Below, in pieces: positions 1 to 64,000 of a stretch of DNA of 64,000 nt. The notes beneath the pieces are model-generated. The model had not been told where the DNA came from. It searched no databases and saw only the letters and a program-made list of their open reading frames with translations. Both the position numbers and the translations under genes were made by a program. Origin of the DNA: Branchiostoma floridae (Eukaryota > Chordata > Leptocardii > Amphioxiformes > Branchiostomatidae); NCBI RefSeq assembly GCF_000003815.2, contig NC_049991.1, positions 6,494,120-6,558,119 of the forward strand, given 5' to 3'. Numbering within the stretch: position 1 is the first letter of the stretch; each line of letters starts with the position of its first letter.

Positions 1-18
1 ACAAATTAAGAAGGTAAG

Positions 19-3000
19 GGTATCCACCGTATGCTGGGGGCACACATCAGCAAGGTCAAGTCTCTCAGGTTAGACAGCTGGACAGACGACCAGGTCGAGG
101 TAAGAGCCACGGGCTGTTCATTTACCTGCTCTCCCTCCCTCCTACCCTCAAACAAGTTGTAAGCTCTGAAAAACAGATTTTGGCAATATACTGTAATTTA
201 GTGTAAATGTATTTTTAAAAGTTCGCGGGGATTTAATTTTTCGTTAGCAGACACTACACGAAAAAGCGAATATCTGGGTCGAATACTCCTGCATATAAAC
301 CCGGATATTCAAAATATGTGGCCGATAACGGGTATATGCCGTCCGCACACTTGGTATAGACGGACCTGCATATGACCCGGAGATTCACAACTATTAGTGT
401 GCGGGACATATGGAGGCCGATAATGCCTGCATATGTGCCTGGCCATCCCGGTGCATGTCCCGCCCATGTCCGCTCATCCGACCCAAATTTCCTGCATATG
501 CCTGCCTATTCGGGACATGCACCCTTGTTAGCACCTAATTATCACCTAATTATCTCACCCAGGCCTCGACTAGAGCACCCTTTGTCATTGAAAGCAGCTT
601 TGTTTTACTACCCTGCCCTACCTAGGATCCCCCCTCCCTGTAGTGTGTTTATTTTGCTTTTATTCTTTCTGAATGGTGAATGAATTTTCTTTATTTTTTC
701 AAAGTATTTCTGGACAGTAGACTGTCCTGACGATTTCCTCCATATGTGCTAGGAATGATGCTCCTTTTACGTCTTGTGAAGTTCTGCATTCCCGCTATCA
801 TACATTCTGTTGTCCACCCGTCTTCTGCACAGACTTTTGTTAGTCAGGAGCACAGCTGCGGCAAAATTTCTAAACGTGAACGTGAAGATTTGTGGTAACC
901 ATTGATCCATCGCGACACGGGTGGGCAGCCTCCACTGTCCACGGGGCCGAAGCAGAAATCACCCGAGCCAACCACGGCCTCCGGCAGCAACTTTTAAGCC
1001 AGCCCTACATGGCGACGTGTGACGTAGTCTCAAACCGTCCGCAAAATCACAACCGGGCATGTCAGTCGTACCCCACCGTACTCTACAGCGCCTGCCCGCG
1101 CGTAAGGCTAGATACTAGCTATAAAATTACAGTTGTTTAAAACTCCAAGCAGAATCCAATCCTTCCAGCGTAGGCAGTTCAAATTCCACGCGGCAAGATG
1201 TTGTTTAGTCTCGAGGTCGTATCATTCTAAATCCCTCAGTGTTCACTGACGTTGTCTGCCGTGCATGCAGATATCCAGCTATCGGGATCCGTTGCGTAAA
1301 AGCGCAACCTCACAGAAAGAAGTCTAGCTCTGAAATGCCAACTGTAAAATTTGAAAATGTTGACATGTGTGTTGATTGGTCCTTATTTTCAAACACCTAC
1401 ATGCTGTGTGAAATACAATTGGCTAGTTCTGATGAGTATTTGCATACAGACAGACACAATAGGTCGGGAGGTCCACTGTAGCTAAATTCAGCTTTTGTCA
1501 CCTGGCCAGTTCACAGTCAAACAATACCCACAAGGAACTAGGTGAAAATATGTTACTGTAATTGTTAATGATTTCATACATCAGTCTGGTAACAAACATA
1601 TGTTGTTGCAACAAGCATTATCCACAAGGATAAAAACGAATGAAGGCTTCCAATGCGAGCGTGGGTATATCATATATGCCATGTTTTCTTTTGTTTCAAA
1701 AGCACAACATTGGTCTTTTGACTGAAGCGGCCGTTTCATTGATAAGCTTAGGGCGTAAAATGACTACCCCACCATAGAATGGTGGAGAATGTTATCATCA
1801 AACGTGTTAGATTTACTTAGAATGTCCATTTCGTGTAGTTCAATCTTGGCAACAAACTGCCGCAGCAAAAAAAAAAAAAAAACGAATATTAAAATTGAGC
1901 GTGGGTAAGCCATGTTTTCTTTTGTGTCAAAAGTTAAAAAAAAAGTAAAATTAGTTGATTAGCTAAAAACGTAAAACCGAAGCTTAAGAATATAATAATA
2001 CCAAACGCTGGTATACGATGCCCTCAAAGTTATTTTTAGTGTTCGTTCTAGATAACAATTCATTGGAAAACGATGATACGCGCCATTCGTGCGTAGGCCT
2101 TTCTTTGTTCTTGTAAAACAATGCATTCGTTTATATCAGGCGTTTGTGAGTTTTGTTGACTGAAAATGCCAGACAAGTCAATAAACATCCGCTTGGAGAG
2201 TACTTTTATGTAAAGCGGATGTCCTGTACCAATCTTACTCAAACCTATTCTTATGACAAAGCATCATTACGTCTATCAATAAACACACAAGATGGTCTCT
2301 TGTTTGGCATTACTCAAGACACGAGACGTGAGCAGGGGCCGCATATCCCCATACATGTCTATAGTTACCGGATGTGCAGGCATAAGCGGTAATATGCAGG
2401 ACCCGCGCTTGTCATAACAGGATATGACTGCACATGCCCCGGATACACCAGGTTTCACGGGACATATGCAACCCCAAAAACGACCGGATATTCAAGTTTT
2501 CGTGTAGTGAGAAAAGTGCAGTATTCGCGGTGGTTTTAAGTTCGTGGTATTGCCATACACTGTAGTTACATAATGTAATGGAAAAATGTTCGCGTGGCAA
2601 GACTGCCTTGCGAAAACCGCAAACATAAAACCACTGCAAACATGTCTGCATTTACAGTATACTGTAGATTTATTTGTGGTCACATGGATTTTTTTGCAAT
2701 GTCTTCAATTTGCATATTGGAGATGCTTGAGTCAAACTTCTAAACAAACATTCCATGATTTACGATAGTTTTAGAAACTATCTCAAGTTGAAATTAAGAG
2801 AATATATCTATTGTATATTGTTTATTATTTGAATCAACAGAAGCATCATGAACTTATTTTTTTGATATAGTTTATGGCATCAACTGGCAACTTGGCAGCA
2901 AAGGCTAAATATGAGATCCACGTGCCTCCGTTCTACCACAGGCCTATGGCAAAGGATCCGCAGTAAGTATTACATGAGTGTAACATACATGTAGTAATGG

Positions 3001-6000
3001 TACTCTCTTGATATTCTTCAACAGCTGTCCATTAAAATCTTTCCTATAGACTAATGGTATGGTCTAATACTGGTGTTCCATTCACTAAGTTTCAAATTCT
3101 GAAGTGACATAGTGAATGACTAGATGATAATAGATAATAAATAGTTGCTTAAATAAATATGCGATGCGTATTGTCTATGAATGAGTGAATACTACTGAAG
3201 GAGCTAGGATACAAAATGTACATAAATTCATTGCTGACTATACAAAATTGTATCATCATATTAATTGTGATGCTGAAGGAGTGATGGATGTTACTCAAAG
3301 CGTCCAGAAGTAATCACCAAACCCAGCTTGTTTTGTCTTAAAATATTGTGTACATGGATGTCTAAGCTTCATAAACTTAATCACAAACAGGGTGTTACGG
3401 GAACAGTGGATCCGTGCGAAGTACGAGCGGATGGAGTTCCAGTACCTGGAGCGACAGACGTACCTGTCGGGGTACAAGGAGGGGTTCCTGTGGAAGCGCG
3501 GGAAAGAGAACAGCACGTTCCAACAGAGGAGGTTCATACTGGCCGAGGAAGACGACATCCTCAAGTACTACCAGAAGGCTGATGTGAGTGTGGAGATCTT
3601 TGAATGCTATCATTTAAACGGTGGCAAGGTAGTCTTTTGGTTACGGTTGTTGATAGGACTGTGTTCCTAATCTCTATACCTTCTAATGCTAGTTCACCTT
3701 TATCTGTGGGGTAACCTACATGTACGAGGGGCGTGCAATTAGTAATGGTCCTGACCCATTTCCCATAGCAGGAGATTAATGAAACTTGGCACAGTTATTA
3801 GTCTTTCTCTTCATAGGAATCACCCAGAGTTATGCATTTCTCCCATCGTTTGATGCAGCTCTGGACACCGATTTTGTAGGACACCCCAGGTTGGTCCTCC
3901 AACTGATGCCTCATCAATGGCACAAGAGGGACGACCAGGTCTGGGAGCTGTTTCCGCAGACTTCCAGCCACGTTTGAATTCAGGATGCCAGCGTTTTACA
4001 AGGTCATATGATGGGGCATCATCACCATAAGTTTCATTTATTTCATCAAAAGTCTTCTTTGGTGTGCGTCCTTTCAAATACAAAAACCGGATCACTGCGC
4101 GACACTCAACTGGTTCCATTTCACACCTGGTCCATTTCGCACCTGACTAAGTTCAAACACCAGTAAATCAGAAAACACAATTAGTTCAGAGCTGTCTTTT
4201 GCACATAACCCATAGAGATATGAATTATACACATACAAAATTTCCTTTAGATCAGACAACTGGAAGTGGGTCAGGACCATTACTTATTGCACGCCCCTCG
4301 TATATCACATTGTTTTTTAAAACAAGGTTTTTATATATTTTTATAGGGATATCAAGTTGACAGATGGTTGTTTCAAACTGCTATGTGTTAAGATTTTTTT
4401 TATTATTACAATTTAAAGCTGCCGTCTGTCCACTACATATCCTTGAATACCCTGTTTTTAAAGCAACGGAGATACAGTAGGATACCCGGCAGCTAAAGGT
4501 TAGCTTGCACTAGTGTTACCTGTACCAGTAGAATTAGGTACAGGTTTGGACATATACATCTTGTGTACCTGTACCTGTATCTATACAAATGGAAGCACTA
4601 GTGGAAATACCATTATTCCATAATTGCAATCTTGGCACAAAGCAATTTCCACAGCTTCCAGGGTACATTCTCTTAACAAGGTTTCAGAAGATGGCAGCAA
4701 CCTTAATGTGATTAGTGCACCACTTATTGGATTTGCCCATCAGCATGACAAGTGGCTTCCTCATTGGTTAGAAGATTTATGTCAATCAAGAGGCAGAACC
4801 AATAGATGTTGAGATTGGAGTGTGTGGCATAATCAGGTTACCATTGGTTAAGTCATTTGGTGTGGAGTGGTTTTCAAGTGTTTGCCAGTGGAAGGCATTT
4901 CAGCACTAGGGCTAACAAATACTGTAATATTGTGGATACAATTTGTGTTTGAAATATTGTGGCATAGATCACAGTTTTTCAAAATTGTAATAGGCTTTTT
5001 TACAAAATATAATATTTACAAATGAAAAGGGTAAAAGTAAGGAGAAAGCAGGTAGAAATTAAATGACTTAGTATGTATTTGTTCGATGATATATTGTTAT
5101 CCTGACTTTCTATCGTATCCTTTAAGTTCCTTTTGATTTTGATCTAGCTTGGTTTCACTGCCCCCCTCCCCTCATTGGGTATGTGAGTGGGCACTGCTAG
5201 TCTTGACAATGTCAAATAAGATAGCCAATCACAGCCTTGAATATTGATTGGATTAGGAGAAACTGGGAAATAAGAAAATCTCCAAGTTTAACAATTACAG
5301 GAGCATCTTTGATAAAACAGTTTCTGCCGGAACGAAAAAAAAATGGTTTTAAAAAGGAAATGAAATTAATGAACCATTACCTTTGATTTTAGGCAAAAGA
5401 ACCTAAGGCAGCCATCAAGATCAGCGAATTGAATGCTAACTTCACTCCAGAGAAGATTGGGAACCCCAATGGCCTGCAGATCTCCTGGGTTAAAGACGGC
5501 AGCACAAGGAATATCTACGTTTACACAGAAGATGGCAAGGTAGGTCTAAGGATCTCCTCTAAATGTCTTGGAGATATTCCTCAGTCTTTACTTATTTGAA
5601 TGTGTAACAGTTGCACCTTTGTGATGTTCTGGATATTGGACTTTACACTCTGAAATATTAACGTTTGTCATAGTTGTTTAATTGTACTTCATATGTTATG
5701 GAAATAATGTTTTGATTAAAATTACATGACTCCAATATGTGCTTCCTGTTACTCTAAATTCTAATGGTGATTGTGACTATAGGAATTTTGATCAATAGAA
5801 ATTTTGTGTCAAATATGTATGTGATTAGTTGACCCCTCACCTCCTCCATGTAAGCTCGACCTCCACGAAAAGCGGCCTAGTAGGCCGATGGGGTATTTAT
5901 CGAGTTAAAATAAAGGCACAAACAAACAAACTAATTATGTAATGATGTTAAAAACAGATTGACCAAAAATGATACCTCCCCATGAACTGATAGATTATTC

Positions 6001-9000
6001 CATTGACCCCTCTGACCTGGACTGTCTGATCAACAGCTATTTAGTTCCAATACCTCAGAACTTAACATCCGGTCACTTGCATGCACACACCAATGGAAAG
6101 AAACACATGAACCAAAAACAATTTTTGCTGTTAACAGATATCATTTTGTTGATGACTGAGCATATATGTGTACTTAGACATAATTTTCCTGATATGTCAT
6201 TTTTCAGGACATAGTAGACTGGTACACATCTGTCAGAGCGGCCAAGTACAACATGCTGAAGGTGGCATATCCAGGTGGTAATGATGCAGATGTAAGTATA
6301 CATTTACCTGGTTCTGAACTAATTTGGCTTTAGCAGGGTGCAGTTCAATCATAGATTGCTAGGTGGTGTAGCACAAAAATCAGTGGTGAAAATCAGTGGC
6401 ATCATTTTTGTTTGGAGCACATATATCGAGAAATGAAGTTCTGTGCAAATACTGTACTGTACACATAATTGATATGTTGATAATCTTTAATTGTCTGTAT
6501 TGTTCTTGTAGCTTGTGACGAGACTTACCAGAACTTTTGTGAAAGAAGGCTGGCTGTATAAGACTGGACCAAGGGTAAGCATTCCTTTCTTTCTACATTG
6601 AGGGTCACAAACATTATAAAGACACCAAATCCAGGTCAATGATGTGCAGAAATTCAAATCATTGGACATTTTATAATGTTGTGCATTTGTGAATTTGCTG
6701 CTCAGTGTTTATTGTAGTAATTTTTGTAAAGTTTTTCACTTTTATGTCATACATGATAGTAATACAGTAACTGTAATTTCATTGATTTTCTATGCTGTAA
6801 GTTTTTCCTTAGAAGTCAATTGCTTTATTGGTATGAAGATTTCCCCTCTTTCTTCTTCCCTCATTAGCATAATGAGCCCTACAAGAGAAGATGGTTTACC
6901 CTGGATGACAGGAGGCTGATGTATTTTGAAGATCCTCTGGTGAGTTTTGTCTTGTCAAACTTGGGCTGTTCAAAATCAATTTTGAGTTAATGTCCTAAAG
7001 GTACCTTGATAACCTCAGAAGTACAAAACTCTGATTCTAATGACTCGCCCAAAGATAAGTTCAATAGTCAAAGCACAGAAGAAATGCAAGAGAAACACAG
7101 CATGCAGAAGAGGAGATATCTCCTGAGTGTGTGAATTTTTTTCCCCAGTCAGAGAGCTTCTAATGTTTGCTTTAGAATTAGAGTCTCCTCACTGGTATTT
7201 TTCCTTATCACCAATTAGAGACTGGTCACACTCTAGGAGGAGACCTGGGCTTCTAAATCCATAACTTCCTCACTTAACTCAGGTGAAAATGATTTCATTA
7301 GGACGTACCTCTATGATTGGACGTGAAGCCAAAGGTCTCTATCGTGTTTGAGGGAAAGCTACGCCTCAATCATGTTAAAAAGCTGATCATACTTACTAAA
7401 AATAGTAGGGGTCCTTCCCGGTGTGAGTGGATCAAACCTTGCAGTCTGGTCTCAGATAGCTTTTACTTTCTGTACAAAACTGGTTATGACTAAATGTGCT
7501 TTACTTGTTATGGAAAGCACACAAACAAACAATAGCACACAAACAAGCAAACACATTTTTGTAAAATACTTTCGTCCCCTCTAGGATGCCTACCCAAAAG
7601 GAGAAATCTTCCTCGGACACAAAAGCGACGGATACAAAGCGCTGGAAGGTGTTCCCCCGGGAAAACAGGACGTGGGGAACAGCTTCACAATCAGGACGCC
7701 GGGACGGGACTATCTCCTCGGCGCGGAAACGGAAGAGGAGCGCGTAGAATGGATGGACGTGCTTCGGAAGGTGTTCGACCGTCCGATCTCGCCCCAAGAC
7801 AGTACTGGTAGGCGCAAAACATCTTGGAAGTCCTAAATGAGTGATAAGTAGATTTAGTGGCATGAGTTTTTTTGCTGTGGAGTTTTGACTTGGTGAAAAT
7901 ATAGTTTTCCTCTCAACTTTGTAATTTGTGACTTTGCATCCTCCTACGCAGGGGCATCCAACAGCGAAACGCCTGTCCGAATGTACCCTGCTTTCTCAAC
8001 CCTCACCCTTAGTTCCTGACCGCCCGCTTATGAATATTAATGAGCTTACCCTTATAAATGCTAGACCCCTTTTAAAAAACGGAAAGGCCTAAATTCTCTG
8101 ATTGGCTGAAAGCAGGGTTTTGGCGACGCCCACAGGAACTAAGAGTGATGGTTGAGAAAGCAGGGTACATCCAGACAGGCGGTTACGCTGTTGGATGTCC
8201 CTGCGTAGGAGGATGGTGACTTTGTAGAAAGTAGTATTTACCACTATTTTACCCTATACATTGTATTCTCTTGACTCATAACATCACCAATACTTGGCTT
8301 ATGCCAAATATGCATGATTATATAATCAAGACAACTAGCCTTAGACTTAGTGTAGAAATTTTATGTAATGGATGTTACATGTAGTTTTATTTTTTGAATT
8401 TTGATATTAAGTGATATACAATGTAAACATCAAAGAAATTTAATTATGTCATATAATATCATGATTTGATGCCAGTTATACATGGAGCATATTTCTTACA
8501 TTGAAATCCCCATGACCTGATCATGAGTTAATGTCATGGTTGAGACATCATTTTGGTGACTCAAAATGCTTTGAATTTCTATTACTATTAGGAAAGAACC
8601 CCCAAAAGCTTGCTTTCAAATCAACTTGTAATGCAACTGAATATTATAAGATAATCCTAAATTTTGTTGCTGCAGTATTTGAAACAAATAGCTTACTTCT
8701 AGATCTTGTCAAAAATTAATTTGATTTATGATCTCATAATGCGCAATCACATATCATGACGATCATGATAATGGTAAACTATTGATACAATCTTTTTTGT
8801 AATGGCTTGATTTGTGCCATTGTGTAAGAAATGTAACTTTGAATCCAGACCTGTAATTCTAATAATTTCAAGTCGTTGTTTTCTTAAATTAATGTATACA
8901 AGGTAACTTGGATACTTCTATTAAAAGTTTTAATCATTAGTGAATAAACATTTATCATTTATTTTTGATGATTTTGTAACATGGATCCTTTTAAACTTTG

Positions 9001-10293
9001 ATAAATGTAATTATTAATCATTATCTTTAATAATTCATATTGTAACGTCATCGTGGATACTTTAGTCATTGATAAATGATTATTAAACATTAAATTCTAA
9101 TAATTAGGCAACATTTAGAGGAAATATACTTTAACACTACTCCAGATTCAAAACAAAGAAAGCACTTAGAACTATTTGGACTTAAATTTTATCATTTTTC
9201 TTTAGATCCTTTTCATTAATGTTTCTGTCATCAATAACTTTAATGTGTACATTCTGCAAAATGTCGTGAATAAACTGTAGACATTTGACTTATAATCTCA
9301 GCTTCTATTATTGGCATGATTTACTTCTGCAAGGTTTCAGTTGAGCATTTTGTTCGAAATGTCTCACAAATGCTTTAAGTAGATTTCAGGTACTAACTTT
9401 CACATTTTAAGTTAGAATAATGGTCACTCTGTAACCCTAAACTGTCTTCTTCTAACAACCCTTAACAGTGGAAACAATATCTAACCAAGCACCATATAAT
9501 TTCTGATCTTCGATACTGCTTAAGTTTACAATTTTGCGACAATAGGCCATGTCACAGTTGCAAGTGCTCATGTGCAGTGCAATGCATTGTGGTCTTAGGT
9601 CAAAGTTGAAGAGGCTACTAGTATAAAATTTGATCTTTGACCACAATGTGCATGTACAGTTGGAACTGTGAATTCACTTTTTCCGCAAACCAGTCTTTGT
9701 AAAGCTTTGAGTAGGAAATTATCATGCTTATAAACTTCAGTGCAGGGAAATCCAACTGTGAAACCACCTGTCTGGATGTACCCTGCTTTCTCAACCATCA
9801 CCCTTAGTTCCTGACCACCCTGCTTATAGATATTAATGAGCTTACCCTTATACTTGTGAGACCCCTTTTGAAAACTGAAAGGCCTATTCTCTGATTGGCT
9901 GACAGTTGGTTTGTAGCGACGCAAAGCATCCAAAGCCCACAGGAACTAAGGGTGACAGTTGAGAAAGCAGGGTACATCCAGACAGGCGGTTTCACCGTCG
10001 GATGTCCCTGCATAAGAGGATGATAAACTTTGGACATTGGACCACAATTTTTACACAGTCGTGAAACTGTGAATTCACTTTTTCCACACGCCAGTCTTTG
10101 TAAATGCTTTAAGTGGAAAGTAATCACACTACGAGAGGTGTCTAAGGATGATTTTTCATGAACACGTATGTGTTGTCCTTTTTGCACTTTAATATATCGT
10201 GGTCACGTCTCTCCTCTCTCTCTCGCAGCTGCGGCCAACCTGGTCCACAAGCGCGGCAACGCTCCTGTTCTTAACTCTATCCTGGGGAAATAA
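19..10293 (+). CDS. ADAP1/2-like: Arf-GAP with dual PH domains (ADAP/centaurin-alpha), 5'-partial
   Basis: This family acts as a GTPase-activating protein for Arf GTPases and is recruited to membranes by two phosphoinositide-binding PH domains. Exons read from GT/AG sites and phase are 19-99, 2871-2962, 3391-3583, 5393-5539, 6208-6291, 6512-6574, 6868-6939, 7585-7807 and 10229-10293. They join without frame conflict into 339 residues plus a stop. The first exon encodes the end of the ArfGAP domain (GIHRMLGAHISKVKSLRLDS), and exon 2 begins FMASTGN. PH1 starts near YKEGFLWKRGKEN in exon 3. PH2 starts near VKEGWLYKTGP and runs through KRRWFTLDDRRLMYFEDP. The zinc-finger cysteines and the start codon lie upstream of the window, roughly 45 residues by comparison with the family's usual ~375. 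No frameshift or stop was seen. I cannot separate ADAP1 from ADAP2; an unduplicated pre-vertebrate gene is likely. Confidence 0.93.
252..2509. mobile_element. Non-autonomous CACTA/EnSpm-type DNA transposon in ADAP intron
   Basis: The left end reads CACTACACGAAAA and the right end TTTTCGTGTAGTG, an inverted pair with the CACTA/TAGTG termini typical of this superfamily. Inside the termini a second stretch also pairs (GAATATCTGG near 269, CCGGATATTC near 2485). The element is flanked by AGA on both sides (249-251 and 2510-2512), a 3-bp target duplication as expected for CACTA elements. The 200-250 bases inside each end are rich in CATATG, GGACATATG and CTGCATATG motifs, like the subterminal arrays bound by CACTA transposases. 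No transposase reading frame is visible, so it is presumably mobilised in trans. Confidence 0.75.
1660..1940 (+). repeat. Imperfect direct repeat inside the CACTA element
   Basis: A block of about 40 bases at 1660-1705 (GCGTGGGTATATC, then CCATGTTTTCTTTTG and TTTCAAAAG) recurs at 1898-1940 with small changes. A poly(A) run lies just before the second copy at 1867-1882. It is non-coding and presumably an internal duplication of the element. Confidence 0.5.
3683..4508. mobile_element. Old MITE (TTATCCGTGGGGTAAC family) split by a mariner insertion
   Basis: The left end at 3683-3720 (GCTAGTTCACCTTTATCTGT, then GGGGTAACC) matches the left ends of two other copies at about 33972 and 40800. The right end at about 4440-4508 carries degenerate versions of CCCTGTTTTTAAAGCAACGG and of the terminal GGTGAAC motif. 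Removing the mariner at 3725-4300 restores one element of about 250 bases. The nesting shows that this family was already present before the mariner jumped. Confidence 0.6.
3725..4300 (-). mobile_element. Internally deleted mariner element with transposase N-terminal remnant
   Basis: Terminal inverted repeats of about 34 bases begin CGAGGGGCGTGCAAT on both strands and differ at only one or two bases. They are flanked by TA on each side (3723-3724 and 4301-4302), the mariner target-site signature. On the minus strand, 4119-3820 encodes the N-terminal helix-turn-helix part of a mariner transposase (MEPVECRAVIRFLYLKG start, then FDEINETYGDDAPS and PRPGRPS). The frame has drifted after the helix-turn-helix and the catalytic DDD domain is absent. 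At 576 bp against about 1.3 kb for a full element, this is an internal-deletion derivative. It sits in an ADAP intron, antisense to the gene. Confidence 0.88.
5868..5935 (+). repeat. Possible retroposon 3' tail
   Basis: AAAAGCGGCCTAGTAGGCCG, GGGGTATTTATCGAG and AATAAAGGC are followed by a short (CAAA)n run. A similar tail (AGGGCTAAAGGGTATC, then AATAAAGG) occurs at 21400-21455. The simple-repeat end suggests the 3' end of a SINE or LINE-derived copy. No promoter boxes were identified. Confidence 0.3.
7937..8215. mobile_element. Palindromic Mutator-like MITE, copy 1
   Basis: The termini CATCCTCCTACGCAGGG and CCCTGCGTAGGAGGATG are perfectly complementary, and pairing continues for about 80 bases on each side (TACCCTGCTTTCTCAACC with GGTTGAGAAAGCAGGGTA). 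GTGACTTTG flanks both ends (7928-7936 and 8216-8224), a 9-bp target duplication as in Mutator-like elements. The core (CTGATTGGCTGAAAGC) is unique. It is non-coding and lies in the last ADAP intron. Relatives lie at 9723-10022 and 16647-16928. Confidence 0.8.
9636..10130. repeat. Direct repeat pair flanking MITE copy 2
   Basis: The segment 9636-9722 (GACCACAAT, AACTGTGAATTCACTTTTTC, CCAGTCTTTGTAAA) recurs at 10038-10130 with about 85% identity by eye. The two copies bracket MITE copy 2. The unit is too long for a target-site duplication, so a local tandem duplication containing or followed by the insertion is more likely. Confidence 0.6.
9723..10022. mobile_element. Palindromic Mutator-like MITE, copy 2
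   Basis: Same family as 7937-8215. It shares TGTACCCTGCTTTCTCAACC, CACCCTTAGTTCCTGACC, ATTAATGAGCTTACCCTTAT and GAGAAAGCAGGGTACATCC in the same order. The left tip is degenerate, so the boundary there is approximate; the right tip (CCCTGCATAAGAGGATG) is clear. Confidence 0.7.
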
Positions 10294-13204
10294 GGTGGTC
10301 TAGATTTGCATGAAGTGTCAATCAAGTCTAGATTTGCATGAAGTGTCAATCAAACTTCTCCCTCTCTGTGTGTGTTTGTGTGTGCTGCTTGTAGTGTGAA
10401 CTGTTCCTGCTTTCAAGCTTGTTTGAACTGGGCAGACTGCTATCTTGTGTTCTGAGGGTGGTAAGCAGGATCAGTGACCTGTGACCTAAAAGTTGAACTT
10501 TGACCTGGTCCAACCACAAACAAATGATTTGCAAGATTTGATGCTGAATAACATCATAAGTGTGTTTATTTGAGAAATGCAAACATTGAATGATAGATGG
10601 TTCCTTGTAATCAGGTTTTCAACTGAAACTGTTGCATTTTAGCATCATTGGTGACACAAGCACTTTAACCTGTTGTAGCTAAGCCCAAATACTGATATGA
10701 TACTCAAACATATACAGACACTGTGCAGATGACTCAGGCTTTTGCTGGTTAAATTCAATTCACTATGGTTTAAAGTAACCCTCTTCTTTTTAAGTATGAG
10801 CACTATGGCCAGCCAGTATACAAGATCTTTTTCAGAGCTGATCTTAGAAAATGCACTAGCTCCCTCATCATGCAAAGACAGAGCAATGCATAATGATATT
10901 GAAGGGGTTTCTTCATGAAAAGTATCAGTCAAGATGATCATAGATACAAATGTAGTTAGATTTAATCGGTGTGACTAGTCATAGGATTAAAAAAACGATG
11001 AAAAATTATAAACAAACTTAACTCAAATTCTATGACCATGGTACTGAAAATCCAACCGTCAACCTTTTATTTTTCATAACAAAAGTTTTTGTCATGTTTG
11101 ATTTGAAAAAAAAGAACTAACCCCTTATTTTGATTCCAGTTTCAGGTCAAATTGCGTCCAAGCCAAGAAAAAAAGGCAGCTTTGCACTGTTCAAGTCTTA
11201 GGGTTGGGGTCGTAGAACAAAGCACTTCCTCCAAGAAGAGATGTGCTGTCCAAGTATGCTGATGAGATAGGACTTGTTTTCTACAGTTTCTTATAAGTGT
11301 GAAGAAGTCTTAAGACTTCTTGTTGACTTTGTTAAACAGAGTGCTTCTTCCAATCATGGACAAGTTAAGATTCTTGAAATAGTGAAGACAAAGTTTTAGT
11401 TTTTCAAAGGTCTAGACAGTTACAAGTTTTCACAAGAAGCTTTTACAGGCTGCAGTTTGTATATCAATTACAAGGGGGCAGCCCTGCACTGCTGTCACAA
11501 TGTAGCACCTAACAGTCATGTGTCAGACTGAAACAAACTACTTTATTGGCAGCCATTGTTTTGCAAGATTAGGGTCAGATTCGTCTCTGTACAACAATGT
11601 ACTGTTTTTCCTGGGCCAGCTTTGTATTTTTGTTTTGTTCTTTTAGATTGTCGCTTCAAAGCAATTTAGACAAAGTTGACTGAGTGTATTTCTTGCAATC
11701 ATCATGTAAAAGATTGTCCAAACAATTTGCAGGGCATTTTTTCTATGCATGAAAAAGTTGTACATAATTATGGCACACAAAAATAGCAATTCCATATCTT
11801 TTTGCATAACTTTTTGTTCAGTCTATCCTTAGAAAACAACGTTAACATGACATTATGTACTATGCAGATGTCTGTGTAGAAGGGGTCTTTGTACATAAAT
11901 GAACACAGGTATGCAGTTAGATGTGTGTGTGTTTTTGTGTAGGTTTGAATTTGTGTTTCTTTCCTTTGTGTTGTACAGCCGTGATGATATCCTAGGTACT
12001 AAAGGCCACACCAATTAAATTCTATGGTTCTCAGATTTTGCAGAAATTCAAGATAGACTAAAAAAATTCAACATACCAGACAAACAATTCCTTTACAAAA
12101 AATCTATTGGACAACTATTTTTGTCAAAGTATGTCATTGAGCATTTTTTTTGTACAAGTCCAAATTATTCCTATTTTAATGATTTTTTCTTAAAATTAAG
12201 AAAAAAAATTAAGCAGGCGAATCCAAGAATCATGGAGTGAAATCGGTGTGGTCTTGCAAACTTGAATCTTTGTGCCATTTCAAATGCCTTATTGTATACT
12301 GCAGGGTAATGTATGTACTAGGTGTTACAAACTTTAAAAGCTTTGTGCACTATAAGTTTACACTGGATTGTGACAGTTACATTGACATCATTCAAAATAC
12401 AGACCCTACTGCGATGCCATACATGTAGTTAGATGCTCCAAAAGAAATGAGGCCAAGTTCACACTTCGCAAAATTTTTACGAATCAACTGGAATCAGTCT
12501 GCTTCATTAAACTCAAATTGTGATCAATTTTGGCTGGGTTCATACCTGCCATTGAAATCCTGCTCAAAATGTTTCTCACTCAATTTGGCAATCTTGGAGT
12601 TTGACCAAAAATCACTAGATGGCGCTTCACTAAGTTCAGGCCATTGAGGGGATGGCAGCCAAATGTGAACACTGCTCTTGAAAGTCAAGTTTTAGTTTTT
12701 CAAAGGGCTGGACAGTTTCAAGTGTTTATAGGCTGCAGTTTGTATATCAATTACAAGGGGGCAGCCCTGCACTGCTGTCACAATGTAGCACCTAACAATA
12801 CAACAGTTGAACCAACAATGTTTGTGAGAATGCGGCTCCATTGGTTCAACCCTCTTGGCCAGTTCCCTGAAGTCACACTAAACTTGTGAATACTGGCCTA
12901 AAAATAGATTTTTATTGTATGCCTTTGTAACATATATCATCTTAACGACATTTCTTATACATTACATTACAAATATGGACAAAAGTTGGGACTTCCATTT
13001 TACATTTTGTATATATAAGGTATACTAAGTGCTTTCACTTCGCAGTTGCCACAGAAGTAAATAGTAGTTTTTTTCTCTCAGACTAAACATCAAATATAAA
13101 CTGTAACAGTTATAATCATGATGAAATGTGCTTTAATATTTGAAAAAGAAAGTTTTGTACAATCTTATTTCGTAAACATTCCAAATCTCTTTATATGAAA
13201 TAAA
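10294..13204 (+). other. ADAP 3' untranslated region with poly(A) signal
   Basis: This stretch follows the ADAP stop codon and holds no convincing reading frame. AATAAA at 13199-13204 is the best poly(A) signal. Near its start, a 27-base unit (TCTAGATTTGCATGAAGTGT...) is repeated in tandem at about 10299-10352. Whether the whole stretch is transcribed cannot be told from sequence alone. Confidence 0.5.
11391..12797 (+). repeat. Two copies of a ~120-base unit in the ADAP 3' region
   Basis: 11391-11514 and 12687-12797 share AAGTTTTAGTTTTTCAAAG, GGCTGCAGTTTGTATATC, then AATTACAAGGGGGCAGCCCT and CACAATGTAGCACCTAACA. The second copy lacks about 13 bases. It is a recent segmental duplication or two copies of a dispersed repeat. 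Confidence 0.7.
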
Positions 13205-13476
13205 GTATTGCATATGAACTGGTATAATTCAGTGTGTTGTTTTGCTATACTCTCTGTGACCTATAAGGTTTGTAAGTTGAATATTTGATAATATTCCAGT
13301 GTTTCTGGCTAGTATATTGAGTATTACTTTTGGCATGCAAAGCATATCATGTCTATTTTAGCATGAAAGGTTATACGTGTCGATAAATGGCATTATGAAA
13401 GAAGATTAAACTTTGCCTAACCCATTTTAAATTAAATAAATGGGAATTACCAAATTTTCAGCTGAACGTTGAAGTC

Positions 13477-13670
13477 ATGTTACTGCAGCAATGGGTAAGT
13501 TTCCTAGATTTGCAACCAGGTTTCTTTGCAAGAGAATTGAAGGAGGCAGTGTACATTCAAGTTAACCAGCCCACCTTGAGCAAAGACGGGGGGCGACACA
13601 GGTTATCTGGTAGGTACGACCCATTGCTTCAGTCATGTGGACTCAAACATCACATTCTGGAAATACAGTA
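13477..13670 (+). mobile_element. Penelope-like retroelement 3' remnant (GIY-YIG C-terminus)
   Basis: The reading frame contains ELKEAVYIQVNQPTLSKDGG followed by RHRLSGRYDPLL. It resembles the C-terminal end of the GIY-YIG endonuclease in Penelope-like elements, where an acidic residue plus AI.IR...P.LN.D.G precedes a YD.LL motif. Only about 45 residues are recognisable and there is no reverse transcriptase upstream, so it is a 5'-truncated relic. Family assignment is from recall of the motif. Confidence 0.55.
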
Positions 13671-14744
13671 AGCTGCAAAAGGGACCATTCTGTAGGTAAG
13701 TCCCAAAGATTTGAAGTGTTGGTTAAAAGTTAGCCTTCTCTCAGCAAATCCTTTCTGAGTGTGCTGAACTTCTTTTTGTACAATTCTTAGACTGAACTAA
13801 AAGTCTGTTCTTTTAGAATATGGTATCTCTGAATCAAAGCAACTTGGTGTTCTACTGTGCTCTCAAAATACTATTGCCAAATTAGGCTCTCAATTGTATA
13901 AGTATATGTATTTGATCTCTCAACTCTATGCACTTGACATTTGTTACCCCCAGACAGCAAAAGTAGAGTTAAGTTTTGTCCTTTTTTTATTATATAACAC
14001 TGATGAAAGATATATAATGTATGTCACAAGTTGTAAAGATACAGAAAACTCTGCCTGGCATTGAATCCTAGCTTTTTGACTGTGGACATTTTCTTTACAT
14101 GAAAATGCTTTTAAATAACTACTTCCAGTGTGTTCCATATCAGCCTTTTTTATTGCCCCAATTTTTGGACAATCAGTGCCTTGCTAATATTACGTAATAA
14201 CTATTCACTTAAACATTTTTGGTTGATGTTTATGGCAATTTCTATACTAAAAATCATGTTGTATAATATTAAATTATCTTGAAGCAAATCATTAGTTTAA
14301 AATGATTAAAATTTCATATGGCTGAAAACAATCAGGAAGGCACTACTCCTGAGGTGTAGCCAAAAAAGGCCAGTTTTGTTGTAAGGAACTTCAAATATGT
14401 TGGATTACTGGTAGACTGTGTGCGATGCTATGATGCCTAATATTGGAATGTAGTTGGCATATTGAATACAATAAATGACCTGAATTCACTTCAGGAAAAC
14501 ATTTCTCTGATGTCTGAATTTTGTGGTTATTAAAAGTATTTTTTAATGTATGATATGGTGAAAGGAAATAACTCAAAAATTGCATGGTTTGTGTAAAAAT
14601 GTATTATTCTTTTTATTTGTGACAGCTAAATTATTTTCAACTGAATACAAATTGCATCTCAAATGTGCAAAATGCATTTTACATTCTTCAATAACTCTCT
14701 GTCTAAGACTTCTATCGTTTTAACAGACTTAATGTCTGAGTTGT

Positions 14745-14872
14745 GTACAAGAACTGCAGAACCAACCAGTGTGTGATGAAACCCGGTACAATGAAGCTTG
14801 ATTAAATCTTGCTTATAGCTGTAGGCCCAACATGCGGGTAGTGGCCAGTTACAGCCTCGGACAGCAGAGTTT
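14745..14872 (-). repeat. Dispersed repeat, copy in inverse orientation
   Basis: TCTTGCTTATAGCTGTAGGC, CCAACATGCGGG, GGCCAGTTACAGCCTCGGAC and AGCAGAGTTTG match the reverse complement of 19850-19932 (AAACTCTGCTGTCCGGAGCT, then ATAAGCAAGATT). It is non-coding and of unknown class. Confidence 0.6.
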
Positions 14873-15042
14873 GCATTGCACAGAATTTAGTATCATTGTA
14901 GAACACAGACTGGGTACAATGCATTTTTTAACGTACTATACCTAAAACGCAAATTCTTACTATTTTACGATGAGTCAGACTCTGTAATTCATCTGATGTA
15001 ATTTCATCATGAAGCGAAGAAAAATAACACGTTTTCAAGTCC

Positions 15043-15048
15043 TTTATT
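15043..15048 (-). terminator. NAT9 poly(A) signal
   Basis: TTTATT on the plus strand is AATAAA on the minus strand, about 130 bases beyond the NAT9 stop codon. This is the nearest canonical signal downstream of the gene. Confidence 0.55.
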
Positions 15049-15176
15049 TGATTTAATTGAACCTGAATCGAGACTGTTGTATTGCGCCATAAAGCGGCTA
15101 TTACAAGTCTGTATGAATCATCACACAAGTCTGTATTATAATCCATGGCTGGGCATTCTCACACATTCCACATGTG

Positions 15177-18651
<3,475 letters not shown>

Positions 18652-19118
18652 CTCCTTTCAGTTCTTCCTCCTCCCTCTAGGCCTCTCCACTCTCCATCAA
18701 CAAAAAACGATTCACCCCTGACCTAAATGGTTCACCCCTGACCTTCCTAAATAGAAGGCGTTAGAACAAACCAGAACTATTAGATAAATGCCTGATAATA
18801 AACATAAATGTTGTGTTACAAATATTTCTTGTATATTTTCAAAATAACTAACTAACATTAATGGTATTTGATCATCATCAGAGTTTTACAATTCTTCTGT
18901 CAAAACTTTGATAATTTTTTTTTTCTATTTCTCATGAACAAGTTTTGTTCTGTCGCCCTGAATTGATGACGTCAACAAGATGGCGGAAACCAGGTGACTT
19001 TTCGCGGCCACGTACAAGAATTCTTCTTCGGACGACTTTTTCTCATCTTTCCTGACAGAAACTTCAAGTTTAGACACGTCTGACAGGAAGATAAACTTAC
19101 CGGGGACTGAGCTGAACC
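18652..19118. promoter_or_regulatory. Bidirectional NAT9/TMEM104 promoter region
   Basis: 467 bases separate the two start codons of these divergent genes. The centre holds a perfect palindromic CRE, TGACGTCA, at 18967-18974. It is followed at once by ACAAGATGGCGG (18975-18986), a match to the YY1-type AANATGGCGGC element common in CpG promoters. The 18960-19120 part is richer in GC and CpG than the surroundings. Transcription starts are not visible. Confidence 0.65.
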
Positions 19119-22100
19119 ATGGCGGGCGACATAACCGAGACGGGATCGTTGTATTCACCCTTTGTGAGTTTCAATCGGTGTTTTTTCTTTGAAGTTTTCT
19201 TCGAGATTTTTTTACTGGGTCAACCATATAATCGAAACCATCTGTATAATGATTTTGCATAGTATTTTTTGTTTTATTTGTCCGACAGCATTGTAGTTAA
19301 AACGATGTAATGTGTGTACAGCAAAGAGTTGAAAAAAGATACTCGCAAAATTATGTTAGATAGATTTTGTTGATATGATCAAATTATTTTGACCACGGGA
19401 CTTTTGCCAATTTTTGTATTGATTTCTACCGTCGAACTTTAAACCTTTCATTCTAAAGTCGTACAAAACATCGTAGCATTTTGATTTCATTAAACGTATT
19501 ATACATCAATGAAAAAAATTATGACCAAATTTTTTTAGATGGTAGAAGTTTAATAGTTAGATTATATACAGGAAAGGTTGGGGAAATGGAAAAGGAACTT
19601 GGATTTGATAACTTCCTTAAAAATGTTATTTACAACTTCCCTACTTTCAGTTCTAACTCCAGTGCACAGACATTATTTTATAAAACGCCCTTGCTTAAGT
19701 GTCTGCACTGACAAAAAGAAATGTATGATACCTAAAAAGGCATTAACCATTAACGTTTTAAAAATCATATCCAGTTGTTTGAGTAACTGAATTTCGCAAA
19801 TCTTATCATGACATGGATAAGTTCTGACCTATGTCTAGTCTGTGTAACACAAACTCTGCTGTCCGGAGCTGTAACTGGCCCCTCCCCACATGTTGGGTGG
19901 GCTGCTATAAGCAAGATTCAATCAGGCTAACCTACCTCCATATGAAGTACTGAATGCAGTAAATTTATCCATTGTCATAAAGATTTAGTTTCGTTGTAGA
20001 AGGCCAAGGGGAAAGTATAATGAAGAAATGTACCAAGTTTCTTAGTGATTTACATGTTTGTATGTATGCAATGTGCCACATGCATATGTAACATTTCAGA
20101 ACATAGATTAATGGTATTTGCTCTGTCATATGATGACTTTATGATTTATCACATAAGAAGAATATGGCTACTAATGGTCAGTGGTCAATATGAGTTTTCT
20201 CCTTTTGGCAAAATCTATTTCCAAGAATTTCAAGAATAAAGTGCCAATTGTGTACATGTATAAGGAAGCGGCTGCATGCCCTTTTCCATAAGGCGTAGTG
20301 AGCTATTTTGATTCTCATTAATCATAGCTGGTGCTTATGGAACATAAGTTTTGTTCATGACTTATTCCTAAAGCATCTCTGTATTGCACATAATTTATTT
20401 GTTACTAGTATCCAAAGTTAATTGTCAAGACTCGTCGAGACTCATGATCACTGATTGAGTCAAGTTGGTGTCGGTGGTCGCAGCCTTGCTTTACTATCAA
20501 CCAATGATACCAAATCTAGATCTAGTGCAGTGCTAAAAGGAATGCCTGAAGTTAAGGCCTATGAAAAAAATTTGTGTTCCTGTTTCCCTAGTGACCTACT
20601 CAACAAAAACCTACCAACCCTAGACTTTTTTGGGGGGTGGGCTGGGCATATACAGTCACATCGCTTCCAGTTAGAATTTTTATTCAGCCTGCTTCCTATT
20701 GAAGTAAAAACACTGCTTGTTCTATCTACTGAAGGATAAATGTATCCAAACTTATGCTCAGAATTAAAGTTTGACATTGAAAGGTACTTAGTGTCCTCAT
20801 GCATTTCAGTTTATTTTGTTCAACTCTATTGTAATATCACTAGACAGGGCTCGAAATACACTTTTCAGTCAACTTGCACCTGTGCAAGTTAAGCCAAAGG
20901 TAACTTGCACCAAAAGAAACTTACTTGCACAATCCAAAATAGTGAACTGTTAACCCCTTATCTCCTCTTCTGAAAATTTGCAAATGTACGCGAGTAAATG
21001 GGGATACATACCTGTAAAGACCACATGTTTGGATATTTGAACATTTTTCCGTAGCGTATTTTATTTTTGGTTTGAAATTGTACAAACTGTTTCATTAAAA
21101 CTGTGAATTTAGCCTCAATTAAAGACAATTCAATGTCTACAACTCAATAAGATCCATAGATTTCTTCTGGACTCTTTGAGTGACATCCATCACAGTAACA
21201 TCTCCAGAATGAAGTGGTAGAACAACTCAATACAATACACATTACTGGAAAAACCAGTTGAACATTTTAAAGTCACTAATTAGTATGCAAATGTAACTCA
21301 TATGCAAATCAAGGTAAGACTGCTCTGTTTGTATATATACATGTATGTTTGTGTATATATTTGCATTTGTTTATGTATGTTTCATTGTTTCATATGAACC
21401 CTGGTAGACTAGCCCTAAATAGGGCTAAAGGGTATCGGAATAAAGGAATAAAGGAAAGGAACAGCACCATAGGAATCATTAGCATTGTAGAGATGGATTT
21501 GTCTAAAATAAATAGTTTACCTGGATGTCTAACCAAATTTAGAAATAACAAATTTAGGCTTTTTTTATTCAGTGTTATTTTCTTTTACCTTTCAATGACA
21601 GACAATGACAATATTCTCGGTGTGTGTAAGCTTTTTCTAATGTCAGGTATTAGAGGACAAAAGTAACTTGCACTGGTGCAAGTTTGGTCTAAACTTACTT
21701 GCACCACACCAATTTTACTTGCACAAACTTGCATATGCATGTGGTATTTCGAGCCCTGCTAGAGTTTTGGCCTGCCTAAAAAGAAATACATGTACAAGAA
21801 AAAGAAAGATAATACCTACTTACCAACCCTAATTTTTTCTAGACTGAAACAGGAAACAAAACATTTTTTTCCTAAGCCGAATCATTGCCAGCTCCCCCAT
21901 GCAGACCAATACAAGAGTTTAGCACCCCATGTGTTCCTCTGTGTTTATTATACTAGAAAAACTCTCATGTTTTGATATTTCTCTTCCACAGATGGGTCTG
22001 ATCTACATCTTTAACTTGATAGTAGGGACAGGAGCCCTCACCATGCCTAAAGCCTTCGGTGCTGCTGGCTGGCTGATCAGTCTGGTACTCATCATACTAC

Positions 22101-25100
22101 TGGGCTTCTTCAGGTAGGGACAGTTCATTCTACATGTGTAGATGGGTGGGTGATAGTAGGGACAGGAGCCCTCACCATGCCTAAAGCCTTCGGTGCTGCT
22201 GGCTGGCTGATCAGTCTGGTACTCATCATACTACTGGGCTTCTTCAGGTAGGGATGGTTCATTATACATGTGATACAGGTGTAGCTGGGTGGGTGATACA
22301 TGTACTGATAGTAGGGACAGGAGCCCTCACCATGCCTAAAGCCTTCGGTGCTGCTGGCAGGCTGATCAGTCTGGTACTCATCATACTACTGGGCTTCTTC
22401 AGGTAGGGATGGTTCATTAGACATGTGATACAGGTGTAGCTGGGTGGTTGATGGAAAGAATCTAGAGAAAGAGGCCTAAGACTTGTAGGAGAGAAGAACG
22501 AAAGAGAGTAAACTTGAGAAATAAAAAAAATCAGAGGCAGCCTTTATTTTTCCTTTAACTGAAAAATTTGATGGACATGATGCTTAAATCTCATTGGTCA
22601 AACAGCTTATTTAATTAAGATTGTAATGTATAATGTACATGATGTAGAAAACTTTTCTTATACTTGCAGCTTCATGACCACAACATTTGTTGTGGAGACC
22701 ATGTCGGTGGCGAACGCCCGTCTGCGCTGGAAGACACGAGAGAAACAGAACGAGGTACACAAAGCCACCTTTGAGGAAAAGTTGCATGCCGCCTTTGCGA
22801 ACAACCACAAAAAAGTACCGTACCGTACGCCGTTCCGTTTTCCGCCAGGGCAGATCCTTTTGTTAAGGGCGGCGCTTGGTTTGTGCCATGCACACATAGC
22901 TTTCACAAATCCCGAAAATTGCACTTTTTTGGCTACACCACATTTCATTTTTTTCTTAAAAAATATAACGGTTGTACTTGTATATAGTATGCATGCTGCT
23001 TTCTTCAAACTATTGTATCTTTTTAGCATCTTTTCCTTTTCGCATGTTTTTCTTTACTTTTTGCAGCTTGGCAGAACAAGATTGCTGACTTGCAAACTGA
23101 TTTGCCCTGTTTTTCTGTTGTGTTTGTTAAAAGTCTTGTGTAATTAGATAAAGCAAATATTGATTATGCAAGCCTGTTTTGCGTTTCATACCATGTATGA
23201 ATAATGTGTTGGCATGAATTGCAGTATGGTGTCCAGAATCAGTATTATAGTAGTTATTTTTTTATGAAATGTATTTTTTTGCATGGTTTAACTGTGCTAA
23301 GGTAATGACTGATCTGTTGTGCTTTTGTTTTGGTACAAAAAAAGGTTAACGTCTGAATTGTACGGATTTGGGGCACCAGTGACTACTCTTATGTTTGATT
23401 TAAGATCATCATCTTACAGAAAGTTTTAAGTCTGTTGTGTTATGTCTATATTTCTTCTTATTTCCATGTATTTGCGGAAATGCTAAAAATTGTTTAAGTC
23501 AGTCATCAACGGTACAGTCTACTTGTCAGTTTACAATGTACGTCCACTCAGATGGTCACTTAAGCTACCAGAGTGGACGTAAACTGACATAGATGGTACT
23601 AAGGCCAGTAACATCATTTGCAACTTTTTATAGCCCCATATATATAAATCTGGCAAAATTTTGGTAAGGCTAAAAGCAGGTCCACATTGGATTTTTTTGG
23701 CGATGCCTCAGAGGCGAGCCCTTTTTTCTAATCATGCATGTGAAATCACATTGCTGTAATTTTATGCCTGACAGTGTGTATACACCTTTTACTAACACCA
23801 GTATGCAAGTATGCAAGGGATCGCACATTGTGGTTATGATAATTTTTGACGTTGATCGTTTTTTTTACAGTTTCTTGTTTTCCTTTTCCATGTAGAGGGT
23901 GCATGGGCCGCCATACTCGTATTATGAAAGAATGAAGAAGGTTCCGCTTTCTCAGTTTGTAGCTCGACACGATTCTGCATGCATGGCTTCTTCTTTTGCT
24001 AGATTCCCAATTCCTTCCCCCTATTTATATGTTATGCTGTATTCAGAACTTCTCATAGTCTTCCTTTGTTCCCTTTTATGTGCACTTGCAGATTTGATAA
24101 AAAAAAATTTTGTGATTTTTGCAAAGCAATTAGAAAGAGGACTTATAAGTGTTAGATTTGAATGAATTAAGTTTTGAATGAATTTCTTAATATTTGCAGA
24201 GTTGCATAGAAAGGGAACAAAACTAGACCAGAAAGCTTGTAAGAAAGCCGGTGTGCTCAGTTTGTCTGTGTGCTGAAAATCTAGTGAACATTTTTGGGGA
24301 AAAAGATATCAGAGTGACTTGAACAGGATTTAACTTATTATATACATTATGTGCTGTATACCTAAACTCCGGTTCAAATTCATTCAGGTCCATATGTTCA
24401 GGTTCAGGTCCATAATTATAAGTTCGAACCTAAACCTACGCTTGAAATTGTATTTCACATAATCATACCAAGTCAAATAAAACCAAATAAAAACATGGAG
24501 CATCATAGACAGACTTGGAACATTGCTTTTAGACATGAACTATCTGAGAATGAAAGTTGAGGGAACTTCTTCATGTCTTACTTGTAATTCTTTCTTTTTT
24601 AAACCATTTTCAAATTGGCTTTCAGCAGTTTGATATGCACATTCTACTGATGAAAATTAAAAGGCTTCACACTTTTGCTTTGCAAATTATTAAAAAAATT
24701 TTGTTTTAGTGCAAACATGTAGTAGTTGTTATTCATCTGCTGTTTGCCAAGTTATGTACCAGTCTCACATGCATGTGTTTTATTTGCTTTTTTTCTGTCT
24801 TCCCAAAGAATGTTCTTTAGGCAGTTATAATATGTGAAATGATATTTTGTATTATTATATTAAGAATTCAACAGAAATATTCTCCCATCATTTTCCTCTT
24901 GTTATACCTTAATATTAAGTGCTTTTGAAGTCAAGAACTTTTCAAAATTCATGGTCCTAAAATCAGAAGATGCTCTTTAATTCCATTGGCCAGGGGAGAA
25001 CCTCACAATATTTAGACTTTTTGTTGCTGATTTGCCATTAAATTTTCTTTAGATAGTGATAAAAATTCAATTTTTTTTAAAGACTTAGCTTACAAGTGCC

Positions 25101-28100
25101 TCAAAGCATTCAAGAGGCCAATGATGCAGCCAAAAATGATGTTTTCAGATACATTTTCAATTGACAATGTGTTAATAATACTTTAAAATTACAGTGTATC
25201 GCTGCATGATTATATTCAATTTATGAAAATTATTATGCACACAAGGAACAGAGGAAAAAAGTTGGTGAGAACTATTTCTACTAAATTCTAGTATAATCTA
25301 GTTCATAATTTAAAGTGTGCATGTGCCATGTGATGCACTATGGGTAATATGTCAAAGGTGAATGCCCCTGAGAAGTAAACAAAACATGTCTTGACATGTA
25401 TTTTGCATTGATCGAGATAATAACTGATTACATGTTAGGGGCCTACACCTTTGACGTTGCACAGTTTAAACTCTGAACTGGTTTGTCATCATGATGTCAG
25501 AAGACCTGTTATACGTACTTATTCTACTTCCCTCTCTTTTCTTCCCTTTTTCCTTTTCTAAGGATGATGCACACACTGAAGATGTGATAGAAGATGAAGA
25601 AGAGAATCAGTCAGAAGAGGAGAGAAGAGCACTTCTAGCTCCTGTCAATGGTACATGACTTTGACATGTTGACATGCATGTTTCTATTTTTGGCAATGCC
25701 TCAAGGGTGGAGGTATTCTTTATTTTCCTGTACTTGAGAAGATAAGGCCTAGACTATACTTCTGAGAGAATTGGGGTCATTACATAGGGATTGTCTTATC
25801 TTTTTTTTCTTTGTTTTTTTTTCTAGGCCTAGGTTTCTGATTATGATGATGATTTTTAGATTTCAGTCAAAATAAGCCAACAGCAACAATTGTCATATGA
25901 TTTAATGGCTTACTGTAAAATATCTAGTTTTTCCTGTAATTTTTTCGTGTGTCAAAATGCAGAGCTTCCCCATTGTTGTCTCTATGTTTTGTTGTGCAAA
26001 ATAAGACTAAATGTGTTCATGTTTTTTGCAACTTCATGAAGGTATTGATGAAACAGGTTAGTTTGCATATTACATATGAAATAAGTATTGTCTGCATTCT
26101 TTATAAGACTCGCTGCCGATAGACGGAACTGGAGAAAGCTTGCAGCTGCCTGCTCTGCAGCCGACTGATGATGATGATGATGATGATTAGACTGTATCTT
26201 TCTAAAGTGACTTGGTTTACATGCAATGCGTGTACCCTTTGTACAATCATTCATTGTCTATAGTTTCATTTTGAAAAGTGACTTCATCACTGTATGTTTT
26301 ATCTGATGTTCTTCTGTAGATCCCAAAAGAAGAAGAGTCGACCTGTATGACATCACAGAAAGGGTGGAGATGGTAATTATAAGGTCTTTACCTAAGGCTG
26401 TTTCCAGTACTGCCCCCTAGTGGAAGTAAGATGTACTGCAGCATGTTCAGGGATGTAAATTTCAGAAGAATGTTTCCTTGGAACTATATATAAAATAGAC
26501 CTCATTTGATTCCTTATTCAGTAAATAAGATACAATTTATGTTTGCAGTGTAGTATTACTGAGCTTTTTTGTTTTATATGCTTTTACATATACATATACA
26601 TGTAAGCTGTGTGCTTTTTGCCCGATCCGCGATAGATATATAATTCATCTGAACAAAATAATGTGGTATTTTCTTTTCCAGGGCCAAATGGCATCCATGT
26701 TCTTCAACAAAAGTAAGAACCAGTTATAGTCCCTTCAAGTTTTCTTAAGAGTATGATTATAATCTAAATGTTCTCCTAATGACAGTTGTGTAATTTGAAC
26801 CTGTCAAATAGATTAATACAATCATACAAGTGGTTGTCAATGATATATAATCTATTTCTTTGTCCCCAGTTGGCTGGTACCTGTTCTACCTGTGCATTGT
26901 TATCTACCTGTACGGAGACCTGGCCATCTATGCTGCCGCTGTGCCCAAGTCACTCAGGGATATCACATGGTGAGTCCTAGTGTCCTTATTACCTCAGAGG
27001 AGTTGGTTCACTCTCCAAACAACTCCAAACAAACCACCATCTTACATGTGGCTATCAGTTCTTGTCCCTGTGGGACTTTGTCCGCTAGCAAACGAGAGGG
27101 TGGAGAAGGAAATGCACACCCCTCCTTCACCTTAAAAAGTCACATGCAGGCCAGGCAGACTGCAAGTAAATGTCTACCTACCATTGTCTTCCGAGACAGA
27201 TGGACGCCAACATATAGCAACAACAAAGTTGGTCACCTTTGAACGGATTACTGTTTTTTGGTTGTGTATGTGTGTTTGCACCTGTAACTCAAGATCCTTT
27301 TCGTGGATTTGTGTGAATATTAGTCTATTGCTACAATGTAGTTGTTGAGCTACCAAAGAGACATGGAAATTTTGGGCCCCCTAGCAGTATTTTCAGGAAC
27401 TGCAGCATTGCAGACCAACACCCCTTTCCTGTATAGTCTACAATGAACCCTATTCTTTTCAACTCCATTCTTTTATTAGGTGTGGCTCTCCTCAAATACA
27501 TAACCTCCAGGTAACGTCCTATCTGAAGGATGTTCCTAACAGTACTCATTTTCACCTGAGTGAAGTTGTATAAAGTGCCTTTCCCAAGGCCACAGCAAGA
27601 ACATTTGTTCTTCTCTTTGCCATGCCATAACCAGGGCTCAAAATTCATTTTGGGATTAGGTGCACTGGTGCACCCAGCTCAAAAAAATGGGTGCACCAAA
27701 AAATGTTTGGGTGCACCACTTAAATTTAAGTAGAATGTCAGAAAACCTAATAGCAAAACTTAGTTACAAGCTTTCAAATTGACCATGACAGACATTTTTA
27801 TTATCTTTATAACACTTCGAATTGTCAAGAATATGATGTATACTAGTATACTTGATATCTTTACATACATAAACCTAATAAAATATTTGGGTGCACCCTG
27901 TGCACCCACAGAAAATAATTGGGTGCACAACTCCAGTTTTGGGTGCACCTGGGTGCACATGCACCCAGTATTTTGAGCCCTGCATAACTGTAACGGTATG
28001 TGTACCTTCCATTGCTCCAGCCCAGTGAACATCACCTGTAACATTAAGCCCATGCCATAACTGTAACGGTATGTGTACCTTCCATTGCTCCAGCCCAGTG

Positions 28101-30257
28101 AACATCACCTGTAACATTAAGCCCATGCCATAACTGTAACGGTATGTGTACCTTCCATTGCTCCAGCCCAGTGAACATCACCTGTAACATTAAGCCCATG
28201 CCATAACTGTAACGGTATGTGTACCTTCCATTGCTCCAGCCCAGTGAACATCACCTGTAACATTAAGCCCATGCCATAACTGTAATGGTATGTGTACCTT
28301 CCATTGCTCCAGCCCAGTGAACATCACCTGTAACATTAAGCCCATGCCATAACTGTAATGGTATGTGTACCTTCCATTGTTCCAGCCCAGTGAACATCAC
28401 CTGTAACATTAAGCCATCCAAGCAGATCAACCTGACCAACTCTTCACCATGCTGGGGGACTGCTGTCAACAGGCAGAATGCTTACAGGGTGTATCTGGTA
28501 AGCAACTAGTGTAACAGTTTTTACAGTCACTGTGATGGTTATGATAATAAATGAATTATGTTCTTATTTTATATAATAATCCTAAACAGTTTTATTGCTT
28601 TATTTCCTTTTCCCATTAGTAAACAAAGCATGAAAAAGATAGACATGTTCTGCATGATGAGTGATAAAATTGTTATGCTGAATAAAGCCTGTAGTTAGGC
28701 TGAATGATATCTAAAAGCCCATTAATTAATTAATGTTGAAGAGTATGGCTGAAAGAAAGCTTCAACAGTTAAAATTTATGCTCTTAATAAAGATGATACT
28801 CTATCCAAATGCCTTTCCTGTTTTATAGCAACAATTTTATCTTTGTTTTGTCAGGGTGCCTTCTCCTTGCTACTCGGGCCGTTTGTGTTCTTCAACGTGC
28901 AGAAAACCAAGTACCTACAACTTCTCACATCTCTCATGCGATGGGTTGGTGAGTATCCCCTTTTTATTACCTTCATAAAGTGGAGGTACTGTGTGGCAAT
29001 AATTTTACCAATGAGCTTGTATCCTTGCTTTCACAAAATATGTAGTTGCTGTGCTTGGATTGTGATAACATAATATTTGGAATGTAGATACTATATGTTG
29101 TGATCCTGAAAATGTGCTTTCTCCAGTTACCTAAATGTTATCCTGACTTTGAATCTTGAGTTAAAGATCTCGGCAGTTTTTGCTTACTTGACTTGCATGT
29201 TGATGAAAAGGGTTACAATCCTTAGGACGGGATGTTAAGTCATGACCAACTGTTCATAATGCTTGTTGATAACAACCAGAAAAATTTCAATAACTGTAAC
29301 TGTAAGTTGAACCTGTAGATGATGTACAACTTGTATAGCATCTGCCTTTTCTGTCATGACTGCCAGAAGAGTACGTAGCTCAAATGTTCATTGAGTTAAG
29401 TTGGTTTGAGATCACTTTCCATTCTTGTGCAGTGCACTTAATATTTAGCGTTTGATATCAAGTAAAGTAACCTGTTTCTACTCGTTCTAATTTTAGCGTT
29501 CACGATAATGATCATCTTGGCGATGACCCGTATAACCCACGGCAAGGGCGAGGGCCATCCCAAGATGGAGTCCATCACCAGCGTGCCCAACCTCTTTGGT
29601 GTGTGCGTCTACTCCTTCATGTGCCAGCACTCCCTGCCTTCGCTCGTCACTCCAATCAAGAACAAGCGCCACCTATCGCTTCTCGTCTTCTTCGACTTTC
29701 TCGTAATCCTCGTCTTCTACTTGGTGTTGTCGTTCACCGGCATCTTCTGCTTCAACAACAAGGACATCAAGGACATCTATACCCTCAACTTCATGGACAA
29801 GTGCGATCCGATCACGAGCGCGAAGGAGATCAGTTACTTCCTCGGACTGTTCCCGGTGTTCACGCTGAGCACGAACTTTCCCATCATCGCGATCACGTTG
29901 CGGAATAATCTCAAAACATTGTTCCACAGGGACGGGTACACTTATCCATGGATCATCGATAGAATATTCTTCCCGCTTCTCACCATAGTCCCGCCGATAG
30001 CGGTCGCTTTTGGCACCGACGATCTCGAATTCTTGGTAGGGGTAACGGGATCGTACGCGGGGGCGGGAATACAGTATCTTGTGCCGGCGTTCCTTGTTTA
30101 TTCGGCGAGAAAAGAGCAGAGAATACTGTTTGGGCCGGGCTCTATAAACAAGCACACGTCGCCGTTTAGACATACATTTTGGGTGTATTTCGTTTGGATC
30201 TGGGGAACGCTGTCTATTATTTTTGTTACTGTCAATCATATTTTGACAAAGAGCTAG
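19119..30257 (+). CDS. TMEM104: Transmembrane protein 104 (amino-acid-transporter-like)
   Basis: TMEM104 is a multi-pass membrane protein related to the SLC38/AAAP amino-acid transporters; its substrate is not established. Coding exons are 19119-19163, 21992-22113, 22670-22754, 25563-25650, 26320-26372, 26682-26712, 26870-26969, 28386-28497, 28855-28948 and 29497-30257. All phases agree and give 496 residues, the length I recall for human. The start is MAGDITETGSLYSP. The first helix region contains IVGTGALTMPKAFGAAGWL. An acidic loop (exon 4) is followed by YDITERVEMGQMASMFFNK. The last exon carries VCVYSFMCQHSLPSL, SYFLGLFPVFTLSTNFPII and SPFRHTFWVYFVWIWG. The last exon is much richer in G+C than its introns. 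Two exons have tandemly copied edges (22017-22449 and 27983-28412). Confidence 0.96.
19850..19932 (+). repeat. Dispersed repeat, partner of 14745-14872
   Basis: This is the reverse complement of the block near 14800 (AAACTCTGCTGTCCGGAGCT, CCACATGTTGGG, GCTGCTATAAGCAAGATT). It lies in TMEM104 intron 1. No terminal structure was seen. Confidence 0.6.
20845..21758. mobile_element. TIR element with CAGGGCTCGAAATAC ends and ACTTGCAC subterminal arrays
   Basis: The left end CAGGGCTCGAAATAC pairs with the right end GTATTTCGAGCCCTG (one unpaired base next to it). CTAGA flanks both sides (20840-20844 and 21759-21763). The outer 100 bases at each end contain several copies of ACTTGCAC or its reverse complement, the arrangement of transposase-binding subterminal repeats. 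The 914-bp core has no transposase. The tips look hAT-like, but the visible target duplication is only 5 bases, so the superfamily is left open. It lies in TMEM104 intron 1. A lone end of the same type occurs at 53278. Confidence 0.7.
22017..22449 (+). repeat. Three copies of the 3' half of TMEM104 exon 2 with its donor
   Basis: The last 97 bases of exon 2 (22017-22113, from TGATAGTAGGGACAGG) plus donor and adjacent intron recur at 22151 and 22306, spaced 134 and 155 bases. The second copy is identical over the exon part; the third has one change that turns a Trp codon (TGG) into Arg (AGG). Both extra copies keep the donor CAG|GTAGGG, at 22248 and 22403. Neither has the exon's 5' part or acceptor, so they should not be exons themselves. 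Small indels between units argue against a simple assembly error. Confidence 0.9.
23529..23598. repeat. Imperfect inverted repeat in TMEM104 intron 3
   Basis: GTCAGTTTAC with CGTCCACTC on the left pairs with GAGTGGACGTAAACTGAC on the right; the left arm has six extra bases. A hairpin is possible. Its function is unknown and it may be the core of a small palindromic MITE. Confidence 0.5.
27626..27988. mobile_element. TIR element with CAGGGCTCAAAAT ends and GGGTGCAC arrays
   Basis: The element body spans 27632-27982. Ends CAGGGCTCAAAAT and ATTTTGAGCCCTG are inverted repeats. CATAAC flanks both sides (27626-27631 and 27983-27988). GGGTGCAC or its complement occurs many times within about 100 bases of each end. 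It has the same architecture as the element at 20845-21758 with a different subterminal word. No transposase frame is present. It is inserted exactly at the upstream edge of the 73-bp TMEM104 repeat array. Confidence 0.7.
27983..28412 (+). repeat. 73-bp array copying the acceptor and first bases of TMEM104 exon 8
   Basis: Six acceptor copies (TTCCATTGCTCCAG|CCCAGTGAAC) put exon starts at 28021, 28094, 28167, 28240, 28313 and 28386, exactly 73 bases apart. Each unit holds the last 25 intron bases, the first 27 exon bases (ending ACATTAAG) and a linker. Only the last copy (28386) continues into the real exon. In frame, the other five reach TAA in CCATGCCATAA after about 12 codons. Each unit also has a donor-like GTATGTGT. 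Units are nearly identical, so the expansion is recent. Confidence 0.95.
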
Positions 30258-32745
30258 AATGAGACGTCTTGCCATGACATGTCCCCAGAGCAAAGAATAA
30301 AGCATCTCTACAGAACATAACTAGAAAAGCAAAATAGATGAAACAATCTCCTGTATGTAACATTGTGCAATATTTGCACCAATTGCAAGCTCCGTACACA
30401 CATAATCATGCAATACAGGGGAATTTGGCAATACAAGAAACAATGCAGTGTGCTTGTCAAGAGTTGAAAAGTATGAAAGTATGATGTACTTATTAATCAT
30501 AATAGAACAAGTTGAAGTACTAAATAAAAACAGGTTAATCTCAAAAAATTTAATTTTGGTTCTTATAGCTTTGTTACAGTTAAATTATAAGCTTAAGACA
30601 ACAACATGTGCCAGAAAGGAAATCAATTTTATACCAAAAGAAAATCACAGAAACCTGGTTTATAAGTTGTGTGATTGCAGGTAGCTTAAAAGACTAATGA
30701 ATTATTCTTTTTTGACATGAAATGTTGGCTATGAAAATTTTATAATTTTCAACTGTTAAGGCTGCAAAAGTTGTTTAAAATGATTAAAAATTTCAGACGA
30801 TCAGAATGCCCTTGCCACAATATTCTAGGTTCCATATCATATTCAGAGAAGAAAGCTTTTGTTGCCAGTATCAGGTGACTTTAGCATACAAATCATTTGA
30901 AAACAAGACATCAAAGATCACATGCCTTCCTGAAAAATGAGTTTTTGGGGAAATTTTTTGTTTTATTCAATGTCTTTGTTGTCAATTACTAATTGATACT
31001 ATCTGTTGCATTTTCCCACTGGTTCTCACAGACATATCACTAAAGGAATGTTGAAAACAGGAACTGAGATAATCTTTGATAATTTTGGAACCTTTGACCT
31101 ACGTTCCTGTGAGTGTCAATGTGTCTAGCATGTGGGAACACCAAAAACAATTAAAAGTCCTTCAGTTTCACGAAAGAAAAATTGTTTTGAATTATCCCAA
31201 ATCGAAACCTGCAATATTTTGATTTTCTCACAGTATGAGATTAACATGATGTCTCCAACCTTAAGCAAAATTTAATATTTGTATAATTCTTTGGTGAGGT
31301 TTACTGTTAATTGCTTTTTGTACAATGTAACAAGCATTCTTTTGCTCCTTCTCAGCTTATTTTGGGGGAGGGGATACTCTATTGTGTTAAGTAACAAAAT
31401 ACATTGTAATGCATTTAGCAAATTCTGTATTGTACAAGATGGTTTCCATGAAACCTTGTATGAATTTGAGATTCAAGTGGAAATTTCTTCTGGAATCGTT
31501 CATTCTGCTCTCAGGTTGATACAATGATATAATATTATCCAGAGACATGTCAAGTTTTCCATTTTGTGAAAATTATTTTTAGAAATGTGTATATTGTTAA
31601 CTGTGAACTTTGCAATGTGAAAAAGGCACTTAGTTCTTACACAACGTGTCCCCGTAATGTCCATATTGATAAAATTCCACCCATTTATAAGGGAACTTCA
31701 GGTGTAAGCCTCAAGTGTCAACTTCAGGTGTAAGCCTCAAGTGTCAACTTCAGGTGTAAGCCTCAAGTGTCTGACCTCTGCATGATTGTATAGAGGAACC
31801 CCCCACACTTCTTGAAAAAAGTAGGAATGACCCATTGTGCTTGTCTAAAAAAACTTAAGCCACAGCATAGCAAAGAAGCCTGATGTCAGACTGATATGTG
31901 ATATTCTCACAATTATAGAAACTTTTGTACAGGTGCTCTACAGTAATGTTTGTTCTATTTGATGAAATTGGTATTATTTGGGTCTGTTAGAATTTCTGTT
32001 GACCAAATGAACTACAAAACTGGGCAATTGTATCTTGAATTTTTGATAAATAGTAAAATGTACAATTTTTACTGTCTTTTGCAGTTAAAACTTGTTACAT
32101 TATAGAAAGAGCATAATATATATAGTATATTGTTATTTATATATATATTTGTTAATTCTTACACTGCCAACCATCTTAGTTGGTTGATCAAGCTAAAAGT
32201 ATTACATGTAGTTGACCAAACATTTTGCAAACCGCAAGTCACCCGAAGAATTTAATATTTCTTCCGTAGAAATTCATGCCATGTAATATTTGCTTATATT
32301 TTGAATTTTCTCGCCATGAGGTATTATTTAGATTTTGTATCTATATGAAAAAATTGGATTCTGGAATAAGCAGGGTCCTGGTTTCAACTATGTATACATA
32401 TTGATACACTGTGAGTAATATGTCGATGTCTATTGTAAGTCAATATTTATGTTATTTCCCAGCAATATGCACATTGAAACCGCACTCATATCAAGAAGTA
32501 TTTTTGTGATCATGTGTTGCATTTCAAAACATTTCAAAAAGTTGTCTGACAATTTGAAGAGAATATATTTGGGAATTTAATTGCAAATCTGTGTACATAC
32601 ACATCAGTGTCTACAAGATTATATGCTGGGTTATTTTCATGCATATAAAGTTGTGCCTTTTGCCTCGTCTGTTAAAAAATGTAAGTGTTCTGAAACTCTG
32701 GGAGCATGGTTAAAATATATATAATTCCAGAAAGAAGCAAATAAA
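30258..32745 (+). other. TMEM104 3' untranslated region with two poly(A) signals
   Basis: AATAAA at 30296-30301 lies 39 bases after the stop, and a second AATAAA is at 32740-32745. A 26-base unit (AACTTCAGGTGTAAGCCTCA...) is repeated three times at 31694-31771. Nothing else with coding character was found. Alternative polyadenylation is possible. Confidence 0.5.
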
Positions 32746-32847
32746 GATATTACTGATGGTCACTTTTGTAATGTTGATTGTTGTTTATGGATTCATACAT
32801 CATACATGCATATTAATGCAATGATTTACATAAGTGAAACCATCTCA

Positions 32848-32848
32848 C

Positions 32849-32886
<38 letters not shown>

Positions 32887-33140
32887 TGTGTGTGTGTATG
32901 AATATGTGTTTGAGTGTGTGTATGTTTGTGTGTGGAAGTGCGTGTATGTGTGTGTGAGTGTGTGTTTGTATGTATGTGTGTGTGAGTGTGTGTTTGTATG
33001 TGTGTGTGTGTGTGTATGTGTGTGGAAGTGCGTGTATGTGAGTGTGTGTTTGTATGTGTGTGTGAGTGTGTGTGTGTGTGTGTGTGTATGTGTGTGGAAG
33101 TGCGTGTATGTGAGTGTGTGTTTGTATGTGTGTGTGGATG
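32848..33140. repeat. (TG)n microsatellite with higher-order repeats
   Basis: A pure TG tract is followed by repeats of TGTGTGTGGAAGTGCGTGTA and TGTGAGTGTGTGTTTGTATG. The long reading frames here on both strands are artefacts of the repeat. Confidence 0.95.
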
Positions 33141-33144
33141 AACA

Positions 33145-33530
33145 GCATAACTCGAGAAGGCCCTAATGGATTGTATTGTTTGGTATGTGAGGAGGTTTTG
33201 ATGAGGGGCCCCCTATTCGTTTGTTAAGGTACTGCACCACTTGATATTTCGAGTTTTGGACATGCTAGAATGAGGTACTAGGTTGAATGGTAGATAGCCC
33301 TTGTGACAGAGATATTGATATAGGCTTGGGTCTCCTGGCGGCTTTTTCGGAACTGCAGGAGGCGGTTAACGTTTGGTTTCAGACTTTGTAAGAGCATAAC
33401 TCAAGAAGCGGTCGACAAATTACTTTTAGTGTGATGCTTACTAAGTTAGAAAAAAAGTCTTTGTAATTAGGCGTAGACATGCAAATGATGAAGATTGACT
33501 CACAAGAAACGTTGAATGACAAAAAAATTT
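33145..33530 (+). repeat. ~148-bp periodic repeat, outlying block
   Basis: GCATAACTCGAGAAG at about 33147 and GCATAACTCAAGAAGC at about 33395 begin units that share GGTACTGCA, GGACATGCT, TGGTAGATAGCCCTTG, GCGGCTTTTT and GGAACTGCAGG with the main block at 36390-37410. The two blocks may be one array broken by later insertions between 33530 and 36380. Confidence 0.7.
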
Positions 33531-33971
33531 ATTTGATAACATGGAAACAAGAAAAACGGATATTGTGAAGGAAAAAAAATACAGCTATTCAAACAGACCA
33601 CCAGCCGGTCGCCCCGACTCTGGTATGCTTTACATAGCGATGTAATCCAATTTCCCCGTCTTTAACGACAAGTTACGGGTCAGGCGTCGTCCATTACACC
33701 ACGCAGCGTACTACTTATTATTCCCCCCGTAAGGTAGGCCGTCAGGTTGTGTTACACGGGCGGGCGCACCCCTGCTTAACCCCGCCGCGTGTGCCGCACA
33801 CGGGTCGCGGGAACACAACCCTAAGCTATCAATAATGGATAAACGGGGAAAACAATACATGCTATGGTGTTGTACAAGTTCACGGCTGTCTATTGTACTT
33901 AAACGTCAAGAAGAATTGATTGGAGAAATAGCGATTAAAGACTACTACTGGAACTTTACTTTCCTGACAGC

Positions 33972-34180
33972 TAATGCTAGTTCTCCTTTATCCGTGGGGT
34001 AACATATTTCCGTTACTATCAGAAATATGAAGTCGACGGACGCTACTTTCAAACTACAATATTTCGAACATATATCACAACTTGAAACTACCGTCCTTCA
34101 GGTGGATATACCTAATACCGTCTTGGTAAACACAACGAATATAGGTTACCCTGCGGATAAAGGTGAACTAACGTTACCCA
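33972..34180. mobile_element. MITE, TTATCCGTGGGGTAAC family, intact copy
   Basis: Terminal inverted repeats: GCTAGTTCTCCTTTATCCGT, then GGGGTAAC, on the left; the right end reads GGTTACCCTGCGGATAAAGG and continues GAACTAACGTTA. About 209 bases with no coding capacity. Same family as 3683-4508 and 40800-40962. Confidence 0.75.
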
Positions 34181-34244
34181 CCTACTAGTACCTAATATCA
34201 TGATGAACCATCCAGCTTCTCACAGTTGTGCTGTTCACACACAT

Positions 34245-34248
<4 letters not shown>

Positions 34249-34312
<64 letters not shown>
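34249..34312. repeat. (CA)n microsatellite
   Basis: An uninterrupted ACAC tract of about 60 bases ends in a run of G. It is a simple sequence with no other feature. Confidence 0.95.
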
Positions 34313-34315
<3 letters not shown>

Positions 34316-34794
34316 GGGGGGTAGAACAGCACAGAAAACATAGCCTTTGGGGCGTAACATGTTGCTTTTCGTTTTGAGAAATACCTTATGTACGTAGTCG
34401 CAGATCATTTTAAAATGGCGCAACAATTCTAGTATTTTCTCTTATAAAGTGTTTGAAACACCTAAAATCAGTTCTTCATATTGATCCGTCCACCAACCCA
34501 TACGTCTACTCAACCGCTAGTTTCAAAAATTCAAATTCAACCGACGACCAGTAAAATCCAACCAATCAAGATAACGTAAACTTTCTGAATGTTTTCAAAA
34601 TCAATATTCACGCTCCTACCTCTTTAAGTACGAGACTACCCATTGTCCAGTGACCCGCAAATTGACCTTTCGTGATACCGCATGATTCCCGAGGCCACTT
34701 GCGACATCTAACGGCCGTACGGAATAATTGATAAGACAGTTTGCGCTCTCCTTTTCTCCAACGGACAATGCACCCCTCGGTACACGCAAATCGT

Positions 34795-35140
34795 GGCTTT
34801 AGGCCACAGCAAGTAAATTGTATGGATGACATCCTCTGCAGACTTAAAAAAATTAGATAGGGCGAAATAAAAAAGAAGATGGGTGAAAAATTATACAAGA
34901 TGTCTACATTTTCAACTGAATAGACACCATAAACGTTGTAACAAGAAGTAACAAGGGACAAAACATGGTATCACTGCGAACAAGTCATTCATTCCTGTAT
35001 TTAAGAAGTGAACTATATATAGTATTGTAAAAGTGATACTAGACTGGTATCACTTACATGTGTACCAAGTTGGCAACGTTAACCACACTCATGACTTAAA
35101 TAGCGATGCCACTTTTACAACTATAATAATAATAATAATA
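34795..35140 (+). repeat. Dispersed repeat, inverted partner of 41960-42340
   Basis: TTAGGCCACAGCAAGTAAAT, GGATGACATCC and TCTGCAGACTT are followed by AACATGGTATCACTG, CTGGTATCAC, AACCACACTCAT and ACTTTTACAACTAT. The reverse complement at 42340-41960 has the same words in the same order. A shorter piece (GGCCACAGCAAGTAAATTTT) is at 41797-41870. Class unknown. Confidence 0.65.
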
Positions 35141-35234
35141 ATAATAATAATCTGGTGTATTTTGCAGCCAGTAGGTACCCAAAGTATGAGTAATGAGGCT
35201 GTTTAACGTGGTCGAGGCACCTCCTCGAGCACAT

Positions 35235-35612
35235 AGCTTCACTTATACCCCCTTTCCACTAGGACGGCGCTCTCACGGCGCTCTCTCTGCGACCTCAAAT
35301 ATGGAAGAGCGCGGTGAGAGCGTGGTGGGATCGCCAAGGTCGCCATGGGAGCGCGCAGAGAGCGCGGTGGGAGCGCCATGGTCGCCATGGTCGCCATCAC
35401 CTCCGCGACTGTTTTGAACCTGCTCAAAACAGTCGCCGTGAGAGCGCCGTGGACGGCGATCTAACGATGAGCGCAGAGAGAGCGCCAAGGGAGCGCGCAG
35501 CGAGCGCCCTGAGCGCCAAGAGAGCGCACAGCGAGCGCGATTGGTCTCAACAGTGGTTATGATACAAAATTAGCTAGGACGGCGCTCTCACGGCGCTCTC
35601 TCTGCGCTCTCA
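35235..35612. repeat. GC-rich block of GAGCGC/GGCGCTCTC motifs
   Basis: In an otherwise AT-rich spacer, about 350 bases are filled with GAGCGC, GCGCTCTC and GCCATGG words. GGACGGCGCTCTCACGGCGC occurs at about 35261 and again at about 35577, so these outer copies are direct repeats. A CTGTTTTGAAC/GTTCAAAACAG-like inverted pair is at the centre. Overlapping long frames on both strands reflect the repeat and are not called genes. It may be a MITE or a CpG-rich regulatory island. Confidence 0.6.
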
Positions 35613-36389
35613 ACTGCGGTTTCAGAAGAAGTATATTTGAAACAGACAGAACCCGGAGAAATGTTTAATATGTACCGATGATTTACAATTAAACAAACTG
35701 AGAAGGAATAACCAGGATTTAAAAAAAGGTTTATCATTTCTCAACTTATTTCTTTAAAATTTCAACATGATGACATCAATTTTCTTGTTCTTCATCTGTA
35801 CATTTATATTATTGAAGTCCTGTTTTCAATAAATCGAAGTGTTTCAGTGTTGTATGATTTACACTAAAAGCGTGGCATGATAAAGCAATTTATGGTGAAC
35901 AAGCTACATGACAGATTTAAGAAAAAGGAACAAGACAAACGTGCATATTTCAGTCTGAGTGACTGTACAGTGACCAAAATTGGATTTGTTTACAGCCTTG
36001 ATGGAACAACAATGTGTAAAGAAAGATTAATTCTATTTGACCAGAGCGAAAGCTTGCGTGATAATTTTGTATCACCTTTTCATTGAGGGCGGTCGACGCC
36101 TTTTGTAGGCAAAGTTGGGCGTAGAATACAATTTATATCCGTGGTATTTGTGGATATTACGAAGAGAACCTAGTATATTATTGTGTTCACAATATGGAAC
36201 GTTTATTTAACTTAAATCTGTGGTATTTGGATTATGAAAGGTGACACACGTACAGATATGTCAGGTATCTTTTGAAAAATGGATACTCCAATTATATACA
36301 GTTTACTTTCCTTTCCTTTCACGGGTGTATCAAATGCTCACGTATGTTCATTCTCTTCGCCAAGAAGAGTATGAGATTGCTTGACTTGG

Positions 36390-37410
36390 GTCTGTATGTA
36401 GGTCAACAGCATATAACTCGAGAAATTGTGGATGGAACTTTGTGATTTTTGGTAGGTGTGTAGCAGTTGTCGAAAGGAATGCCAAGTTTGAAAACGGTTT
36501 ACCTGGCGTTTTCCTACGGTACTGCAGCGAGCTTGGTATGTTTTTTGCGGTTTGTTTGGGGCAGCATAAGTCAAAATCTAGCTGGGCGATTTTCACGAAA
36601 CTTGGTAGGTATGTAGCGGTTTTGGAGAGGAAGGTCAAGTGCGAAAATGGTTTACCTGGCTCTTACCTATGGTGCTGTAGCGGGATTTGTATGTAAGTGC
36701 GTTTGTCTGTAAGCAAGATAACTCGAGAACCCTTGAATGGATCCTGATTATATTTGTTAGGTGGATTGGGGTTAGGAAAACGAAGGTCAAGTTCGATAAT
36801 GGGCACCCTAGTGGCTGCCTAAGGTACTGCAGCAAAACTTTTAATTTTGGCACTTCGTGTTCTGGACATGCTGTGGTCATGATTTTTGAGTGGTAGATAG
36901 CCCTTGAAACAGAGAGTAAGTGCTGTGAGTTTGGACCCCCTAGCGGCTTTTTGGGAACTGCAGGCACCGATTTCCGTTCAAACTTTGGACGAGGGTAACT
37001 TGAGAACGTGAAAACAGATCATCAGGATTTTCGGTATGTAGATAGAATGAGTGATGACTTAAACAATGTAATACTAATTATGCAAGTTAGTAGCTTATTT
37101 GCATAATTAATGAGAAAAGTTCATAAATCCATGCCAACAGCATATAACTCAAGAAGCTGTGTATGGATTTTCATGATATTTAGTATTTAAGTAGCGGCTG
37201 CGGAAAGGAAGGTTGTGTTCGAAAATAGTTGACGTAGCATTTTCCGTTAGGACGGTAGCAGGCCGAGTGTGTGCGTCCTTTTGTTTGTGGAATGCATAAC
37301 TCGAGAAGCCTTGAAAAAATCCTGATGATATTTGGTAGGTGGGTAGGGGTCAGGAAAACGAAGATAAATTATGATAGTGGGCCCCCTAGCGGCTTCCTAA
37401 GGTACTGCAG
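36390..37410 (+). repeat. Diverged tandem array with ~148-base spacing
   Basis: A marker word resembling GCATAACTCGAGAAG recurs at about 36408, 36566, 36716, 36993, 37139 and 37288, giving steps near 158, 150, 277 (about two units), 146 and 149 bases. Between markers the order is TTTTTGGTAGGT, GGAAGGTCAAG, GAAAATGG or GATAATGGG, CCCTAGCGGC and GGTACTGCAGC. Units are 60-80% alike by eye. No transposon ends were found. Confidence 0.75.
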
Positions 37411-37879
37411 CAAAACGTATTAACAGAAATAAACTGTGCTCTATATATCTCATTTTGACCTATATCTATGGACACAGCTGTTATACAGATGGTTTGCTGG
37501 AGGACGCCCTTACACTGGGGACAAAGTCTAAATTGACAAGCATGAAATTCTGATTGACCAGGGATGCTACCAGGTCATCTGTCAGGTCACAGTCTGGTTT
37601 TGGTAATGTTTGTGTGTTTGTGAGGAACAAAAAGACCTTAAAGTCTTAAATAAAGGCATGATTATTTGGCGAAGAGATGGGTTCGTTGAACTCTAGTTAT
37701 TTAGTCATTTTAAGTATGAAAGAAATTGCTCTCAAACAAGTTCATGTATGAGTTGAAATTTTTCAAAATACCGTTCTATCCTTTCAAAAATTCTATGATT
37801 TTCCGCAAATATTAGAAATATTATGTTATACATACTGCTATACGTATATTTGCGAAAGGGGGAATTGTGGGTTTCACAA

Positions 37880-38263
37880 ATGACTTTATTTATTTTGATG
37901 TCGGGAATTGTTCTCTTTACATGTAAAGGACGGTCCTATTCATCGTCGTACGATAAGATTACGACAGTCGTGGAACAGACGTGTTTGTGTCGTTCACATT
38001 CGAAATCGTACATGCACGTGGACAATCTGCTTTGTCGTAGAGTGTCAATGAAAATCCAACTACAAAAATCGAACGAATGTGATCGCGCATCCATTACTCT
38101 TAAATACAAAAGCTCTCATTTTTTGTCTATTGATAAAATTCTAACCAATTTCGCCCGCTCCCCTAACACGTTTGTGTGTAGATTTCACTGTACTGCGGCA
38201 CCGAAGTTGGATTTGTTACCATTGAGTTTACAATGGGAAATCATACAGAACATTCAAGTGTAA
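37880..38263 (+). CDS. Possible small secreted protein (hypothetical)
   Basis: I do not recognise this frame. From the internal Met at 37880 it reads MTLFILMSGIVLFTCKGRSY, which resembles a signal peptide. About 110 residues follow with six cysteines: CLC, LLCRR, NECD and VCRFHC. An upstream in-frame Met at 37823 would add a hydrophilic lead. It is intronless, with no homologue recalled and no clear promoter or poly(A) signal (AATAAA at about 38262 overlaps the end). In a region this rich in repeats it may be a chance frame. Confidence 0.25.
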   Translation: MTLFILMSGIVLFTCKGRSYSSSYDKITTVVEQTCLCRSHSKSYMHVDNLLCRRVSMKIQLQKSNECDRASITLKYKSSHFLSIDKILTNFARSPNTFVCRFHCTAAPKLDLLPLSLQWEIIQNIQV

Positions 38264-40653
38264 ATAAAAATACAACAAAACACACACACACAAGTGTAAA
38301 AAGATTCACTCTTATTGATGAAATTCGTTAGACACTCTGACAAGATCACTTTGCCGCAATGATGTCGCAAACGTGTCGCAGTGAGGCCGCAAACGTGCCG
38401 CATCTTCAGTGAGACACTCCCTTGTGTTAAGTCCCGCGACATTCGACTGATGCGTGCCAACAATGGCGGGAAAAAACGTCCTGAGGCAAAACATCATTCT
38501 CTATTGTTCAAGCGAATAATTGGGGTCTCATCTAATATTTAACGTAACCCCGCCCGTGCCAGTCATCAGCTATTTTGGGGTTTGAATTTTGGATCACAAA
38601 AATAATATCCTTTGAAAAAAAACGACTCCTATTTTTGTAGCGTTATATGAACAATGTATTGAATGAGAACCTTCTATGACTAAAATATTGATTAAAATTA
38701 TGTCTGTCAATAAAACGTTGTTTTTGGGTGTGTTCTATACTGTGACCTCCGTAGACCAACGTCATTCTATGACTCATAATTTGTTCTTTTGTATCTTATT
38801 ACGTTTTTTTAATACATTTTAAAGTTTGTAAAATCTTTTTTTAAAGAAAATATGGAAATGACTTTCTTACACTATGAACGCTGCGTAACGAAAAAAGTGT
38901 GGATAATTGTCATTTATAAATCGTCTGTGTCACAAACGTCTACGTTTAGCTGCGTTCGCTACCCTAGGGCAAAATTCTCCGTCTCAGTGCTCCATAATTG
39001 GATCCGGTTCTCCCAGTGTTTGAGCTTGGGGGACGCCAACAAGGCATGAAAGACCCCTCTATGCCCCCCAAGGGTGACTTCTACAACCCGTCTTGAATAT
39101 TAAGAACCTCAGAGTCAAAGGCTCGAACCGGGGAAGTTGAAACAGTCTGCTAGGTTTCCGCCAGAGTCGCCGGCAGAATTTTTGCACCGCGGCATCGCTA
39201 CAGTCACAGCCAAGGCTGGTGAACTCAAGTGTCGTCTGACGGAGCTGTCAATCATACACACGTCTGAGGAAGACTCCGTCAGGTGGTTGTTTGGATTCTG
39301 TCGAAGGTAAGGAATAGGGAGGCCCCATATAAAACTATGTATTTGTGTCCCTATTGTATAGGAGAGAATATCAGAGTGTTTTGCATTATTGTTATCAGAA
39401 AATAGGCTTGTTTGGGAAAATCCTGGAAATATTGATAGCATTTGGCGTAAAATATGTCACTATCATTCAGCTAGCTTATAAAAATGTAGGGGAATTCGAA
39501 GCAGAAAGTATACTATTCAGGTTCGTTGCTAAAAGAAGTACGCTTCAAACTGGTGTAGTAGCTTCATTATCAACTCGTTGCCCAAGGAAAAGCAAATGCG
39601 ACGTACATGTAGCATTTTCTCTAAGTTAAAGAAAATGCTTGACCCGTGGATAGATAATCTCCATTTTTGAGAGTGTAATTCTGTTTTCAGGGGAGAGAAT
39701 GGACAAAAGCGCCGGCCTCTGTATTCCGGTATGTGCCCTGTGCGATTTCTCTTGACCCAAGATGACCTCTTGATATTTACAATTCTCTGCACGACGGTGG
39801 GGTGTTCTATAGGGGAAAGAAAGAGGTCACACAAAATAAAACGGCCAGGCCTGGGTCAGACTATTATACCTTAGTCACTATTGTCAACGTTTATCTCATC
39901 GTGTTGTTTGTTTTGCAACATTTTCCATTTTGTTTGTGGTTACTAGTATTTAGAATCATCTAAGTTGGGAGACTATTATTAGATTTTTCGAAAGCTTTGG
40001 AAATCCAGTATTTGAGTCCATGGTTCCGCTGTGGTCATGATAGCTAGTTGACATTTTGAACAGCTCGACTATGAATGAATTTAGCGTACGTTTCACATTG
40101 ACAGTTCTTTTAGAAACGGAAATAGTGGGAGTGAGATCCTTTGAAAACCAAACATTTGAATCTATGGTTACATTGTGGATTGTCAATCGTAAGGACGGTT
40201 AACGTTCTTGATAGCTTGACCGAAGTATGAATTTATCCTACTGTTCACATTGGAAACAGTTCATTCTAAAACGACTAGACATTAACTGTATGGGCATTTT
40301 ACGTAGGTAGAGCTAGCGTTATACAATTAGGAAAACATCTGCGCACTACTAGTACCTAATAGTACCGGTTTATCATATTCGTTTTATCGAAATCAGTACG
40401 TAGCTATGCGATGACTAAGATACAAGGAAACAATCTAAACGCTTGTATCATTGAAAGATTGACAGAAATTCTTTCAGCGTTAGTCGAAAGGGTCCATTCT
40501 TTGAATGTTGCAATTGCCCCCTCAAGGAAGGCCCCCTACGTACGGACGTGAACACAGCTTGATGAATAACGGTTAGGAAAATTGAATTTGAAATAGCCTG
40601 AAGAAATAGCAAAGCCAAAGGCTAGGATTTTGTAAGGATACCGCAAATTTCTG

Positions 40654-40755
40654 CGAGAGAGGGAGAGAGAGAAAGAGAGAAAGGGAGGGGGAGAGAGAGA
40701 AAGAGAAAGAGGAAAAGGAAGGGAATAAAGAAAGGAGGGAGAGACTAAGAGAAGG
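40654..40755. repeat. (GA)n-rich purine tract
   Basis: A run of GAGAGA, GGGAGG and AAAGAGA words on the plus strand, with pyrimidines on the other strand. It is a simple sequence. Confidence 0.9.
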
Positions 40756-40799
40756 AAAGTTCTAGAAAACTTCCATCGCATTAGGCCAATGTTGATTGG

Positions 40800-40962
40800 A
40801 TTAACGTTAATTCACCTTTATCCGTGGAGAAAACTATATCCCATAAACCTATATATTACAGTTTGAAACCAACGTCATTCGACTTAAAATCCTTAAATGC
40901 CCTGTTTTAGAAACAACGGATATATGTTACCCTACGGATAAAGGTGAACAAACGTTACATGA
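40800..40962. mobile_element. MITE, TTATCCGTGGGGTAAC family, short copy
   Basis: The left end is TTAACGTTAATTCACCTTTA followed by TCCGTGG. The right end is GTTACCCTACGGATAAAGGT followed by GAACAAACGTTA. The core CCTTAAATGCCCTGTTTTAG resembles 4440-4460 of the first copy. Confidence 0.75.
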
Positions 40963-41959
40963 ATGACAGTCACGACCGCATCCATTTTCGTCTGTTTAAA
41001 AAAAATAACGTTTTCAGCCATGTTCATTTCATTATATCAGAAGTAAGTATCAAAAGGAGGAAATCATAGTCTATTTGGATAAATAATGAAACGGAAATAT
41101 GGCAAGACCTTATTTCAATAATTTGACGGCAGCACCCCACTTCTATGCAAGCTTGGTTGATAACGTGCGTGTCCTGCTATGCAATTTGAAATAGGCGTGT
41201 TACTCCCATTTTATTGTGAGTTTGAGCACCCATATAATTCCGTATTACGGGTAACCCGTTCGTATCACGCAACTAAAGTTAAACACTCAAACAAAACCCG
41301 CCCGCCTACACCCACATTACAACGGATGATGGCATGACGATTTAAACAACATACGTGACATTTGGAAAGCTATACCGTATTTTCTCGAATTTTTCTCTTA
41401 AAACTTTCCAAATTATAAAGGTGCTGCAAATTGTTGCCAAAGTTAATTGGGATGCGTACTTTGTTTGAGGTCTTCTTGCATGGGTCAATGCATGCACTTC
41501 TAGGAAGGATACAAAAGTATACATATTGCTTTTGTGTACAAAGTTTTGGCTATTCTAACTGGTTTTATAACTTAAAGTAGACGATTTATAAGTTTGTAAA
41601 TATCATGATGACGATGGTTTATGCATAATTGGCTGGGAAAAATAAAAAGAAAGCATAATAAATATGAATGTATCCCGTCCAAGATGTATTCAAGATTTGT
41701 GAAGAAGGGATGCGTATCTAATTTTAGTTTTTCCATTTTACCTTTCAGTCTCGCATCTAGGGTGCGTATTTCAATTGGGGTGCGTACGTACTTAAGGCCA
41801 CAGCAAGTAAATTTTATGGATGACATCAGCGCGCACATTAATTTTCGCCTGATTTCAGAAAAAAACCCAATAATTTTTCTTCTGCAGGGATGGTCAACAT
41901 GACGATAAAGTATCAAAATGAGCAAATATGTTGTGTTGTAGCCTAATAGTGGTACTTGT

Positions 41960-42340
41960 AGAAGTGACACTTGCGAGGTACCCAGGACTATAGTTGTAGA
42001 AATGGAACTTATTTGATAGTTGTAAAACTGACACCAATATGGAAGCTATGAGTGTGGTTACCAACTTTGTTGGTCTGATACCAGTCTACCACACTTGTGT
42101 CACTTTTACCACACCAGTACATGTCTTAAATACAGGAATAAATGCCTTGTTGGCTCTGATACCACGTTTTGTCCCTTTAATTCTTTTTACAACAGTCATC
42201 ACAAATTTATGGCGCCTATTCTTGAAAATGTAACCATCTTATTTTTTTCACCCATCTTGTTTTTTTCGCCCTATCGCACTATTTTCGCAGTCTGCAAAGG
42301 ATGTCATCCATAAAATTTACTTGCTGTGGCCTAATTCAAG
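41960..42340 (-). repeat. Dispersed repeat, inverted partner of 34795-35140
   Basis: Read on the minus strand it begins with TAGGCCACAGCAAGTAAATT, continues through GGATGACATCCTTTGCAGAC and ATGGTTAC, and ends with CTGGTATCAGACC and GTTTTACAACTATC. It ends 100 bases before the GPCR start codon, so it may overlap the receptor's promoter or 5' UTR. Confidence 0.65.
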
Positions 42341-42439
42341 AAGATAGTTAACTGTGAAGGCTTTTCTAAAATATATATAAAGTTAGATGTATCTGACTGA
42401 CATGTGATGATTTTGGTCCATGCACAGGTTTGAATCAGC

Positions 42440-45400
42440 ATGGCGCCATGTTGCCTAGCAACGGTAAGCCTGGTTTTCACACTCCTCCTCCCAAACGGCG
42501 AAGGACAGCCTCATCTGCGTACTCCAGGTGACGTCATCATCCCTGCCCTCATCCCCGTCCATCCCGCCGGCCACGTGCCCTTCACGTGCGGTGATGTCAT
42601 ACCCCCTACTAGTCTCCAATTGGTCGAGGCCTTCCTCTTCGCACTTGACGTCATCAACCGTGACTCCGCCCTACTACCTGGGGTCACGTTGGGTGGGGTT
42701 GTGATTGACAGCTGCAATAGTCCCGAAATAGCAGCTCTAGAGGTGACCAACTTCTTAAGTGGGGGCACTGGATATCTTAGCGACGACAAGGACAAAGTTG
42801 CTGGATTTATCAGCGGGGAGTCCGATCAAGTTACCGCCGCGATAGCAAGTGTTCTAGCCTCGACGCAGACTCCTCAAATCAGCTACACGACATCGAGCGC
42901 AACACTGAATGACGATTTGTTGTATCCCTACTTATTTCGATCCCTACCGAGTGAAAAGACACATGGAGCCGTCTTAGCCGAGATTGTGAAAGCTCTCAAA
43001 TGGACATACGTGTCGGTAGTCGTTTCAGACGACGTTTACGGATTGACAAATCAGAAAGCCTTCCGAAGGATCGCGGGAAATGATGACGTATGCATTTCAT
43101 CTACACAGTATGTACGTCAGAACAGCACGGACGCTGACCTTGACTACGTCATTTCCGTTCTGAGAAGCAAGCAAGGGGCCAAGGGCGTGGTGTTGCTTCT
43201 TCAAACGGAGGGTATTCAGAGGGTTTTCGAGGCAGCCACACGAGCTGGGGTTTCTGCACAGTTTCAATGGTTGGGTTTTGGTATGAAGGACATTATTGAA
43301 CAAAATAATTTCGACTCAGTAGCAAAAGGGTCAATGTCACTCGAAACAGAAACAAGACAAATCAACACATTCAAAGATTATCTAAAAACTTTAAATCCCG
43401 CAAACTATACCCGTAACCCTTCTTTCCGAATATTCTGGGAACAATATTTTCACTGCGACCTCTCCCCTCAAAATGGCACTTTTGGACAGAACTGCGCTGG
43501 GAACGAGGTTTTGGACGGAGACTCTGGGTTCGAGCAGGATCCGTTGGTTCTACCGGTCTTCAACGCCGTGTACTCGTTCGCGCATGCGCTGGAAGCAGTG
43601 CTGTCTGGAGGCTGTCTGGGCCCCGTCAGCGCATGCGTGATGGGAAAAGGGGTGCGGTTTTTTGAGAGATTGAAGAGTCTGAGTTTTCAGTCCGTCAGTG
43701 GGAGTAACTTCAGATTCACTCCAGACCGGTTTGCCGATCCAGTGTTCGATGTACTGAACTACAAGAGGATACCAGGCGGTGCCTTTGAAATGACCAAGGT
43801 ATGTCATCAACCACTGTTTTTTTGTGTGTGCAGAATTACGGATTAATATTGGGACACATAGTGCCATTCCTTAGGTGGCGTCGAATGGCCTAAGGTGGCA
43901 TCTCACTGCACTTGGGGCACCGGTGCAGCACTGCGGGGTTCGTAGATGACTCAAGGAATTTCAGAGATAAAGAACGAATTTTCTTACGCGCTGTGTATTT
44001 TGTAGTCTTCTAAGTAATACTTTTACGTATCACGCAATATCTAAATTATAAAAAAAAAGATTGGCGAAAATAGCAGCGGCGCAGTGAACGAACCCCGCAG
44101 TGCCGCACTGGTGCCCCACGCACGTGCAGTGACCTCTAGTGGCTATGAGGTCTCACCTTCGATTTCTGGCAAACCTGATTAGACGATGTGTCCTTGGAAG
44201 AGACACAACTTTCCTCAACCCGAACATGTGTAAAAATGGTTACCCGACCTAGGTTTATAGGTTGCATGGTACAAGGTGGTGGATGGGTTCAACTTTCTTT
44301 TACCGTGCCCAGACACAGTGGATAACAACCCACTGTACCTAAAAAAGCCTACTTGTGTGTTAATACCTTTACATTTTATGTATCTTATCTTTAATTGCTA
44401 TAATTTTCCCATTTCTGTGACAGGTTGGCCGGTATGCAGGTGGCACACTACAGCTGAATCCATCAGATGTCTCCGCCTATAACGACCAGAACATGCCTGT
44501 GGCGTCCACATCCTACTGCGTGGGCACCTGTCACGAATGCGCACGTTCGGACTACGTCATCTACATCCCCGGTGACGTAATCATACCTGCCGTCTTCCCC
44601 ATCCACTCCAGCCAATCGTCGTCTCCGTTCGCCTGTGGCGCCTTGCGATCCAAAGCGGTAGTGCAAGAAGTGGAAGCGCTCTTGTACGCCTTGGATAAAG
44701 TCAACGCTGACAGAGAGTTACTCCCCACGATCAGGCTAGGAACTGTCATAATAGACTCGTGTTCGAGTGGAGTAAAAGCTGTCAGAGACGCTTCGAATCT
44801 ACACAGCACGGGAAAAACTCCAAGAGGAGACCTAGTTTCGCCAATAGCCGGTTACATTGGATCATCAATGGCGGACGAGTCGCAACAACTGGCACCTTTT
44901 TTGGATGGTTTACAAATACCGGAAATAGGCACCTGCCAAAACAATCGACTTTTAACCGACAGATCTAGATACCCGAACTTTCTAAACACTGTTTCGTCGG
45001 AAAAACAAAAAGTGAACGTCACAACCGCAATTCTGAGAAGGTTGGGATTTAGTTATGTCTCCGTTGTCAACAGTGAAGACAAAATGTTTAGGATGTTGAA
45101 AAATGACTTCGTGTCTGCCGCCAACCGGCAGGGGATGTGTATTGCGACAGAAGTGGAGGTGAAGAAGTTTCACGAGAGTGGGGATTACGACAGAACGATT
45201 GCGGCACTAAAAGAACACGCGGAAAAGGGAGCAGAGGCGGTCGTGCTGTTTCTATCTTCTGCGCAAGCGCGCAGCCTTATTGGCGCCGCCTCGCGAGGCG
45301 ATGCCGTTGGCCTCTTCACCTGGGTCTCCGCTTTTGGCCTTGGAGACGACAACGCCTTCTTCTCGTCAAACGTGACCTTGAAACATGCCACAAGGGGAGC

Positions 45401-47383
45401 GTTAAGGCTGGAAACAGAAATAGGAAAATCTCAGACTTTTGAAAACTACGTGTCATCTCTAACACCAGGACAGAACAAGCGAAACCCCTGGTTCAAACCC
45501 TTCTGGCAATATCTCTTTCAATGTGACCTCCCCGGGACCATAGCCAAATATGGTAGGCAGTGCGGGAGTGATTCGCGCGTGGTGAACTTTGACTTCTTGG
45601 ACGACGGCTGCGCACTGAGCACCATCAACGCGGTTGTTTCCATGGCAACAGGTATACACCAGTATTGGAGAGAAACGTGCTCAACTCCCGGTTTGTGCGA
45701 CTCATACTGGAGTTCGGTGGGAAGACTGCAAGAAATCGTGGACAAAATCAGCGCAGTTTCGTATACGGACGAGAGCGGAGGGATATTCAAATTCACGCCC
45801 AGTGGTGATGCGTCGGCGCGGATGAAGATTCTCAACTACCAGCGGCAAAGCGGGGGATCCTACGGCTACAAAGAAGTAGGTCCAAACGTCAAATGAGTCA
45901 TGCAGTGATTTCATTTTTTCACGGCTTTATATGTGATATCAATGTTATCATTCCAATGAGCAAACATATGCATATACTCTTAAAAAACTGATACCATATT
46001 AAAGATTTTTTTCCCTTTAAAACATGACGAAAATCAACAAGTATGGGTTAAAAATATCGACATTGGCGACGCATGGTTTTACGTCATAATGATTCTGGCT
46101 CGAAGTTTAGAATAAATGTTTAAAAAAGCTTCATTTGCAGATTTTGATTATATTCCCTGTTAGTATTACGGTAAGTTAGGAGTGTGGTTCCCTGTCATCG
46201 TGGTTACTTAGTTTATGTTTATGAAAATCCAAACCGACGTTTCTTTGTTTTTGTTGTTGTTTTTCTACAGGTAGGGACGTGGACGGACAACACTCTCCAG
46301 TTGACGCCGTGGACAGTTCGCGCCTACAGCGCCGAGGGTATCGAACGTCGTCCGACTTCCGCGTGCAAGGATACGTCCTTCTGTCCACAGTGTAACAACG
46401 TTCCCTCCTCAAAACCCACCGGTATCAACGCAACCAGAAACGTATTCGCGCCAATCACCGATCTGGAGAGTTTGTGGGGGCTGCTAGTCGTCGTAGCGGC
46501 GGGGCTAGGGGTCACCATCATGACGATATTCACCTGTTACGTCACCGTTACGCTACAGAGCATTCAAACAAAGCGATCGTCAACCGCATTAGGTTACCTG
46601 TTATTGGTTGGTATCCTACTGATGTTCGTAACGGTGGTGTTCTTCGTCATCGAGCCGACGGACGCCGTGTGCGGGCTGCGCCGGGTGGGTCTCGCACTGG
46701 CGTACGCGGTCTGCTTTGCCGCCATGTTGGCCAAAATCGCGCGTACGGGGATGGCGCGTCCCCCTAGCAGCCCTGTTATGTTCGTCATTGCTATTTTACT
46801 CATAGCAGTACAAGTAGCCGTGTCGATCGAATGGCTGATTCTTGTGCCCCCAAAAGCCGTCTATACAGCGGTAACCAACGACAACACAGTCAAGTACATC
46901 TTCCAGTGCGCCGTCAGAAAAGAATCCCTCATCCAATCCCTCACTTATGTCATGTTCTTAGGACTTCTAACCCTTATCTTTGCCATAGCGAAAAGCACTC
47001 GTAGAGAGCGGACTTCTGAGATTGTTTGTATCAGTAATAGTGCTTGGTTGACTGGTTTCATCCTGGTTGCTTGGACCATAATGCATACGCTAGGAGCTAC
47101 GTCGCTGAAGAAGGAAGACTGGCGCGATCCGGCTGTTTGTACAGGGCTGGTTATAACGGGTTGGATTCTGTTGTTGTTTATGTTTATACCAAAGTTGTGG
47201 ACGCTAGCACGTCTGAAGAGAAGGCACCATCTGAGGAAGGTGAACGCAGAGAACCAACGCCGCGCGCGCGCCGTCAGCCACCCGCCTCGTCAAAATATCG
47301 TCAATGGCAACGCAACGTCCCGGTCACGGGGCAGCGACAACAGCAGACCCTCCCAACCGCCTCTGTACGGGGACGTGGCCTAG
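42440..47383 (+). CDS. Class C GPCR with two tandem Venus-flytrap domains, mGluR/GPRC5-like
   Basis: Predicted cell-surface receptor of 1307 residues from three long exons: 42440-43798, 44424-45875 and 46271-47383, all phase 0. Exon A: signal peptide (MAPCCLATVSLVFTLLLP) and flytrap 1 (PGDVIIPALIPVH, LVEAFLFALDVINRD, LKWTYVSVVVSDDVYG). Exon B: the tail of flytrap 1 (VGRYAGGTLQLNP), a short Cys linker (CVGTCHEC) and flytrap 2 (PGDVIIPAVFPIH, EVEALLYALDKVNADRELLP, RRLGFSYVSVVNSED). Exon C: the tail of flytrap 2 (VGTWTDNTLQLTPW), another Cys stub (ACKDTSFCPQC) and seven membrane segments from about LWGLLVVVAAGLG to FMFIPKLW, then a basic tail. Full mGluR-type cysteine-rich domains are absent. 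TM3 has VCGLRRVGLALAYAVCF; the WRDPAVCTGLVITGW stretch before TM7 recalls GPRC5. An acceptor at 42429 suggests an upstream 5' UTR exon. Confidence 0.88.
43889..44142. mobile_element. Palindromic MITE in the first GPCR intron
   Basis: Left arm words CACTGCACTTGGGGCACCGG and GCAGCACTGCGGGGTTCGT pair with right arm ACGAACCCCGCAGTGCCGC and ACTGGTGCCCCACGCACGTG. The arms are about 55 bases, with an AT-rich core and no coding frame. Confidence 0.8.
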
Positions 47384-48149
47384 CCGGGTCCACCAGGAGC
47401 GCCCCCTGTCTATTACTACAGGTTCTGCCACCGCCAGGCCAAATCAAAGTACTCAGGTGGTCGGGAGGATCTGCTCTTCCAGTGGTGACGAGTGTCGTCT
47501 GTTCTACATATTTCAATCAAATCACTAACAAAATTTCTTCTACCACATCTACTGACATCTAACGTCGTACCCATTGTGAATTGTAATATCATTTTCTATT
47601 AGTTAACCTACATGTTCAATGCTAATTACATTATAACTGCATTTCCAGACCTCTGGCCCAATGGGCCAAAGGATGTTGGAAGTCGATATCGACCCCCGTC
47701 CTTCAGAGAAATAATAATGCAAATGTTGACGGCTACTAATAATCTAAACTTTGACATCGTCACCACTTCTAACATTTTGCACAAAATGCTAAACTATAAC
47801 AAAGTATATAAAACAACACGCATATCTTAAGTTTTGTTTCGTTTTGCTATTAACATCATTCTGTTCATTGGTGTTTCATTCTTTCACCTCGGACGTTGCC
47901 GTTGCCATCGATGTTTTGATGATAACTTTGCTTGTATTTTGATTAAAAAGAATACTTATGATATCGATATAGTGTTTGTACAATGTATTATAAAGATAAT
48001 GTTCCTAGTTCGGGAATAGTGGGGAAAATCGCGGTACATTATTTGTACTGAAAAACTGTTTTAAGAGGTTTGATTTGAAGTTAGAAATTATCAACATCCG
48101 TATAGTCACTAAGTATCCATATTCTTTGTACATAACCAAACGGTTCATT

Positions 48150-48432
48150 CAACTAACGTTTCGGTGGCCATCTGTCACCTTCTTTAGGGCAACTCTGATT
48201 GGTTCACAGTGTACTGCAGTATAGGCGTCGCTGCTTCCCCGTGCGATCCCAAACGTAGAAATTTACATATCTGAAAATATAAACATTGTAAACAGCGCAT
48301 TATCTCTGTATGCATATATATGTAAATACGTTTGGGACCGCATCTGTAAGCAGCGACACCTATGCTGCAGTGCAATGGAACCAGTTAGAACTGCTCTGAG
48401 GAAGGTGGTGGTTGATCACTGAAACGTAATTA
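48150..48432. mobile_element. Palindromic MITE downstream of the GPCR
   Basis: The left arm (GCAACTCTGATTGGTTCACA, ACTGCAGTATAGGCGTCGCT, GATCCCAAACGTA) pairs with the right arm (TACGTTTGGGACC, AGCAGCGACACCTATGCTGC, AGTTAGAACTGCT). The outer parts hold AACGTTTCGGTGG and CACTGAAACGTAA, also complementary. The total is about 280 bases. Confidence 0.8.
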
Positions 48433-48929
48433 ACATTGGATGAGTAAAAACACGTAACTCTTAGAAATTGCACATATTATACTCAAAGTAATATATGCAT
48501 CGTAGCGTGACTATTACGATTATAACGTGATATTTTTGTACCAAATTAATGACTTTCATTTCCAAGACAAATTTTCCTTAGAAAACCCTCTTTACCTCCT
48601 TGTTCTCAATGTCTAAGTGAAGTGTTAAAAATGATATCATTTATATTTCAAAAGGAACAACTCTGATAAATACATGACAAATTATTTACATTATGAAAAA
48701 TTATTAATAGCGATGTGGCTTTAAAAATGCAAAACACATTAGTCAAGAAGGGTAAAATGCAAAAGAAAACTCCGTAGTGCATTCAATGGGTCTAGAAACT
48801 AACTCAGACTGAATAAAGTTGGAAGGTAAAAATTTGTTCCTCTAATAGGCTGCTTTTGCTGTTTTTTTCTTTCAAAGTTTCAATTAGAAAAAATAGTTAA
48901 TCCCTTAGCCTATGAAGCATATAACCACA

Positions 48930-49005
48930 CAGATGCACACACATACACACAATACACACACCTACATACATGTGAACAATCACACCACCAAGACATACAT
49001 ATAAT

Positions 49006-49057
<52 letters not shown>

Positions 49058-49080
49058 ACATGTACACATACACACACAAT
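48930..49080. repeat. (CA)n microsatellite
   Basis: A long ACAC tract is broken by ATACAC and TACATG words. The cysteine/valine-rich frames on the minus strand are artefacts. Confidence 0.95.
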
Positions 49081-49655
49081 GCATACATGCACAAGCATAT
49101 GTACACCATGACACCAAAAAAAGGACAAACAGAACTTTAAATGTTATCTACACTACTTTTCATTGCTGTCTCAAAACAATTCTTCAACAAAACTAGATAC
49201 AGTCCCCATGTAGTTTGGATTCACCACATTAGAAATCACTACAACAATGACTTTGGTAAAAATTATTATATTATTAATTGTTTCTTCCATTTCAAGTCAC
49301 AAACATAGAAACTCAATACATATATACAAGCACAGATTCAAGTCATTAAAATGAAAGGTTTTCACCAATGAAAATTTACAATGGAAAGTGCATATTTTGA
49401 TATATCAAACATCATTCTAGCTTGAACTCCCTTTACTCTCCGTTTTAAATATAATGTAAATTTCATATTCACACAATGATGCACAAAACTTTTCAAAATA
49501 TTTACAATAACATCAATTGTGTGCAATTTATCCCTTTCCAGACTTGTATTTATAGGATTTCAAACCATTCTATAGTAATACACTTTTTACAGGAAAGGGG
49601 GGTAGAAATTCTCAAAGTTGGTTGCATCTTACATCAAATTTCTTTCTCCTGTGTT

Positions 49656-52600
49656 TCACACATCCGGACTCTGTGGGGGTTGTGGGGAGGGGGGCTCTAT
49701 ACTGATCGACACTTCTGAAGTCACAGCAGAAATCCCAGAAGACGCCCTCTGTTTTTTAAAACCCCTGGGACTGCCTGAACTTGAGGTCTTGTGGGTTCCC
49801 TTCGGAGAGGCCTTTTGCGTGGGATCGTGGCCCTCCTCCGAGGGCTCGTGTTTTCTCCAGAACTCCTCGACCTTGATGGAGATGTCCTCTCCTTCCTCCC
49901 GCAGTTCACGCTGCCACTGACGCAGCTCCTGAACCTCAGGGTCTCTTCTTGTCTGTGTAAGAACATAGGTATGAGACCAGTCTTCAAATCATCAATTACA
50001 AATACTTTGTAAAATGTTGAATTAACTTAAAATATCTCAAATTAAATTGTTTTCTACTTAGGCCAGACAAATATATTAATTGGTTCTTGTAATCAACCAC
50101 ACTTTCTATTCCAGACATTAATTGCACCATGGTATTACTATAAATTCATTCATTCTTGAAATAGTTGAACTGTAATTTCCAACACCAAAATTGGACTCAC
50201 CCAAATTTTCGACTGTACAGCATCAGTCTTTGTCAAGGAATGAACAATCCACTGCTGTTGTGCATTGTTGAAATTCATTCAAGAAGTTTCCAGTACAGTG
50301 CTTTTATAACCTCATAAACAAAGTGGGTTGGATTCTCCTGATGCAAAGTGGGTATATGTTCGTATATGTTGCACTTACCAGGTATCCCCTGAAGAATGAT
50401 TGGATGATGGTGGCAGCTTCTTCATCAGACAACAGTAAGGATAAAGGCAATGGGGGCCGGGGGCTAAAGGAGTTTGAAGAAAAAAAAATCATAATCAGTA
50501 TTGTCTCATGAAGATTTAAAAAAGTACATGACTTAACTTGAAAGTTCACCTGTGTTGGTAGAAGTCATTATTGAACTAGTTTAACTGTAATATCCAACAC
50601 AAAATTGGGCTCACCCAAATTTTAGACTGAACAGCACCCGTCTTTGTCATGGTATGCCATAGACTTCCTGCAAACTGCTTACTGAGTCACGTGTTCTATC
50701 TACATAAAGTGATGTCACAACAGCAGTGGATTGTTCATTCCTTGACAAAGACTGGTGCTGTTTAGTTGAAAATTTGGGTGAGTCCAATTTTTGTGTTCAG
50801 TTAGATATTACAGTAAAACTAGTTAAACTAAAAAAAGTACATGACTTTGTTGTAACTTGTGTCTCTTGACCTAATTGGCAAATGACAAATGAAATTGAAA
50901 TGCAAGAATTCAAATGGTCCTGTGCTAAAAAAAGGTTTTGATCTTATTTGGGCTACAACTTACAATGTAAACTTATTCTTGACTTACCAGAGTACACTTA
51001 AGCTAAAGCTAAAGCTAAGCTAAAATCTAAAAAAGGATTTTTCAGGCTTATTAATCAATTTCACAACGGTTGAAAGAAACTGAATAAACTTACTGTTCCT
51101 CCAACCAGCTCTTGACAAACGGAATTTCAAACAGTGTGATGTCATCTCTGTCTCCCGCAAATTTAGGATTCATCCTATAAAAAGCAAAGGAGCAAAGAGA
51201 TAAGACATTAAAGGAAGGATCTTATTTACTGTAATGTACGTTGATGAAGATTAGACAGAAGATATGCCAAAAAGCAATTACTCAAGCCACTGGATTTGAT
51301 TTTGGAAACGTCCAGACGTTTCAGATAGCATCTACTAAAATAGTACTATCTTTCGTCAGTGACACAGAAGTGATCTGGAAGAAACTAAATTTTATACCCT
51401 AAGTTTGAATGAAGACAATTTTGGAGGTCCAACATGAAAACAAGGTAAGACATGTCATGTAATTCTATAGACTACAAATAGATGATGCTCTGGATTGTAC
51501 AGTAATCTGTACCCCTGCTTAGGCATCTAAACGTAAGCAGGTAAAAGACATCCAAAAGACAAGGCTGTGTAAATGAAAACTCCAATATCCCTTGTTCTAG
51601 CGACCTTATGAAATTAAAAGTCAAAATTCATATTGTAAACATGAACTAACTTGTAGAGCCACTCTGTGAGGAAGTCACAGGCGTTAAACTTGGTTCTCTT
51701 CCTCTCAAAGCACCTCTGGTTCTTGGCTTCCCTCAGCATCTCCACCATCCCTGGCAGCAGGACTGGGAAGATGTAATGTTCCAGGTACTCTCTGGGTGCA
51801 CCTGGGGAATAAAATCATCACACCGTAAATCTCCAAATGTTCACAGTACTGGGAAGATGTAATGTTCCAGGTACTCTCTGGGTGCACCTGGCGAATAAAA
51901 TCATCACACCGTAAATCTCAAAATGTTCACAGGACGGGGAAGATGTAATGTTCCAGGTACTCTCTGGGTGCACCTGGGGAATAAAATCATCACACCGTAA
52001 ATCTCAAAATGTTCACAGTACTGGGAAGATGTAATGTTCCAGGTACTCTCTGGGTGCACCTGGCGAATAAAATCATCACACCGTAAATCTCAAAATGTTC
52101 ACAGGACGGGGAAGATGTAATGTTCCAGGTACTCTCTGGGTGCACCTGGGGAATAAAATCATCACACCGTAAATCTCAAAATGTTCACAGGACTGGGAAG
52201 ATGTAATGTTCCAGGTACTCTCTGGGTGCACCTGGGGAATAAAATCATCACACCGTAAATCTCAAAATGTTCACAGGACAGGGAAGATGTAGTGTTCCAG
52301 GTACTCTCTGGGTGCACCTGGGGAATAAAATCATCACAATGTAAATCTCAAAATATTCATATAGTGTTTTCATTTTATTCAGACATTTATGGAAGGCTTT
52401 TATAATCAAATCAATATGGTCTTAACCTCCCTCTAAGACCATATTGATTTGATTATATGGGTGACATTTGCACACACATCAGTTTTTGTCCATTTTCAAC
52501 AAAAGTTTTCAACCATACTGCAGCTGCAAAATGAGCAAATGTATGCCATGAATTGCAAAAAAAAAAAAAATACTATAAAAACAGCTACTTACTAAATGTC

Positions 52601-53821
52601 ATAGCATACCAATGTTCTGTATACCCGTTCTTATGTCTTTGGTATACCTTATTATTCTGTGTGTATAGTCATATTTTCAACCACTTCGATATCATAATGA
52701 AGGTAATTTTTTTACAAACTTTCTTTCACACGCTCATATTAGTTTAGGGTTCCCAGGGGATGTCATCTATATAATCCAACAGGGCTTTCTGGAGAATTAG
52801 TTTCCCTCCCAATATTTGGTTGAAGAAAAACAAAGACCTACATAGCCTAGGATCAGGCAGCGGTGTGCTGGGAGGACTCGGTGGTGGCGGAGGTTTCTCC
52901 ACGAGAGAATACCCGACGCACGCGGGGTGAGAGGTGGACGGGTCAAACGACTCGAAGGGATCGCTGTCCGCGGGAACCTTGGCGAACATCCGCCCGTAGA
53001 AGACGGGATTGTGCTTGGTGGCGTCATATTGAATGACATCAGTTTTCACAGATGATGCGTCATCTTCTGGAGGCTCAAAAGGGGGTCTTGTGGCTGCCAC
53101 TTCTGTAAAATAAAACATTTAACACATAAATGTTGGTGAATGTTATAAACCTAAAATTTTTAGTAATGAAATAAGAGTCTATATAAGAGATTATTTTTAT
53201 ATTGGCCTTCACTAGATTTTTAGATGTCAGAAGTTAAATAAGGGTTGAAAACACCAAGGGCAGTGCGTACACCAAACAGGGCTCGAAATACCATATTTCT
53301 GTTTTGGGTTCTATGTGGTTCACGATAACTTCTCTGCAATATAATTTTTCCTTGCAAATTCCATATGGGAATTTGCTTGTGAACGTTTAATTTAGTGACC
53401 TAAGAAAGCTTGCAGCCGACCGATGATGACCTACATAATGTTACCTCGTTTATGTCGTTACCACATCCAGGAGAGAAGGCTTCAGTTACCTATAAAAACT
53501 ATGTTATGTATCATACCATTTTCGACAATAAACTAGAACAACGAAGCCGACACTGTTACGAAAAGAAAACTTAAAGGCGCAAGAATTCCTAAAGAAACGA
53601 CATTTTTGGAAAAGTATTTTGATTTGAAGCTGTAAACAAGGTTTTATGGCTAAAGTTTTTGCGTTAAACAGTTTAATGCCAGTAAATAATGAATGTTTAG
53701 ACATCTAAGATGTTTATTCTGTATTTCTACATGTAAAAATTGACTTCAATTCGTTCGTACCTGCACATATTTGGTCCCAAAGACTGATCTCTTTCTTTTC
53801 TCCAATAACTTTCGCCGCCAT
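49656..53821 (-). CDS. IQCK: IQ motif-containing protein K
   Basis: IQCK carries a single calmodulin-binding IQ motif; its exact role is not settled. Six minus-strand coding exons are 53821-53761, 53102-52842, 51801-51651, 51174-51094, 50463-50379 and 49952-49656. All phases agree, giving 311 residues. The start is MAAKVIGEKKEISLWDQICA. Exon 3 holds PREYLEHYIFPVLLPGM and RCFERKRTKFNACDFLTEWL. Exon 4 adds NPKFAGDRDDITLFEIPFV. Exon 5 has PLSLLLSDEEAATIIQSFF, and the IQ motif IQSFFRGYLTRR (IQxxxRGxxxR) is completed across the exon 5/6 junction. Exon 6 continues DPEVQELRQWQRELRE and a Ser/Pro-rich tail. The acceptor of exon 3 is the last of seven tandem copies. The gene diverges from KNOP1 and converges on the GPCR. 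Confidence 0.94.
50160..50272. mobile_element. Partial copy of the GGACTCACCCAAATTTTC MITE
   Basis: AATTGGACTCACCCAAATTT, ACAGCATCAGTCTTTGTCA and AGGAATGAACAATCCACTGC match one arm of the full element at 50574-50829. Together they flank IQCK exon 5. Confidence 0.7.
50574..50829. mobile_element. Palindromic MITE in IQCK intron 4
   Basis: The left arm (ACTAGTTTAACTGTAATATC, GGGCTCACCCAAATTTTAGA, CAGCACCCGTCTTTGTCA) is matched by the right arm read backwards (TAGTTTAACTAG, GGACTCACCCAAATTTTCAA, CAGCACCAGTCTTTGTCAAG). About 256 bases, non-coding. A further part copy is in the esterase gene at 62283-62425. Confidence 0.8.
51228..51380 (-). repeat. Dispersed repeat with GAAACGTCTGG core (Penelope-like tail?)
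   Basis: Minus strand: CACTGACGAAAGATAGTAC, GATGCTATCTGAAACGTCTG, AAATCAAATCCAGTGGCTTG and AGTAATTGC. A second copy in the same orientation lies at 60040-60165. The GACGAAG...GAAACGT arrangement is common in Penelope-like element 3' regions as I recall them; this assignment is tentative. Confidence 0.45.
51760..52345 (-). repeat. 86-bp array copying the acceptor and first bases of IQCK exon 3
   Basis: Seven copies of the acceptor ATTTTATTCCCCAG|GTGCACC (two read TTCGCCAG) give exon starts at 51801, 51887, 51973, 52059, 52145, 52231 and 52317, exactly 86 bases apart. Each unit carries the acceptor, the first ~40 exon bases (through ACATTACATCTTCCC) and a linker. Only 51801 continues into the full exon. 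In the exon frame the other units reach TGA in CCTGTGAACA after about 15 codons. Units differ at only a few bases. Confidence 0.95.
52402..52456. repeat. Perfect 23-bp hairpin in IQCK intron 2
   Basis: ATAATCAAATCAATATGGTC plus TTA is followed by a 9-base loop (ACCTCCCTC) and an exact complement. It lies just upstream, on the minus strand, of the 86-bp array. The perfect arms imply recent origin or selection on structure. Confidence 0.9.
53278..53300 (+). repeat. Lone CAGGGCTCGAAATAC transposon end
   Basis: This is identical to the tip of the element at 20845. No matching right end was found nearby, so it is a fragment, or the other end has decayed. Confidence 0.45.
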
Positions 53822-55183
53822 CTTGAATCTTTGTTGATGCCTTACAACTAACTGGTAACATCACAAAACCATCCGCTTAAAGAAAAAAAAATCCTCAAAA
53901 AAATTGAGCTTAGCGATCAATGCAGAATAATAAGAGGAAGGTATAATTTGCTTTGAGTAGATATATTACTTTAGCAACTTAAATTTGCAAATGATGTAAA
54001 AAGAATGCTTTTAAAGGCAATTCCACACTACGCGGAAGGATAACTTTCAAAGTTGCCATGGCGACATCTTTTGCCCAAGTAGCCAGGTCAAGGGTTGCCA
54101 AGTGTGGCAAGGCAGCGAAATACCACAAAAAAATAATATGATAGAACTAAAGACATCTGTCATTTGAATATACAATAAAAATCAACTTGAAATTACAAAA
54201 GATATATTTTTGTCTCCAATCCTTTTTCAAAATATGTTTGAAACATTCTATCGTATTTTCCTTCTCCAATTCCAAGTTACAGTACCTTTGGTCATTTTTG
54301 TCGCCCTCACAGCATGTGTAACACTGTGTGTGCGTGGTGGTATGTGCAAACTTTTGAAGCCAATTTTTATAAATCAGAAAGGAGTCTGATAGTGTACCAA
54401 GGTATCATTACAAAGTAGAAGACAAGCGCAAATCACAGGCGAAAATTTTGACCTCCAGCTGCAGAAGACTTCAGTGAGGGGTGAGTTTTGTTTGTACAGA
54501 ACAAAGTCGAACATGTTGTGCCCCCCTCCCCCATGTTGTGCGCATCGCATATGTTGTCGCTTTTTCTCTTAGAATCTAGCACAATGTACTATTAGCTAAG
54601 TCCACTGATTATAGCTTTAATTTGAAGGGCTGCAATCCCTACACTAGCATGCAAAGAAAGATTGGAAATTAAACTTGTAGCTAGAGTGACAATTAATGTG
54701 ATCCTGTGATTAATTTTTATGTGATCCTGACCATGTGATTACCCACTGTATGACCATGTAACGTTACGTAACGTTACCACTGCTACCCATTTTTACTCGA
54801 ATTTGAAGTGCCTGTCTAATTCTAAAGAACAAAAATATCTTGCCAGGAACGGAACCTGCGAGGCTGTGACTTATCGATATGGTATCAGCTAGCCTAACCA
54901 CTTTGCCATAGGATGTCATTAGTATACGGCATAGTTGAACTTCTGTAAATTGTTGGTTGTTGGAATCCATCTGTCTCCAAAGACAATGGTAAACAGACAG
55001 TTACTCGCTGTCGTACGCCTGCACGTGACTTTTTAAGGTGAAGGAGGTGTCTCACAGTCATAGGGACAAGAACTTCATGCCTTGTGTAAGACAGCCCCAG
55101 CAGAAATTAATTGTACCTAGAACTGAAAGGTTTTTCACCAACAACTAACCAAAATTTTCTTTTTCCTTTTGTTACAGGTTAGG
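53822..55183. promoter_or_regulatory. Divergent IQCK/KNOP1 promoter region
   Basis: 1362 bases separate the two start codons. AAGATGGCGGCGAAAG on the minus strand overlaps the IQCK start codon at about 53808-53824 and matches the YY1-type element, as in the NAT9/TMEM104 promoter. The KNOP1 start follows an acceptor (GTTACAG|GTTAGG at 55178), so a KNOP1 5' UTR exon lies somewhere in this interval. The interval also has a tRNA-like repeat at 54836-54915. Confidence 0.5.
54836..54915 (-). repeat. tRNA-like SINE fragment
   Basis: On the minus strand, TGGCAAAGTGGTTAGGCTAG resembles an A-box and GCAGGTTCCGTTCCTGG resembles a B-box. The spacing suits a tRNA-derived SINE. No complete cloverleaf, and the anticodon arm is not convincing. 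Confidence 0.45.
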
Positions 55184-57649
55184 ATGGGGAAGAAGAAGAA
55201 AGTTGAACATCAAGACGGTGAAATGAAAGTCTCCAAAAAGGAAAAGAAGGCAAAACAAGTAGTTGTAGTTGAAATTGACAATGAGGCAGAAACTGTAGCA
55301 CAGAAAAGTGACAAAAAGTTGAAAAAGAAAAAGGAAAAGAAAGAAGTATTGCCTACACAAGATGACCAAAAAGATGGTGCCAAGAAAGAGAAAAAGTCCA
55401 AGAAGAAGAAGACAGTAAAGGATGTAATTGTCATCGAAGATGAAGACAAGAAAAATTCCAAGAAGAAGAAAAAGAAGCAAGATATGCCAATAGAAGCTGC
55501 CTCATCTGATAAAGCGGACAGTTCTTATAATGAGGAAATCAAACCGAAAAAGTCTAAAAAGAGGAAAGCTACTGAGGAGGTCATTGTTATAGATGATACA
55601 GTACCAAATGAGAATCTTACAAAGAAGGAAAAAAGAAAAGAGAAGAACAAAGAGAAGTCATCTGCAACTTCTGACAGCACCGCTGATGAAAGAAGTGAAA
55701 ATAAGATGTCCAAAAAGTCTGCTAAGAAGAAAGCGAATAAAAAGGATGCTGTTCTTGTAGAAAAAGATGAAACAAGATCAAGTCCAAAGGAGGGAGAAAC
55801 AGTTGTAGTTGAATCTTCAAAAACACCTGACAGCGTCCAAAATGGCAGTGATGCCAAGACAAAGAAGTCAAGAAAGAGAAAATCAACCAAAGACAAAGCT
55901 GAGGGTGCCCAAGTGGAAAGTGAATCCCAAGAGACAAGTACAAAGAAACGAAAGAAAGAAAAATTGGCTTCGTCGGAGGCTGGCACCAGTGAAGAATCCG
56001 GGAAATCAAAGAAAAAGAAGAAAGAAAAGAAACAAAAAGACGAAAAACATCAGAGTACAAGTGATGTTGATGATTCGGACAAAACAAAAAGTAAAAAACA
56101 AAAAGGAAAGGATCTCAAGAAGTCAGAAAACACTCCTGAAGTTGACATGAAAAAAACTAAAAAGGAGAAGAAAAAAAAGATTTCCGATTCCTCAGCGAAA
56201 AAGCATGGAAAATCTGACAAGAAAGACACAACAGTTGATTGTGGTTCTAGCCCCAAAACAGACGTCAAGTCTGAAAAGAAGGCAAAGAAGAGGAAGCATA
56301 AAGAAATAGAAGAAGCAAAAGAAGAGAAGCAGGAACCGTCTTCAACAGAACCTAAAACTAAGAAGGGAAAAAAGAAGGACAAGAAAAAATCCAAAGACAA
56401 GGCCGAAAACAAGGATCAGTCAGACCATGTTAGCAGTACAGCATCCGTAAAAGCAGTGAAAGTTGAACAGAATGAAGGAGCAAGTCCCTCCAAAAGAAAA
56501 CGAAAGACTTCAGAAAGTTGGGACTATGGCATGTACACGGTCAATGGCAAGACTAAATCGTACCGTTCTGAGGAATACACAAACGTGGGGTTTAACTATG
56601 ACAATGACAATGACACTGTCACAGTTGTAAGTGTGAAAGAGGGGAACCCGGATGGGTTGGGAGAACAGGAGAGAGAGAAGAGAAGACAGCTTCAGAAAGA
56701 GATGGAAACTGTCACAGGAAAGAGGGAAGATGTACAGACACAGAAGGAGACAGTGAAGGGAGCAGAGGTGAGTATATTATATGTATATGGGTCTAATTGT
56801 GCTACTGTAAATGCAAAGATATTTGCATTGGTTTTATGTTTGCAGTTTTTGCATTGACAGATTCACTGCAAACTCAAACCCACCACAAAACTCCATATTA
56901 CCCCTACGGCCCTACCACAAAATTAACTCCTGGTAAACTTTTTTAGCACAGAAAAAAAGATTTGTAAGCATCAACCAATCCTTTGCTTGCTTTCAAGGTT
57001 GCTTGGAATGTAGAATAAAATCTTAAAAATGAGCACTTGTGCAAAGTAATTCTCCAAGCAGATGTCGGGTTAGTCAGAGTCAGTTCAAGTCAGTCAGTAA
57101 AGCATTGCAATTTTCTACCCTGAGATGTACTTGAATACTAGTAAAAAAGTCTTTGATAGAAATTAAAATTCAACTTAGTTTAGGTCAATGTTTGTGCTTA
57201 CTAAATGTTAAATCTTCTTCTTTTTCTTTCAGTCACCCACACCCATTGTCAAGGCCGGCCAATGGGGCACAGCCTCTCTTGGTAGTATAGAGAGGCAGCA
57301 GAAGTTCTTCAGGCTTATGGGAGGCATGAAGAGCACCCCCGACAAGAACAACCAATCAAGTGCCAGCAAAAAAACTGCATTAGGAAACAGCCAATCACCT
57401 TTCAACTTCAAGAAAGCAAGCAGCCAATCAGAGTTCACTTCAGGTTCACCCCATTCCAGGATGGCCATGGATAAGTCCCAGGAGTCTAGCGTGAACAATT
57501 TGCTGGCATCTCAGTTTGAAACAGCTATGTATAGGAAAATGACTGAAGGAAAAGTGTCAGGACTTGGTTACAAGGAAGCCCAAGACCCCAAAAATAAGAC
57601 ATTCTTTATTGATAAGAGTGCAACGAAATCTTTGAAATTTGATGATTGA
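55184..57649 (+). CDS. KNOP1: Lysine-rich nucleolar protein 1
   Basis: Two coding exons, 55184-56767 and 57233-57649, both phase 0, give 666 residues, longer than the ~460 I recall for human because of the repetitive tract. ATG at 55184 (MGKKKKVEHQDGE) is chosen, six bases after an acceptor; no ATG precedes it in the exon. Residues 1 to about 440 are dense in Lys, Glu and Ser, with many KKEKK/KKSKK tracts expected to act as nuclear or nucleolar signals. VIVIEDED and VIVIDD motifs lie between them. Then SWDYGMYTVNGKTKSYRSEE follows. Exon 2 is the conserved C-terminus: KAGQWGTASLGSIERQQKFF, RLMGG, SQFETAMYRKM, GLGYKEA and FFIDKSATKSLKFDD. AATAAA is at 57868-57873. It is divergent from IQCK. Confidence 0.92.
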
Positions 57650-57867
57650 AATCTTAATGTTGCTAAAAATTACCCAAAAAATCATGTCAAATATACTTAT
57701 ACATTGTAAGGTGGGTCAGGAAATGTCAAGAGTTTTCTTGCATTACTATAACTGAACATTATGCGATTTGTAAATCTTTTACAAAATTTGTGCCTTATCC
57801 TATTTTCATTGTTCAGTGAAAACTTGAAGGATAGGCAATATTATTGAAACCTGTCTTGTAATGTTAC

Positions 57868-57873
57868 AATAAA
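57868..57873 (+). terminator. KNOP1 poly(A) signal
   Basis: AATAAA about 220 bases after the KNOP1 stop, followed by a T/G-rich stretch. Confidence 0.6.
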
Positions 57874-59270
57874 GGTGCATGTATAGGACAGCAAAATGAT
57901 CATTTAATTGACTGCATGGAAAAAAAATAGTGAAAAAACAAAGTTGTGCTTTTTAGAATCAATTTTGTTATGTATTATATTGAATCTGTTTATTCACGTA
58001 CAATGCATTAGAAGTAGAACTGCTCTGAATATTATGCTCTGAATATTATGATAATTTGATACTAGTAATAGTATATGTCTCTTTTCTTCACCCACATGGA
58101 GTTAACATAAATGTTTAAGTTAGGATTTTGTTCTACAATACATATAAAAGAACAATGCACAATGTCTAGTCTGAAACAGTCATAATTGTTCAATTTTTTT
58201 ATTGTCATAATTGTTAATAAATGAGTTTCCCATTGTAGTCTAAGAGTTGTTTATAAATGGAAAACAAAAACTAAAAATTTCAATCAGTGATGACAAACTT
58301 TACCTCCATGGTGGCAAATTTTACCCCTTTCATACATCCACGGTGCTTGTCTTTTTGTCTAAAAAATTATGTAATGAAAATTAGGGTTCCATAATTGTAT
58401 CTTACTATTAACATTGGCCATTGCATGCACAATGTTGTTTAATTGGCTTACACAGAAATCAACTTTACAGATTTATACAGTGCCAACTTCAGTTTGATTT
58501 TCATTTTTGAATGATTCAGTAAATGCATATATTATGTTAAATGTAACTAGACACACACCACACAGACAAATCAAAGACAATACTTTACTCCCTATATAGA
58601 GTTCAAACAAAAACTCTTATACATTTCTCTACGTACACTAGTATTAACCCTTTCTAACATATCGAAAAATTTCAATTACCTTTGACATCAAGAATTACCT
58701 GTACTTAGATATATGAAAGCCATTCATTTGCAGCTGGTAAAGTACATGATAACATGATACAAAGATACTTACAGACAGACTAAGACAGAATGCTACATTT
58801 CTTACGGCTAGTACTACGGCCACATTTGCAACGTTGTCGGTAGGAGTTGGAGCCGTCTCTGAAGCCTCAAATTTGTCCCTGTGAACTGCTGGATTCCATT
58901 GGATATCCTTCGGTGTTTTCACCACTGTTATCAAGTTCCGGCAATTTTTTGGTCGCCGGGTCCTACGTTGATGCGACTGAAGCATATTCGGGGGGCCCGA
59001 CCGTACCCCCAAAATAACCCAGTTAAAGCCAAAGGATGTTACACGGGGCCACTTAGGGCTTACGCCCGAAAGCAACAACAACAACAACAAAACTTTGCAT
59101 ACATCTACCAACAACAAATATTTACATCTCAAAGTAGTTTTGGTCGCAGATGAATTAGGAATTATACTGGTAATCAATATACTTGTACTGTATATTTTAT
59201 ATAGAATATCAATGGAAGCGAAACACTTTAAAGTTGCAGCTCATAAAGTATGTGTACAAAGTGTCGAATT
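57874..59270. other. Spacer between KNOP1 and the esterase gene
   Basis: AT-rich sequence between convergent genes. The only structure seen is the (CAA)n-tailed repeat at 58915-59094. The rest shows nothing recognisable apart from the presumed esterase 3' UTR. Confidence 0.5.
58915..59094 (+). repeat. Candidate retroposon with (CAA)n tail
   Basis: A GC-rich body (TTTTTTGGTCGCCGGGTCCT, CGGGGGGCCCGACCGTACCC, TTACACGGGGCCACTTAGGG) ends in AAGCAACAACAACAACAACA. The simple-repeat tail and the composition change suggest a SINE or LINE-derived insertion in plus orientation. Class unknown. Confidence 0.4.
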
Positions 59271-62200
59271 TCAAAGTTCATCTTTCTTCTCAGCAGCTAG
59301 TTTGGGGATGACCTCGTTCCAAAGTTTGGCTTTCTCCGGCTTGAGCCCAACGCCAGTGTTCGGCACCACGTCCAGCTTCATGTAGACCGGGTTGTCAGGT
59401 GTGTACTGAGGCCAGGTCGGCAGGGAGGGGCTGTCAGTGGGGCCGCCGGTGGAGTCGGACGGGTCCCTGAAACAGATCATACCATATTATATTAACTTCC
59501 GAAGTGGATTTAGATATTGTAAGAATGTATTAAGGATATGTGCAATAGATCGTTATTGGTAGTATATGTCAATCTTTAACTTTATGTTAGTCAGATCTGT
59601 GAATCTATGAAATGAAGACAAGAAACTGAAGATAGATATTTACAGTTTTCGTGTACGTCTTAACGTCATAGTCCCAGCCTTCACAAATATGTTAGTGATT
59701 CTCCCCTTCCCTTCTCACCTTAATCGATCCTATCTAAACCTATACTGCTACCTCCCTCCCAAAAGGGGATCGTTGGCCTCCCCCTCCTTTGGCGATAGGC
59801 TGATCAGCTGTCAATGGACGATGCCACACTATATATCTGTATCTATATATTAGTAGCCGGTATATCCGCCGTTCGGCGTGACACACCAGCTTCGCAGGCA
59901 CGCGGCGCGGCAGCAGCTGGTTATATTATACCGAACGACCCGTCACACCGTCAGGAAGGGGGTGTCGACCTGTAATGGTCTAGTACATGCAGATACTGCT
60001 AGGGGCACAAAATCACTATGGGACCATCACCCGCTGAGGTACGTCGATGAAGGTTAGACAATAATCTAGGTAACAAGATAGGCCAAATAGCATTACTCAA
60101 GCAACTGGATATGATTTTGACAACTGTCAGATGTCAGTGACACGGATGTGTAGTGGGATGGTCCCTTGTTTTGACGATTACTGCGCCAATTTGTTGCCGG
60201 GTCCAGGGCTGAGTTTTATCAAATTAAAAAAAAAACGGGGCCTGGTGCTTGAATACCCTGTAGCCGTCTGATATCGCCACATTTGCTTAGTCTTACCCAG
60301 TTCTTGCGAAGTTTGCCCAGTACGCCATCAGACTCAAGCTGACTTCCCTGTCTTCTCTTGAGTACTCTATCTCCGGCAAGTCAACGAACGGGAGTCCTGA
60401 GATCATGAAGAAGTCGTCGGAATGGTCACACCCCACCCAGTCGGGTCTGTTCGGGTGGATGGAAGGTCGGTACTGGTTCTCGTAGACAAATACACGCCCT
60501 CCAGCGGCTGGAAAGATAACGACAATTGTTGATGAAGATACTACAAATAACATGCATGTGATTGTCCAAGTGTACGTCCATATTTATTCGAATATTGTAG
60601 AGTGACAGCAAGGTTTAATCTGGATACTCGGTATATAATTGGTGTATTTGGATACTCGGAGACTTGGAAGTGTTGTTTGGCGCGGGTTCAAAGTTGTAAT
60701 TGAGGTCCAGGCGTTTAAAAAATCTTATCTTCATATAAACAACGCTAACTGCGTATGTGCGTTTGACCGTAGAAACTTGATGAAAATAACTATAACCTCT
60801 TCTTTATTCTCCTGTTATTCTATTGGACAGGTAAGCCCCAAAACGTGTGGACGCTTACTGATAAAATGTGTTCATTTTCTAGTAACAGGTCCCAAAATCT
60901 GGACCACTGAGTCAAATTTTATAGTGCAAGAGGAAAAAACGGTTTTGTTCCTGTACTGGTCCCCACCCCTACACAGAACCGATGTCAAATGCATATAGAA
61001 ATCTAAAGAAGTATATCTAAACTCTCACCGGCATGGTGATCGGCCACCAGAACAGTGGGTCCCACGAACGTGTAATCCCCGTGTACGTGTGAGAACTGGT
61101 GCTGAATCGCCATCGGGTCGTCGGGTGTTGTCGGGTGCCGATACTCGGCGACGATCGCATCCACCATTTTGTCCACGTTTGGATTGTCCTGTATGAACAC
61201 AAGCAAAATGAATACAATAATGAAACCACCTCATCCGCTTCGCTCACTCGTTGGTTTTAGTCGGTAGTTATGGCAAAGAAAATGGGAAAAAGGATAAAAC
61301 CACCTCATCCGCTTCGCTCACTCATTTGTTTAATTCGGTGGTTATATAGCAAAGAAAATGGAGAAAAGAATAAAAACCATCTTGTCCGCGTCGCTCACCC
61401 GTTGGTTTTAGTCGGTATTTATAGCAAAGAAAATAGAGAAAAGAATAAAACCACCTCGTCCGCTACGCTCACTCGTTGGTTTTAGTCGGTAGTTATAGCA
61501 AAGAAACAAGCCTTATGACACCTTATACACCTAGGGTGGATAATTTACCTCTAATACAATAGCTATTCCCTCTTTCTTGGTATGGCTCAGAAACATATTG
61601 TTAACACTTGTATATTTACCGTGTGCTCATACGCCAGCAGTCCTCNNNNNNNNNNNNNNNNNNNNNNNNNNNNNNNNNNNNNNNNNNNNNNNNNNNNNNN
61701 NNNNNNNNNNNNNNNNNNNNNNNNNNNNNNNNNNNNNNNNNNNNNACGTCTCCTTGATTTATATACGGCAGCATCAGCCAATCGAACTCGTGGTTCGTCA
61801 CTCCAAGAAGATAATCCACTGTCTTGGCTTCTCCTTCCTTCATCAACTTCATTGGATCAGTGGTTATAAATGTCCCGTCCACAACCGGAGTAAAATATAG
61901 TCCAGCACTTAGTTGTAAGGCGTACTGTTTCTCCAATAGCTCTTCAGCAGACTTCTCTTTCAGACAGGCCGTTAGAGTTGCCGTGTCCTCCGTCTCGCAT
62001 CCGACCTCACCTGCGATCATCTGGGCAAGTGGCAGCGGCTGCGGGGTGACTGGAAAGGTTTTCCAGGTACCGCTCTGTGAGATGGCTCTCTGGAACAGAC
62101 CATTACTGAGGGGTGACAGAAGATGGTAGGAGATACTGATGCCGCCTGCCGACTCTCCAAATATGGTGACTCTTTCTGGGTCTCCACCGAAGTTTCGGAT

Positions 62201-63449
62201 GTTCTCCTTCACCCATTCCATGGCACGGACCTGTGTTGTAAAGACATACATGATAGCTTTACAAACGCCCCTGAACAGACGGTGGGCGCCATAGACTTCC
62301 TGCAATCTATGATCCACTACTTACTGAGTCACGTGTTCTATCTGCATAACGTGACAGCAGTGGATTGTTCATTCCTTGACGAAGATTGGTGCTGTTCAGT
62401 CGAACCAATTATCCCTAATGTTGCGCTGAAAATAAATCTAACTTTCTCTGTGGCTTCGTTCTTTTGTTACGTTTGTGAAAGAATCACTAACCTGGTCCAG
62501 GAATCCGTAGTTTCCTGGAATGTTCTCGTCTCCCGTACTGAGGAAACCCAAGGCACCGACACGGTAGTTAAAAGAGACCACAACGACGTCTTGGTGAGCA
62601 GCAAGAGACTCCCAACCGGGAGGAGATCCCATCCCCATAACAAAGCCACCTCCAAAAATCCATAGAAGCACCTGCAAACGATAAACACAGATTCAACATT
62701 AATTAAAAGATTCTTCCTTTTTAAGTCTTACATGCAAAAATTAACTGCAAAACAAATGTAACCCAAAAATACTACCTCTCCATGAAAAGTAGCCTCTTCC
62801 ATTGACCCTGTGACCTGGACCGTGTGTCATGTCTGATAATCGACAAGTTCTACCATCTTTTAACTCTACTTTCTGTCACGTTTGACATCACCTTCTCACT
62901 TTCTTCCACTCTAATTTCTTCTACGTGACTTTCTTCCAATCTACTGTCAATACAAAAACAAGCAGATATGCGTACACCGGGAAAAAATGCCCACACAAGG
63001 ACGTAATCAATACGCCATTAAAACAAGTAAGGTATCAGTGCTATTGATCGTTCGTGCTATGATATTAAATATTTCACGATGCATTTTAATCAGTCTCACC
63101 GGTAAACTGGCGTCTGCTGCTACAGTCGGAGTGAAAACGTTGACTGTCAGACAGTCCTCGCTCATGGGCAAGTTCACGTCGATCTTGAGAGGGTGGTCCA
63201 TTTCGTTAGCCTCTGAGATATTTTGCGGACAGTAAGGACCATATTCCACGGCCTCCCTGACCCCCTCCCACGGGAGGGCAGGCTGGGGCGGGCGGTACCG
63301 GAGGTCTCCAACAGGGGGCGCTGCGAACGGGATGCCCAGGAAAGTGTAGATCGGTTTGTCGGGAAGGTCTGTTGCGTGTGTGATAGTTCCTCGGACTTGT
63401 CCGGTTACCGTGGACACTACTGGACCTTCACCCTCGCCTGCTATGCACC
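59271..63449 (-). CDS. Carboxylesterase-like hydrolase, ER-type, partial (assembly gap)
   Basis: Alpha/beta-hydrolase of the carboxylesterase/cholinesterase family. Minus-strand exons: 63449-63100, 62671-62492, 62230-61746 (runs into N), 61645-61620 (other side of N), 61188-61029, 60507-60297 and 59466-59271. Phases agree wherever both sides are known. Exon 1 here has PIYTFLGIPFAAPPVGDLRY and SEDCLTVNVF. The next has the oxyanion Gly run in VLLWIFGGGFVMG and HQDVVVVSFNYRVGALGFLS. The catalytic Ser is in VTIFGESAGGISISY, the acid probably in GVTNHEFDWLMLP and the His in GCDHSDDFFMISGLPF. The C-terminus AAEKKDEL is an ER-retrieval signal, like the HIEL/HTEL ends of vertebrate liver esterases. 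The signal-peptide exon was not found; it is upstream of 63449, possibly outside the window. Substrate unknown. Confidence 0.88.
59832..59985 (-). mobile_element. LINE-type 3' end, copy in esterase intron
   Basis: CCGCCGTTCGGCGTGACACA, CCAGCTTCGCAGGCACGCGG and CAGCAGCTGGTTATATTATA match 63482-63585 almost exactly. Next to it is ATATCTGTATCTATATATTA, the same simple-repeat tail as the other copy. The 5' part is missing, as is usual for truncated retroposons. Confidence 0.6.
60040..60165 (-). repeat. Dispersed repeat, partner of 51228-51380
   Basis: CGATGAAGGTTAGACAATA, ATAGCATTACTCAAGCAACT, GGATATGATTTTGACAACTG and GTCAGTGACAC correspond block by block to 51228-51380. It is diverged and lacks the central TAGCATCTAC part. 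Confidence 0.5.
61211..61507 (+). repeat. Four imperfect ~74-base tandem units in esterase intron
   Basis: Each unit runs AAAACCACCTCATCCGCTTC, GCTCACTCGTTGGTTTTAGT, CGGTAGTTATAGCAAAGAAA and a short A/G tail. Four units differ at 10-20% of positions. The array lies about 140 bases from the assembly gap, so it may have contributed to the break in assembly. Confidence 0.9.
61646..61745. other. Assembly gap (100 N)
   Basis: Exactly 100 N, a conventional length for a gap of unknown size. It interrupts the esterase coding region between LPYINQGD and a stub reading LLAYEHT, so one or more introns and exon parts are missing. Confidence 0.99.
62283..62425. mobile_element. Part copy of the GGACTCACCCAAATTTTC MITE core
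   Basis: CCATAGACTTCCTGCAATCT, TACTGAGTCACGTGTTCTAT, CAGCAGTGGATTGTTCATTC and CTTGACGAAGATTGGTGCTG match 50648-50765 in IQCK intron 4. It lies in an esterase intron. Confidence 0.7.
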
Positions 63450-64000
63450 CTGTCGATATAAAGAATATCTGTCTGTATCTGTATCTATATAGCCGGTATA
63501 ACCGCCGTTCGGCGTAACACACCAGCTTCGCAGGCACGCGGCGCGGCAGCAGCTGGTTATATTACACCGAACAACCTGTCACACTTAACTTTAGCACATC
63601 TATCTGCAAGCGTTCTTTAAAACTACCGAGAGAAGATGCCCCTACTGTGCTTGGTGATAACAAATTCCACTCTACGATAGTTCTGGGAAAATACGAATTT
63701 TTGAACACATCAATCCTAGGTTGGTAACTCTGGTACTTGAAGTCATGGCTGTTTCTTGTTCTTTTTTGAGCTGGTATGATATAATTATCAGTCGGTACGA
63801 ATACAAACAATATAACGTCTAAAATGATACTGATAAGTACCAGTTAACTAGTTTGAGTTTCTCTTTGATTGGCGAAGGGGATTAGATCATACGTTTCAAG
63901 ATGGTGGACCAATGACGCCAGAATTCATATGGCGGCGCCCTAGGGACAGAAGGTAAAACCATGGAGGTTATATTCAGACCTCCTTGGTAAAACAAAGTAG
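63450..64000. other. Region upstream of the first esterase exon seen
   Basis: Holds the LINE-type fragment to 63810. The last 190 bases contain CAAGATGGTGGACCAATGAC and CATATGGCGGCGCCCTAGGG, but no signal-peptide exon with a matching donor was recognised. Confidence 0.4.
63465..63810 (-). mobile_element. Non-LTR retrotransposon 3' end with reverse-transcriptase C-terminus
   Basis: The minus-strand frame 63810-63562 reads KRTRNSHDFKYQSYQPRIDV, KNSYFPRTIVEWNLL and GSFKERLQIDVLKL. This matches the usual C-terminal tail of LINE reverse-transcriptase polyproteins (RxRNSH, then FPRTIxxWN and SFKxxL). About 100 bases of 3' UTR follow and end in a (GATACA)n-like simple repeat at about 63465-63492. 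The 5' part is absent. It stops only 15-30 bases upstream of the esterase acceptor at 63449. Confidence 0.7.

Follow-up and report, generated by a model that had tools for sequence, protein, structure and literature searches.

Two Venus flytrap modules in series ahead of a single seven-transmembrane domain in an amphioxus class C-type receptor gene

The DNA analysed here, referred to as the window, is a stretch of 64,000 nt from Branchiostoma floridae, and it contains a receptor gene of three coding exons (Table 1). The exons all have lengths that are multiples of three and join in phase 0, with GTATGT as the donor of exon A, into a frame of 1307 codons with no internal stops. A preliminary description of this DNA had proposed such a frame and was exact to the base. 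Both introns are GT..AG. The signal peptide, encoded by exon A, covers approximately residues 1–22. Exon B forms one uninterrupted frame that opens with the tail of the first Venus flytrap (VFT1), VGRYAGGTLQL, and runs through a linker with three cysteines (CVGTCHEC) into the second (VFT2). Exon C opens with the VFT2 tail, VGTWTDNTLQL, followed by another three-cysteine linker (CKDTSFCPQC) and by the class C seven-transmembrane domain (7TM, residues 1002–1245). Both VFTs start with PGDVIIPA. These tails and the common opening motif lie where they had been described, exon B finishing VFT1 and exon C finishing VFT2 before the 7TM. NCBI holds an identical 1307-residue protein, under the name "metabotropic glutamate receptor 3-like".

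Table 1. Features of the two-flytrap receptor gene, in window positions
Feature	Positions	Strand	Description
Exon A	42440-43798	+	1359 nt; start codon, signal peptide, VFT1 without its C-terminal tail
Intron A	43799-44423	+	625 nt, GT..AG
Exon B	44424-45875	+	1452 nt; VFT1 tail, linker, VFT2 without its tail
Intron B	45876-46270	+	395 nt, GT..AG
Exon C	46271-47383	+	1113 nt including stop; VFT2 tail, linker, class C 7TM, short cytoplasmic tail, stop

Class C receptors usually carry one VFT per chain, which is not a formal criterion of the class. The window protein has the 7tm_3 domain and the N-terminal ANF_receptor/VFT by which the class is recognized, and departs from this usual number. The domain search suggested in the preliminary description, with the expectation of ANF_receptor twice and 7tm_3 once, returned exactly these from Pfam: the joined protein matches ANF_receptor in two stretches, exon A alone scoring 172.7 bits (1.5e-50) and exon B alone 140.7 bits (7.9e-41) against a gathering cut-off of 25.4 bits, and 7tm_3 is found once, in exon C (3.2e-32). 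No nine-cysteine domain (NCD3G) is present. VFT1 and VFT2 each span positions 1–437 of the 437 in a family HMM built from the window VFTs and related VFTs, and 132 of their 426 aligned residues are identical. When all six frames of the window were scanned with HMMs, two VFT matches scored 442 and 426 bits and a single 7TM match was strong, at 259 bits; the remaining three 7TM matches scored at most 10.3 bits. Chance is excluded as the source of this pattern. Hydropathy analysis (19-residue mean above 1.6) detects one N-terminal segment (residues 1–19), none in residues 20–994, and then the 7TM block. Exon B has no N-terminal hydrophobic segment, in agreement with the earlier argument that it lacks a signal peptide of its own, which speaks against two genes. 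A poly(A) site after exon A, together with a separate promoter and signal peptide ahead of exon B, had been named as a finding that would overturn the single-gene reading; motif search found no AATAAA and no ATTAAA in intron A, and the HMM scan found no VFT or 7TM similarity there. Intron B contains one AATAAA (46111) and one ATTAAA (45998). A single gene with two VFTs in series ahead of one 7TM is thus supported, the splicing being that predicted from the sequence and the gene models.

Judged from predicted proteins, the window gene belongs to a larger family whose members have two to five VFTs, and its layout is no amphioxus peculiarity. We define the family by at least two VFTs, one 7TM, no NCD3G, a three-cysteine linker between VFTs and a cysteine in lobe II; the window protein has all of these, CVGTCHEC being its inter-VFT linker. 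The members come from protein database searches that scored about 8000 candidates each, a list that is no proof of absence from vertebrates, ecdysozoans or cnidarians. Exactly three cysteines are found in 60/60 inter-VFT linkers and the lobe-II cysteine in 63/63 VFTs, whereas the last linker, ahead of the 7TM, has three cysteines in just 13 of 19 proteins. NCD3G matches adjoin all seven canonical amphioxus 7TMs (six of them above the curated cut-off), as against none of the three multi-VFT loci. The search for the same order in echinoderms and hemichordates, proposed in the preliminary description, succeeded as regards several serial VFTs, but not as regards their number: eight of nine models have exactly four VFTs and a 7TM, and the ninth has three. 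This domain order is stable in crinoid, urchin, starfish, brittle star, sea cucumber and Saccoglossus. Eight models, those of nemerteans and molluscs among them, have five VFTs. In B. floridae itself, locus C11a (C11:11.89-11.92 Mb) encodes five VFTs followed by a single 7TM, and one open frame of 890 codons there takes in the greater part of VFT3 and the whole of VFT4; locus C11b has two VFTs and one 7TM. Among the amphioxus genes examined, the phase-0 intron between VFT body and tail occurs in the window gene and after VFT4 and VFT5 of C11a, and is absent between VFT3 and VFT4 of the latter. One further protein, P0018, has three VFTs without cysteine linkers.

In the 7TM tree, computed without the P0018 outgroup row, 21 multi-VFT rows stand apart from 11 canonical rows with a support of 100/100. 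In the VFT tree, rooted by three canonical rows, the position-1 VFTs of Ambulacraria, Lophotrochozoa and two amphioxus genes form one group (98/96), the window VFT2 pairs with VFT B of C11b (98/95), and three Glandiceps VFTs group with positions 1, 2 and 4. The window VFT1 falls outside the position-1 group in the best tree, yet its membership has an AU p of 0.144. AU tests reject a single clade of all lophotrochozoan VFTs (p 5e-5) or of all ambulacrarian VFTs (p 2.5e-4), which indicates that at least two serial VFTs predate the protostome-deuterostome split. Several independent origins by domain duplication, with no ancestral multi-VFT receptor, would agree with the resemblance of lophotrochozoan VFT2–VFT4 (probably VFT5 too) to lineage-specific duplicates, with the unsettled placement of the amphioxus internal VFTs and with the layout of P0018; this is nevertheless unlikely in view of the cross-phylum position-1 group, the two AU rejections, the single clade of family 7TMs and the linker pattern common to the members.

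The Branchiostoma belcheri counterpart has 1307 residues, the same layout and 88% identity, with no indels. Identical residues number 388/453 in exon A, 415/484 in exon B and 351/370 in exon C; the figure for the 7TM is 229/244, and the final residues are identical throughout (62/62). In a second B. belcheri model, P0003, the VFT2 match is split, some 40 profile positions are missing and the VFT2 tail is seemingly frame-shifted, probably owing to a gene-model or assembly fault. The comparison bears on the possibility that exon B is an alternative cassette and that the two-VFT form is minor or regulated. As exon B is in phase 0 at both ends, which fall at matching places in the VFT fold, its skipping would join exons A and C in frame, the exon C tail completing VFT1, to yield an 823-residue receptor with one VFT. 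We consider this quite unlikely: exons A and B are equally conserved between the two species (85.7% each), the other family members found have more VFTs, not fewer, except for the two-VFT C11b, the VFT3/VFT4 junction of C11a is intron-free, and the skipped form, having no nine-cysteine domain, would itself fall outside the canonical mGluR type.

The ligand pockets of the window receptor are altered. At S165, T188, D208, Y236 and D318 (mGluR numbering), which we take to be the contacts of the amino-acid backbone, VFT1 has D, S, E, Y and G, and VFT2 has A, N, E, M and F, the signature being retained at two of five positions in the former and none in the latter. R78 and K409, given as glutamate contacts in passages of PMC6307864, are replaced by L and L in VFT1 and by E and C in VFT2. 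Since the pockets lack the amino-acid signature, "mGluR3-like" is probably a misnomer. Neither glutamate nor any of the ordinary alpha-amino acids is likely to be the ligand. With so few pocket positions kept, the earlier proposal that ligands might be integrated within one chain is unsupported for this receptor; as a hypothesis it suits some relatives better, among them the nemertean P0013, in which all five pocket signatures are complete. Most four-VFT ambulacrarians have one intact pocket, VFT3, while VFT1, 2 and 4 retain the fold and 0–3 of the five positions (18 VFTs from six four-VFT proteins scored). Pocket erosion with a retained fold thus occurs there too and, together with the open frames, the absence of indels and the 7TM and C-terminal identity in both Branchiostoma species, which imply strong constraint, makes it very improbable that the window gene is a decaying relic kept by chance, with VFTs devoid of any binding, as the eroded signature might by itself suggest.

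Fish models P0015, P0020 and P0027 have apparent tandem VFTs, so fused gene models are a genuine risk in work on this superfamily. That two adjacent genes, one for a soluble or truncated VFT and one for a one-VFT receptor, have been misread as one is nevertheless scarcely credible here, where exon B starts with the tail that finishes the exon A VFT, lacks a signal peptide and keeps its linker in frame, intron A holds no 7TM remnant or poly(A) signal, the domain order is stable from crinoid through Saccoglossus, and the three-cysteine linker, constant across phyla, is absent from the fish models. The linkers of these three models have 0–1 or 6–11 cysteines, and on this comparison fusion was rejected.

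All together, we are confident that the locus codes for a genuine receptor of class C type, its two VFTs in series on one 7TM, and that this receptor is a reduced and derived amphioxus representative of a multi-flytrap family of old bilaterian origin, for which a relay is the most likely mechanism. The two-VFT architecture and the family membership are close to certain; the relay itself is put forward tentatively. In such a relay, the lobe-II cysteine of each VFT would be joined by a putative disulphide to the short linker with three cysteines that follows that VFT, so that closing of a ligand-competent VFT would pull on the next module. The membrane-proximal VFT and its linker would fill the role that the cysteine-rich domain plays in mGluR and CaSR, and the movement would turn the 7TM and activate a G protein. 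Because the old amino-acid pocket is partly kept in VFT1 and gone from VFT2, the sensor is more likely to be VFT1, with VFT2 as relay or scaffold.

Two VFTs or substrate-binding domains in series on one membrane protein are found in bacterial sensor kinases of the BvgS/EvgS type and in the GlnPQ importer, whose output domains and VFT class are unrelated to those of class C receptors; the likeness is one of function only, not of homology as receptors. Invertebrate Venus kinase receptors have an mGluR-like VFT in common with the window protein, with a single transmembrane pass and a tyrosine kinase output instead of the 7TM. V2R/OlfC receptors and CaSR have one VFT plus NCD3G, a layout into which P0005 fits; they share the mGluR-type VFT with the window protein, and the three fish multi-VFT models lack the three-cysteine linker. 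With mGluR2/3/4, the receptor shares 7tm_3 and the lobe-II cysteine, and its best PDB matches are mGluR4/mGluR3 for VFT1 (best E 2.6e-58) and mGluR3 for VFT2 (8.3e-56); it differs in having two VFTs rather than one, no nine-cysteine domain, neither R78 nor K409 and few backbone-binding residues, and its 7TM lies outside the canonical mGluR/CaSR clade (100/100). In the case of GABA-B receptors, passages of PMC12716839 describe a class C layout of VFT and 7TM with no cysteine-rich domain; they have one VFT, whereas the present family has three-cysteine linkers and the window VFTs are closest to mGluR in the PDB. The mGluR class IV, class C receptors also present in amphioxus, has likewise lost R78 and K409, but keeps the backbone contacts and is well conserved overall, with no multi-VFT layout mentioned in the passages concerned (PMC6307864).

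A search of open-access PMC full text found no published description of class C receptors with several VFTs. The layout is not described in passages of PMC6307864, PMC6267866, PMC12716839, PMC2670285 and PMC2246102, and term counts for PMC4302439 were all zero. The silence of the GPCR survey passages is perhaps due to database models being labelled mGluR3-like or uncharacterized. Models of class C activation assume one VFT per protomer, acting in mGluR and CaSR through the cysteine-rich domain, and a conserved family with two to five serial VFTs and only three-cysteine linkers lends itself to testing how closure of a VFT is transmitted to the 7TM. A multi-VFT chain amounts to a single-chain logic-gate architecture, and ambulacrarian VFT3 compared with VFT1, 2 and 4, together with the five intact nemertean pockets, makes ligand integration directly testable. 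As a possibility that we hold with reserve, the bilaterian ancestor may have had a multi-flytrap class C receptor whose descendants would be single-chain combinatorial chemosensors, summing amino-acid-like ligands from up to five pockets into one 7TM output, and the window gene may be a pared-down form with two VFTs that has become tuned to a different ligand.

The three exons join into a frame of 1307 codons, across introns of 625 nt (A-B) and 395 nt (B-C), both GT..AG, and the joined gene of the preliminary description was reproduced exactly. As had been anticipated of its translation, Pfam assigns it two Venus-flytrap domains (VFTs; ANF_receptor) and one class C seven-transmembrane domain (7TM; 7tm_3), with no match to the nine-cysteine domain (NCD3G). 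Taken alone, the VFT of exon A finds its best PDB match in the mGluR4 flytrap (2.6e-58), and that of exon B in the mGluR3 flytrap (8.3e-56). A hydropathy scan gave no hydrophobic segment upstream of the 7TM besides the signal peptide, and an HMM scan of the entire 64-kb window gave one strong 7TM match and two VFT matches.

Exon B is a single open frame running from the tail of VFT1 through a three-cysteine linker into VFT2, so that the VFT1-VFT2 junction is written in the genomic DNA. The lack of a signal peptide in exon B, previously held to argue against two genes, was confirmed, and intron A contains neither AATAAA or ATTAAA poly(A) signals nor any trace of a 7TM. The NCBI model of the gene, P0001, is 100% identical to the window protein over 1307 residues. 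The B. belcheri protein P0002 (1307 aa) aligns to it with zero indels, identities being 388/453, 415/484 and 351/370 in exons A, B and C, and 62/62 in the C-terminal tail. In P0003, another B. belcheri model (1355 aa), a split of VFT2 that lacks some 40 positions raises the number of ANF_receptor stretches to three; the VFT2 tail reads as if frame-shifted, and P0003 was excluded from trees and counts. As predicted from its sequence, the window gene very probably encodes one protein, not two.

Features of the window (window positions) and multi-VFT loci elsewhere in the B. floridae genome
Feature	Position	Strand	Remark
Tandem repeat	27976-28415		unit 73 bp, 6.1 copies
Amino acid transporter exon (Aa_trans)	29466-30254	+	neighbour gene
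Upstream frame	39104-39310	+	with GELKCRLTELSII..TSEEDSVRWLFG, resembles extra N-terminus of P0003; possible 5' exon, lying ~3 kb before exon A
Exon A	42440-43798	+	length divisible by three
GTAAGC	42464-42469	+	24 nt past start of exon A's ATG; donor-like, possible cryptic donor
Exon B	44424-45875	+	length divisible by three
Exon C	46271-47383	+	length divisible by three
Tandem repeat	51758-52359		unit 86 bp, 7.0 copies, 96% matches
Carboxylesterase exons (COesterase)	61619-63561	-	neighbour gene
C11a	C11:11893815-11917238 (11.89-11.92 Mb)	-	loci L029-L032; five VFTs, then one 7TM
C11b	C11:11704059-11713841 (11.70-11.71 Mb)	-	loci L033-L034; two VFTs and one 7TM

At C11a, a single 890-codon open frame holds most of VFT3 and the whole of VFT4, so that nowhere are VFTs more clearly in series with no splicing involved. 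Its phase-0 donors (..GFVE before gt after VFT4, ..GYVK before gt after VFT5) lie at the same fold point as in the window gene, and a phase-0 acceptor likewise precedes IGTW... The second VFT of C11b runs into a stretch of N, which lies inside a 565-codon frame. The three multi-VFT loci were compared with seven canonical 7TM loci, these being the canonical ones among eight loci listed from a total of 28 PF00003 matches, which included many fragments. An NCD3G match (E up to 1) adjoins all seven canonical loci, six of them above the curated cut-off and the C9:11.29 Mb one below, and none of the multi-VFT loci; a pattern check found the domain at six of the same seven and at 0/3 multi-VFT loci.

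Protein database searches returned 28 distinct proteins, 20 of which, animal by name or by tree, have at least two VFTs, one 7TM and no NCD3G. These comprise three amphioxus models (P0001-P0003); eight proteins with exactly four VFTs, from two crinoids, a brittle star, a starfish, two urchins, a sea cucumber and Saccoglossus; one from Glandiceps; and eight with exactly five, namely four nemertean, Mercenaria, Nucella and two more that the 7TM tree places among the molluscs. Serial VFTs, which were to be searched for in hemichordates and echinoderms, are present in these models, with four VFTs (once three) rather than two. The Glandiceps talaboti protein (P0028, 1716 aa) has three VFTs, the first lacking its start, and the tree puts them at positions 1, 2 and 4 of the Ambulacraria; VFT3 has either been lost or was overlooked in the gene model. 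P0025 (2851 aa; 93 contigs, of which the longest has 9646 bases) and P0026 (2885 aa; contig of 9298 bases) each have an unbroken frame that takes up almost the whole contig, and would appear to be assembled transcripts. Outside the 20 are P0005, P0017 and P0019, which carry NCD3G and effectively a single VFT (the match in P0019 being split); the fish models P0015, P0020 and P0027, with several VFTs, NCD3G matches in P0015 and P0020 and no 7TM match in P0015 and P0027; and the unrelated P0021. P0018 (ENA source, 1716 aa), also outside, has three VFTs, linkers between them without cysteines, and a 7TM; as the latter scores only 44 bits against the family HMM, its serial VFTs may have a separate, non-animal origin.

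Searches of open-access PMC full text turned up no account of a class C receptor that bears several VFTs, and the architecture is therefore likely, but not certain, to be new to the literature. The available part of an amphioxus GPCR survey lists 17 glutamate-family receptors and does not mention this layout (PMC2246102), and metazoan architectures are given, in the part available of PMC12716839, as ANF+NCD3G, ANF alone, or Cache+EGF.

In a 7TM tree of 21 multi-VFT rows (19 proteins, C11a and C11b) and 11 canonical rows, with P0003 and P0018 excluded, the two sets are split with 100/100 support, and 100% of the 200 bootstrap trees recover this split. A second tree was built from 63 VFTs, taken from 14/20 family proteins and from C11a and C11b, with three canonical rows added. 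Within Ambulacraria the VFTs of each position form a separate clade, as they do within Lophotrochozoa, and the position-1 VFTs of both groups unite with those of two amphioxus genes in a position-1 clade (98/96). Forcing the 25 lophotrochozoan or the 27 ambulacrarian VFTs into one clade was rejected (AU test, p 5e-5 and 2.5e-4). Together with the position-1 clade, these rejections argue that at least two serial VFTs preceded the lineage split; under this model, the ancestor of Ambulacraria, Lophotrochozoa and amphioxus would already have carried them, and later duplications would be lineage-specific. The window VFT2 is sister to VFT B of C11b (98/95); VFT1 falls outside the position-1 clade in the best tree, and its placement inside is not rejected (AU p 0.144).

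Exactly three cysteines occur in 60/60 inter-VFT linkers (39-68 residues; 19 proteins) and in the last linker of 13/19 proteins, the others having one, two or four; the equivalent stretch has nine in the two canonical rows compared, and the count in the linkers of the three fish models is 0-1 or 6-11, never three. The lobe-II cysteine, which in mGluRs bonds to the cysteine-rich domain, is kept in 63/63 VFTs scored. Upon VFT closure lobe II would shift, and its cysteine, putatively tied to the linker, might hand the motion on to the next VFT; the membrane-proximal VFT and its linker could take over the cysteine-rich domain's role as relay to the 7TM.

Ligand pockets were scored at S165-T188-D208-Y236-D318 (mGluR1 numbering; S/T, S/T, D, Y, D/E allowed), the positions that contact the backbone of an amino-acid ligand. 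The signature is complete in 20/63 VFTs: VFT3 of 5/6 four-VFT ambulacrarians (the sixth has F for Y), 5/5 VFTs of Tubulanus P0013, three of Lineus P0024, two of Mercenaria, one each of Nucella, P0025 and Glandiceps (there in the position-2 VFT), and VFT1-2 of C11a. The window receptor has 2/5 positions in VFT1 and 0/5 in VFT2. Of the glutamate contacts, placed as in the available part of PMC6307864, R78 is kept in 5/63 VFTs and K409 in 1/63. Judged by these pocket residues, the multi-VFT family is probably not glutamate-sensing, the window receptor is a derived member, and for some of the others several amino acids are conceivable ligands.
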